A stretch of DNA of 64,000 bases from Medicago truncatula (Eukaryota > Streptophyta > Magnoliopsida > Fabales > Fabaceae): NCBI RefSeq assembly GCF_003473485.1, contig NC_053045.1, positions 33,516,494-33,580,493 on the forward strand, written 5' to 3'. Below are positions 1-64,000 of this stretch, in pieces. The notes beneath the pieces are model-generated. The model was not told the origin of the DNA and did no database searches. It saw only the letters and a list, made by a program, of their open reading frames with translations. A program made the position numbers and the translations under genes. Numbering within the stretch: the first letter of the stretch is position 1; the number at the start of each line of letters is the position of its first letter.

Positions 1-1516
1 GCTCCTCGTAGGTGAACCTTTGAGCCTTCCTAAGCTTGAACTCCTCCATTTCTGGACGGATCCTGTTGTTTCTGTTCTCATTTTGGAGGGAAGAACTTCT
101 GCTGAGTTTCTTCGCCTTTTCTAATCTTGCAGGACACTCACAATCTCTTAGCCTGCGGCGAACGTATAAAATTGATGTTAATGATGCAATACTAACAATG
201 AAAACAACAAAACCAATCTCTGCAATAATCACTGGTAACTGCAAAGCCCAAATTTTCTCATTTTTCTTCTTATTGCCAACATTGGAATATGAAGAGGAGC
301 AGTGTAAGAAACATTCAGGCGAAGAACAAGATGAACAGTCATATTCACACACTCTATCAGAAGCCAAATTGCATCCACTTTTCTGATACATTTCAACAGG
401 ACAATCACCACTGCACGGCATGCAAACACCAGAATTCGGAAACTTGCAAAGACCCTTTTGTTCAAATTCATAGAAACCAGAAGGACATGGAAAAGGCTTG
501 CATATTCCCGGGGAGACCGCTAAAGGAAGAGAAGTAGGAAACCCGACACCCCAACAAACAGGCATAAGAGATTTTTTCTCATCAACTACTCCACAAGTAA
601 AATAATCACCAGCTGCAATCTCATAAACCTTAATCTCACTAGGAACTGAAGTGCTTGGTTTGATCATAAATCCCCAACAAATAACTCCATGATCATAGCT
701 TTTTATGCCACAAGCATGAAACCTTCCTCCTACTACAGATATCATTGTATCATTTGGAGGCAAATCAACATTTCCTTCACCACCTACATGTCTTACTGAA
801 ATTTGTTCTTCCATGTTCAAACTTCTCCCCCAGCAAAAAGTTCTAGAATTTACCCCTTCTAAGATTCCACACACATGATAACCACCAGCAGAAATCTTTT
901 TGAACTTCAATTTTGATGGAATGAAACTGATAACTTTGCTATTAGTCTCATCACCCCAACAGAAAACACTCCTATTGTTAGAAAACAATCCACAGTTAAA
1001 TTCAGAACCGGCTGAAATCGAATGAACCATTCCATCAAACACGTAACTTTTGGTCATGTTATAGCCCCAACAATCAACTAAAGAAACATTTTCACTCCAA
1101 GGTTTTCTCACTCCACATACATGGTAATCCCCGGCACTAATTTCTAGGTACCGAGCTTCTTTAATCATAGGTTGAGGCACACCCATTTCAATGTAATTAC
1201 TATTACCCCAACAATAAGGTTGATTTGAATCCATTAGAAGACCACAAACAAATCCATCACCAGCGGTTAGGCCATGAAATGAGAAATGGGTTGGTGTTTC
1301 ATAGATTATAGCTGAGTTGGATCCATAACATGTCACAGTATGAGATCCATCTGATTTCAAACCACAAAAAACTGAGCCTTTTTCACCATATGAGATTGCA
1401 ATGGATGACATGGAACCAAGACTATAAACTTGACACCACAAATTTGATATTAAAACCACAAGCTCAAATAGAATATTCAAACCATAGATTAAAAAATGTC
1501 TTTCTGTGAACCCCAT
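1..1516 (-). CDS. ACR4: CRINKLY4-family receptor kinase, ACR4-like (5' part; kinase domain lies outside the window)
   Basis: Open without interruption from the ATG at 1516 to the window edge, 505 residues visible. It starts with a hydrophobic signal peptide of about 29 residues. An ectodomain of CRINKLY4/RCC1-like repeats follows, with recurring Cys-Trp-Gly and Ala-Gly-(Asp/Gly)-Tyr/Phe motifs. Next come a TNFR-like cysteine-rich stretch (about 345-415), one membrane span (about 429-452) and a basic juxtamembrane segment ending just before the kinase domain. The block after the signal peptide (GSMSSIAISYGEKG and on) closely resembles Arabidopsis ACR4 as I remember it. ACR4 is a plasma-membrane Ser/Thr receptor kinase controlling epidermal identity and formative divisions in root stem cells. 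No intron is seen in the visible part, as is usual for this family. Orthology to ACR4 rather than a CRR paralogue is inferred. Confidence 0.88.
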   Translation of the reverse strand, partial: MGFTERHFLIYGLNILFELVVLISNLWCQVYSLGSMSSIAISYGEKGSVFCGLKSDGSHTVTCYGSNSAIIYETPTHFSFHGLTAGDGFVCGLLMDSNQPYCWGNSNYIEMGVPQPMIKEARYLEISAGDYHVCGVRKPWSENVSLVDCWGYNMTKSYVFDGMVHSISAGSEFNCGLFSNNRSVFCWGDETNSKVISFIPSKLKFKKISAGGYHVCGILEGVNSRTFCWGRSLNMEEQISVRHVGGEGNVDLPPNDTMISVVGGRFHACGIKSYDHGVICWGFMIKPSTSVPSEIKVYEIAAGDYFTCGVVDEKKSLMPVCWGVGFPTSLPLAVSPGICKPFPCPSGFYEFEQKGLCKFPNSGVCMPCSGDCPVEMYQKSGCNLASDRVCEYDCSSCSSPECFLHCSSSYSNVGNKKKNEKIWALQLPVIIAEIGFVVFIVSIASLTSILYVRRRLRDCECPARLEKAKKLSRSSSLQNENRNNRIRPEMEEFKLRKAQRFTYEE

Positions 1517-2988
1517 TTTTTTACAATTAAAAATCAAACTTGGTACATCAGGATCTACAACAGTCTCCTACACTACGCACCAACCACTTGCGCTAGACCT
1601 CAGTCGCGATACATAGCAACCAAACGAGCATATGGATAAAACAATAGAATATTCACCAATAATAAGAAAACCAGCTAGTGAGTTGAGGGGCAACAAAGGA
1701 GTACTGACATAACTCGCTAACATTTGCCATCTGAAAAGAAAAAAAACAGTTGATATAATGCAGTTTAGAGTGAAGAGCAAGTTTTACAAACTATGACTAG
1801 AAGCTTACTAAATCCAGGGAAGGAATGCAGGAAGAGTCAGAATCTTCATTCTGTGAATCAATGTCTTGTTGAATTGGTGAGTAAAAGGTGATAAAATCAT
1901 GTGAGGTTTGTTGCAAATTGCAATGCACTTTGCTACATGTTGGTGGAGGAAATCTAAAACTGAAAAAGATAGATGAAAGGAGAGTGTTGAAAGGTGGTTG
2001 CAATGCAGACAAGAACATGAGAATCAAAGATAGACGGTGGCATTAAATTAAAATGACACAGAAACTGTTTCTTCTTTGTAACTATTATGGAAAAAATATT
2101 GGTGAAGGCATTAAATGAGAAATTTAATGCAATAAAATGTTTCATGAGAAATTGTTGGCTAATGGTTAAATCTTTCTTCCTTTAACCTCCTTCTCCAAGA
2201 GTCCAAGTCACAGTGCATCTCATTTTATTCGTTAGTTCTTTTTCCTTTTTTTTTTAAGTTGACATAAGGTTAATGGAGTTTTTTCTTACTAATCATTCAT
2301 GTGTTAAAACTCTTTCATAATCTCCTTGCTACCTAAGATTATTTAGATTAAATAATTAGAGTTTTATTCAACTTAACTAGAAAATCTAAGTTTGATCTAT
2401 GTTTTTATTTAGCTCTAAATAAAAAGTTTTGTCGTACATTGTGATACTACCGATGGACTTAAGCGGTCAGTCTATGTAGTTGTTCATGGAAGATACTCAA
2501 TACCAAAATGATCTCCGGCCCTTTTTAAGTGACGATATTGACACGTTGATTAAGAAATAACAGTAATAAAGGTTTAGCTTGTGTTCCATCTAGAGTGAAA
2601 TAAATCCTTTTTCCTGATTAGTTCACGTACCCGTGCCTGCTTGCTCATGTGGAAACACCAATAATAGAAAATAATTAATTTTCATAATCTTTAGATGAAA
2701 AGAAAACTCAAGTTAGGTGGGGATCTTTAGAATTGAGAAGTAATAATATTCAAAGTGGATGAAACGTATAAATGGGTTGATATTTGGGCTCCATGCGAGA
2801 GGGAAAGTTACATTTTGCAGGTGGTTGTACTTTCTTTTTGGTACAAAAATAGGGCAGAGTTCAAGAAGAAGAAAAAAAAACTAAGAGATTAATTGAACAT
2901 TTCGAGGCATGCAAGCACGAGAAATATCATAAAAAAAAGAGATGTTGAAGTTATCTAAGAGGAGTCTCAATCATATGTAAATTGTAAA
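1517..2988. other. Upstream flank of the ACR4-like gene, non-coding
   Basis: AT-rich sequence with short spurious open frames only. The part nearest 1517 must hold the 5' leader and promoter of the minus-strand kinase gene. I see no recognisable gene or repeat in 2230-2988. Confidence 0.5.
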
Positions 2989-3400
2989 TCAAAGGTGTCT
3001 AAAAGATAAACTAAAGTTAGCTAGCCAATCTGCTGATTTGTTTCCTTCACGCCAGGTATGGTTGATCTGAACATGCCAACTCATGTTTTTTAGGTCATGA
3101 ATGCGCCAAATCAAGGTAGGAACATTTCCATTGATGTTACATTTCCCTATTACCATGTCAACTAAAAGTGATGAGTTGTTTTCCACTTGCAAGAGTGTGA
3201 TCCCCGATCTCCGAGCCATATCCATACCAATATACATGCCCCACATCTCTGCATGTAACGCGTCACATGAACTTATCTTACGAGCATAGCTATTCAAACA
3301 ATTTTCACTACTATCACGGAGAAGGTCGTCACATCCCAAAAGATTAACTGAGCTTTTATGCGCGCTATCAAAGTTGAGTTTAACCCAACCCTCTCAGAGT
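2989..3400 (-). pseudogene. LINE-derived RNase H (RVT_3) domain relic
   Basis: Read on the minus strand from about 3400, the frame opens with GWVKLNFDSAHK. This is the usual start of the RNase H domain at the end of plant non-LTR retrotransposon ORF2. It continues through an 'A(L)HAE.W..YIG.DMA' block, a 'VE.NS..LV' block and a 'H..REGNK.AD.LA' block. A TGA lies directly upstream of GWVKL and no reverse transcriptase precedes it, so this is a 5'-truncated, inactive fragment. Plants also hold domesticated RVT_3 proteins, but the lack of a start codon and partner exon argues against one here. Confidence 0.75.
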
Positions 3401-3605
3401 CTCTTCCATCCAATGAAAATAGTGTCTGTAGGCTAAGGTCATCCAATTACGTGTGTTTGTTCGCAATTATCAATCTTCATAGTCATCTTAAGAATCACAT
3501 CAATTGGATTAAAAGTTCGATGGAACTCCTAATGCTCTTATTCCTCGAAGTCCACAATCACAAGTGCCAACATGTACTATTCTTTACCCATTGTTGGAGG
3601 TAATA

Positions 3606-3877
3606 TTCCCTCCGATCCTTCGTATAAGAAAAGAAGCAAAAAATCATCAAAACCAAGACAATCATTAGTTGTTGTAATTTTTTGAATGTTTTTACAAATA
3701 TACCCTCTTAAAAATTTGTGAAGTATTAAATATACTCACAAATATTGAAAAGATCAACATTAAATGAGGGTTAGAAAAGTCTTTTAAACAATAATTATAC
3801 CTTAAAATCTGTGACTTTTTCTTGTAAATAAGACGAAAATTTTTTTTTAAAATTTTCTTATTTAGGACCGAAGGGAG
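3606..3877. mobile_element. Mariner/Stowaway-like MITE, about 272 bp (copy A of a pair)
   Basis: Bounded by TA dinucleotides (3604-3605 and 3878-3879). The ends read TTCCCTCCGATCC and, in reverse complement, CTCCCTTCGGTCC. The interior matches the reverse complement of the element at 9152-9414 along almost its whole length, for example the stretches around 'ttttttgaatgttttacaaatata' and 'aacattaaatgaggg'. The two are therefore copies of one family in opposite orientation. Confidence 0.8.
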
Positions 3878-3891
3878 TATAATTTAATTTA

Positions 3892-4060
3892 GGGTAATGT
3901 TAACCGGTGCCCCGGACACCGGTTAAAAACCAAATATAGTATGTATTGCATTGAAAATTGTGTTGTCAATCTCTTAAAAGTCAATAAAGCGTCTGTTTTA
4001 ATTTAAAACTTTCTTTCTATGGTTCCTTAACTAGTGCCCCGGACACCGGTTAACATAGCC
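3892..4060. mobile_element. Mutator-type MITE (GTTAACCGGTG family), 169 bp
   Basis: The 9-bp target duplication TTTAATTTA occurs at 3883-3891 and 4061-4069. Terminal inverted repeats start GGGTAATGTTAACCGGTG on the left and GGCTATGTTAACCGGTG on the right (reverse complement). A 9-bp duplication with a G-rich terminus is the hallmark of MULEs. There is no coding capacity, so it is non-autonomous. Confidence 0.85.
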
Positions 4061-4069
4061 TTTAATTTA

Positions 4070-5120
4070 TATTAATTCTTTTAATGATTTTTTTTTGTTT
4101 TTTGTTTAGGAATTATCTTAATGATTTATTCACATATTTGTTGGTATCAATATTACAAGGTCAGTTTTAGAAAATCAATTCACTCTCTTTCATCTCTTTC
4201 TCACCCTTGGCTCTTTTCCTCCCTCTCTTGACTCTCATTTTCCACAATTTCCCTCTCTTATCTGAATTACAGAACAACAACTCAACCGACCCTGCTTCCT
4301 CTCTTCTGAATTTCGAAGCCGAACCCGAAATCGAAATCGCCGACCTCAAACCCCAACTTTCCGGTGGATTCGCTGTCCAATCATTGAAGACACATCAAAA
4401 GAAAAGGTTGGTGCAGCGAAAACGTGTTGAACAAGATGAACCTCAATACCTTACTATAATATACTAGTCTTATGTTTAAAACATTTTACCAATGTATAGT
4501 CTGCATTAAATCCATCATTCTCATTTACATGCTTTGTTTTTGTCGTTTGAGAATTCTTATATCTCCCTCCCTGTTAACACTTCTTGGCATAGTTGTTTGA
4601 AGAAATTGAAGTGGTGATCAAATTAATCCATGCTGTTTAGAGTAGTATAATGATTACTCATGTTTGGTCTACAATAGTTATAAGCTTCATTGTTCCGCCT
4701 TAAGTCACAAGCGAGTAATTCTTCTATTACTTGAAGATTGAATGAAGTTAGGGCCTAGTCGGTCTTCTCCTTTCTGCTTTAATTACCAAAACCGACCTTA
4801 AATAAACCACCTCTCTATCTCTCTGTTTTAAATTCAACCACTCCGGCTATCTCTTCTATGTGATTTTTCACCGCTTCTCTGTCCTGGTTTTCGATTTTTC
4901 TGTGTTTTTAACTATTGCGGACGCTAAATGCCGTTGGAACACTAATAAGGTCTTTTTCAAACATATTATATTGCTGACTTTTGTACTTTTGTTTATCATG
5001 TTTACTTAATGATTGTTTGATCTACCCTTTCCAATTTATTGCTTACGGTATGGCAAGGTGCTTATCTTCTGCTTACATTATCATTCTTAATTAATTTAAT
5101 TTCTCAGGCCAACCTGCCTC
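4070..5120 (+). other. Promoter and 5' leader region of BDP1
   Basis: Two pyrimidine-rich, leader-like stretches (about 4160-4410 and 4790-4955) precede a good acceptor (polypyrimidine tract then CAG at about 5107-5109), ten bases before the BDP1 start codon. At least one 5'UTR intron is therefore likely. The open frame over 4207-4467 has no ATG at its start and is not called as a gene. The exact 5' exons cannot be settled from sequence alone. Confidence 0.45.
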
Positions 5121-8100
5121 ATGGATCTTTTTGATGATATTCTACTTGAAGTTCCTCCTGCACCTGGTTAGTAATGGGATGTAATTTTATTTTTTATTTT
5201 TTTTATACGTACAAGGTTGTTATGTACTTGGATTATAATTATAATATAATATAATTATATTCTTTTTGTAGCTCGGCCTAGTGCCAAGTTTGCGCCCAAG
5301 GTCAAATCAAAACAGTCCTTACGAAAGGAAATATCTGCATCAGAACATGCTACCTCGTCTGTAGATGGGAAGAACATGCATGTTGCTTCAACCCCCACGG
5401 TCACTAAATCCATTCGTGACACCAACCTCGATAATGGTAAGTTATGTTTGCACATCATTTGCGTATTTGAAGATTTTTTTTCTCAAGCTCAATCTTGCAC
5501 TAGTGTCACAATGCGTCAGACATTGAATCATTTCATATCTAGCATTGACAACTATTAAATGTGGTCTCTTATTAGATGGTGCAGAGAGTGAATTGAATAA
5601 AGTGCCTTCCCCATCCACTGCATTCCTTGACAGCAACAAAAGTTTGCAAGTTAATAACTCATTGCAAGACAGCCTAAATGTTGGCTTCAAAAGTTCTTCA
5701 GGCGACAATAGCACTGCAATTTCCGAGAACAACATTCATTCTATTTTTACTTCCGGAAAAGTACAAGAGGTAGAATAGTTTATCAAATTATATTAATATT
5801 TTTTATGCTCTGCAGAAGAGTTTACAAACTCCGTAGATAGTCCTACATTAGCTGATTTTTTACCGCACGACGTTACCAGAGGAAAAGAAGTAGACATTAA
5901 TTATTATGATTTGTCTTGCTTTTTCACTTCTCTTAATTTTGAATTTGATTGTAGATGATTTTTCATTTCATTTGTAATTTTTATTAGGATGCTAATGAGA
6001 GGAAACAATCTCTAAGGAAGCGTAAAAGATCATATGTTGCTGGTGTGGAGGATGACCGTGATAAAAGCTCAAGGCAGCTGAGAAAACAAGTAGCTTGTGA
6101 ACATGTTAAAAACTCAAACTCATTGATTGAGGATGATGATGAACTCGACCCTCCTTATATTTGTAACAATATAGATCAAATTGAAGAAAATGATGACGAG
6201 GACGAAGTGGATAATTCATCTAAGAAGAAAAGAGCATTAACAAATTCAAAAAAGAAATATATGTCTAAAAATGGAAAAGCTTACAAAAAAAGCAAGAAGG
6301 AAAATGGCGATTCAGAAAAAACTACTAAAGAACCACCCAAAAAGTTCTCTCGTTCTTCTCGGCGAAGAAAAAGACAAGGTAAACTAATCAATCTATTTGT
6401 TTAATTATCATTTTAATGACTATATTTTATGTGCTTATTGTGCAAGTTTTTTCATTCTCACAGTGGACCAGGCTCTGCTGGATGATTATGAACTTGGTTC
6501 TCGATCAATTTCTCTTAGGGATATTCTTGCAATTTCAGATGATAAGGAGCGACAGGAGGTAGGTATTCTCAACTATATTCCTTGTGTTACAATTCCCAGC
6601 TATTGTTATTAGTAGGCTTATGGCTTAAATTTCACTAACTGTACCATTTGTTTCCCTATACAGAAAAAGGAGGCAAAATCTTCCACCAATCAAAGGTAAG
6701 CAACACAGCTCGACAGTGTATTATCAAAGCAGTATTGGAGTATCTTTAGTGTAGCTAATAGTTAGTAGCCTAAGAAGTTAAGATATATGTGTATATTCGT
6801 TGTATGTGATTGAGTTAGGTAGAATCTTCTACCCTTTGTTAGCTTTCGCGATTTATTTCCTTGTCAATTATATTTTTTTAAAATGAAAATATATATCTGT
6901 GTTGAAAATCTGCGTATAGCACAGTAAACATCTTTGTTGCTTTATTTACTGCAATTCATTGCACATCTTACGTGGTTCCAAACATCTTCTTTACCATCAT
7001 CCAGTGATTGTTGTTACCGTCACTTTTTAGCCACGTGCTGTACTGTAAATAGATTTATATTTGTATTTTAAAATATTTATCTGCAGTGGTGGGGATTTCT
7101 TTCATGATGCCGGTGCTAATAATGAAGAGGAGACTTTTAGTTCAGATGATGATGGTCTTAGAGACCAAGAGGATGATCAAGCTAGTAAAAAGTTTGCGTC
7201 AACTGTCCCTTTATACAATTCCCATTCTTTCAGGGACAAGTCACCTAGGGTAAAATGGTCGAAACAAGATACCGAAAAGTTTTATGAGGTATTCTTCACA
7301 TAATTCTTACAATATGTCATTATTATTTCTTTAAACACAATTATATTACTAATTTTGTCTTTTCTGGATTTAGGAATGGAGACAGATTAGTCATTTTTAA
7401 TAAAATAACTATTCATTTTTTTAAAACATAGGCTCTGAAGGAGTTTGGCCTAGATTTTACAATGATTCAACAAATTTTTGCTAGTAAAACAAGACGTCAA
7501 ATTAAGCTGAAGTTCAAGAATGAAGACCAACATCATCCTTTACGAATAACTGATGCTATTAACAGTCATTCATCAGGTTAAACTCTTCAGTTACTTGTCT
7601 GTGCTCTTCATGGTCATATAGTACATGATCAGAAGGGTTTATTGTTCTTTATCTACTCCTTGATGTGGAATAACATTTTACTGAATGAAATCTATAATCT
7701 TCTCTCTTTAGATCATCATATTTTTAAGTCGGTGATTGCGAAACTGCCACAAATTTCTACCACTAATGCAAATCAGGAAGCCACTGAAGACACTACTGAA
7801 GACATGTCACCTGGAATTAATGTATGCACTCTTGGCTTGTTTTGTTTTATATTTTGAGGTCTGTATTCATTTGGTACGCATATGGTTTCTGCTAATTTTC
7901 TTTTAAATCTCATTTATTTATTAAAGACATAGTCTTATTGCATGATGTTTGTGAGTTAAAATTTGGAACATAATGATCTTTCAACCAAAATTAGCACTTT
8001 TACTTGGTTCAGTCCTTCGTTACTTAAATTTACTTCCATGTAATTTAAACTCTAATATAGAAGCAAGGTATATAGATTTGTGATTGAGATGTTATTCCCC

Positions 8101-8477
8101 CGCTCCCTTGAGAATCCATTTTATACAAGGGAACAACACTTCACGATCATGTATATGCCATATGACGTAAAAACTTTCAAGACATATCCTAGCACAGTAA
8201 AGACAATTTTTATTGCCATATCTTTACCACTTCATTTATAGATTTAGAATATCTTTAACTAAATCCACATAATTGTAATATTTCTTATTATCTAATTGAC
8301 CTTGCAAATATTCAAGACTCTTGTAATCTGAATGTGCAGGAACAGGTTGCAACAACTGAGCAGGACAGTGCTGATGTTAAAGATCAGGAGGATCCCATGG
8401 CGTATCAAAGTCCAGAGCAATTTGATGATAGTGATGATGACTTATGGAAATGGTCTCAGTATCAAAGTGTTATTTAG
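5121..8477 (+). CDS. BDP1: Transcription factor TFIIIB component B'' (BDP1), SANT/Myb domain
   Basis: Eleven coding exons join in frame to 528 residues: 5121-5166, 5272-5436, 5576-5769, 5821-5889, 5988-6378, 6464-6558, 6664-6695, 7087-7288, 7432-7576, 7712-7821 and 8340-8477. The diagnostic part is the SANT domain split over exons 8 and 9 (residues about 383-445): SPRVKWSKQDTEKFYE, then FTMIQQIF, TRRQIKLKFKNE and HHPLRITDAI. This is typical of BDP1. It is preceded by a long Lys/Arg- and acidic-rich region and an 'LLDDYELGSRSISLRDIL' block also seen in BDP1. BDP1 with TBP and BRF1 forms TFIIIB, which recruits RNA polymerase III to tRNA, 5S and U6 genes. The least certain junction is the exon 4 acceptor: only the third of three clustered AGs keeps the frame. 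Confidence 0.9.
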
Positions 8478-8684
8478 TGAAAAAGAATGAATACTTTCTG
8501 ATTAAATTAAAGCTAATGTGATATTAGTTTTTTTTTTATAGTTGAAATCAGTAATACTTTCTGATTTCGAAGTCCAGGTATACGATGTTTCATATGTTTT
8601 CTTAAAATTTGATACAGTCTCCATTCCATATATTTGTAATAAACTCGGGCTATTTGTGTTCTACTGGTTTTGTAGTGAGACTGT

Positions 8685-8728
8685 TGGACCTCTTATTCGA
8701 TAAGCAAATTTCTCTGATAAGAGGTCCA
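8685..8728. repeat. Inverted repeat, 12-bp perfect arms
   Basis: Arms tggacctcttat (8685-8696) and ataagaggtcca (8717-8728) flank a 20-base loop, about 210 bases past the BDP1 stop codon. It may be a 3'-end hairpin or part of a decayed MITE together with 8777-8812. Confidence 0.7.
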
Positions 8729-8776
8729 GATTCTAAAATATTAATTAACAAATCCAGATTCTAAGCAAATTTCTCC

Positions 8777-8812
8777 AATATAAGCAAATTTGTTTACAAA
8801 TTTGCTTATATT
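8777..8812. repeat. Near-perfect palindrome, 17-bp arms with a 2-base loop
   Basis: Arm aatataagcaaatttgt at 8777-8793 is exactly complementary to 8796-8812. It lies within a cluster of four copies of the motif tccagattcta (about 8725-8875). Function unknown. Confidence 0.85.
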
Positions 8813-9151
8813 TGTGAAAACAAATTTTAACAGATCCAGATTCTATTTTTGAAAGAACAACTCCAGATTCTAAAATTAAAATTTATTTCCAGAGTAACAA
8901 AAGGGTTCTCGATCAAAATCTTTCCAAGTTATGAACAACTAACTAGTGGTGGCGGTGGTATGTTGAGCTATGTTTTAGAGACGATGATGATGATGAATAA
9001 GAAGTTGATATGATTAAATCTGGATTTACAGAACACGGTAATAGAGGATGGAGATGATTGATGAATACAATAATGTTGTGCTTCTGGGTTTTTCAACCCC
9101 TCATGTTCATAGAAACCCAGTTTTATACCCATAACAAGATGATGAATTGTA

Positions 9152-9414
9152 CTCCCTGCTGTCCTTTATATAAGAAATTTTTCAAAAAAAGTTTTGGTTC
9201 TATATTTAAGAAAAAAGTCACAACTTTAAAGTGTAAATGACTTTTGTAGCCCTTATTTAATGTTAGTCTTTTTAGTATTAGTGAGTATTTTTAATACTTC
9301 ACAAATTTTCATAAGGGTATATTTGTAAAACATTCAAAAAATTGCCATAATTAATTATTGTCTTGATTTTGATGTTTTTTTGGTTTTTCTTCTTATATTA
9401 AAGACCGGAGGGTG
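9152..9414. mobile_element. Mariner/Stowaway-like MITE, about 263 bp (copy B of a pair)
   Basis: TA at each side (9150-9151 and 9415-9416) and ends CTCCCTGCTGTCC / CACCCTCCGGTCT. Its reverse complement runs collinear with 3606-3877. The two copies therefore flank BDP1 in opposite orientation, 5.3 kb apart. Confidence 0.8.
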
Positions 9415-10802
9415 TAAATAACCTCCGATGATTGGAGGGGAGGTTTGGCGATGGTGGGTTCTAGATAAATTTTTGCGTCAATTCCAAAAACAAGAATAAG
9501 TTCTTTGTACAGAAAAAAAAAAAAAGTGCATTTATTGAACAAGAATAAGATCCTCAATGAGTCTTAGCTTAGTTACAAAACAAGTTATGTACATAAGCCA
9601 TCCAGGAAATTTGAATTCAATTGCTGCTTGTTTCAATGCTCAAATTCAATTCTATTATATTCCAAATATGCCGACATCAAGCTAAGTAAATTCAATGATT
9701 CGTAAGCTCATCCATATAAATATACAATCCGAAATAGTGTCTTGAAGGTTTACAAATAAATACATAACAATAATTTTATAATTTCTAAATACCAAAACTA
9801 GAAAGAACAATATAGCTCATTCTTTGACTGTTTAACTGAAATCTACCTGAAAAGACTACCTTGCTTTGTATTACTGTGGGTGTAAGTTATAACTCTTCTC
9901 CAAATGAATAATGATACCTGCAACCAATTAACATGATTAGAAGCAGAGCAACAATGATGAAAGCCTCATTTCTCATAAAGTGTGTTTGATTACATAATCA
10001 TTTAATAAAAAAAATTTAAAAAAAAAAAAAGTAAAAAGTAAAAAACAAACAACAAAAAAAAAATGTGAATCGTGATGAGAACAGTTATTTGATTTATCCT
10101 ACTAAATGTTTAAAGAATATTGGACCAGAGAGTTGTTCATACCTACTAAATGTCATGGTTCCATATTGGAACAGTGGATTATATTTTCATTGAAAAATCT
10201 GGAACTTAATGCCTTGAAATGGCGCACAAAGCACTTCATGAACTCACTGGACAACAAAAACAAACAGTAAAAAGAACATGGAAGAATCAAACACAAACGC
10301 AATTGAAGTTATTAGCTTTCAACAAAAAATAACATCTAAAGTAAAAGCATACGGCATGCAAGCCAGCTGCCAGAACTACCTTTTTGTATGTATGCAAGGG
10401 AAACAGTAAATAAAGTAGCTTTTGCAGGATTCAGTAAACAAAGAGAGAAGCTATAAGGGAACAGAGAAAATTTGACTCTAAATCAATATGGCAATGAGGT
10501 TGTATGTTTGTGTTAAAAAATATCAATCGTTCCACATCATTTGGGAACATTAGAAGGTTTTTTGAGTAACAATAATTAGAAAACTATTCAGTAGAAGTTT
10601 TAACTTTTAACATTTTGAAGTATAAAATGCATAATGAAGGGAAATTCAAAGATCTACATCCTATTAAAATATCTAGTACCAATTTTCAGATGTTAATCTG
10701 TTCATCATGTTATTTAAGACATTGAATGCTATGATCAAATTGAATAAACATGTTTGCCTTTCAGGTTTTATATCATATAATTTCCCTTCAATGCCAAAAT
10801 AG
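9415..10802 (-). other. Downstream region of the five-module gene; possible spliced 3'UTR
   Basis: No complete gene is seen. On the minus strand a strong acceptor (tttgttgtccag, about 10250) opens a stretch that ends at a GT donor near 10141. Another acceptor (ggttgcag) stands near 9918. These look like 3'UTR exons or an alternative last exon of the gene at 10803-17064. The first exon-like stretch has coding-like composition, but I could not join it in frame. Confidence 0.35.
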
Positions 10803-11132
10803 TCAAAGCACCTTGGATATTAGCCTCGGGGATCTTCTACCCAGGACAGCAGTTTTCGTCATGCTTCTTGACATTCTTGTAGTAGGTTTACCACAGGAAC
10901 CTTGAATCTCAGAGTAGCTATTTTTCCTCTTTTTGAGAAGTTTGGTTTTGGAAACCTGATCATCAGAATCTAGGCTAGACTTCTTATGTGGATCATCGAA
11001 TTGGGAGTATCTGAAATGAAAGTATAAATATGATCAAAGCAGTTGCATAAAAGCTAGAAAAACACATGAAATTGTTACTATCGAGAGTAATTACCCTAGA
11101 CGCTCCTTTCCATCAACAACCTTGACCACCTC
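10803..11132 (-). repeat. Tandem intragenic duplication, unit 5 of 5 (terminal, shortened)
   Basis: Same lead exon. The second exon diverges after the MTKTAV motif and ends at TGA (10803-10805) after 208 bases. It supplies the C-terminus of the protein. Confidence 0.8.
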
Positions 11133-14100
11133 CTGCCAAAATTTGAATGTTTTTTAATATTATAGTTAAGTGAGTACATAAAAAAAAAGATACATTGTGC
11201 ACATGAGAACAACAACATGAGAAGTCGAAAAGGATCACCTAAACTTGTTATGTCGCAAATATTTAAATAGTAATCAATAATGTCTTATCATCCTCTTCAA
11301 CACATCACAAACATGAAAAGTGCAAATTGTTTTCATGGTGTCACAGTGGGTTAAAACAAACTACAACTCTAAACATGAATGAAGGACAGCAACACTAGAA
11401 AAGCTACCTATGTAAACAACCAATTAAGAACAAAGTAATACAACAGCACACAAATACTGACCATACTACAATGAAAAATACACCAATTCAGTTGATAAGA
11501 ACCTAAATTGAATGACAGATTTTTAAATCTGAATCATTTGAGAAAGCAGGATCATTTAGGGAGCAGCATTTAGTAATAATAATATCAATTGTGTGATGAT
11601 AAGAATCAGTATCATTAACATATCTTTTCCCAAGCTAGTACATTTCAAATTCTTCAATAGTTGATAGCATATATATTTTAGCAAGTACTGTTCATATGCA
11701 AAGCGGACAATCCAAACCTTAATACATTAGCAGCACATTTCATCAACTTACAGCACAATATCCTTCATTATCCAAAATTTCATCTATAAAATAAAGTATT
11801 CATACTAGCACCAAATCATAAACGTTGGAATTGGAATAACTCAGCCGCATCAAATCTAATTAACATTTTTATGCCCAGAGAAAAAGAGGGAAATATGAAA
11901 TTTCTTCTAAATGAGAAGAGAAAAATGGAAAGTTGTTGTATACATCTCATAGGCTAAAGAAAAGCACCATACCCATTCTTCAGTTTCTGAAAGGTAATTG
12001 TTTCCATCAGTAACAAAATTAATCTCACTTGAGTTGAGTAGCCTGTCCTGTTCCATTTCAGAAGTGTTCTTTGGATTACTTAAATCCAGAGATCCATCAT
12101 TGTCACAGGATGAAACCAATGGATATTTATGACAACTTGCAACTTCCGAATTTTGTAATTCCGGAGAACAACTAGGCAGGACTGCAGCAGTTTTCGTCAT
12201 GCTTCTTAAAATTCTTGTAGAAGGTGTACTTGAACCTTGAATCTCAGAGTATCTATTTTCCCTCTTTTTGCGAAGTTCTGTTTTTGAAACCTGATCATCA
12301 GAATCTAGGCAAGACTTATTAAGAGGGTCAACGAATTGGGAGCATCTGAAAGCAAAGTATAAATATGATCAAAATAGCTGGCATAAAAACTAGAAAACAC
12401 TGCAAATTGTTACTAACAAGAGTAATTACCGCGAACGCGTCCTTCCCTCAACAATCTTGGCCGCCTCCTGCATAATATGGAAGGCTTTAATATTATAGTT
12501 AAGTGATTACATAAAAAAAATTATAAAAAAAGAAAAAAAGAAATAAAAATTATGCACATGCGAACAAGAGAGGTCAAAAAGGATCACCCAAACGTGATAG
12601 GAGGCAAATATTAAAATAGTGATCAATAATGTCTTATCATCTTCAATACATCACAAACATGAAAAGTGCAAATTGTTTTTAATGGGAGTGTTAACGTGGG
12701 TTAAAACAATCTACAGCTCCAAACAATGAGAAGGAAAAAATGAAAAGGTGTTGCATACATCTCAAAGGCTCAAAGGCTAGAGAAAAGCACCATACCCATT
12801 CTTCAGGTTGTGACGTGTAATTGTTCCTATCAGTAACAATATTAATCTCACTTGAGTTGAGTAGCCCATGCTGTTCCATTTCAGAAGTGTTCTTTGGTTC
12901 ACTTAAATCCAGGGATCCATCATTGTCACAGGGTGAAACCAATGCATGTTTATGACAACTTACAACTTCTGAATTTTGTAATTCCAGAGAACTACTAGGC
13001 AGGACCGCAGCAGCAGTTTTTGTCATGCTTCTTAAAATTCGTGTAGCAGGTGTACTTGAACCTTGAATCTCAGAGTATCTGTTTTCCCTCTTTATGTGAA
13101 GTTCCGATTTTGAAACCTGATCATCAGAATCTAGGCTAGACTTCTTAAGTGGGTCATCCAATTGGGAGCATCTGAAAGAAAAGTATAAATATGATCAAAG
13201 CAGTAGCATAAAAGCTAGGAAAACACTGGAAATTGTTGTAACCAACAAGAGTAATTACCCTGGACGCTTCCTTCCATCAACAACCTTGGCCGCCTCCTGC
13301 AAAAAATGGAATGTTTTAATATTATAGCTAAGTGATTACCTAAAAAATATAGATACATTATGCACATGCGAACAACATGAAAAGTCAAAAGGGATCACCC
13401 AAACTTGTTATGTGGCAAATATTTAAATAGTAATCAATAATGTCATATCATCTACTTCAACACATCACAAACATGAAACGTACAAATTGTTTTCATGGGA
13501 GTGTTACAGTGGGTTAAAACAATCTACAACGTCAAGCATGAAGGACAGCAAAATTTGAAAAGCTGCATATGTAAACAACCTATAAAGAACAACATAATAC
13601 AATACCACACAAATACTGACCATATTACAATGAAAAACATATCAATTCAGTTGATAAGAACCTAAATCAAATGACAAATTTTTAAATCCGTATTGATTGA
13701 GAAAGCAGGATGATCACTTAGGCAACAACATTTAGTAATAATATGAATTGTGTAATGATGAGAAACATTGCCATTAACATTTTTTCCCAATGCTAGTAGA
13801 TTTCACATTCTTGAATAGTTAAAAGCATATATATTTTAGCATGTACTGTTCATACGCAAATCTGTATAATGCCAAGCTTAACGCATTAGCAACACATATG
13901 ACAGATAAATTTCTTCAACTTACAGCAAAATATCCTTCATCATCAAAAACTTAATCTATAAAATATGATATCTATACTAGCCACAAATTGTAAAGTTGGA
14001 ATTGGAATAACTCAGCCACATCAAATCTGAAGACCATTTTGATGCCCAGAGAAAAAGAGGGGAATATGAAATTTCTTCTAAATGAGAAAAAAAAAAGTAG

Positions 14101-17064
14101 AAAGGCGTTGCATACATCTCAAAGGCTAGAAAAAAGCACCATACCCGTTCTTCAGGTTGTGATGAGTAATTATTCCCATCAATAACGAAATTAATCTCAC
14201 TTGAGTTGAGTAGCCCATCATGTTCCATTTCAGAAGTTTTCTTTCGTTCACTGAAATCCAGGGATCCATCATTGTCACAGGGTGAAACCAATGCATGTTT
14301 TTGACAATTTGCAACATCCGAATTTTGTAATTCCGGAGAGCTACTAGGCAGGACCGTAACAACAGTTTTCGACCTGCTTCTTAAAATTCTTGTGGCAGGC
14401 GTACTTGAACCTTGAATCTTGGAGTATCTGTTTTTTCTCTTTTTGCGATGCTCTGTTTTTGAAACCTGATCATCAGAATCTAGGCTAGACTTCGTAAGTG
14501 GGTCATCAAACTGAGAGCATCTGAAAACAAAGTAAAAATATGATCAAAATAGATGCATAAAAGTTAGAAAACACTGCAAATTGTTACTAACAGGAGTAAT
14601 TACCGTGAACGCATTCTTCCATCAACAATCTTGGCCACCTCCTGCAAAAAATGGAATGATTTAATATTATAGCTAAGTGATTACCTAAAAAATATAGATA
14701 CATTATGCACATGCGAACAACATGAAAAGTCAAAAGGGATCACCCAAACTTGTTATGTGGCAAATATTTAAATAGTAATCAATAATGTCATATCATCTAC
14801 TTCAACACATCACAAACATGAAACGTACGAATTGTTTTCATCGGAAAGTTACAGTGGGTTAAAACAATCTACAACTTCAAACATGAAGGATGGCAAAATT
14901 TGAAAAGCTACCTATGTAAGCAACCAGTAAAGAACAACATAATAAAAAAACACACAAATACTGACCATACTACAATGAATAATATATCAATTCAGTTTAT
15001 AAGAACCTAAGTCAAATGATATATTTTTGAATCCGAATTAGTTGAGAAAGCAGGATAATTTAGGCAACAGCATTTAGTAATAATATCAATGGTGGGACCC
15101 CTTCCCGGACCCTGCGTATGCATGAGCTTTAGTGCACCGGGTTGCCCTTTATCAATTGTGTAATGATGAGAAGCATTATCATTAACATTTCTTTTCCTGT
15201 GCTAGTAAATTTCAAATTCTTCACTAGTTTATAGCATATATATTTTAGCAAGTACTGTTCATATGCAAATCTGTATAATGCAAAGCTGAATGCATTAGCA
15301 ACACATATGACAGATAAATTTCTTCAATTTACAGAAAAATATCCTTCATTATCGAAAATTCCATCTATAAAATACAATACTTATACTAGCACCAAATTGT
15401 AAAGTTGGAATTCGAATGACTCAGCCACATTAAATATAATGAACATTTTTATTGTATGAGAAAAAGAGGGAAATATGAAAAATTTTCTAAATGAGAAGGA
15501 AAAAAAATGAAGAAGTGTTGCATACATATCAGAGGCTAGAGAAAAGTACAATACCCATTCTTCAGTTTGTGACGGGTAATCGTTCTTATCAGTAACTTTA
15601 TTAATCTCACTTGACTTGAGCAGCCCGTACTGTTCCATTTCGCAAGTGTTCTTTGGAGCCTTTAAATCCAGGGTTTCATTATTGTCACAGGGTGAAACTG
15701 ATGCATATTTATGACAACATGCGGCTTCCGAATTTTGTAATTCCACAGAACTACTGGGCAGGATCATAACAGCAGTTTTCTTCATGCTTCTTAAAATTCT
15801 TGTGGCAAGTGTACTTGAACCTTGAATATCGGAGTATCTGTTTCTCTTCTTTTTGCGAAGTTCTGTTTTGGAAACGTGAACATCAGAATCTAGGCTAGAC
15901 TTCTTAAGTCGGTCATCTAATCGGGAGCATCTGAAAGCAAAGTATAAATATGATCAGAGCAGCTGCCTGAAAGCTAGAAAACACTGCAATTTGTTACTAA
16001 CAAAGGTAATTACCGCGAATGCATCTTTCCATTAACAATTTTGGCCGCCTCCTGCGAAAAAATTCAATACTTTTTATTATAGTCAAGTGATTACATTATG
16101 CACATGAGAACATTAACATAAGAAGTTGAAAAGGATCATCCAAACTTGTAAGGTGGAAAATATTTAATTAATAATATGTCTTATTATCTTCAACCCATCA
16201 CAAACATGAAAAGTACAAATTGTTTTCACGAGAGTGTACTGTGGGTTAAAACAATCTACAGCTCTAAAGATAAAGAACCATAAAATCTGAAGAGCTACCG
16301 ATGTAAACAACCGATTAAGAACAACAACAACATATTACAAAAACACACAGATAGTGATCAAACTACAATGAAAAATATCCCAATTCAGTTGATAAAAACC
16401 TAAATCAAATGAAAGATTTTTAAATCTGAATTATTTCAGAAAGCAGACTCATTTAGGCAACAGAATTTAGTAATAATACCACAGAGCTACTTAATGAAGC
16501 TCCCGCACACACCAGACCAGGGTTCACAATGCAAGAACCATTTGGAAGACCACAATTCCCAGAACATTGATTATCAGGCTTTGAATGTTGAAGCTCCAGC
16601 TTGCCGCGATCAGAAATGGTGCATGGGATTACCGAATACGACATTAGAGGTCTTTCACCATTTTTTTGTTGAAATAACTCTGTAACACCTTTGGTCAATT
16701 TCAACCCTGAGGACGAAGATTTGGCCTGTCCATCACGGTCGAAAATTTGACAATAATCTGTATTCCACAGGAAGGGAGGTTTCTCTCGTAATTCCAAGAG
16801 ATCTTGCCGAAAACTTCGAGATTTGTTTACATTCACGTTGTCACTTACGCGGACCTCATTTTTAAACTTATTAGTCCAATCTGATGGGGACGAAGTTAAA
16901 TCAACTTGAAGATTAACTCCCTCATCTGACCAGACATAGAACTCAAAAGACGAGCGAGGGAACTCGGTAACGGCTTTTATTGACTGAACAATATCATTCT
17001 CCGCCAAAGGCGCACTTGCTTCTACAGCTCTGCCATTATTTTGGCGCGCTTTTTTATTTCTCAT
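10803..17064 (-). CDS. Unrecognised protein of 816 residues made of five tandem modules
   Basis: I do not recognise the family. Eleven exons join in frame, each with GT/AG ends: 17064-16513, then pairs 16051-16014 + 15930-15555, 14641-14604 + 14520-14145, 13296-13259 + 13171-12796, 12467-12430 + 12345-11973, and 11132-11095 + 11010-10803. Exon 1 encodes a unique 184-residue N-terminus (start MRNKKARQNNGRAV, basic; later FEFYVWSDEGVNLQVDLTSS). Each pair encodes a module of about 138 residues: a 13-residue lead of type EAAKIVDGRxRSR, then a basic, Ser-rich block of type DDPLKKSSLDSDDQVSK, then TRILRSMTKTA, and an acidic tail ending in EEW. Module 2 ends EER instead. Module 5 is short and ends RRSPRLISKVL before TGA. 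The protein is basic and low in hydrophobic stretches, perhaps nuclear; this is inference only. The first ATG in the leader is the one at 17064. A 5'UTR exon ends at a donor at 18245. Confidence 0.72.
11133..12467 (-). repeat. Tandem intragenic duplication, unit 4 of 5 (about 1.34 kb)
   Basis: The long exon is 373 instead of 376 bases (one codon shorter in the run after MTKTA), so the frame is kept. Introns are collinear with units 1 and 2. Confidence 0.85.
12468..13296 (-). repeat. Tandem intragenic duplication, unit 3 of 5 (about 0.83 kb, internally deleted)
   Basis: The long intron after the 376-base exon has lost roughly half a kilobase. The deletion joins near 12720-12730, where the text jumps from the 'ttaaaacaatctacagctcc' part to the 'aaacaatgagaag' part. 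Exons are intact. Confidence 0.8.
13297..14641 (-). repeat. Tandem intragenic duplication, unit 2 of 5 (about 1.35 kb)
   Basis: Same order as unit 1. The intron part near 14690-14830 is nearly identical to 13340-13500 of unit 3, which suggests recent exchange or a later duplication step. Confidence 0.85.
14642..16051 (-). repeat. Tandem intragenic duplication, unit 1 of 5 (about 1.41 kb)
   Basis: Runs from the start of one 38-base exon to the next, with a 376-base exon and two introns. The introns are as recognisably duplicated as the exons, for example around 'aagtactgttcatatgcaaatctgtataatg'. The event was therefore genomic, not retroposition. It carries a 59-bp SINE insertion absent from the other units. 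Confidence 0.85.
15091..15149 (+). mobile_element. 5'-truncated SINE (Au-like 3' end), 59 bp
   Basis: GC-rich insert beginning ggtgggaccccttcccgg and ending ccgggttgccctt, like the 3' end of Au-type plant SINEs. It is flanked by the 7-bp duplication tatcaat (15084-15090 and 15150-15156). The matching introns of other units read straight through this point (near 11578 and 13737). Confidence 0.75.
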
Positions 17065-17451
17065 TTTATTTTTAGCTGAATTAATGTCAAAGAGGGAACC
17101 GGTACTCCTTCAAAGCCCCTTTGATACACTGCAAAGGTAAAGCCTCCTGCAGGTTCTGAACATGATACGCGTTACAAAGGATTGTTTGTTTGTACAAAGA
17201 AAACAATAACACAGCCAAAATCCATATTATCTACTCTTTCCTTAAGCACAAACAATGCACATAAATGTACAATAACTAGAACAATATGCTAAGTTCAAAC
17301 CACATTCTATATTTTTATTTGTTTTCTAGCTTTTAAAAATAGGATGATGGACATTTAAATGTACATATGGATGGATATATACTATTATCTGAAAAATTTT
17401 AAAAAAAAAATCATACAACCTAATTTAGAGTAATTTATATAACAAATTATA

Positions 17452-17557
17452 CTCCCTCCGTCCCATAATAACTGAGTCATTTGCAACAAAAAAAAAAAGT
17501 GTCCCAAAATAACTGAGCCATTTCACTTTTGGCTCAATTAATCCGGGACGGAGGGAG
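17452..17557. mobile_element. Stowaway/Mariner-type MITE, 106 bp
   Basis: Flanked by TA. Perfect 13-bp ends CTCCCTCCGTCCC / GGGACGGAGGGAG. An internal inverted copy of 'aactgag(t/c)catt' makes almost the whole element a hairpin. It lies in the 5'UTR intron of the five-module gene. Confidence 0.85.
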
Positions 17558-17689
17558 TAATATAATTTGAAAATAAAAGAAATCGGTTCAAATTTAGTAG
17601 CAATAGTACATTGGCTTCTCTGTATCTAGAAGCTTGTTGAGTTAGGTCATTATTAGCTTCCTCGTTTTCCTTTCTTGGGATTAGGAGTG

Positions 17690-17800
17690 TACTGGTGTCA
17701 ACAAATCAATGTCCAGCACCAACACTACACCGACACATATGGTTATATTGAATTATGTCATTTTCTAAAATTATTATTGGTATCGATTTATCAGCGTCTG
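17690..17800. repeat. Dispersed GTGTCGG-type repeat, copy 1
   Basis: Shares phrases such as 'caacactacaccgacacat', 'attatgtcattttctaaaatta' and 'cagcgtctgtgtcc' with stretches near 27640-27785 and 28290-28450. Probably a degenerate MITE family. Confidence 0.5.
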
Positions 17801-17850
17801 TGTCCATGCTTCATAGGTTGTAACTAACTATTAACTATACAACCATTCGA

Positions 17851-17940
17851 GGGGATTGGGTAGCTCATCTGGTTTGAGCTAAGGGAAAAAGAGTTGGAGG
17901 TAGTGGGTTCAAACCCGGCGGAAGGAGTAAAAATTAATCT
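17851..17940 (+). mobile_element. tRNA-derived SINE head with A and B boxes
   Basis: A box-like tagctcatctgg at 17861-17872 and B box-like gggttcaaaccc at 17904-17915, spaced as in tRNA-derived SINEs. It cannot fold as a tRNA (no matching acceptor stem), so it is not called as a tRNA gene. Confidence 0.65.
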
Positions 17941-18244
17941 AACTACTAACATTTGCCAAAACCTAAAATCAAAGCCTCATTCATATCCTTAATCAATAAT
18001 AGCAACTAGGTTTTGTAAGTACAGAAAAAAAGGAAAAACAAAACAAAAATGCAATAAAAAAAAAAACAGATAGATATTGGCTTATGCACATAAATATGTA
18101 ATAATTAGAATAATACGTTATGTGTAATCCATATTTAAATCTACATTTAAGGAGGAAATTGGTGATTTAGTTGTAAATCTTAAGAATTACTACGATGCAG
18201 ATTGAAGTTGTTGAAATGCGATAGAAGAGAGAAGCGATAGCTAC

Positions 18245-18340
18245 CTGATAGTAAGGGGAAATGTTGGTGGGAAGAAGAAGCAGTGCGAGGGTTTTGACGA
18301 ATTCCGAGTTAGTTGAAACCCACACTCACTCACTCACTCA
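18245..18340 (-). promoter_or_regulatory. 5'UTR exon of the five-module gene with a (CACT)n microsatellite
   Basis: On the minus strand a leader without ATG ends at CAG|GTAGCT (18245/18244). The tetranucleotide run CACT x6 at 18323-18346 stands near the likely transcription start. Confidence 0.5.
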
Positions 18341-19082
18341 CTCACTGAGTGTGAGTGATGAATTGAAGAAATTGAATGACCCAAACCCAAACCCAACGCC
18401 AACGGGGTTGGTTGTGTGCTGTACTGTAGTAAAATTGATAGATTGTATTCCTTTTAATTTTTCAATAGTTGGATTTATTTTTTATTTTTTTAAAAGAGAT
18501 AAATGATATTTCTACATTCAAATTAATAAAGAATATTGTAACAAAAATAAACTATATCATACAATTATATATTTAATTTGTGAACAAATTAAAAGTACAC
18601 ATGCTAATGACATACAACGGTAAAATATATATATAATAATAATATGATAAAAATTAAAGTTGTTGAAATTCATACATGGATTTGCAACTTTAACGTCTAA
18701 ATTACTAATTAAATATGTAATTGACTTAAGTTGATTTTTCAATAAGTAAGGTGAAATGTAATAAAAGGTGATGAAGCTAGAATTACTTGAAAGGATAAAT
18801 AACACGAAAAATAAAGTGTAAAGAAAGCAGCGACAAATATATTTTTATGAATCTTATTTTGATAATTTTTGTCGTTGACAAAACTCTACGTAGTTATATA
18901 GATTAAAGTGTTAAGACAGAAAAATAAATTTATCAACGTGTGATAATTTTTTGGCTTTCATATTTTCTACTAATAATTTTCACAAATTAACTCATTTGAC
19001 TAGCTAAATCAACATTAGTTAAACATAAAAATACATTAACTTATATAAATGTTATGCATGGTTAAAGGATCAATATCATCTA
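18341..19082. other. AT-rich intergenic sequence
   Basis: No gene or clear repeat seen. It separates the five-module gene from the foldback elements. Confidence 0.5.
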
Positions 19083-19499
19083 CCGAGAGGGAGAGTAGAA
19101 GTATAAGTGTAGGGAGGATAAAATTTCTATCGTATTATTTTATGGTGTGTTCAATGTTAAAACACATACCCCATAGATAAAACTCATTTTGATAGATTTA
19201 TTTGTCTGCATCAAAAGTCTTATTTAACAAATTCAACAACGTAAATTATATCTTAAATGCATCGAGATAACATCTAAATTACACCACTTGGATTGACATG
19301 GTGATATTTAGATGTTATTTTGATGCATTTAAGATATAATTTACGCTGTTGAATTTGTTAAATAAGACTTTTGATCGCAGACAAATAAATCTATCAAAAT
19401 GAGTTTCATCTATGAGGTATGTGTTTTAACATTGGACATACCATAAAATAATACGATAGAAATTTTACTCTACACTATACTTCTACTCTCACTCTCAGT
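19083..19499. mobile_element. Large foldback MITE, arms of about 180-190 bp
   Basis: Left arm from gagagggagagtagaagtat and right arm ending atacttctactctcactctc are reverse complements with few mismatches. They run inward through 'ataaaatttctatcgtatt' and 'gttgaatttgttaaataaga'. They meet at a short loop near 19290 (accacttggattgacatggtg). TA at both outer edges suits a mariner-type target, but a TSD of 2 bases is weak evidence. Such a hairpin could yield small RNAs if transcribed. Confidence 0.75.
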
Positions 19500-19615
19500 T
19501 ATATAAAAAACTAAAAAAGACAATGTTAATTTTGATGAATTAGATTTTTTTTTTTTTTTTTGAAGAAGTTAAATTAGTCATCAAAATTAACATTATTTTT
19601 TTTAGTTTTTTATAC
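19500..19615. repeat. Second inverted repeat directly next to the foldback element
   Basis: About 38 bases at the left (aaaaaactaaaaaagacaat, then gttaattttgatga) return as reverse complement at 19578-19615, around a poly-T loop. Confidence 0.7.
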
Positions 19616-20218
19616 AAGATCGTGACTTCGTTGTTATAAACAAACATGTGTCTAATTGCGGTATTGAGTTTTGAAACATTTTTTTTATAGTACATGATTC
19701 AATGATTATTTGATACAAATATGATTATCTACACTAATAGATTAGGACTAAGAATAAAACTTGGGTCCAATGTGTAAGCATTTTTTAAGACAAAAAACCA
19801 ATTTGACACGAAAATATAATGACATCTTTAGACACGTTTGTATAATTTAAGTTAAACATAACCCGTTTTTTCCAGTTAACCATCCACTACTTTTGAATTA
19901 ACTCCTTTGTATATTTATCTAATCTTAACTTGTATATTTCTTTCTTTAGATTCCATCCCAAAAAACCAGTTAGCCATAACAAGAAAAAGAAAAGCTACAA
20001 GCACCACAAATGCCACCTCTATTCCTAAGGATCCATATTCACTCCTTTGTTTACGTTATTACAACCTCCTAGTTTTCATTTCTCATTTGTTTTGTCTTGT
20101 CTTTGTCCCAAACAAGCTGAAACCCCTCCTCCTCCTCTAACCAAACCAAATCACCAAAACTCCTCCTTCACCTTGTTCTTCAATTCAACAAATTAAACAA
20201 TCAATCACAACGCGAAAA

Positions 20219-20671
20219 ATGGATCCAAATGAGCTAAAGCGTGTATTCCAAATGTTCGATAGGAATGGGGACGGTAGAATAACAAAGAAAGAATTAACGG
20301 ATTCTTTGGAGAATTTAGGAATCTTCATACCTGACAAGGAGTTAACACAAATGATCGAGAAGATTGATGTCAATGGAGACGGTTGCGTGGATTTAGACGA
20401 GTTTGGTGAGTTATATCAATCCATCATGGACGAAAAAGATGAAGAGGAAGACATGAGGGAAGCTTTCAATGTCTTTGATCAAAATGGTGACGGTTTTATA
20501 ACCGTCGAGGAACTGAGAGTGGTTTTGTCATCTCTTGGTCTTAAACAAGGAAGAACCGTTGAGGAATGTAAGAGGATGATTATGAAGGTGGATGTTGATG
20601 GTGATGGTATGGTTAATTATAAGGAGTTTAAGCAAATGATGAAAGGAGGAGGTTTCAGTGCTCTTGGTTAA
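20219..20671 (+). CDS. CML7: Calmodulin-like protein, CML7 type (four EF-hands)
   Basis: Intronless, 150 residues, the usual size. All four EF-hand loops are intact, with Asp at position 1 and Glu at position 12: residues 14-25 ([12 protein letters not shown]), 50-61 ([12 protein letters not shown]), 87-98 ([12 protein letters not shown]) and 125-136 ([12 protein letters not shown]). The start [14 protein letters not shown] and end [11 protein letters not shown] match the Arabidopsis CML3/5/7 group as remembered, best CML7. There is no long N-terminal membrane anchor such as CML4/5 have, so a soluble Ca2+ sensor is expected. The ATG follows a leader rich in C and A; no other upstream ATG is in frame. 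Confidence 0.93.
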
Positions 20672-22444
20672 TTCTATTTCATTGCCCATTTTAGCCTAGC
20701 CTAGCTATCTATATATATTTATTTATTCATGTTATATGTAATGTATTGTAACAAAATGCAAGCAATGGTAATTCAATTCATTCATTTCCCATCTTTTGTG
20801 TGTACAACATAAGATAAGATGAGATTTGTGTTTTTCTTTTTCTTTTTATGGGACAAGATAGAGATAGGGTGTTTTTTTCTTTTCTTTTTTTTCCACTTTG
20901 TTAGGCTTGGTTAACTATTTGATCATTTCATTTCAACTTTGGTGTCTCCATTTTTTGTTGTTTTGATGTTACATTCTGTAAAGTATTTTGGGTGGTGGAA
21001 CGTTGTAAAATGTTCTTAATGTCTTTGGCTTCATTTCTTGCATAAAACTCCATGCATGCAAACTGTTATTAAGTCTCTGGGTTTTTTATGAAATGACTCG
21101 AACACTAGTAGAAAAATAAAATAAAATAAAATGCGCCAGGTGCACAAAATTGACAAACTAAATAGGCGAAGGTATAATTGAAATTAATGGCAGGGGAATA
21201 TATTACAAAGCTTCTCATCAGCTCAGCAAACAGAAAAAGAAAACATGGTGGTGAGATATGGATTCTCTACCGTTGCGAAATCACACATTTGACACGGTTG
21301 CATAATACAGTCAAATCAAGATCAGATAATCATGTTCCAACTATACAAAGTCAAAATATGAACCATGAACCATCTAATCTTAATCAAAAGGTTTAGATCA
21401 ATCATCGCGCTATTTCATGAATGCAGAAAATTCAAACCCGTAGAGGCTTCGAACCTACAAATAGTACAAAAACCACCAGCATGATATATATTGCTCTGGG
21501 CAAATGTCACAATATGCGCCTGGTCCATCTGGACTGATATTCCAGTTACATGTGATTTGGGTCGGACAGATATTATTCTGACTCATCATGAAATATTTCG
21601 ACGCATTTCTTTCTTTCTGTACTCAAAGCAGTAGCAATGATACCGAGTCCCGACAAATACTTGGAAAATCAGGTGAAATTCCAAACGGAGTTTTGGCAAA
21701 CAGAGAAGAGAGAATTTTCAACTTCTTCGACCATAGTTTGGAGCCAAAGACAGTTACAGCTAGTGAACTTTTGGAGATGTCAAGCATATTGTATAAATCA
21801 AATAATATCTAGACTGCATCCAAACTCAGTTTTGCTGGCTCCAAATGGTGTGCCAAAACATGCACCTAGTTGCTTGATATATACTGCAGGAGATTAAAGT
21901 ATAGATAATGTTGTATAATGAAGACAGCCAATGAAGTTGTATACTGACTACAAGTAACCAATACAAAAACTCCATCGATAAAAGTTCAGATTTTAGCGGT
22001 GAAAAAGATACCAACACCCAGGCACGGCATTCTGAAACAGTCTCATTCCATACAAAATAGATCATCAATAGTTATTTTGAAACTATACAAAAGGGGCAAG
22101 CTTGGATAAAATGTTACAAAATCAGCTATGGAATAATTAAGCGCTGTCAAGGTATTTGAATGCCTTTTATGTGTTATCACAATTGTTAGCACCAACTTCA
22201 TATGAATAGACTCAAAGGACCTATACATTCGATTGAAAATAGTTTCTGCTACTAAACTACAATTTGACGTCATAAATAAAAAGCAATGCAATGAATACCA
22301 TTGTATCATATTGATGCTAAAAGCAGAAACCTATGTCAGCAGTTATTAGATATTATTGCACACCTCATCTTGGAGCATTTTTTAACATTGACAGTAGATT
22401 CAATAATAATAACTAAAAAAGTAGATAATTGAAAGGTGAACCTA
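20672..22444. other. 3' regions of CML7 (plus) and the FAR1-domain gene (minus)
   Basis: The first 150 bases are the likely CML7 3'UTR. The rest shows no convincing coding exon on either strand. A short open frame over 21588-21812 with an ATG has no family resemblance I can name and was left out. Confidence 0.4.
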
Positions 22445-25400
22445 TCAATGATTATGTTCTTCTTCTTCTTTAGGTTCCATCTCCTTCACACTGTCTACTA
22501 TACGCTGCATTTTCCTTGAGAGACCCACATTATGCTCCTCGATATAATCAAATATCACTTCAAGTTGTCTTTTATATGTCACAGATCGCTTTTTCTCTAT
22601 TGCCAACTGCTGAGATAGTTCGCGGATTTTATCATGTTCGTTCTGAGACTGACATAGAAACAAACGAGGTAAGTAGGGGGAAAAAAATAAACTGAAAAGA
22701 GAACAGAATAGAATAATTATAAATCACACAAGTTCGTCACATGCAGAAAGTGCCGTAAAAGTAATTTCTAAGTTGCAATTTCTCTCGTGGAAAGGATAAG
22801 GTGGCCAATATAACTACATAACAAGAATGATCTATTTTCCTATAATACCTTTAACTACTTATTATCTCATTCTACCTATCTATCTCTCTGCGATAAATAC
22901 TTGAGAGTATTATCGACAAAACAATAGTTAATTCTGCATTGAACTTGGAAAACGACAAATAAATAAGATTTGTTTCTTACAAAAACGAAAATTAAAAATG
23001 AATGGATGAAGTATTATATAAGGTGAAAAAAGACAGAAGCTTCATTCACAATTTTGCTAAAATGTGTGAAAGAACCAATATTATCCTAAAAACTTCATTC
23101 TGAAATGGTCTTAAATTATCTAATCCTTAAACTAATACCATTCATTCTCAATCTATCAAGCATAAAGTAACAATGACAATCAACGGAATAAACCATTACA
23201 ATATATACGAGAATCAATGAACTATTATAATTTATACAATTCTTCGGTAGTGAAAAAGCATAGAAACTGACCGGATAAATTTCAAACATATCCCTTCTAC
23301 TACTTCCAGGATTCAAGGGATGCGTGTGCTCCTTTACAAACTTCGTAATAACCCATTTACCAGAATTAATTTTCCTCATCATAATCATTGCCCTGCAACC
23401 AACCCTTGTTTCTGCCCTTTGCCTCACAATCTTTTCACGCTTGTCAGGCATTCTGTAACCCTCTTTGTTGCAAACAAGAGCCCGTCCAATAGCAGTTCCG
23501 TCTTTCCTTGATCGTGAGAGCTTGCTTACGCGTATGATGAATCCAACCTCGGCTGCGTATGCATTGTAAAATGCATGCGCTGCTGCTTCCGACTCGAACT
23601 CCTGACCCACATAGGGCTCCTCAGCAGATGCGCCCGGTAGTGTGGGAACTGCAGCAGGTATTATTAACCCTCCTCCAGATGAATCTTGAGCCACGTTATC
23701 ATCTTGGTCTTGTTTGTAAGTTGGTTCAGCAGAACTTTCTTCTTCTATGTATTCATCAGGTATGCTACCAGCTTCAACCATGGCACCATCCCTTACTGTA
23801 TCGCCGTTAACAGAGTCATCAATCTCAAACTCCACTGCAACAACAAAACATCTGCTATAAGATTTTCAGTGTTCATGTGATATATTCTACAGAACAGTCT
23901 ACAAAATTGATCGATAACCTAAGAAGCCAGATACATAGAACGATACAAATATGGGAATTTTTTATAAATCAAGATGTGCCGCCCATGACCAAGATACGTT
24001 AACAAACATATATGCAGGGGCGGATCTGGGATTGTCTCTTTGGTGTGGCTAAATTTTATTCACATCAAAAGTTTTAAATCACTATATTGGACTCAATCAT
24101 GAAACACATTGTAAAAGTTTAGGATTTGCTTCATCAAACTTTTTATTTAACCCTTTTCAATTCAAATATAGTCAATTAAAGGAAATAAGAAAGTAATTCA
24201 TAGGTAAGAAATATTTTATCAAATGATTTTATAAAGAAAGTTGTTAATTTTTTTTGTTGGTGAAAAAAAGTTATTAATTTAATATAATTAGAGAATTTTT
24301 TAAATCAATTTAGCATTATTTACTTAATTAATACTGGGCCTTTATGAATAAAAGAGCTCAAACTAATAAATTGGGCCTAAAGTAGCCCAATCCTGCTCAA
24401 TATTACAGAACCCTAACATTTCATTCAGCTGCTCCCTGCCTCTTACGGCAACAACACTGCTCATCTTCTTTCCACTTTCAGAAAATCCACAAACAGTGGG
24501 ATTAGGATGTTTGCACAAAATCAGCAGCAACATTGCTCTTCTTCTCCTTGTTTACTCTTTTGTAGAGATACACTCAAAAATTTGGAAATTCTAAAATATC
24601 AACTATAAGGTATAACATGAAGAAAAAAAAATGGAGGAAAATCTGGTGCGGCAATAGCCACACAGTGCCTTACACAGATCCGCCCCTGCATATATGATGT
24701 AACGAAACACAATTAAAATGGCAAAAAATTATACTTAAAAAGTCACTATCAATGATATGTTGTATCTGAATGGTAAAAAGTTATACTAAAAAGTCACTAC
24801 AAATGACATGTCGTACCTGAATAGTAAAAAATAATATTAAAAAGTCACTATAAATGACATGTCATATCTGAATGACAATTATATCTTAAGTAGGTAAGAC
24901 GTATTGAAGATGCATATTGCATCGGAGAAAATATTTTTAAAAAAGAATAAAACAAATTATTAGATGCTTTTCGGGAATGTATCGAGAAGTATCGGGCACG
25001 TGTCAGATATCGATACTTTCCAATTTGGAGTATCAAAGCTTTATATTCCATAACTCGCGTATTGAAATCTATGTAGTCGTGGTGGGATAGCGGGTAGCGG
25101 TATGGCCGCTACGTCACAAGTTTAGGGAAACAATACAAGAAACTCATCATACACATAAAAGCTAAAAATATAGAAGAACACAGCATTTAAGACATATTCA
25201 TAACGAATAATCAAAGTTAATTGCTATCAATATTCAAACCCAATATAAATCAAATAAGTTTTAGAGCCTTCAAGATTTAAAACAACTCATCTAAGCATTT
25301 AAAATAAACAAGGGTGAAATGACCAAAAAGTTCAGAATTTTATAGGACATTGACTGTATCGGCCACTACAACCGCAACTGGTCACTATCAGTGGGACTAC

Positions 25401-27014
25401 ATCTGCTGCAGAAATCCGCAATGCAATTAGGTATCGCGTAGCGCCCAAGGGCCACTATTGGCTACATAGCTTGAAATCAAATGAAAGAGATATCATGTCA
25501 ATAAATATAGTCCTAATCCCAAAATTCATATTATTTTTTAGTTTATGCAAAATGTTTACTTTCAAAGGGGACTACAATGAGGACATGGTTTACAAAGAAG
25601 TTTAGAAAAGCAAACAATGACAATAGAATTCACAACACAACAACCAAAATAAAATGCACTCCCAATAATAAACAAAACAAAGCCTTTGGATCACCAATGA
25701 TTTGTCAAATACAATCCTCCAAACAATCAAAATAGATTACAAAAGTAAAAGTAAAACATAACCCGAAATCAGGAAGAGTATCTCGGCTTATCTCGGTTTA
25801 TTTAGGAAGAATTTACTTAAAGCTTATCTCAGCTTATATCATAAAATGGCTTACAGATATAGCTTATGGTTGGTTTGAAGTTTTTTTCTCCTAGACAGCT
25901 TATGGAAACAATTTATACCGAGTTTATACTCGTCCTGTTATTGGTTTCCATTCATCCCAAATTCTATTTTTACGATAAAAACAAAAGTTGAGAAAACAAA
26001 CGCTTTTCAATGTGTATATCCAAATGCAAAGAACGTGTAATGTAAAACATTTAATTAAGCAGTTTATCCATCTGCTCCTATATAAAAATAAATTTTGCTT
26101 TCTCGCTCCTCCAAATAAGTAAAATGAGAGGACTAAAGCTCCACATTTTTTGGACTAAAACTCGTTAATCATTAATCACAAAATGAAGATAACCGATGCA
26201 TACATTAGATGCCATTACTGCAATGTAAAAGTAAGAGTTTCTGAATTACATGGTCACAAACATGACCATAATTTGTCCTGCCATAAACAACGGAGAAAAA
26301 AAGGATCGACAACTCAACAATTATGGAACATGATATGTTTACTTATCTCCTAAAACAAGCATTCCAAATTTTATACTATGTTAAGTTTCTACATGTCCTG
26401 TAACTTGTTGCCCATCAAATCATAAAAAGTACTAAAGTCAATAATATATTTACATCACTAAAACAATTAAAAAACAACAATCAACTCAACAACGTGTCCC
26501 TTTGTTTTCGTGGTTGATCAATGTCGAACGCGTGCCAAGATTGAAGCTACGGTTTGTAACTTCTCTAAAAGCTCAAAAGGACAGACACCATGCATCTAAA
26601 AGGTATGCACTTGTGCAACAAATGTATCAAGTCAAGAAAAGCCTAAGTTCAGATCATGTCAACATTAACAAATCCAACATATCCTTCTTCACCAACAGAA
26701 CAAAACATGTAACATAGATAATATATAATGTGTTATCTTAAATATTAAAAAAACATGACATGCATACTTCTATCATAAAATAAAACAACACCACAAACAT
26801 AAAAGTAAAAAACAACAACACAACATCAAGCTTCAATTTTGAGTTACTTTCTCAATACCCTTTGAATTTAATTGTAGAAACGTAAAGAAAGAAGATTCAA
26901 AATCACAAGAAAAGAAAAAACCCTAAAATACAAAAATGAATCAAAATCTCAATAGAATTTCCACTCAAGACAATAAAAGAATTAATAGAAATGAAAAAGT
27001 AAAAAAAACTCACT
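22445..27014 (-). CDS. Short FAR1-domain protein (FRS-related factor type)
   Basis: Three exons: 27014 (only the A of ATG is coding), 23834-23272 and 22648-22445, 255 residues in all. Residues about 76-175 form the FAR1 DNA-binding domain, a WRKY-GCM1 zinc-finger type. The likely ligands C122, C147, H170 and H172 are visible in VCNKEG, VGCRAM and EHTHPL. The C-terminal 60 residues (HDKIRELSQQLAIEKKR onward) form a predicted coiled coil. The MULE transposase and SWIM domains of FHY3/FAR1 are missing, as in the short FRF proteins (Arabidopsis At3g59470/At2g43280 type), which may modulate FHY3/FAR1 in light signalling. The first coding exon ends ...TTTTTTCA before GTGAGT at 27013. The next begins TGGAGTTTGAG after TTGTTGTTGCAG. 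Splicing thus creates the ATG across a 3179-base intron. Confidence 0.82.
24015..24688. mobile_element. Non-autonomous hAT element, 674 bp, in the FAR1-gene intron
   Basis: Ends CAGGGGCGGATCTG at both termini (inverted). Target duplication catatatg, 8 bp, at 24007-24014 and 24689-24696. Both the terminus and the 8-bp duplication fit hAT. No transposase is seen. The interior around 24400-24560 is richer in GC and might be captured host sequence. Confidence 0.85.
25060..25470. repeat. Dispersed 'tagcgg' repeat fragments
   Basis: GC-richer phrases (gatagcgggtagcggtatgg; atcgcgtagcgcccaag) stand out in the AT-rich intron. Similar phrases recur at 29640-29770 and 30570-30720. Probably one old dispersed family. 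Confidence 0.4.
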
Positions 27015-27363
27015 GAAAAAATCGATGGTGAAACTAGAAACCTTCCTCTGAATATTTTTTGATTCTATGATAAGTGCTTTTCAGAGAGAAACACCAGAAT
27101 ACAAAGAAAGATATTTAGGTGCGGTAACGTACATACAGTTCCCAAGTGTCCCTCTTGCGTGTCAAAATCCTATTGATTTTCATCATCTGAAAAAGTCAAC
27201 ATTTTTCATTGGCCCAATACTTTCTTGCCACGTGTTCTACCAGATGGATCCTATTTGTACCCGAAATATAACCCACCCGATCCAATACGGGTGGTGCACC
27301 AGAACAACACAACAACACAAACATTAGTCACAACACTGTTCAAGTTTTTCTTCATCTCTTACC
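27015..27363. promoter_or_regulatory. Compact divergent promoter between the FAR1-domain and CRM-domain genes
   Basis: Only 349 bases separate the two start regions. It holds a G-box (cacgtg, 27229-27234) and a site II-like ggccca (27211-27216), both frequent in promoters of light-regulated or organelle-function genes. Sharing between the two genes is inference. Confidence 0.5.
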
Positions 27364-30300
27364 ATGGCAACTACGTTGTTCCGCACTATTCGTAGAGCTT
27401 CCACTGTATTCAAATCCTCGTATGCTGCTACCTCGTTTTTGGTCCCTCCCAGGTTCTTTCTCATTCCTCTGACTACAACATGTTTTATTGGTTATGGTTA
27501 ATTAATAACTCAAAAACTAAATTTTTATGATTGTTATGAATACTAGTATATTGTATCAACTAAATTGGGTTAGCTTTATTTCCTTGGTGCTGATTTTTGG
27601 TTATTGAAAGTTGAAGACTTTGATTCTCTAAAGCACTGACACTACAAAGACACGGACACGACAATGACATGTTGACAGCAATAGCAATAGTAATTTAAGA
27701 AAATGACATAATTAAATGTTATCACATGTGTCAGTATAGTGTTGGTGTCGGATACGGACACATGTCGGACACTGAACACCCTCTTTTGATATGAAATGTC
27801 GATGTTGCAAAGCATTGAACTGACATTTAAAATTAATTGTAATGTTTTTTATGTTTGTGTTCTAATTCCTGTGTGTATGTGTTCTAGGTTAGTTGGGAGG
27901 GGTCAAATATATTCTTTTGATTGTTCATTGAGGCATTGTGTGCCTTTTGAGAAGAAATGTTTTTGGTGGGGTTTGAGAGAGATGAGTTATGGGAAGGTTA
28001 ATCTTGTGATAAAGGATGGGAAGACAAAGTTCGAGACTCATGAGGTTGAGGCTCCAAGGAAAGATAAGTGGAAGACTAAGAAGAGGTTGAAGATGCAGAG
28101 GAAAAGAGAGAAGGAGAAGAGGAAAGCGGCGAATAGGAGAGATCCACGTCGACTTGGTGTTAAAGGGAAGAAGAAAAAGCAGAAGTTTGCTAATCCTGAA
28201 GAGAGGATTAAGTTCAAGATTAACAATGTAAGCATTGCCATTTGATTCTATGTTTGCCTTTTCCATACTATGCACCTATGAAACACATGCAAACATCGAA
28301 CATGACACTGGTAGTGACACATAGACATCAGTGGTAATTTAAGAAAATGAATGATCGAATATAACCACATGTGTCGGTATTAGACATTGACACGTCTTGT
28401 ACACCGACACGCTTTTAATTTGAAGTATCGGCGTTACATAGGTGTCAACCATTTTGCAGCGTAGCCCTCCTTCATTTGTTTAATTCAAATGATTTTTGTT
28501 TGCTCGTTTTGATATATGTTGGTCTTGTGAATGGTTAAGTGTGTGCTTGGATAAGTGCTTGACAAACGAACTTGAATTTGCAAAATTGATTTGTTTAAAA
28601 TTAAGTTGTTATTAAGTGCTTTATGTTCTCTAATGACAAGCTCATTCAAAACTCAAGTGTACATTTTTTTCAACTTGATGCAAAAGCTTTATTTTCTCGC
28701 TCTAGCCAAAGTATCAAACTGAGATTTGAAGGCAAAATCTGTTTTTACTCAAAGTAATCAAACATCTAATAACCATGCTTGATAGAAGGCAAAATCAATA
28801 TTGACACTACATCATGAATCTAAATACACACTAATGTTCAGTTTGAATTTGCTTCTGATTTATAGCAGCTTCTCGATTAAATTAAGTTTGTGATTCTTCA
28901 CTTACCAAAAAGTCTCAAAGCTTATAGAATTTATGGAGAAGTTAAATGAAAGCGTTTTTGAAAAATGAGATGCAGAAGCTAGTTTCAGCTTATATGAGTA
29001 GCTGTATTTTAAATAACTCACTATTGTAAAATTCTTTAATTTTTCTCCTCTCAAGTGCTCATTGAGAAAATCATGAAATGCTTATTTGCCTAGACATTGT
29101 ACTAAACTTTACATGACTCTGATATTAACCCCAGGCCAGAGTCAAAGAAGCGTTGCTTATTGAACGGCTCAAACGATATGAAGTTGCTAAGGCTCAGGGT
29201 CCGGAGGTAAAACCAGACGGTTTGACAGGGGAGGAACGACATTATCTGAAGAAAATGGCTCAGAAGAGTTCTAATTATCTACAAGTTGGCAGAAGAGGAT
29301 TATTTGGAGGGGTTATTCTCAATATGCATATGCATTGGAAGAAACATGAGACTGTTAAGTGCATATGCAAGCCTTGTAAACCTGGTCAAGTACACGAGTA
29401 TGCGCAAGAACTTGCCAGATTGAGTGGCGGTATTCCAATTCACATCATAGGCGATGACACTATAATATTTTATCGTGGAAAGAATTACATGCAACCTGAG
29501 GTTATGTCGCCGATAGATACATTGTCGAAGAAAAAGGTGTGTTTCTGTGCCTTTTTTTATCTAAAACTCATCATTAGTTTGTTTTTTTTATCATATCATT
29601 TAAAAAGAATTGGAAATGCAACTCAATTTTTTGACAGTGTTGTTAAATAGCGGATAAAGCAATGCTATAGCGTAGCAGAATTTGAACAGATCGCTATTGT
29701 TTAATGATACGATATGTAATACAAAATGTTGTCAAATAGCAGTTATAGCGGTGATATAGCACTCTTACGTAGCAGAATTTGAATAAACTTCTATTTTCTA
29801 CAATTGACAATGCTGTTTTTTGGAGGGACATGCTTTTTCAATGATTTGTGAATTGGTTGTTGCTAATATAACACTCAGATGGGTCAAATAACTTTCTTTT
29901 TTAATTCTCTTCTTTTCTCACAGGCACTTGAAAAATCCAAGTATGAGCAATCGCTCGAGTCAGTGAGGCGTTTCATTGCTATCGCGGAGAAAGAATTGGA
30001 GCTATATCATAGACACGTTGCACTTTATGGCGACCCTAGCAACCGCAATCCTTTGTCTATACTCGACGGTCCAATTGGAAGCTCCATGGAAAAGAGGAAT
30101 CATGATAAAAAGAACCTTGATTCAAGTAGCTATTATCTTTCAGAGACAGAATCAGATTCCTCACAGACGGAGCTATCAGAATCTGAAGATAACTTTGAAA
30201 ATGGGAACTTGTCAATGAGTGAATCAGATTCTGAAGATAGCATGTTAGGTTCGGATGATGATCAAGAAAGAGAAGTATATTTAACTAAAATGCAAGATGA

Positions 30301-30379
30301 AAGTGTATGCTCAACCACAGGTCCATCATCAATGTCTAAGCATACCCACCATTTTATGAATCAACATTTGTTATCTTAA
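27364..30379 (+). CDS. Single-CRM-domain (CRS1/YhbY) protein, organelle-targeted group II intron splicing factor type
   Basis: Four exons (27364-27452, 27888-28227, 29135-29536, 29924-30379) join to 428 residues. The N-terminus MATTLFRTIRRASTVFKSSY is rich in Arg, Ser and Thr without acid, as in mitochondrial or plastid presequences. A very basic stretch follows (KKRLKMQRKREKEKRKAA). The CRM domain lies in exon 3 (residues about 165-265): LTGEERHYLKKMAQ, then the RNA-binding loop GRRGLFGGV and the block DDTIIFYRGKNY. The C-terminus is Ser- and acid-rich. CRM proteins bind group II introns in organelles. This one resembles the single-domain subfamily (Arabidopsis At3g25440 or At3g27550/CFM9). 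I cannot decide which, nor the organelle. Confidence 0.87.
27640..27785. repeat. Dispersed GTGTCGG-type repeat, copy 2 (intron 1 of the CRM gene)
   Basis: Shares 'taatttaagaaaatgacata', 'cacatgtgtc' and 'gtgtcggatacggacac' with the copy at 28290-28450 in intron 2 of the same gene. Both probably come from one MITE family. Confidence 0.55.
28290..28450. repeat. Dispersed GTGTCGG-type repeat, copy 3 (intron 2 of the CRM gene)
   Basis: Collinear with 27640-27785 through 'gtaatttaagaaaatga', 'accacatgtgtcggtatta' and 'acaccgacacg'. Confidence 0.55.
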
Positions 30380-31462
30380 CAAATTCCCATCACTAGAGAT
30401 TAGAGGTTAATTATATATTGTTCAAAGTTGCCTTGTGTAAACCAAAGCCAAATAGTACATAGAAAAATGCCTTGAATGAATTGAAAATTTGTTTATAGAA
30501 GGGGAATTTTTGTTGAGTCTTGTTGTCTTTTATAAAGTAGATGCAACTTTACATGACGTGCCTGACCCCAGCACTGCAAATCACGGATCGCAGAAACTAC
30601 CAGTTTGATCAAATTTCACTGTTCTATTTCAATGAACTATATACTAAGTAGTGGAAAGCGGAACAACGATTTGTTCAAATTTCGCTATGCTATAACGCAG
30701 TTAAATCCGCAATTTGACATCAAGACCCAACTCTTGTTAAGTGTTTGTTAGTTTGTTTATTGATGATGTGGTATGGGTAAAAAATCATGATTGAGGACAT
30801 GCATGGCCCTTGTTTGTGTTTGCTTTTGATATAATCAAAGACACGTTGCTAAAGGGACCCAAAGGATGAAATACCTGAAAGTAGAAATAGAATAAAACCT
30901 CAAAATGATTCTAATTCCAAATGCCATGGTTTATAATACTAATGGATTTATGGTGAATGATTATGAATGATGTTGATAGCTCAACTGATGATTTCATTAC
31001 ACGTTAACTTAACACCAAAAGCATTTAACGGTCTCTCTTGTAGAAGGTTGTTCCATTATAAATTATAGACAACAGATAAATTGTCCATTTTAATAATAAT
31101 GTCATCTTAGTGCGGCATCAATATCAATATTATCATAATCTCCTAGATTGTACCACTAGTTGATGCAAAGGATTATATTGTTGAATACCTCGTGATATGA
31201 GTGCGGTTTCTTTTTGTCAAGATGTATAATGATTGAAATATAATTTTTAAGTACGAAATTTGGGGTCTAAATTTCGACGTTGTTTCTACAACTGAGTTAT
31301 GTTCATGGGACCAAATACGATTTATATTGATCAAAACAATCATAACCTTCTAGACTATTGCATGTTGGTTTAGACAAGGGCACAACTTTCTCGCTCTGAA
31401 CACATCTAGTTAAAAAAATCGCTAATTTTGTTTGTTTGAAAGTGCCCTTCCCATTTAGAAGT
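30380..31462. other. 3' flank of the CRM gene, intergenic
   Basis: AT-rich. 30570-30720 carries 'tagcgg/gcggaac' phrases like those at 29640-29770, a dispersed repeat. No gene seen. Confidence 0.45.
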
Positions 31463-31589
31463 ACATGGCGTTTTTTTTTTTTTTTTTTTTTATCTTCGTG
31501 AGCTTAGATCAGTTAGTAAAGACAATATATAATATATGTAAGGTCGGGGGTTCGAACCCTGACCACCACCAAAAAAACATGGCGTTTTT
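31463..31589 (+). mobile_element. tRNA-derived SINE with 13-bp target duplication
   Basis: The duplication acatggcgttttt occurs at 31463-31475 and 31577-31589. The insert has A box-like tagatcagttagt and B box-like gggttcgaaccc, then a short A tail. It matches a SINE common in legumes as I remember it. The leading poly-T run is unusual and may be slippage in the duplicated T tract. Confidence 0.75.
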
Positions 31590-33370
31590 AATGGTGTCCT
31601 CCCAGTTATTGCATTTTGACGTTCTTTCAGCATTAACTAGGCCTTGACCCGCACCCCTCCTCCAAAACTATAGCTTCTCTCAAGTACATGAACTTCCAAA
31701 CAACACTTTAAGTTGAGTAAAAAAAACAACACTTAAGTGCATGTTTTAATCTCTTCATATTTTTGGTCTTTTAATAATCTTGAGTGTTAGGAATATAAAA
31801 TATGGTGGTTATTGTTGTTGTAGTAAATACTTTGTGTTTTTTCAAAACAAAAATTTAGTGAGCTTTCCTTTCATTAATAATTTTGATCGAGTTCAATTCC
31901 TCTTTCAATTTTTTTTCCCTAGATCCTATCATAAAATGTTATCACAACCTAGATGAGGTTGGTCTAAGAGGTGAGTATCCATGGGTAGATCAAGGACATG
32001 ACTCACAAGCTGGTCAGCAACCGGTTTGTCTGTCTATAAATGTGTGTGATTGTGATCCGTCAACCTTTTATTATAATGCGATTGATGAGGGAGACACTTG
32101 AAAAATAAGAATGAGTTGAATGACACCTCTTGGTAACCAGAAACATTGCAATAAGCAAATTTGATTCAAAAGAAAAGCTGATAACTTGTGTCCCAAACAA
32201 GTTCAAGAACATAGTATATTCTCCAAAGTTCAAACATAGACCGAACATGACCCCAAATTCAACATAACCATGAGTAGTAAATGGTTCTACAATACTTTGA
32301 GGACACTGATTGTAGTAAATACTAAATATATATGTTTGATTAAACTTTTAAAATTGATTATGGAGGTGTAGGAATGATTCTCACATGTTTGGTTGTTTTG
32401 GGTAGAATTGATTTTGCTTCCAAAATTGATTTGATTTAAAGCTATTATTTGTAGTTTTTGCATATAAAATTGATTTTTAGACAAATTTATAGTTCTACAT
32501 TTTTTACATGAATATATCTAAACACAAATAAGTTACTTTACATTCAACTTATATTTCTATTCAAAAACAATTTTACATAATCAATTCACTCAAAATCAAT
32601 TTTAACAACCACAAAACCAAAAATATTAAAAGTTTAGATCATCAAAAGTGATGAGTGTGACTCTAATCTTGAAAGGGGAGGCTGGTGGTCCGGATATTCA
32701 TATATAAAAAACTGCACCGTTCACGTGCACCTTTTCTTTCTTCAAAGGCACGTCATCTACATTTAGCATATTAAGGTTTGTAATAAATTGTACTAAAATC
32801 TAAACTAAACCATGTTGGCAACACTAAAAATATGTTTGTATTTTTTGAAGTGGAGATATTTTTGTTTTATTTTCCGAATATAACTTGAGTTTTAGTCATG
32901 ATTTTATTTAAAAATAATAAGAAAAAGGCATCTAAATTACTAATAAGTATCATCCCTAAACAATCTATTCACCAACTATTTGCCCAGTTCAATTATCCTC
33001 AATGTTCAAAATGTTTTATATACATCATCGTTCTCGTCATATTAATCCATCCAAAAAAAATGAAGCTACATTGAAGGTCCATTCTCATATGACATATATA
33101 AAACTTTCATCCAAGCACGATTACATGCGGCGTATGCACTTCTATTATTGAAAGAGTCTCAACAACTTGAAACCTCCGCCAACATAAAAAAAGGTCATCG
33201 TGTCTTGGACGACCAAATGAGCCAGTCCACACTTTTGAAATCTCAACAAGTGTGGCTTCTCATTGTGATGCGGCAAATGTTATGGTTGATCTATCTGAAC
33301 AACAAGTGGTAATGATCGTATCCTTGATCTGATAACTAATAAATAGTTGGTTGACATAGTTAAGCTCATG
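31590..33370. other. Intergenic, repeat-derived
   Basis: No gene seen. 32330-32640 has repeated 'aaaattgatt' and 'aatcaatttt' phrases on opposite strands, which suggests a decayed foldback MITE. No target duplication was found. Confidence 0.4.
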
Positions 33371-33386
33371 ATTCATAATGAAGTTT

Positions 33387-33521
33387 TTTTTTTTTTTTGG
33401 CTTTCGCACCGGTTTCCGACCCATCAAAGGTGAACGACTAATCTGATTCATGCGTAGAGCGAGGCAGCGCACTGGCCAAACATTGTTACCCCTGAAAATC
33501 GGACGCGATATTTCCCGGATA
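33387..33521 (-). mobile_element. Retroposed insert, about 135 bp, with A tail and 16-bp target duplication (family unknown)
   Basis: The duplication attcataatgaagttt occurs at 33371-33386 and 33522-33537. The insert on the minus strand starts ccgggaaatatcgcgtcc and ends in an A run (seen as T's at 33387-33398). It is much richer in GC than its surroundings. A box-like tggccagtgcgc is present, but no clear B box, so tRNA origin is unproven. Confidence 0.75.
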
Positions 33522-33537
33522 ATTCATAATGAAGTTT

Positions 33538-34768
33538 AGCAGACTAGAAAGTTGAAAGCAAAAAGAGGCCATTATATTAACAATTCAGTCACTTCGACCA
33601 CTCACCGTATAAAGCTCCCAAGGTTAGAGAAACATTATAGTGTAAACTAAACTAGCTAATGCAACAACAAAGTATTCAAGGCTCCCATCCGTCAACATTA
33701 TTCTTGATTCCCTTAAAAAAATTACACTTGATTAAATATTCTAGTTATTTATCATAAAAATCTGGTTATTTTGAAAATTAAGTATTAAATCTTGTGTCAA
33801 GTCTCAAACGAGAACCATAAGATTAAAAAGTGAATCTTACAACCAAATTAAGCATTAAATCTATCATTGCAAAAAAAAAGTATTAAGTATTATATTAAAC
33901 TAGTGTTCAAATGGGCACTATTTAAAGTTTTTTTAATAAACAATTTTAAGTATTATATGTTTTTTACTATTATTTAAATTATTTAAATTACGTCTGTCAC
34001 TATTTATGTATTATATAAAATTTTGATCTTGATTTAAATTATATGTATATATATTTGTTATTTTTTTTGTTGAAAAGATATGTTTGTTATTTTAAATAGT
34101 AGCAACTTATGTTTATCTTTTACCAACAATATAACAAATATTAAGGATTTATATGAAATTTTGATCTTGGTTTAAAATTTTATGCATATATATTTGTTAC
34201 TTTTTGTTTTTCTTTAAGGATATGTTTAATACTTTTAAATAGTAACAAAGTTATGTTTATCTTTTACAAACAAATATAATAAAAATTCTTAACTTTTTCA
34301 ATAAATTCTTTAAAACAATTAGTCTAAATAAATTCAAAAAAATATATATCGTAGGGTATAACTGAAATAATGAAGAAAAAAAATATGTAGTCTAAAAATA
34401 TCATGATTCTTTTATATATTGTTATATTACATGTAATATCACTACACCTTGTCAGAAAAAAAATGTAATATCACTACCCAAAAAAATATTACAGGTAATA
34501 AATTCTCTAAACAAATTTTTTTCCTTAAAAAAAAATATTCTCTAACAAAATATGTTAAATTAATATTTTTGGCCTGACCAAAAAAAAATAAAAAAATTGG
34601 GATATTTGTTTTTTCAGATATTTTCTGAAGAAAACAATATTCTTAATTTATTCTTCTAAAGAAAAGGTTAAAAGAATCTTGACGAAAAAGAAAACGGATA
34701 ACTTCAAATTAACTTTATCCCATTAATCGCGAAACTTGATCCTAATCCTTTTATAATCACTCTTTTCC
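33538..34768. other. AT-rich intergenic sequence upstream of fructokinase
   Basis: No gene seen. Two diverged copies of an 'aaattttgatcttg..ttaaatt..tatgtatatatatttgtta' stretch (about 34015-34080 and 34150-34215) show a short tandem duplication. Confidence 0.45.
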
Positions 34769-34776
34769 TATATAAA
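34769..34776 (+). promoter_or_regulatory. TATA box of the fructokinase gene
   Basis: tatataaa, about 100 bases before the start codon. It implies a transcription start near 34800 and a leader of about 75 bases that is rich in pyrimidine. Confidence 0.6.
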
Positions 34777-34877
34777 CTCCATCTAATCACCTCTCATCTT
34801 CTATATTCACATTCTTCCTTCTTACTACGCTATTAAAATCAATTCGCTCTTTTTTCTCTCACAACGATCCCAAACCA

Positions 34878-35888
34878 ATGGCCTCCAACGCTTCCCTCCT
34901 CCCCGCCACCGGCTCCGGTCTCATCGTCAGCTTTGGCGAGATGCTCATTGACTTCGTTCCAACCGCTTCCGGCGTCTCCCTTGCAGAAGCACCTGGCTTT
35001 CTCAAAGCTCCCGGTGGCGCACCCGCTAACGTTGCGATCGCTGTTTCACGACTCGGTGGTAAATCAGCCTTCGTCGGAAAACTCGGTGATGATGAATTCG
35101 GTCACATGCTCGCCGGGATCTTGAAAGAAAACAACGTGAGAGGGGATGGTATCAACTTTGACAAAGGCGCTCGTACTGCACTCGCGTTTGTTACTCTACG
35201 CGCCGATGGAGAGCGTGAGTTCATGTTTTACAGAAATCCGAGTGCTGACATGCTTCTTACTCCTGAAGATCTCAATCTTGAACTCATCAGATCTGTATGC
35301 AAATTTCTTCACTTTCTCTCTCAAATTTCTTGTTTCTTTTTTTGATTTGATAGTGTAGTTATGATTCTGTTTCACGCGCGTGTTTAATTGGATATTGCTG
35401 AGTCAGATTTTTCATGCAGTGGGTCCCTAGGTGGATCTAGATAGACCGACCAATATAACGCAAAAAAATAATTTTTGTTAATTAAAATTAAATTGTTTTA
35501 ATATTGGCATTATTACATGATCGGAAAAATTGATAGGGGTGGTGTCTTTGTCACGTGAGGGGTGTCACGTGTTTTCCTTTATCAGGGTCTGTGGCTTACG
35601 CTTTTTTGGTGAAGTAGGTAAGAGGTTTGGGTCCCACTTCAAACAAGTGGATACACTGTGGCTGTGTCTTTTTTTAAAATAAATAAATATAAATATTAAT
35701 TAATTATCGTGACGTTTACGCTTTAGAATGGGGATGGGGTTTGGAGTGGAAGTACTGCTGTGTTACCATCATGGCATCAGCTACTTTGACCTTTGTATTT
35801 TTGTCTCATCATATCAAAATATCCTGTTTTTGATTTACTATATTTATTTATTTTTATCTAATTAATTTATTAATTTCTGAATTTTGAT

Positions 35889-35933
<45 letters not shown>

Positions 35934-37599
35934 ATTTAGTCCCTAAACTATATATAATTTTGGAACCTTTTAGTTGATTTTATTAGTTTAAGGGTCAAAT
36001 CGATGGGAGTGTGATGGTCAAATCAGATGATCCAAGTTTTTAAATTATAACACAAATCAAAATCTGCATTGTTTTGGATAGTTCGATCTTGATCAATTTT
36101 TCACCTATGTCTCGAATGCCTAAGAGTAATTGAATTATGAAACATGATTTTTCAGGCAAAAGTATTCCATTATGGATCGATAAGTTTGATTGTGGAGCCA
36201 TGCAGATCAGCACATCTGAAGGCAATGGAAGTTGCCAAGGATGCTGGGTGCCTTCTCTCTTATGATCCAAACCTTAGGTTACCTTTGTGGCCTTCACCAG
36301 AGGAAGCCCGTAAGCAAATTCTGAGTATATGGGACAAGGCTGATCTCATCAAGGTCAGTGATGTGGAGCTGGAATTTTTAACTGGAAGTGATAAAATTGA
36401 TGATGCTTCTGCTCTCTCCCTGTGGCACCCCAATTTGAAGTTACTTCTTGTAACTCTTGGTGAAAATGGTTCCAGATATTATACCAAGGTAACATGCCTA
36501 ATCTTCAATTTTACTTGTTCCTTTTTTTATTGTATTTCTTGTTGGCTTTTTTTATCCTTCACTCTTAGCCTACATATGGTATTGTAGTACTTTGATTAGT
36601 TCCCATTGATGATCTTGTTTGGGTAAACAGTTTATAGCATAAACACTTATCATATAACTGCTTATGTCTAAGGTATTTCATTAAAAAAAGATAAGATAAG
36701 GTTAAATTGTTTTCATATAAGATATAAACTGTTTTCGTAAGTTGTTTATGTAATCTTCTCAAACAGACTTACAAATGCCTATGCCAGTAGTTAGGTTCAA
36801 TTTCAATCCGTAAAGGCGATCTCTAGTTAGTCTAATAAGCAGTTCTGTTTCCCACCTTACTTTTCCTCTGTTTTTTTCTTTCAAAACAAATGCTTTGTTT
36901 TGTTTTTCTCTGTTTTAGTTTCCATTCAATAACTTATCTAGGGGAAAGGAGCTTAGTAGACTTTTTGGGTAGTGTACGTGCTTTTCATTTTTTTAACTTA
37001 GATGATACATTCACACCTGTGCTATGGCTTTAGTGGACTTCTCATGGTAAAATAACTTGCTACAAATGTTAGCATTTGAACTTCCCTTTCTGCATTTAGA
37101 TTTTAGTTTTGTCATGTGAGTATGTGACATTAACTCAATTACAATATTGCATGTTCTAGAAAGTATGTTAAGTTCTGATTATAATCTCAAATTGTGACAA
37201 TTTTTCTCCTTTTCTGCACAAATCAGAATTTCAAAGGATCAGTAGATGCTTTCCATGTCAACACTGTTGATACAACTGGTGCTGGTGATTCCTTCGTTGG
37301 AGCTCTGTTGGGCAAGATTGTAGATGATCAATCTATACTTGAAGTGAGTGCTTAGCAAGATTATAGATGATTTATCCATACTTGTATCATATTGGTGTTT
37401 TTCTAATCTTAGCAAAGTGTTTTCATATTTTTAGTGATTGATTTTTATTGTTCACGTTCTAAAATTTCAGGATGAAGCAAGGTTAAGGGAAGTACTTAAG
37501 TTTGCAAATGCATGTGGAGCAATTACTACTACCAAAAAGGGAGCAATTCCAGCTCTTCCAACAGAAGCTGATGTCCTTAGCCTGATCAATAAGGCATAG
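34878..37599 (+). CDS. FRK: Fructokinase (PfkB family)
   Basis: Four exons (34878-35294, 36156-36488, 37227-37343, 37471-37599) join to 331 residues, the usual size for cytosolic plant fructokinase. PfkB signature 1 is seen as [16 protein letters not shown], with the following [11 protein letters not shown]. Signature 2 is [14 protein letters not shown] in exon 3, where GAGD carries the catalytic Asp and the anion hole. There is no plastid presequence: the protein starts [21 protein letters not shown], with the substrate-binding GEMLIDF close by. It phosphorylates fructose to fructose 6-phosphate with ATP after sucrose cleavage. The first exon is markedly GC-rich. Intron 1 (861 bases) contains an AT dinucleotide run. 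The paralogue number (FRK1, 4 or 7 type) cannot be fixed. Confidence 0.95.
35893..35929. repeat. (AT)n microsatellite, about 18 units, in fructokinase intron 1
   Basis: Uninterrupted alternating A and T. A likely length polymorphism between accessions. Confidence 0.95.
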
Positions 37600-38035
37600 A
37601 AATTTAGTGCAAATATCGTTTTAGTTTTCTTTTTTATATATTTTTTTTCACCGTTACATCTTTCCGCCTGAGTTGCTTCTATCAATTTAAGTCGGTTTTT
37701 TTTTTATCTCTTTGGTTTTCTTTGTTTATTTTATTTCCTTTCTGCGTATCAACGGTAATATCATATGATTTTGGTTTGCCAAACAATGTTTTCTTCCAAA
37801 TTTTGTAACCAGTAGTTGAATAAAGATTTGAGTTGAGTCCACATTGACTCGGCCAACTGATTTAATATTTACGATTTTTTCATTAAAATAATTGTTCGGA
37901 AATTGAATCAAGGATAATAATTCTTCAAACTTGCATCATAAGGTAGACATAAGCCAAGTAAAATAGCATATAATCTCCACTGTTATTACTCGTCAAACCT
38001 CAAAAACCTGATGTATATGAATTTGATAGGAAGGT
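37600..38035. other. 3' region of fructokinase
   Basis: T-rich 3'UTR for about 200 bases, then AT-rich sequence without a gene. Confidence 0.5.
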
Positions 38036-38039
38036 GCCA

Positions 38040-38285
38040 TCTCAACATTGACTTTAATAGTACTATCCAAAGCTTTAGAGGCCAACTGGCCTAGTTTGTC
38101 TATTGGGTTTGAGGGTGCTATCGTTGGTAAGGAGGTGCACCACATCCGAATGCAAAACCATCATATGGCTAAGAAAATTCAATTCAACAAATCTTTCTCA
38201 TTAAAAACCTTGTCATTCCTAGCTTTTCATAAAATCAAATACGTTATTAGGAAGAGTGCTATTTGGAGAGAGCATGATGCTTGAA
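38040..38285 (-). pseudogene. LINE ORF2 relic (segment before the RNase H domain)
   Basis: On the minus strand one frame reads LITYLILWKARNDKVFNEK, the typical 'WKARN..F' segment between reverse transcriptase and RNase H in plant LINEs. Stops interrupt the frame shortly after. It is an old fragment, the second LINE trace in the window. Confidence 0.55.
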
Positions 38286-38461
38286 CAACAAAGAAATATT
38301 ATGCAAATTGAAACATGCGTACTTGTGGAAAAGAAGGCTTTTCAAATAGCAATGTGTTTTTGGTCTTCGACAATCTCTAAAGTGTGAAGTAAACTCTTAA
38401 GATGGTTGCTTTCCTGACATCCAATAGTTCCTAGAAACACATGTACATGACTAAAAAAACT

Positions 38462-38520
38462 AACGGTAGTTAACTACCGTTGGTTTTTCTAGTTATAAGT
38501 CTGCGGTAGTTAACTACCGC
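38462..38520. repeat. Two perfect palindromes with core cggtagttaactaccg
   Basis: aacggtagttaactaccgtt (38462-38481) and gcggtagttaactaccgc (38503-38520), 21 bases apart. Each is fully self-complementary. They are perhaps the two ends of a very short inverted-repeat element, or paired sites for a dimeric protein. Confidence 0.85.
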
Positions 38521-38769
38521 TGGAGGTATTTTAGTATTTTACTTGTGTTTTTAGAAAGTTTTTGATGTTAAAAGCTATTTTCAACTCTTAAATAGCAAAA
38601 CGTTAGTACGAAAGCTGCTGTCATGCATAAGTAAAATGTTTTAACATCCATTACATTATTTAAACCATCTCCAATGGGGCAGCTTTGTTCATTAACCCTG
38701 GTACCAAATATAGGTATCTCCATTAGGAAGAAAATGAGAATGATATTTGTCGAATATGAGTTCAACTAA

Positions 38770-38798
38770 GCTCTCTCTCTCTCTTTCTCTCTCTCTCC
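38770..38798. repeat. (CT)n microsatellite
   Basis: CT dinucleotide run with one TTT interruption, followed by CCCC. Confidence 0.85.
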
Positions 38799-38939
38799 CC
38801 GTGGGTCTCACAACTTTTTAATGTTAAAATATCATAATATAATGATATGAAATTATTGATGGATGATGTAAAGTTATTATTGAGATCTATTCAGAATTTC
38901 GATTAGAGGTGATGGGTTGAAATGGTTTATTTGGTAGAT

Positions 38940-40501
38940 TGCTAGAAAGAAAAGAAAAACAAAACAAAACAATAGGAACAAAGTCCGGCCTAGGGCATCA
39001 AATCTCAACAAAGTCTCCAACTTCGGGGGAGGACCCACCTAAAAGATCGCATCTAACCTTAAAAAGGAGTAACACCTCTTTTATACATGAGCCTTGAAGG
39101 TAAAAATAAATAAATAATAAAGTAGAAACTTGACTAAAACTAAGCAAAACTACGTATTTGGTCCTTTAAGTTGACCTTTTAGAGAGATCCCAAAACTTTG
39201 ATAACCGAGGGCATGATATGGTCTAAAATGTCTTACGGTTAACCGCCATCACATTATTTAGACCATCCCAATTCTTTGTAAACACTTTGAAGGTTTTTAC
39301 ATTGTTAATCAATCCTAATAATTTGATCAATAAAAATATTTGACTTCAATGCTAACTACTTGTAAAGTCACACTTATAATTAATTGTAATTTGTAATATT
39401 TTTGCACCGTGTATCAAAATTAAACTATAATTGTTGGCTTTGTACAAATCTACACTGAACTACTTGAAGCATCACGTTTTATAAAAGAATTTGTGTATGA
39501 TAGCCACAAGCAACTGAATGCATTAAGGCAATGCAATATGTGTGCAAGCAACTTCGGTAATTGTCTATTTGATAGCCAAAATCCAACTTATTTGGTGACT
39601 TGTGGTTATCATAAACCACTATTCTTCTGAGTAATGAATGCTTCACATACTATTTTAGAGAGTATAAGGCAACGTGATTCATGAAGCCCCCAAATATCGT
39701 AGGCATATCTTTGTTGTAGGAATGGATCCTACATGGTTGTACTTTTCAGTTATCAATTATTACAATACATGCAGGTCATATCTCAATTCGATGTTAAAAT
39801 GAACCTAATTGATATAAATATGTAGTGTAATTTGGACATGAATCACATCTTCCAATAATGAATCAATACCTAAATATTGTATAGCCAACCACATTTTCTA
39901 GTCAATTTGATATATGACTTGAATGGGGATCCATACCTAAATTTTGTATAGCCAGCTACATTTTCTAGTCATATTTGTATAACTAACCATTGTTCTTTCA
40001 TCATCTGATATATGCCTTCAAACTTGAATTATTTGATGTTCATATATGATAATATCAACTTACAATGTTTTTTTACTCAAAAATGTCATTTTTATTGATA
40101 GCAGTTTTGCTCTATGTTCCTTAAGAATGGATCAAGTTAATCGATCAATTTCTCGTAAGTTCTCAAATCACAACATAACCCTCAGTGTAACAATTATACC
40201 AAATGGTCTTCAAGATAACAACCATAGTACCATACACAACATAAACTACCCAATTTTGCATGGACCCTGTGAGCACCTCTAGATCGTAAACAATGATCAC
40301 AAATGTCATGCAAAATTGAATACCTTTAAGGCATAATTCTATGCTTTTCTGAACTTCGAATTGACTCGAAGCTCCTAAAATGTGATACTACACACAGCTA
40401 GTTAACATACTTTCAATACTTATAGTATCTTTAGAGAAGTCTGCATATAACTCATCCATCTACAGATTCATGGATCGGGACAGGCGAGATGGTCATCTGC
40501 A
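38940..40501. other. Intergenic and 3' flank of the BBX gene
   Basis: 38980-39070 is a GC-richer stretch (aaagtccggcctagggcatca) that resembles 63285-63375, probably a shared degenerate repeat. 39866-39904 is repeated at 39933-39971 (core 'ttgtatagcca', then 'cattttctagtca'), period 67. The last 130 bases before 40502 are probably the BBX 3'UTR. No gene seen. Confidence 0.45.
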
Positions 40502-42687
40502 TTAGCCGAGATCTGGCACCATGAAGTGCTCATCATCATCGTCTTCATGTCGGACTTCAATCCTAGGCTTTTTGTAAGACATATAAGATTTAGAGGCTTT
40601 GTAAGGATAAACACTGCTAGCATGCATTACCGGAAGTTGAGGAACTTCAGCTGCAGCTAAACCTTCCTGAGGAAACTGGTCATTGAAAAGACCTGCATCT
40701 GATAGCCATTCAAGCTCTCCAAACTCCATGGATTGCTTCTGAAACGAAGGAAAGGAAAAAGTTCCAAATATTAAAACAATATAAAGGAGTCATCAAAATT
40801 ATGTTACTGTTAACATAATCATAAAGGCAAAAACAAAAATCTCCATACCATTGCTTATGCAAATATGGTTCAAAGTATTAATTCAAGACCTCAAAAATTC
40901 ATATAAACAGAAATCAAGCGGCAGAGTCAGTGTGTACTGTAGAGAAGTTAAGCTACTCTTGCTCATTATTTCATTAAACGAACTGGTTTCTTCCTTCGTA
41001 GATCATTTTTTTTAAGAAGCCAAACTAACCCACCAAAATTGGCACCGGGGAGAATCAAACCTGAGACTTTGAGAGGAGCACACTCCAAGGTCTCAAGCCA
41101 ACACCAGAAGGCCAACCCAAGTTGGTTTCCTTCGTAGATCATTTATCAACAACAAAATTCTTGATTGTGTACCATGCAAACATTTATAAGTAAACTTTAT
41201 AACTGTCATTCCCTCCATCATAAATCATAATATCTCAATCAATAATCAACGAATTTCTTAGAGCATATAATTGCAACTACAATATCATGAAATAAAGTTG
41301 TCTTACCTTGTCAGGTGAATCAAAGCCGGTTAATTCCAAGAAATCATCAACAGCCCAAGGGGATGCAAAACTAGGCACTTGCTGAGGAGGAGAAACTTTG
41401 ACGGGAACTTGTTGTGTGTCTGGATTAGATGGTTCAACTTGGCTTTTCTCGTTGTCTTTGGTGCAACTAGAAGCCAAAGCCACACGGATACCGGTAGCAA
41501 GGAAGCGCTGGTGGTTTCCAGAAAGACTACCAGCTACATGAATTGGTTCATCGCAGTCCTTGCAGAACAGTGCTCTGTCTTCAACACAAAATATGAAAGC
41601 TGGCTTATCCTATAGTTACATGATGAAGGACAAAGTCAGTAAAATCATCTATGTTCAGCAAATACTTCAACCATCAAATAAATTAATCCAGTTCGAAACA
41701 CAATTCAAATTCCCGATGAAATTTGCAATATTCGGATTGTGGAGCTATTTGATTTAAAGAGATAAATTCTTTAAATGCTAAATCTGATGTACTGGGTTTG
41801 ATATTTAGATTACCTAGATGCTTCTTATTCAAAATAAATAAGGTTTAATTACACTTTTGGTCGATCCTTTAGGCATGTCCTATTCACGCCTTAAGGGTTA
41901 GTCTAGTGGTATGGATGATGGATCGAGACACCGAAGGTGTTTCGATTCCTGCTACAAACACAACCTCGTCCCCAAGACATTGATTACTATCTATGGATGA
42001 TGAAAATCGTTTATACAAATGCATATCCAATCAATGACAATTATAGCATGATATCATTATTTTATCATGTTAGTTGCTAAAATATCTTTACAAAATTCTT
42101 CATAAATCTACATGGTCAGATGTGAAGACAGATGCATGTGCAAAAAAAAAAATTAAAAATTTACATGGGCTGTATATGTACAAGTACAAATAAAATCTTT
42201 ATTCCAAACTCTCATAATAATTTATTAAATCAATTTACAGATCAAATATATTCATTTTTAAAAAAACACATTCTTTTGCATAGAAAAGATTAATTAAAAT
42301 ATCATATTTTCCTTTCTTTAAATCCTACAAAATTCAATATATATTATTAAATAAATTCATCATGAAGCTCCAAAAATATTATTTTAATTAAAAAAAGACT
42401 TTAAAGATTTTAAATAAAACAAAAATTCAGAGTAAAATCATATTTGCTAAACTTCTAAAATTGATAAACTAAAAAATGATAAAAAAAAAAAAAAAAAAAC
42501 ATACTTGGCAGATATCACATTTAGGAAGCTTGTTAGAAAGACATTGAAGAAGAAGCCTTTGATGTTTGCTAGCAAGCTTATTAGCAGCATGAACTTCAAC
42601 ATCACATTTAGCACACAAAGCAGCTTCATCAGCACAACAAATCACCGTAGCAGGTGCTTTTTCACACACATCACACTGTATTTTCAT
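40502..42687 (-). CDS. BBX24: Double B-box zinc finger protein, BBX24/BBX25 (STO/STH) type
   Basis: Three exons (42687-42505, 41609-41307, 40738-40502) join to 240 residues. B-box 1 starts at residue 5 (CDVCEKAPATVICCADEAAL, then CAKCDVEVH and a final HQR). B-box 2 starts at about 56 (CDICQ, then DKPAFIFCVEDRALFCKDCD and EPIHVAGS), split exactly at the exon 1/2 junction. The C-terminus KKPRIEV, acidic run, EHFMVPDLG carries the Val-Pro motif with which BBX24/25 bind COP1. There is no CCT domain, which places it in structure group IV. BBX24 is a nuclear negative regulator of photomorphogenesis that acts on HY5. BBX25 is the alternative name; the two are hard to tell apart here. Both introns carry SINEs. 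Confidence 0.92.
41009..41126 (-). mobile_element. SINE in BBX intron 2, 18-bp target duplication
   Basis: The duplication ttccttcgtagatcattt occurs at 40991-41008 and 41127-41144. On the minus strand the element runs ttgggttggccttctggtg (A box region), then ggtttgattctcc (B box), then an A tail. It is the same family as 61446-61570. Confidence 0.9.
41876..41985 (+). mobile_element. tRNA-derived SINE fragment in BBX intron 1
   Basis: A box-like ttagtctagtggta (about 41887) and B box-like gtttcgattcctgc about 50 bases on. No clear target duplication was found. Confidence 0.6.
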
Positions 42688-45600
42688 CTTAGCCTTAACA
42701 AAAATCTTCTTCTCTTCCAATAATTTAAACACCTATATTTTCTTGTATAATATTCCAAACCCTTTTGGTTTCTCAAGCCAAAGAAAGTCAAAAGTATAGA
42801 TGAATGGATAAAAAAGATTAGGATATAGAACAAAGATGTATGTTTTGGACCATGCAAAATATAGTGAGTGTGTGAATGAGAAGATAAAGGATCTTTAGTG
42901 TTAGATCTTGAATAGTTACGTATTAATATGTAACAGCTAGAGTGGGGTCTGTTTGGTACTTGTGTGGCTGAGGAGGAACCAAGTAGTTGTTGTGGGCCCT
43001 ATGTTTTTATTGATATTTTATATGTTTGGTCCAAGTCGATGGGGAATCATGTGCTTTGTAAAGTGGGTGGGATAACAAGGATATGTAGGGAAGGAGGGTG
43101 TATCAAACATTATTTGTTGCATGTAATAAAGGAATCACACTATTTATATGCAAGGTGTCATTTCTACATTTTTATATAATTCTCTTTTCTAAATTTTTCA
43201 ACTAATTCAATGGATATAAAAGTACTCTTGAAAAGAGAAATTATATTTCAACAATATATTTTGGACATCTTTTTCCTATTTATATTATGTTTTTATTTTT
43301 TTATTGTTTTTAACCAATACAAAAAAAGAATGTTGTCACGAAAGAATGTATATGAAAAAACATTTGTTTGGCGGGACGTGTTCCTCCGGACGACCAAAGA
43401 AAGCTCGAAGCGAAGAAGGAGTGCGACGCGGCATGAAACCAAATGCAAACGCAACTCAAACGCACAAACAAGATGCATAAAGACGAGGATAAAGAACGAA
43501 GGCACCAGATAATTTTCCCGAAAGTGGCATGAAATAAAAATGCATAAACACGAAATGTGCCATGAAATAAAAATGCATAAACACGAAAAGGGAGAGGGAA
43601 GACATAGGCAAAGCGGAACCTGCAACAACCGAACGAAAAAGCTTCTTAAACTTCTTTTCATTAAAACGTTCAAATCAATTACAAGAGGAACCGCCGCAAT
43701 GGAAACTACAAGAAATTAAAAAAAAAAATCTCTTCTAGATTTTGAGCTAATTCAACAGAAATAAAAGAGCAATTGAAAAATAAAATATACAATATATTAA
43801 TAGAACAATATTTTAAAAATGACATCAATAAATAAGATTAAAATAATAAGTTTATCTATTTCTGACCATATGGAGGAGATGAATTTTTTCTATTACATTA
43901 CATGGCTTAAATATGTGTTTAAAAGTAGAGACAACCCTCATTTCAAAAACTAATTTTACGAAATTGTGGTAGGTTTAACTACAAATTCTAAGAATAACGT
44001 ATGAAACGCTTAAATACATACATTTAAATGTTATTGTAAACTGCTCGGGGTACCTAAGACAAAAAAAAAAAAAAAAAAAAAAAAAAACCCCACTCTTGGG
44101 AGGATTTTTTCTTCCATCTCGGCGGGAAAAAAAAAACTCTCCATCCACAAGATCCCATATGAAGCAATCCCACTTACAAATATAAATTGACATCCTATTA
44201 ACAATCAAACTTAAGTATTTTTTCAAAGGTCAGAGGATTAAATAAAATGGCGTAGACTGCATAAAAATAGAAAAGTCGATGATGGTGTGAAAACATATTG
44301 GGTTGTTATAGAGTCGTTGAATATATAGGGGGGTCTTGTCTTGGTTCATAATTCCTCTTAAATTCAACGTTTGTAGCGTGTGCATCATGCATGCAGCTCG
44401 ACAAGATCAAAGTCTATACATTTGAACTTAGCATTTGTAATTTGGCTCAAAAGTCTTGGATAACACACAAACACTTCGGGTGATTGGGAGTTCGGTAACT
44501 TTGTCTCTATCTTCTTTTAAACTAATTATTATCTCATTAAAATAATTTATTTTAATTATTCTTTTAAATCTAAAATACGTTAAAGTCACTAAAATGCAAA
44601 GTCACTCAATTATTTTTCAAAAGTTTCCCATCCAATGGAATTTGAAAAGTACATATTGATATGGTAATAGTATGTTTGAATTCACTTATTTGATCTTATC
44701 TATTTATATAAATATTTGTTAGAAAAACTTGCATCATAAATTATGAAATATTCATAAACTTTTTTTTCTATTTATTTTCATAATAAGCTCTTCATGATAG
44801 CTTATAAAAATGACATATAGTTTATATAAAAATAATCTAATTTTCTAATTTGTTACATAAATAGTAGCTTATAAAGAAGCAATTAAGCAGTATAAACACT
44901 CAATTAATTTGTTTATTCAAACAAGAGTAAATCACTAGGAGAATTTGCGGTTCGGTTTGGATCGGTTTTGAGGCAAAAACTAATCTAATCCAAAGATAAA
45001 ATTATATAATCTGATTCAAATTAATGCGGTTTAATTTGGATTAGTTTTTGGATATGAAAATTACCAATTGTAACTTTTTTTATTAATAATAATCTTATAA
45101 AAATATGATAAAATAAGAAGTTCAATACAAAATACAAAATATGATTTATAGTATGAAATAACAATGATTGATTATCTTTGAAACATATGAAATAGAAACA
45201 AAATTGATTAAATTAAACTCATAAGTAGTATTAAAAGAATTAAAAAGAAAAAAATTATAATAGCTTAATTATATAATATACTTGTAAAAATGGAAATATG
45301 TATTAAAATATTTGTATGCAGTTCGGTTTGATTAAGTTTTGAAAAATCAATCCAAAATCGGATTTAATCCGAGGGGTTTTCACAAAATATCATCCAAACA
45401 GATCCAATAATATTCGATTTTAATTTGGATCAGTTTGAATTTGAAAATCCCTATAAATCACATTCTTCATTCGCAACTTCTTCCATTTTGAAAGTCATAC
45501 ATGTAGGTTAGGAATAATTTCCATTTATAAAGAGAACTTAAGAACTTCATTTAATTATTTTGGATATTAAAGTTGGAGGTAGGCATGTAGGACATTAGGA

Positions 45601-46635
45601 GTATCAAAGTTGGGAGATATACCAATCATCACAATCAGTCATCACACGGGATTTATAGCGACAGTTTTTATTTTTATTTTTAGAGGGAATAAAATGGTAT
45701 TTGTCGGCATGTTGAAATCCTAGCCTCTATACTACCATCAAAATATAAACCAAATTTGTTTTTAGTTACTAAACTATATGTATGATTTCATGCAAATTCC
45801 AGCTCAAATACGTCGTTTGGAGTATTTTTCAACAAAAAATAATAATAATCCAAAGTTGCATGTTGAGTATAGACGACGTCTAAAAAAGAACTTGCATGTG
45901 ATTAAAAGGTGGTTGGATTTCCCTATGATATGATGGAATAGAACGGTTGTTGCCTGGTTGGTGAACAGAAGTCTAGTCGGACTACCAGTCTGAGTTACCA
46001 CATTTTCTTGGTTTCTTTGATTTGCAATTTAAATTTCAACCAAAACAAAAGCTTAAAAGAAAAGAGAAAATCCGATGAACAAATTGTCAACACCCATGAC
46101 CTCAGCTAAGAGAGATGAATATTTTCCTGGACATCAAATTTCTTGGAGAATATTCATACTTATATTTTTTTAATCTTCCAATTCTCAGAAGAAGAAAAAA
46201 TGGTTATGATAATCTGAAATTCGGTAAGAGATAAGTAAAGTTTGATAAAGAATGGTTCCACACAAGAATATTAAAAAGAATTCTGATAATCTAGAGTTTC
46301 GATGTGAGGTAGGTAAAGTATAACAAAAAAAAAATTCACACATGAATCGAATTCAAGTTCTCCTGAACTATTCATCTTTTATGAAGATCATTAACCATTT
46401 GAATTTAATCGCTCGGTTTAAGAATATTTAATTTTATATTATAGAATATCTCTCTTATATGTTACATCAATTATATATAGTATTTATTAATATCCGCAAG
46501 ACTTTTTAGCAATTTTTTTCTGTTGTTGGAAAACTTTGCTAAAATTGGAAGCCAAAAATCGCTGGATATTAAAACTTGAAGGTCACAACTGCATTTTATT
46601 ATTCTTCTCAGTTAAAAGCACACTACTATTACATG
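42688..46635. other. Large gene-poor gap with BBX promoter
   Basis: 42688-43000 holds the BBX leader and promoter. 43330-43640 is GC-richer, with two direct copies of a 28-base stretch (from catgaaataaaaatgcataa) at 43527-43554 and 43560-43587. 44061-44089 is a poly-A run. 44940-45450 has several degenerate copies of 'cggttcggtttggatcggtt', a common dispersed plant repeat. No gene could be supported. Confidence 0.45.
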
Positions 46636-47040
46636 TTACATTACATACTCTCCTTTTTTGTTAAACCATGGCATAAAGCATCTCATGGTAACAAGAAACA
46701 TAGATGGCAAAGACATTGTGACCCTATAAGCCCTTATTCCAAGCCTTCTCTTGTGCATCTTTCTACGCATATCCAAAGCAACTCTCATAGCAGCTTCATT
46801 CACTTCCTTTACTAACCTTTTCAGCTTCTCCTTCAAACTAACATTCTCTCTTTCCAAATTCAAATGGTAACTATTCAGAAATGCTCGCCTTGCGTACCAA
46901 AATTCGCGACCACGAAGAGACCATGATCCATGATCAAGTTGCAAATTTGGTGTTACTTGGAGTTGAAGGGAAGTGTTAATAGAAGAACTTGCATAAGAAT
47001 TGTTGGATAATTTGATGGGTCGAACTTTGGAATTTCTCAT
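46636..47040 (-). CDS. Small basic protein of 134 residues, function unknown
   Basis: Intronless. It starts with ATG at 47040 and ends with TGA at 46636. I do not recognise it. The middle (residues about 50-95) carries W.ARRAFL.SYHL followed by a heptad-like LERENVSLKEKLKRLVKEVN, likely a short coiled coil, then a basic patch (MRRKMHKRRLG) and a hydrophobic C-terminal part (VTMSLPSMFLVTMRC). A TATA box (47096-47102 on the minus strand) stands about 55 bases upstream, which favours a real gene. It may be a plant-specific nuclear or membrane-associated peptide; no function is claimed. Confidence 0.65.
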   Translation of the reverse strand: MRNSKVRPIKLSNNSYASSSINTSLQLQVTPNLQLDHGSWSLRGREFWYARRAFLNSYHLNLERENVSLKEKLKRLVKEVNEAAMRVALDMRRKMHKRRLGIRAYRVTMSLPSMFLVTMRCFMPWFNKKGEYVM

Positions 47041-47095
47041 ATTGAGTAAAGGATATGAAAATGTTGGAGTGAGGAAATGGCTTTGTACAAAAGGA

Positions 47096-47102
47096 TTTTA
47101 TA
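47096..47102 (-). promoter_or_regulatory. TATA box of the 134-residue gene
   Basis: TATAAAA on the minus strand, 56 bases before the start codon. Confidence 0.55.
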
Positions 47103-48601
47103 GACAAAATGTTTGTTTAGTTTTGTTTTGATTTTGCTTTGGTACTCTTAACTAAGCGGTTAAACCATAGAGGAAAACAGGGTGTTGAGGTTTGGTTGTT
47201 TTGTTGCACCAAAGATTAACATTCTTAAAGTTTGGTGTGAATAAATTCTTATTTAATTGTATTGTACATGCTGGTTGGTTGCATATAGTGTGTTTGAATG
47301 TGATTTCTCCTCTCATTTTTGTGTAGGGAATATGATTTCTCCTTTAATGGGGAACGTGAAGTTTAATAAAGTAGTTAGATTTATAGCATAGCTCAACTAA
47401 AGAATAAAGAAGTCAAACAATGGGAGCATGCTAATCAACAATTTTGTTTTTATTCAGTAACTTTCAAAGTTTTTAAGAATGTACTGTGTATACCCTCTTT
47501 CAAAGAAAAAAAAAACTGTACAGAACATATCGAATGGTTTTTGGGAAAATATTAACCGTTATATTACAGCTAGGTCGTTATGATGCCTTATTCCACAATA
47601 TAAGTCATTTTAAGAGGAAAAAAAAAAAAAGGAGTTTCTACTGTCCACTTGCGGTATACCTGTTTCATAAATCAATAAATTAACAATCATTTTTAGATAA
47701 TAAAGAACTATTTTTTTCTTCAAGAAAGGTAATAAAGAACCATTTGTCTTGTACCAAAAAATAAAAAAAAGAACCATTTGTCGATTTTTGTATTTAAAAA
47801 AATATTATTTAATAAGAAAAAACAACACTTCATTGTTTATAAGAATCATACCAATTCATCTTCAACCACAAACTCAATTCAAAACTAACACCCTTTTTTT
47901 CACCATCAACCTTCGTTTTTCTGAATATTCCTTCATTCTTCTTTCATCGATTCAAAAACTTCACCGTTATTCAAATCTTAATTTTTTAGTTTTCAATTTC
48001 ATCATCAATATCAGGAAGAGGCAAAACCCTAGGTCTTGGTGCTGCCAAGAAGGCAACATCAAGAAACAGCAAAACTAAAATTAAAGTTGAAAAGTTAAAA
48101 TTAAGATATCAGTTAATGACTGATAACTGATAGCTTATGGTTGAAAAGTTAGTTTATTAAAATTAAAGTGTTTAGTAAAATTAATTGTTGAAGTGGCTGA
48201 CAAATATAAAAAGACCTAAACGGACATGTTTGTTTATTTTATTTTTTTTACAAATTATATAAAAAAAATTTGGTTAATGTATTTTTTAAAATATTTAAAA
48301 TTATTTTCGTCTCCAAAATGACAAATATGTTTTATGAATTAAATTTACTTTTTCATTTTAATTTAACAACTTATGTTTTATGAATTTTATTTAACTATAC
48401 TTGCTTCCCTGTTGTAAATTTTAAGTAAAATTATATATTACATATGAACTAAGAGCAAGGTTAAAAATTAACAAGAAAATATAAAAATCAATATCATGAG
48501 ATGACAACCTAATTGTATATGAGACTAAATGTAGCCGGTTACTTATGAAAAATTATAAATTATGCGTTCAAATGCTACTTAAAATAGCATCTCAAAAAAT
48601 A
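47103..48601. other. AT-rich intergenic sequence
   Basis: No gene supported. 47830-48080 has a leader-like pyrimidine-rich stretch, but it leads into no coding exon I could follow. Confidence 0.4.
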
Positions 48602-50117
48602 GAGTTAATTATGTTTTAGGTCCTATAAATAGGTGCATTTTCAACAACAGTCCTTACTTAAATTTTATTAAATTTATTATCCCCAACGTTTTTTTTCGTT
48701 AGTAAAATAGGTCATCGTTGTTAATTGTTACTGATTGAGCAAACGGTGAAGCACACGTGGATGCCACATCTGACCTTTTTTTTGTTGGGTTAAATATGTT
48801 TTTAGTCCCTATAAAATTGAGGCATTTTAAGTTTAGTCCTTACTTAATTTTAACAGTTGTTTCAGTCCTTACAAAAGTACTATGCACTTAGTATTAGTCT
48901 CTTCTCAATTCAAATTTGTTTAATTTATGTTTAAACTCTTAAGTTTTTTAACATTTTTTTGTAGACGTGTTAAGAACATTACTAAAAGATCATCCGCAAA
49001 AAATTATCGCAAAATTTGATTTATATGTCCAGATTTTTTACTTTTATCTTTAACATTTATCGTTTTCAAAAATTCATATTTAATTCGTTTTATGTTAAAA
49101 AATTCTAAATTTTAGTAATTGAACCTTTGATAGTGTTCTAAACTTGTCTCAAAAAAATCGTTTAAAAATTTAAGAGTTTAAGGATAATTAAACAAACTTT
49201 GTTTTAGCAGGGACTAAAAATAAAAGTAAATTTTTTTAGGGACTAAAAAACCTACTAAAACTAGTTATGATAGTATTTTCATCATGAAAAGATATTTTTG
49301 ACTAGTAATTATTCCAAAAAAAACTATCAATTCGGCAACAAAACCACTCATGCCCGACAATGCAAGATAAGTCATCGATAAGATAGTGAAAATCGTGAAT
49401 ATTTTTGATATTGGGATAGCCATTCCGCCCATTTCGTCAGGATAAAGAAGACGTAATTTATCATAACTAGTTCCTGCCAAGAAAAAAAGATAGCGCCAAT
49501 AAATCCATGATATATTATTTGTAAAACGGCCCCGTTGAGCCCAATATCACTTATAGAACCAATTCAAATAATTATGAAACTCATATGAGATACCGAAGAA
49601 TAAGCTATTCTTTTTTTAAAATTACGTTGACCAAAAGATGTTGAATCAGCATAAATTATTTAAATAGAACTTAATATCATTAACGAGGGGAAAAATATTG
49701 AATGAGAGTGGGAAAATAATTCCATATTAATTCGAACCAATCCATATGCTCCCATTTCATGCAAACTAGTGGCAATATACAAGAGTTTAAGCATAAATTG
49801 AACAAATTTGAATTGAGTAGGGACTAGTACTGAGTGCATAGTATTTTTTTAAGGACTAAAACAACTATTAAAATTAAGTAAGGACTAAACTTAAAATGCC
49901 TCAATTTTACAGGGACTAAAAACATATTTAACTGAAAAAAAGAAGTCAGATGTGGCATCCATGTATGCTTCACTGTTTGCTCAATCATCAACAATTAACA
50001 GCGAGGACCTATTTTGCTAACGGAAAAAAACGTTGGGACCAAAAATTTAATAAAATTTAAGTAGGGACTAATGTTGGAAACGCGCCTATTTATAGGATCC
50101 TAAAACATAATTAGCCC
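48602..50117. mobile_element. Mutator-like element with long terminal inverted repeats carrying a plastid ndhD fragment
   Basis: Left arm 48602-48940 and right arm 49791-50117 are reverse complements at roughly 85% by eye, from (ga/gggc)taattatgttttagg inward to 'ttaaactctt'. The flanks caaaaaata (48593-48601) and caaaaaaata (50118-50127) fit a 9-bp duplication with one slipped A. Between the arms lie a non-coding part (48941-49262) and the ndhD fragment. A second, shortened copy of the inner right arm is seen at about 49168-49230. No transposase is present. Superfamily assignment rests on the long arms and duplication length. Confidence 0.7.
49263..49790 (-). pseudogene. ndhD: Plastid ndhD fragment in nuclear DNA (NUPT)
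   Basis: On the minus strand it reads [13 protein letters not shown], then [20 protein letters not shown], then LNGAVLQII and HGFIGA, then [19 protein letters not shown], and finally [20 protein letters not shown]. This is the middle of the plastid NADH dehydrogenase-like subunit 4 (ndhD). The frame is broken by stops and shifts, so it is dead. It abuts the right arm of the surrounding element directly. Confidence 0.88.
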
Positions 50118-50127
50118 CAAAAAAATA

Positions 50128-50751
50128 TTATAAGCTAATGCGGAAAGCTTTTAACTAGACATGTCTAGTCCTATCAAAACAAACTTATAAATTAGTTCAA
50201 TAAACTAGCTTATTTATGTTACCAACTACAACCTTAAGCTTTTTGTTTTCTTTACACTTTTTACATAGTTTTTATGAATATCTAAAATCGACCCGCTCAC
50301 CTCACCCTTTTTTAAACAGATTAACGATAAGGTGTAATGAAACGAGGAAAGGTTAGTCGATATTGTCATCATCTAATAAACAATGATGAAAAGTATACCA
50401 TTGCCACCATTCGATAGTGTTATTGTTGTAATACAAAACTTTAAGTAAGTTAAATTTTCAGACTCGCCAAAACTAAGAGAAACTCCCGAAGTTCAACAAA
50501 TGTAGTAGTTCATCAAAGAAATATTCGTACTAAGAGCGGAAACTGAACCCAAGACCTCGCCTGTCATTACCAAATGAGCCCTTATCATCTACAATGGAGA
50601 CACCCATTTTTGAATACTAATAGTAGTTTTGGCCCCCTATGTTTCAGAAGTTGCGATTTTTGCCTCCTAACAAAATAAAATACAAAACCGTCCCCTAAGT
50701 ATTGCCCATTTTGTAGTTTTGGCTCCAGATCAATTTTTGTCACGTGTGTCT
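50128..50751. other. Intergenic between two Mutator-type elements
   Basis: 50620-50740 has 'ttttggccccctatg' and similar phrases typical of another MULE-end family, but only one side is seen, so no element is called. Confidence 0.4.
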
Positions 50752-50760
50752 TTTTTTTAA

Positions 50761-51149
50761 GGCTAAAATATGGTTTTGGTCCCTGCAAATATGTCTCGTT
50801 TTGGTTTTAGTCCCTGTAAAAAAAATTTGTTGTTTTTGGTCCCTGCAAAATATTTTGTTTTTGAAAATCAGGGACTATTTTCAAAAACAAAATATTTTGC
50901 AGGGACTATTTTCAAAAACAAAATATTTTGCAGGGACCTTTTTCAAAATCAAAAGATTTTGCAGGGACTATTTCTCTAATAAATGGGTTCAGTCATCATG
51001 TGCCACGTGTGCAAATCATCACAAAAGTGGAGTCAGGGACCAAAACCAAAATGAGGCATATTTGCAGGGACCAAAAACAACAAATTTTTTTTACAGGGAC
51101 TAAAACCAAAACGAGACATATTTGCAGGGACCAAAACCATATTTTAGCC
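50761..51149. mobile_element. Mutator-type MITE, 389 bp, 9-bp target duplication
   Basis: The duplication tttttttaa occurs at 50752-50760 and 51150-51158. Terminal inverted repeats of about 95 bases start ggctaaaatatggttttgg. A tandem repeat lies in the centre (50870-50969). No coding capacity. Confidence 0.9.
50870..50969. repeat. Tandem repeat of about 31 bp, three copies, inside the MITE
   Basis: Unit starts cagggactattttcaaaaac and continues to aaaatattttg. The third copy is slightly diverged. The repeated cagggac is also the motif of the terminal repeats. Confidence 0.85.
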
Positions 51150-51158
51150 TTTTTTTAA

Positions 51159-51920
51159 TTATTAAAAAATAAAAAATTATTTTTTAATTAAAAAAAAAAT
51201 AGTTTTTTAATTTCAATAATTTTATATCATTACATTTCAATTTTTTTAATATTAAAAAAGTGCAGATATCACTTAAGATTGGAAGTCTTAAATAAGATTA
51301 GTGTCTCATAAAATCTTGAAACCCTGGTCTAGCTTTAGAATTTACCCTATTAATTTAATAAATTATGATAAAGACATAGATGAAAATTGATTATGATTGG
51401 TAATACCAAAAAAAAAAAAGTATACACATGTTGCTTCACAAAGTGTAGGCCATCAAAGAACAAACAATAAAGAACCGTCTAGTAGCTGAATCAATCACGG
51501 TGAGGACTCATCTTCTCTTCTCAATCCGTTTCACACAACAAAAACCCTCATTTTCCCCTTATCCAATTCAGCTTTTTCACTCTTCTTCATCAACTTCCCC
51601 TTCGTTCTCTGAAGACAAAGATTCAACCTTTCTGGTATTTTTTCGCGCAATCCATTTTCTTTTCGCAAACAACTTTTTGTTTCTATGGTTGGTGAATGCT
51701 GCACAAATTTTCGTTTCATGGGTCTCAGTAATTTATGAGTTTCCAGAAAAACCCTTGAATTTGAAATTGAGAGTATTGGATTGTATAGATTCTTATTGTC
51801 TTGTTTGATTGAAAATTTAACGACCCTTTTTGCTAAAGTTTTGATTTTTGGAATTGCTGCACAAGTGTAGAAATTAGAATTGATTTTGGGAAATTAGGAT
51901 TTAGAAGTGATTTTGAGAAA
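51159..51920 (+). other. 5' flank and leader of the rhomboid-like gene
   Basis: From about 51490 on, a leader-like, C- and T-rich stretch precedes the ATG at 51921. The open frame over 51500-51808 has no ATG at its start and is taken as leader. 51225-51330 resembles 62840-62960, a dispersed repeat. Confidence 0.5.
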
Positions 51921-52736
51921 ATGGGTAAGCCTTTGATTTATGAGATCTTGGAAAAACCAGCAACAAGTGTTATTATAGCAATTTGCAGTGCAATTTGGTT
52001 TTATATACAGAAGAAAAATATTGGTTATTCACATGTTGGTTTGAGTTATGAGACTGCAATGGAAGGACAATATTGGAGAATAATCACTTCTGCATTTTCT
52101 CATATAAGTATAATTCATCTTGTTTTTAACATGAGTGCACTTTGGAGTCTTGGGGCTGTAGAGCAATTGGATCATGTTGGCCTCGGTGTCGAGTATTATT
52201 TGCAGTATACACTTGTGTTGGTGGTTGTATCGGGGGTTTTGGTTTTGGCAATGTATCACTTGTTGATTCAGAGATTCAAGGTTGAGTATTTTCGTCGAGT
52301 TACGGCTGTTGGTTATTCGTGTGTTGTTTTCGGGTGGATGACGATTCTTTCTGTGAAGCAACCTTCTTCAAAGTTGGAGCTCTTTGGATTTCTTTCGCTT
52401 CCTATTAGTTTTGCTCCGTTTGAATCACTTATTTTCACTTCGATTATTGTTCCTCAGGCGAGTTTTATTGGCCATTTATCTGGGATTGTTGTTGGATATG
52501 CTATAGCTTGGGGTTTGATTCATGGGATGACTAATTACTGGGCACTTACCTTATTGGGTTGGATTGTTCTTGTCTTTGTTTTGAGTTTGAAGAAATCTAG
52601 TGCACTTGACATAAGCTTCATTGAGATTGAATCTGTTACCGATCCTTCATTACCGTCTGTGCGATTTTTGGGATCTGGCAATGGTAGAACCCTGCAGATG
52701 AGTGCATTGCCAGATGGAAATGTTGACATTGTCTAA
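51921..52736 (+). CDS. RBL13: Rhomboid-like intramembrane protease, RBL13 type
   Basis: Intronless, 271 residues, with about six hydrophobic segments. The catalytic dyad is visible: Ser133 in GYSCVVFG (the GxSxxxFG box) and His185 in [18 protein letters not shown] (residues 66-78) matches the conserved segment of loop 1 and helix 2. The start [16 protein letters not shown] and the long soluble tail ([17 protein letters not shown]) agree with Arabidopsis RBL13 as remembered. Rhomboids cut membrane proteins within or near the bilayer. The plant RBL13 substrate is unknown, and its site (Golgi or other endomembrane) is inference. Confidence 0.9.
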
Positions 52737-53143
52737 TGTTGAATTGATATATCATTGTTATGTAACCTTGGTCGACACAAACCAATATTGACAGCAATAT
52801 GACTCCAATTTTTCTTATATAGAAATTGTTCATAGGTTCATTAATATTTGTGTTTAGAATTTGCATCTTTAGCTATGTGGTAATGAATGTTTCAGATGAT
52901 ATATGCCAATTTGACGAAGTGACACTGCTCATTGCAAATGTCTACTTTTTGTTCCTTTTTCGATACGTGTGATAGAATCAGATTTGCTATGTTCATGGAT
53001 GATAAGATTATGTTTAAGATATGTTATTACCATTTCCTAGTTGGTTGATGTATAAATGGAAATTAGTAACTAAATCACTAAATTGATGAAATTGAAGTTG
53101 ATTCAGTTCAACAGTCTGGATTAGTCTATCAAGTTACTGAGTG

Positions 53144-53390
53144 TGATCACCGAGTGATCTGGGTTGGCTTTTCGATGATTTCCACAGCTTGTAAACTATT
53201 CAACCAGTTGTATTTTACAGAGCTTACTAGACTGGTTTATAATGCTGATAAACTTATTATTGCATTTGATCACTGAATGATCTTGGTTTGGTTTTTCCAT
53301 GATTTCTACTGCTTGTAAACTATTCAACCAGTCGTTTTTTAGGAAACTTACTAGTTTTGTATAAAATGCTGATAAACCTGATATTGCATT
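53144..53390. repeat. Tandem duplication, period about 123 bp, two copies
   Basis: gtaaactattcaaccagt at 53191 returns at 53314. The surrounding 120 bases are collinear (gatcaccgagtgatct / gatcactgaatgatct; aatgctgataaacttattattgcattt / aatgctgataaacctgatattgcattt). Confidence 0.85.
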
Positions 53391-54696
53391 TCTGTTTTCT
53401 TTCAAAGTTTATTGTTGATGTTGTTTTTGCTGTCATCAAATGATGTTTTTTAAGGAATCAAGTGATGCTTATTCACTGTTCAAATACTCAAATTGGAACT
53501 TCAAACATAGCTGGAATGATAAGTTGGTCTTCCAAAGATTCTATACATTGATTTGGTTTTTCATAATGTAAAATAAACCTTAATTTAAGACCAGATTGAT
53601 GTCTAGAAACATACTATTGACAAACAAAACTGGTGTTGTGAGACCAAATTGATACTGATAATTTGATAAACAAAACTGGTTTTTGGGGGGAACATATTGA
53701 TCAACCTGAACGTCTCCTAAATGTTGAACAAACAAATTTGATAATCTATGCTTAGTCATCAAAGTATCCAGCTTCTATGATGATCTAACCTGACAAGTGA
53801 CAACCAGTCTTGCATATAGGGACAGTGATTTTTATTTTATTTTTGTAAATGAAAGTTTGCTTTCAAAATTTAACTACTGTGTTCAAAGTTGTTAAACTCT
53901 AACTAACTATAAAATGTGAGTTTACGTTTCTAGGTCACAAATTAGTTAACTGGCACGTAATTAAACCCTTACGTGCTCAAGCAAACTCTGAAGAAATTTG
54001 GTAAACTCACGATTTTACAAGCGAGTTTAAAGTTTACAATTTTAAATTGTTTTGGCCTAAAATGTGAAATACTAATCAATATTTTTGATATTTGATTTAG
54101 TTAATTCTTTTTTTAAGGATTGATTTAGTTATTTATGTGTTGTAATAGATACCGATTTTGAAATGTATTCTAAAAAAGTATTTATCCATTTAAAATCTTT
54201 TATGCTTTATTAAGGAGATGAAATGTTAAATTATTACTGTTTTAATGGTAGTATTAGGTAAACACGTGACTCTTACAAGTTTACGAGTTAAGTTTGCGTA
54301 AACATCAAAGCCCTTGTGTTGTTAAATTTTAGCTCATGAAAGTTTCTCAATTAAACAAGTTTTTTGCTTTGAAAATTTGTTTTTATATACAAGTATGTTT
54401 TTGTGCAGTAGGTAAATGAGAGACTTGTAAAGAATTTGAAATAAAATCGAGATATAAAAGCTAACTTAATTTACGAAATGAGTTCACTTTTTACTTTTTT
54501 TCATTTTCTAAAAAAGATGCTTAATAATGAGTTGTGTGAAGCAGAGGATATAGTGTCAATGAGCTTGCATGCACAAATGGTTGAATCTTGTTTACATGGC
54601 TTGAGTTTGAATTCAGAGTTTCTTTGTTAAATTTATCATAGAACCGACTATCTATTCCCCTTTTCCATCTCCAACTCCCAAAAAACTTAATAGTTT

Positions 54697-54830
54697 CAAC
54701 AACAACAACCAAGTCTTATCTCATTAAGTGGGGTCGGTTACATGGATCAAATTACACCGTAGTGTTCAATCATAGACCAAATTTAGATCCAACAAGAAAG
54801 GCTTTGCAGGGTTACCCATGATTCTTATAA
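54697..54830 (-). mobile_element. 3' end of a (TTG)n-tailed retroposon
   Basis: On the minus strand the sequence runs gtaaccgaccccacttaatg, then agataagacttgg, then (TTG)n. This is the widely seen 3' end of (TTG)n-tailed SINE/LINE families in plants. The 5' end is not resolved. Confidence 0.55.
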
Positions 54831-55033
54831 ACTCAAACTATTGTCATGGAATCAACATTTTCATGTTAAAAGTATGTATGATCTTAGCATATTAAAATTG
54901 TGTTTATTTCATTTTTCATGAACTTAAAATTAATAGAGATATACAATGTCAATAACCAGCTATAAAAAAAAAAAAACTTTTTTGAGTCCAGTTTAATTTT
55001 CTGTAGCCATATTAGAATACATCATTAGATAAT

Positions 55034-55316
55034 ATTGAAAATGTGTCTTTGGATGCTGCTAATATATTTTCTATTTGTTTTAAATTTGAATAAGTCAAAG
55101 CAAAAGATCTATTATTTTGTTTTAGTGGACAAGTTAGTTTCACTTAGTAAGTAGTGGTGCTATAATTAAGAACCATTTTATTCATTCAGTTATTTCTTTT
55201 GATTTGTAATATAACATCAGTTTCTTATTAAAATAAAAATAGTTTTGCAGCCATATTCTCTCTGCTACGTTCTATTCTTTCATATTCCTCCTGTTATTCA
55301 AAACTAGAAAACAACA
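55034..55316 (+). repeat. 5' LTR of the copia element
   Basis: 283 bases. By eye it differs from the 3' LTR at about six substitutions and one single-T indel. Confidence 0.95.
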
Positions 55317-55354
55317 ATTGGTATCCAGAGCTCTCTTCTTGAGGGACTTGTGAA

Positions 55355-58300
55355 ATGGATGATGAGTCAAATTTTTCAAAAGTTGCCCCTCCTCTCTTTG
55401 ATGGGAACAACTATGAACTTTGGGCAGTAAAAATGGAGGCTTACCTAGAAGCTTTGGATGTTTGGGAAGCCATAGAAGAAGATTATGAAGTTCCTCCACT
55501 GCCGAATAATCCAACTATGACTCAGTTGAAATATCACAAGGAGAGAAAAACTAAGAAGGCGAAAGCAAAATCATGTCTCTTTGCTGGTGTTTCAGAAACA
55601 GTTTTCACTAGAATCATGACCCTCAAAACACCAAAAGCAATATGGGACTATTTGAAGGAAGAATTTGCAGGTGATGAGAGAATTTGAAGCATGCAAGTGC
55701 TGAATCTGATGAGAGAGTTTGAGTTGCAGAAAATGAAAGAGTCTGAGACAATCAAAGAATACTCAGACAAATTGTTGTCTATTGCAAACAAGGTTAGATT
55801 ACTTGGCACTGGATTTGCTGATTCCAGAATTGTAGAAATTTTTTTGGTTACAGTGCCTGAAAGATATGAGGCATCTCTAGCCTGTTTAGAGAACACAAAT
55901 GATCTTAGTAAGATCACTTTGGCAGAAGTCGTACATGCCTTGCAAGCCCAAGAACAACGAAGGCTTATGAGGCAAGATCGTATGGTTGAAGGTGCTTTAC
56001 CAGCCAAGAGCCAACACTCTTTGAAGAGTCATCCAGCAAGTAGTGAATACAACAAAGGAAATGATAAGAAGAAAAGTTTCCCACCTTGTGAACACTGCGG
56101 AAAAATGGGTCACCCACCATTTAAATGTTGGAGAAGGCCAGATGCAAAGTGCAGCAAGTGCAATGAAATGGGTCATGAAGATGTGATTTGTAAAGCAAAA
56201 ATCCAACAAGTTGCAGTTGAAGCAGAAAATGTACAACAAGAGGAGGAAGACTATCTCTTTGTTGCAACATGTTTTTCCAGCAGCAATTCATGTGAATCTT
56301 GGCTGATTGATAGTGGATACACTAATCACATGACCACGATAAAGCTTTATTCAAGAATCTGGAGGACACCGAAATCAAATGGGTCAGAATTGGAAATGGT
56401 GTACATATTCCAGTTAAAGGCAAGGGAACAGTCGCTATAACAAGCTACTCAAGTACGAAAAATCTCACTGATGTTCTATATGTGCCTGAAATTAATCAAA
56501 ACTTGCTTAGTGTTGGACAACTACTTGAAAAAGGGTTCAAAGTTATTTTTGAAGATAAGAATTGTATAGTTAAGGATCCAACATGCCAAGAAATGTGCAA
56601 AGTAAAAATGAAGAGCAAGAGTTTTTCATTTGATCCAATGAAGGAGGAGCAATCTGCTCTTCCAGTCACAATTAGCACAACTGATCTTTGGCACAAACGG
56701 CTAGGACATTTCCATCATTTGGGAATGGAATACATGTTGAAAAATCAATTAGTTCGTGGAGTTCCATCTTTAACAGAAAAGTTAGTTGAATGTGAAGCTT
56801 GCCAATTCGGGAAGCAAACGGAAGCCATTTCCTACAAGTACCTGGAAGGCGAGCCAGAAGCTCCAACTTATTCACACTGATCTTTGTGGACCACAAAGAA
56901 CTCCATCACTAAATGGAAGTCTTTATTATATTGCTTTTATTGACGACTTAACCAGAATGTGCTGGATTTATTTTCTTAAATACAAATCAGAAGTAGCTGC
57001 AGTGTTTTGGAAATTCAAAGCTCATGTTGAAAATCAAAGCAATTGCCGTATTCAAATTCTGAGGTCAGATAATGGAAAAGAGTATTTGTCAAATCAGTTT
57101 CAACAATTTTGTGATGAAGCAGGGATCGAACATCAGTTGACTGCTCCTTACACTCCTCAACAAAATGCAATGAGTGAAAGGAAAAATAGATCAATCATGG
57201 AGATGGCTAGGTGTATGCTTCATCAAAAGGAATTGCCAAATAAATTATGGGCTGAAGCCGCAAGTACTGCTGTTTTCTTACAAAATAGACTCCCTACACG
57301 AGCTTTGCAAAATCAAACTCCATTTGAGGCCTGGTTTGGTTTTAAACCTTCTCTGGATTTTTTTAAAGTGTTTGGTTGCTTATGTTACTCACATGTACCT
57401 CAGGTTAAGCGTGACAAGCTTGACAAAAGGGCTGAATCTGGAATATTTATTGGCTACAGCACAGTCTCTAAAGCTTATAAAATTTTTCAACCTCAAAGTG
57501 GAAAATTTTTGGTAAGTAGAGATGTGCACTTCATGGAAGATGAAAAGTGGTGCTGGAGTGGTCCAAATAAGAATCATAATGTTGTATTGGACCTTGAAGA
57601 AACAGTAGATGATCCACCAATTCAAGGCACAAGATTAGTCTCTGACATCTATCAAAGAAGCAATGTAGCAGTGTGTAACATAGCTGTATTTGAACCAGCT
57701 AGTTTTGAAGAAGCTGTTATGGAGGCAAAATGGTTAGTTGCGATGAAAGATGAGCTCTCCATGATCGAGAAAAACCAAACATGGGAGTTGGTTCCAAGAC
57801 CTCATGATAGAAAGGTCATCGGAGTGAAATGGGTTTTAAGAACAAAATTCAACCCCGATGGTTCTATAAACAAGCACAAAGCAAGGCTTGTTGTGAAGGG
57901 TTATTCTCAGATATTTGGAATTGATTATTCTGATACTTTTGCTCCTGTAGCAAGACATGACACAATCAGGCTACTACTTGACGTTGTTGCACAAAAAGGG
58001 TGGCAAGTGTTTCATATGGACGTTAAGTCGGCTTTCCTTAACGGTTTTTTGCAAGAGGAGATATATGTTGAGCAACCATATGGTTCTGTGATCAAAGGTC
58101 AAGAAGAAAAAGTCTACTTGCTAAAAAAAGGCTCTCTACGGCTTAAAGCAAACACCAAGAGTGTGGTACAATAGAATTAATGATCATTTGCTGCATTTGG
58201 GCTTCCAAAAGAGCCTCTCTGAAGCTACACTTTATGTCAAGCATGTTGGTGCTGATATTTTAATCATTTCTTTGTATGTTGATGATCTTTTAGTGACAGG

Positions 58301-59237
58301 AAGCAACCTAGCACTAGTTGAAGAATTCAAGCAAGAAATGAAAGATGTCTTTGAGATGACTGATCTTGGTCTTATGACTTATTTTTTGGGCATGGAAATC
58401 ACTCAAAAGAAGAATGAGATTTTTATTTGTCAGAAAAAATATGCAAAGGAGATTTTGAAAAAATTTCAGCTTGATGAATGCAGAACAATGAACACTCCTA
58501 TGCATCAAAAGGAGAAGTTCATCAAGGATGATGGGGCTGATAAAGTTGATGAAGCTCATTTTAGAAGCTTGATTGGGTGTCTAATGTATCTTACTTCTAC
58601 AAGGCCTGACATCTTATTCTCAGTTAGCTTGTTGTCAAGATTCATGCATTGTCCTAGTGAATTGCACTTAAAGGCAGCAAAAAGAGTTGTAAGGTAAATC
58701 AAAGGAACTGTCCATTATGGAGTAAAGTACTGCAAGGTCAAAGAATTCAAATTATTTGGCTACTCTGACAGTGATTGGGCAGGTAGCTTGGATGATATGA
58801 AGAGTACTTTAGGGTATTGTTTCAACGTAGGTTCAAGTGTTTTCTCTCGGTGTTCAAAGAAACAAGAGGTTGTAGCCCAGTCAACAGCAGAAGCTGAGTT
58901 TGTAGCTGCAACAGCAGCTGTAAATCAAGCTATTTGGTTGAGGAATATCTTAGCAAATTTGGGCCTGAAGCAAGAGCAAAGTACACCGATTTTTGTTGAT
59001 AATCAAGCAGCTATTTCCATATCATATAATCCAGTATTTCATGGGAAGACCAAGCACTTTAATGTCAAGCTATTTTACTTAAGAGAAGTGCAAGAAAATG
59101 GTGATGTGAATTTGGTTTATTGTAAAACAGAAGATCAAGCTGCTGATATGTTTACCAAGTCTTTTCCACTCAGCAGGTTTGAATTTTTAAAGAAGAAGCT
59201 AGGAGTTTGCAACCTCCACGGCAAGGAGGAGTATTGA
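55355..59237 (+). pseudogene. Copia gag-pol, broken by two stops and three frameshifts
   Basis: Gag starts at 55355 (MDDESNFSKVAPPLFDGNNY) and carries two CCHC-type knuckles near 56090-56190. The protease motif is LIDSG near 56300. The pre-integrase and HHCC part is at 56690-56820, with integrase D/D/E residues at 56940-57150. RT starts near 57780, with the YVDD box near 58275. RNase H is at 58760-59200. Lesions: TGA at 55685-55687; a one-base loss near 56336; a frameshift near 56846; a one-base gain near 58128 in the conserved RT segment before the YVDD part; TAA at 58695-58697. It encodes no working polyprotein and could move only in trans. Confidence 0.93.
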
Positions 59238-59515
59238 AAACGTGTCTTTGGATGCTGCTAATATATTTTCTATTTGTTTTAAGTTTGAATAAGTCAAAGC
59301 AAAATATCTATTATTTTGTTTTAGTGGACAAGTTAGTTTCACTTAGTAAGTAGTGGTGCTATAATTAAGGAGCATTTTATTCATTCAGTTATTTCTTTTG
59401 ATTTGTAATATAACATCAGTTTCTTATTAAAATAAAAATAGTTTTGCAGCCATATTCTCTCTGTTACGTTCTATTCTTTCATATTCCTCCTGTTATTCAA
59501 AACTAGAAAACAACA
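59232..59515 (+). repeat. 3' LTR of the copia element
   Basis: 284 bases. It directly follows the polypurine tract and is followed by the GATAA duplication. Confidence 0.95.
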
Positions 59516-59520
59516 GATAA

Positions 59521-60116
59521 GATTAAGGCTAGTAACGGATGCTCTGAACTCTACCATTAAAAATTGTTTGAAAGAATAACCACTTTCCTCAGTTCCTCTA
59601 GTAAATCTGTCGACAACACATCAAAGAAAGTACAAAGAGATTAAAACATATAGTCAGAAGACAAGTAACTCTGAATATACATTTGAGGCTTAACACACAT
59701 TTGCTCAAGCTCTTTTGATGTGATAAAATGGTGTAATCAAGATAAGGAAGTAAGAAAGAATCCCATCATATAAAAAACAGAATGCCAGTAATTGTTTGTG
59801 TTTACAAGCCTACAACTAAATATCATAATAAATTTACTAAAATACAAGCAAGCTATTGAGTGAAACAAATATCGAATAGGTTTCCTCTCTCGTGTGTGTT
59901 TGGATCGCCATCAGAAACCCTTCAATTTACGTTTGCACACCAAAAGCTGAATATAGATCTTGGTTGGTTTTCAGCAAGGAACATTTCCAAACTAAATTTT
60001 TACCTTCACATCACACATAGTTGAAATGGATTCAAACTTAGATTTGGAAATATGGCTCTTGCTTGAATTTGAGGTGGAAAAACTGCATATGTACGTTTGG
60101 ACTTGACCCAAAATAT
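59521..60116 (-). other. 3' flank of the DUF1336 gene
   Basis: Likely holds the minus-strand 3'UTR nearest 60116. No other gene seen. Confidence 0.5.
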
Positions 60117-61016
60117 CTATACAAGTTTATTAGAATTTTGTGAGTTAGAAGTAGAGCCATCTTCTTGAGAACCCAGAATTTGCCCAATTGAATTCCACAA
60201 TCTTGTTGGAAAAGATTTTTGTAAACTAACAGTGCCGGAAACAGATGACGGCTCTATCGGTCTAGCAGAAGCAGGATCAACGTTAGAAAATCTGAATGCA
60301 CCCAGGAGTTTTTCTGGAAGCTCTGATTCAGTTTGTCCCTCAATAAGAAAAGCCATGTCAACCGTCAAAGTTGTCACGTAACCAAATGCTAAATGAACTA
60401 TTGCAGATGCAACCATAGAAGATCCAATATCAATATCTACTTCCATGAAATTTTCTGTCACGCAGTATTTACATGCAAGTGCACGCCCAATTATGCATAT
60501 TGCTTGCTCCCCGACTGCTTTTCTCACAATCCAAGGACCATTAACAATATTGGCAATCATCTTAAGTCTTGACGTTCGAAAAGCATCATCGCCTTTCAAG
60601 AATCTGTCCATTACTGACCCCTCAGCAATAGGCTCTTTTGTTGTAAAATATGCCACTGCACTATAATTATCTTTGGTTGGAAGTTGAAGATTAAATGCCC
60701 ACACAAAAGGCCTATCACCATCAGGAAACTCATTCTCAATCACCTTTCTAACTCTGCTATTCGGATGCTTCAATATCTCACCAATTTTCGTTGAACTTGT
60801 TATCCAATCAAATCCAAGAGGCTTGAGCAGATAATCACTTCCCGGAATCTTAACCTTTGTGGTAAAATACTCAGGACCTCTAACCATGAATGCATCTCCG
60901 GGTGGTGAACCCCAGCCATTTGAACACTTACCTGGATCAAGAAATGGAATGGCTCCTCCAGATCTTATTCTATCTATCCATTCAGATTTGTTTTGATCCT
61001 TTGGGCCAGCCATCAT
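60117..61016 (-). CDS. DUF1336 protein (ENHANCED DISEASE RESISTANCE 2 C-terminal domain)
   Basis: The coding part lies in one exon, 299 residues. It is almost entirely the DUF1336/EDR2_C domain: SGGAIPFLDPGKCSNGW, FMVRGPEYFTTKVKIP, PFVWAFNLQLP, GSVMDRFLKGDD, IVNGPWIVRKAVGEQAIC and GSSMVASAIVHLAFGYVTTL. The PH and START domains of full EDR2 are missing, as in the short plant DUF1336 proteins of about 300 residues (Arabidopsis At5g10750 type). The role is not established; EDR2 itself restrains salicylate-dependent cell death. The ATG at 61016 is chosen because the spliced leader has an in-frame stop shortly before it. A second ATG follows at once. Confidence 0.9.
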   Translation of the reverse strand: MMAGPKDQNKSEWIDRIRSGGAIPFLDPGKCSNGWGSPPGDAFMVRGPEYFTTKVKIPGSDYLLKPLGFDWITSSTKIGEILKHPNSRVRKVIENEFPDGDRPFVWAFNLQLPTKDNYSAVAYFTTKEPIAEGSVMDRFLKGDDAFRTSRLKMIANIVNGPWIVRKAVGEQAICIIGRALACKYCVTENFMEVDIDIGSSMVASAIVHLAFGYVTTLTVDMAFLIEGQTESELPEKLLGAFRFSNVDPASARPIEPSSVSGTVSLQKSFPTRLWNSIGQILGSQEDGSTSNSQNSNKLV

Positions 61017-61203
61017 ATGTACTGTTTTCAAGTAGTAATACACAATATAAGCTTATGAGATTGCTAACTCGAACACAATCAAAAGGTAAAGCAGTATGAT
61101 CCATTCAAGGGTCGGCCCAAACTAAGTTGAGGTAAAGCAAAAGATGTCAAGAAAATAAATTTGGGTCTGGTTGGTTTGGCTTATTTGAGCTTATATGCTA
61201 AAA

Positions 61204-61350
61204 TAAGCACTTGTGAAACTGTTTAGGAGAGCTTAGGAAAACAGCTTATAACATGTCTATTAGCTCTCCAACATAAGTAAGCACTAGTGAGACTGTTTAG
61301 GAGAGCTTATGAAAACAGCTTATAACATTTCTATTCGCTCTCCAGCATTA
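61204..61350. repeat. Tandem duplication, period about 74 bp, two copies, in the 5'UTR intron
   Basis: taagcac starts copies at 61204 and 61278. Both run through actgtttaggagagctta, then aaaacagcttataacat, then ctattagctctcc with few differences. Confidence 0.8.
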
Positions 61351-61445
61351 ACTAAAAACAACTTATAGCTTATATGAAAACATATTGACTTTATTTTATC
61401 TTTTCTTACAGAAATATATGATAAACACATGCTATAAGCACTTTT

Positions 61446-61570
61446 TTTTTTGTTTTGAAAAATTCAAACTAGCCCACTGAAATTGGCAATGGGAGAATCA
61501 AACCTGAGACCTTGAGAGAAGCACACTCCAAGGTCCCAAGCCACACCACCAGGCCAACCCAATTGGGTTC
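61446..61570 (-). mobile_element. SINE, same family as the one in BBX intron 2
   Basis: The minus-strand text ttgggttggcctggtggtg, ccttggagtgtgct, ggtttgattctccc aligns with 41009-41126. The target duplication is decayed (tgctataagcac / cgttataatcac), so this copy is probably older. Confidence 0.75.
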
Positions 61571-62450
61571 ATACGTTATAATCACATAATTGAGTTATTT
61601 ATCCAAACAGAGCCTTGGAGGCCGTTTCGTAACTTCTGTAACATGACAGGTCAAGTTGCACATGGATTCAGAGATGTATTTACAAGTTACAACATGGAAA
61701 GGTTGGCTAATTTCACAGGTCTAAATACAAGTAAAGAGCAAAGAAATATAACAGAACTCAAATAAAGGTTCTCAATTTTACCTAGTTAGATGCTGTTCAT
61801 AATCTTGCCTTTCCTCCCAAATTTTTGCCTGGAATAAATCAACAATAACAACTATTTAATTTTTCTACAGAAAAGCAAAATCTTGAGCAACTCTATTACT
61901 TCCTATACATACATACTATACTATGATTTTAGTCCAAGCAATTGTAATGTTTTGATTTTAGCTGCAAATGCAAAAATTGTTGCTTTTAGTCCCTAAGTAA
62001 CATCATAAATACATGGACTATTTTAAACAAGAATTAAAATTAAACAATAGATTATTGTGTATAATACAATACTGCCGAAGAAGGGATACATATAGAATTG
62101 AAATACGTAGACGTACCAGTACTGTCTGTATACGTAAAAGACACCAAGGAGATTTTTGAGGTGTGATGTGTTGCAGGAAGAGAATGGAGAGATCTGGAAT
62201 TAGGGTTTTGCGATTCAAATTTTGGATCATATGCTTTGCTTTGCTTGCTTGCTTCAGGATCACCAAGGAACGCCCTCTTTATTATTCAAAAGCAAAAGAC
62301 AATTATTATCTACGTTATTATTAACCAGTCCCATTATTTATTATGATATATCTAATTATATTGAATCTTTGATCATTAATGAAATGCTATAAACACATTT
62401 CTTTCAAAAAAAAAAAAAAAAAAAGAATAATAAATATCTCTTTATTTAAA

Positions 62451-62626
62451 GGGTCATGTTAACTTGTGTCTTTAGGGCACATGTTAAGGTTTCTATAAAG
62501 AGCAAATATTTATTAAGAAACATTAAATTTTAATTGCGTAAAAAATAAATTGACACAATTTTCAACGCATAATTTCTATCTTTGATACCTTAACATGTGC
62601 CCTAAGGTCACAAGTTAACATTTCCC
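62451..62626. mobile_element. Mutator-type MITE (GTTAACTTGTG family), 176 bp
   Basis: The duplication ttatttaaa occurs at 62442-62450 and 62627-62635. Terminal repeats of about 39 bases start GGGTCATGTTAACTTGTG / GGGAAATGTTAACTTGTG. A relative of the element at 3892-4060. A lone related end (gggtcatgctaagctgtgtttttgg) stands at 63133. Confidence 0.9.
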
Positions 62627-62635
62627 TTATTTAAA

Positions 62636-64000
62636 AAGTATAACTATAACCCCCCTAAATAATAAAGTCTTCTCTCGATCTCGGGTCATATCATCATACC
62701 CCTAAGAGCGTCTATAATGGATATACTCATTTATAATTTATTAATAATAGTATTTAATAAGTATTCAATCTCTTCAACCCAACATCTCACACAATTTTTT
62801 AAATGGGATCGACTAATCCATTATCAATAACTTTATAGCATTACATTTCAATTTTATAATATTTAAAAAGTGTGTGTCAAACTTAAGATTGAGAGCATTA
62901 AGTGAGACTTCGTGTCTTTAGGACCCCGTAAAAGTTTCTCCCCAATGAAATACCTAATAGATACCAGGTCTTAAATATTTAAGACCCTCCAATTGAAGAA
63001 TGGCTAAGTGACCAACCATTGATTAATAAAGTGAAGATAGATATTGTAGATATATTTTAACAATCACGATAATTGATTTTTTCACTTTACCTTTTACTCA
63101 CTTTAAAAGATTTTTAAATCGTATTAAGTATGGGTCATGCTAAGCTGTGTTTTTGGTAAAACGTAACACTTCACAAATAACAAAGTATTTATTTAGAAAA
63201 ATTAATTTTCAACTATTAGAGAAATAAAACAAAATTCATTCATTAGTTTTTTTTTTAGAATGACAAAAAAGGAAAATAAAATCCTACAAAGAGGGCTTGG
63301 CCCGGGGCATCAACCTCAATACTGCCTTCAACTCTGAAGGGAAAGTCTGTCAAAAGGTCAAATTTAGCCTTGTTATTTTTACAGTATTTCTCTTTATGTA
63401 AGAAAAAAACATTACAATAATCATAATTAATAAGTGTGTTTTAGTAATAAAACATATTATACCATTAAAATTAACAATACTAATCATTATCTTATTACTA
63501 ACTAGGTGAAACTACAAAAAACACATAATTTGAGATTGAGGGAGAACATGATTTAGGCTTTTCTATTATGCTTAATTGTATAATATTATAGTCGAGTTGA
63601 TCATATTATAATGGTAATATGATATTTGTCTTATTTATTTAATTAATTATTTAAACAATATTATACATAAGATAAATTTGCAATTATAATAGTTTAAGTG
63701 AAGGGTATAATTCGAAGACAAAAAGTCATTTTAAAATCATATATCTCCTTTATATCAGAAAAAGATAGGTAGATACCATTTTTTATACATCTCTCATATA
63801 CACCTTTATATGTTTGAGGTATTTTAATAATTTCACATCACATCACATGTCACAATTGTGTATGGATGTTAAAAGGTGTATGTCACCTAAGGTGGTCCAT
63901 GTATAAGGGCTCTTTATATCTATATAAATCTATTTTATGCAATATGTTCACACATATGTTGTTTGAGTGTAACATCCTTACATTGTTGGTGTACAAAATT
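62636..64000. other. AT-rich intergenic sequence to the window end
   Basis: Repeat-derived pieces only: 62840-62960 resembles 51225-51330, 63133-63230 is a lone MITE end, and 63285-63375 resembles 38980-39070. No gene seen. Confidence 0.45.

Follow-up and report, generated by a model that had tools for sequence, protein, structure and literature searches.

A plastid ndhD fragment inside a nonautonomous Mutator-like element of Medicago truncatula: probable single capture and spread in the nuclear genome

A nonautonomous Mutator-like element (MULE) in the nuclear genome of Medicago truncatula carries a piece of about 489 bp of the plastid gene ndhD. This piece was very probably captured a single time and then multiplied with the element, so that plastid DNA now stands at several dozen sites or more. 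The evidence counted in support of a single capture and subsequent spread comprised the plastid source of the cargo, the junctions and substitutions that are common to the copies, the tree of the copies, and the 9-bp target-site duplications.

RESULTS

Layout of the element

The window studied here (the whole stretch of DNA that was analyzed, 64,000 nucleotides) is C4:33516494-33580493 of the searched assembly, which holds 429,922,655 bases in 42 contigs. The element occupies window positions 48602-50117 (1,516 bp), with 487 bp of ndhD cargo inside, and is composed of the following parts.

48593-48601, no strand: left target-site duplication CAAAAAATA, 7 of 9 bases in register with the right one
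48602-48940, plus strand: left terminal arm; outer part at 48602-48786, second inner terminus GGGTTAAATATG starting at 48787
48787-49263, plus strand: interrupted inner foldback element, consisting of left arm, loop, and a right-arm remnant at about 49172-49263; 85% identity with a cargo-free relative across 483 columns
49264-49270, no strand: 7-bp spacer between arm remnant and plastid DNA
49271-49757, minus strand: plastid ndhD fragment, source C42:5280-5767, decayed in this copy by stops and frameshifts
49758-49780, no strand: filler not matched in the plastome; its length in c-type copies is about 47 bp
49781-50117, minus strand: right terminal arm, an inverted copy of the left arm by inverted-pair and consensus comparison
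50118-50126, no strand: right target-site duplication CAAAAAAAT, 7 of 9 bases in register with the left one

Inverted pairs of 164, 123, and 81 nt (91, 84, and 80% complementarity, respectively) were found between 48614-48940 and 49781-50104, in agreement with the earlier note, which had described arms of about 330 bp on a 1.5-kb element; the arms of this copy come to about 335 to 337 bp. At both element ends an outer terminus, GGGTTAATTATG, is followed by the inner terminus, GGGTTAAATATG, and at the left end the two are about 71% alike over 52 nt. No open reading frame of at least 120 amino acids was found inside 48602-50117. Elsewhere in the window, an open reading frame with a Rhomboid domain (PF01694) lies at 51921-52736, its start about 1.8 kb past the element, and one with a FAR1 DNA-binding domain (PF03101) lies at 23116-23835; FAR1-type genes are relatives of MULE transposases. 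Judged by eye, positions 55691-59237 hold broken frames like the gag, integrase, and reverse transcriptase of a copia-type retrotransposon, and two minus-strand frames (12691-13161 and 15381-15785) have clearly similar translations, perhaps through a local duplication.

Identity and source of the plastid cargo

Contig C42 (117.5 kb; 117,500 bases), with an open ndhD on its minus strand, was taken to be the plastid contig. When positions 49263-49790, to which ndhD had been assigned before, were compared with it, only query bases 9 to 495 matched, at C42:5280-5767 (94%). A decayed ndhD fragment of about 0.5 kb is thus present as claimed, with its limits corrected to 49271-49757; it falls just short of the right arm, which it had been said to abut, with 23 bp of other sequence (49758-49780) intervening. 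Homology to ndhD extending past the arms, which had been named as evidence against capture, was not seen: the sole significant match of the element consensus on C42 was 5280-5767, and all others were of 33 bp or less with E values of 0.003 or worse. For the filler, the best plastome match was only 11 bp. A cargo consensus of 20 copies was the same as the plastid gene in 479 of 489 columns, with 9 substitutions and 1 gap. In a search of the PDB with the translated consensus piece, the top three matches were chloroplast NdhD chains (E values of 1.6e-76 to 2.8e-72), followed by 6hum_D (2.9e-51), which we take to be a cyanobacterial chain, and by mitochondrial Nad4 at about 1e-26 and weaker. A detour of the cargo through the mitochondrion is unlikely, as no match to C41, a contig of mitochondrial size (271,618 bp), was among the best 40 of 89 candidates in the ndhD search.

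The same ndhD stretch was also observed in three ordinary nuclear plastid insertions (L056 to L058, at C4:12641896-12642383, C4:536020-536504, and C7:7366807-7367293). On either side they stay colinear with the plastid past the ndhD end points throughout the 150 bp that were retrieved, if not farther. With 0, 0, and 4 substitutions relative to the plastid, respectively, and one site in common with the element family, they were rejected as donors of the cargo. Compared with NUPTs, the carriers likewise hold plastid-derived nuclear DNA but are not free-standing insertions, being bounded by a transposon and having constant end points wherever these are preserved.

Copies, shared junctions, and phylogeny

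Searches of the plant's own genome recovered at least 62 carriers of the ndhD cargo, 54 of them read as sequence and 8 as search rows alone; this total leaves out one ndhD-only row at C5:39876920. In the whole-element search, which took the best 40 of 1,684 first-look candidates (L001 to L040), every locus contained ndhD and L023 contained it twice, giving 41 copies. The search with the ndhD part (best 40 of 89 candidates scored) returned 41 rows, namely, 1 plastid row, 3 ordinary nuclear insertions, and 37 element rows; the last fall in 36 loci, of which 3 were new (L059 to L061), all with ndhD. Each of the cargo-based searches scored the best 40 of 87 to 89 first-look candidates. A composite query added 12 loci, with ndhD in six of seven (L062 to L068) and in four of five short reads (L069 to L073), and a query with c-type cargo gave 20 rows spanning all or much of the cargo, 8 of them at new places. 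As read, the outer-arm family therefore comprises 54 copies with cargo, L066 without it, and L071, in which no ndhD was found within the 666 bases read. L066 has outer arms in a short deletion form and may be a deletion derivative, not a certain cargo-free ancestor; L073, of about 525 bp, holds 38 bp only of ndhD.

The left junction, CTACTAAAACTAGTTATGA/TAGTATTTTCATC, was found in 40/40 loci of the first set, with a few bases gone in L004 and a later insert there in L036; the right junction, CCCATTT/CATGCAAAACTAGTGGCAGTATACAAGA, was found in 35/40, the region being gone in L030, L031, L032, L034, and L035. The insert in L036 (C1:40229149-40232337) is about 650 bp long and lies exactly at the arm/ndhD junction, with consensus positions 664-671 duplicated. 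Three plastid-to-element changes are common to the readable copies, at positions 5355 (48 of 49, the remaining copy having a third base), 5366 (48 of 48), and 5381 (49 of 49), and three more (5505, 5537, and 5554) occur in both the main and b consensus, in a stretch that is absent from the c lineage. A 50-copy tree rooted on the plastid sequence placed 36 copies in a main clade and 14 in a b+c clade, each with UFBoot support of 90. The c subclade, with support of 96 in a 40-copy tree, was not cleanly separated in the 50-copy tree (support of 49, with L035 inside). Together, the shared junctions, the substitutions, and the two-clade tree indicate one capture followed by amplification. Moreover, the further copies with the same arm/ndhD junctions that the earlier note had proposed to seek genome-wide were found in numbers. 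The spread of plastid sequence by a moving element, which it had only anticipated, is borne out by the 62 or more carriers, and the outcome it had named as contrary, namely, insertion after the last move with no other carriers, did not occur.

Movement with the plastid DNA inside

Because many carriers have the same arm/ndhD junctions, the element moved with the plastid DNA inside it. Target-site duplications were compared at the outer termini in the 28 of 40 loci that had one clear end pair; the other 12 lacked one or the other recognizable end and were left out. The flanking 9-mers agreed at 8 to 9 of 9 bases in 17/28 loci and at 7 or more in 21/28 (mean, 7.18), compared with 0.8% and 5.4% of 756 mismatched pairs (mean, 3.77). 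In seven of these 28 loci the agreement was at 5 or fewer of the 9 bases, and they hence lend no support. In a set of 20 loci, agreement averaged 7.15 of 9, versus 4.05 for mismatched flanks. A looser terminus pattern, applicable to 39/40 loci, gave a mean of 4.3 versus 3.1 and was discarded because it had picked inner termini. The near-perfect 9-bp duplication once attributed to the copy in the window was a generous reading (7/9) for that copy, but it is an apt description of the family.

Decay and age of the cargo

Relative to their own cargo consensus, 40 copies showed 731 changes, including 233 C>T and 169 G>A. Per site in 50 copies, C>T changes amounted to 52/475 at CHG, 108/1,355 at CG, and 314/5,639 at CHH, compared with 403/21,704 for all other changes, a pattern that fits methylated nuclear DNA. 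Among 34 full-length cargoes, 27 contained a stop and every one had a stop, a frameshift, or both. By codon position (1, 2, and 3), there were 300, 352, and 225 changes (130, 139, and 119 distinct ones), so that positions 1 and 2 were not changed less often. A coding role was rejected on these two grounds (0/34 intact and no deficit at codon positions 1 and 2), and the cargo is, judged by its sequence, without one. In the 50-copy tree, the stem from the plastid to the common ancestor measured 0.0116 substitutions per site and the mean distance from ancestor to tip 0.0436. Nuclear DNA changes at about 1e-8 substitutions per site and year, and at that rate these depths would correspond to ages on the scale of 1 and 4 million years. 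Enrichment of C:G>T:A changes probably makes both ages overestimates.

Architecture and origin of the right end

Next to carrier L003 (~785-1265; near C1:37628100-37628700) is a foldback element that lacks the cargo and measures about 540 bp. It contains no plastid DNA, has a perfect 9-bp duplication, TACAAAGAA, as read from sequence, is identical to consensus positions 184-663 at 410/483 columns, and has halves that agree at 70%. This relative, the one example seen (n = 1), is a putative model for the ancestral inner element. Compared with it, the inner element of the carriers is broken at a point corresponding to about 58 bp before the relative's right end, after which come the 7-bp spacer, ndhD, the filler, and the terminal right arm. 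In the main consensus the terminal right arm and the reversed left arm were alike at 329/335 positions, the six differences all being transitions, with 2 gap columns; the old right-arm remnant matched the left arm at 78/91 positions, plus 8 gap columns. The arms of c-type copies (about 380 bp, with a filler of about 47 bp) were alike at 367/377. A shortened copy of the inner right arm had been described before. It is present, at about 49172-49263, but it seems to represent the initial right arm of an older foldback element, cut by the insertion, with the outer right arm as the newer of the two.

These comparisons suggest the following sequence of events. Capture would have started where the foldback element had broken or a fork had stalled, about 58 bp from its right end, and the gap would have been patched with plastid DNA, either directly or via a nuclear plastid insertion, plus short filler. 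Synthesis could then have jumped to the left arm, whose outward copying would have produced a new right end like the left one, and the transposase would presumably have been supplied by another element. Later deletions may have produced the b and c sublineages. In the direction that we infer, the main form would derive from a deletion at a short AAGA repeat of the c-type arm/filler junction, and b-type copies from a deletion running from ndhD to the arm. For one step alone, the rebuilding of the right end from the left arm after plastid patching, we lean on balance toward this account.

Alternative explanations

The same capture and spread could have taken place with no rebuilding of the right end, if alike long arms existed beforehand and the plastid DNA and filler were simply inserted at the boundary of the inner remnant and the right arm. 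MULE arms are often alike, an earlier element may already have had the outer 183 bp on each side, and the composite query, which might have settled the matter, gave no certain cargo-free ancestor with outer arms among its 12 new loci, 10 of which had ndhD. However, the inner right-arm sequence occurs twice, once diverged and cut and once near-identical to the left arm, and the arm-arm difference (6/335) is close to that between cargo consensus and plastid (9/488), as would be expected if both started together. Preexisting arms are a plausible but rather doubtful account, and rebuilding from the left arm is the reading retained here.

Explanations that do away with the single capture and spread fared much worse. 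Copying by segmental duplication, or repeated independent capture, is very improbable: some carriers are close together, as in L023 with its two cargoes, but the copy ends coincide with the termini, the 9-bp duplications vary from copy to copy, and the copies have their junctions and three substitutions in common. We give equally little credence to derivation of the cargo from an ndhD transcript instead of DNA. On the coding strand, C>T accounts for three of the nine consensus changes, but G>A, which C-to-U editing does not make, accounts for another three; moreover, the changes are not confined to known editing sites and, in keeping with methylated DNA, are raised in CG and CHG contexts. Ordinary nuclear plastid insertions of ndhD do exist in the assembly, three in number, and the plastid DNA might likewise have entered one dead transposon after its last move, yet dozens of copies with common junctions, substitutions, and target duplications already refute this, and its probability is close to nil.

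DISCUSSION

Significance

With a single capture followed by spread as the preferred reading, organelle DNA was spread in the nucleus by a DNA transposon, not by a linked retrotransposon, and one capture gave rise to several dozen plastid-derived segments. Unless transposons are masked, such a family can inflate counts of independent plastid-to-nucleus transfers and create apparent plastome hot spots. Since the source of the cargo is exactly known and slow to change, the cargo can date both the capture and the burst, which is seldom possible with nuclear-gene cargo. With the old cut arm kept next to the new one, models in which Pack-MULEs are born by template switching can be put to the test. 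More tentatively, and with somewhat less than even confidence, we suggest that this transposon family owes its birth in part to plastid DNA, the same ndhD repair having copied the left end rightward and made a symmetric mobile element from a broken foldback. If so, organelle DNA escaping into breaks would be one route to new nonautonomous transposons.

Comparison with known systems

The capture of nuclear gene pieces by MULEs (Pack-MULEs) is well known. By structure and behavior, the element described here is classed as a nonautonomous Mutator-type element and a Pack-MULE. Its target-site duplications lie within the 9 to 11 bp of MULEs (8 to 9 of 9 bases in 17/28 loci versus 0.8%), its terminal inverted repeats (337 bp in main-form elements and about 380 bp in c-type copies) are within the usual range of about 100 to 500 bp, it has no transposase of its own (no open reading frame of at least 120 amino acids), and its 487 bp of ndhD constitute a host-gene fragment, though a plastid and not a nuclear one. 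Two features are unusual for a Pack-MULE, namely, the plastid cargo and the fact that, among the copies read, almost the entire outer-arm family consists of the carrier form.

Among the open-licence papers listed in the literature searches, none dealt with a MULE or MITE that carries plastid DNA, as judged by titles and the beginnings of abstracts. A study of 30 angiosperms, including M. truncatula, describes plastid insertions near transposons, and neither "captur" nor "ndhD" occurs in its main text (PMC12572781). In papaya, a plastid rps15 sequence occurs 23 times in the nucleus and its spread was ascribed to neighboring retrotransposons; there, too, a single plastid segment was multiplied, whereas the ndhD DNA sits inside the mobile unit of a DNA transposon (PMC7037861). 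The multicopy Pack-TIRs of animals, for which filler and template switching have been proposed, would resemble the ndhD element in having filler DNA and template switching at birth, followed by transposition of the chimera; unlike those elements, with their nuclear fillers, the ndhD element is from a plant, has a plastid filler, and would have had its arm copied from the opposite end (PMC8277862). Tomato PM-ZIBP is a tandem-TIR Pack-MULE with a gene fragment (PMC3310237). Like Pack-MULEs in general and PM-ZIBP in particular, the ndhD element is nonautonomous, with long inverted arms, 9-bp duplications, and a gene fragment that was amplified along with it. Its outer and inner termini at each end may be a related tandem pair of the PM-ZIBP kind, but at the left end they are only about 71% alike over 52 nt; unlike PM-ZIBP, it carries plastid cargo and keeps an older, cut arm beside what appears to be a rebuilt one (PMC3310237).
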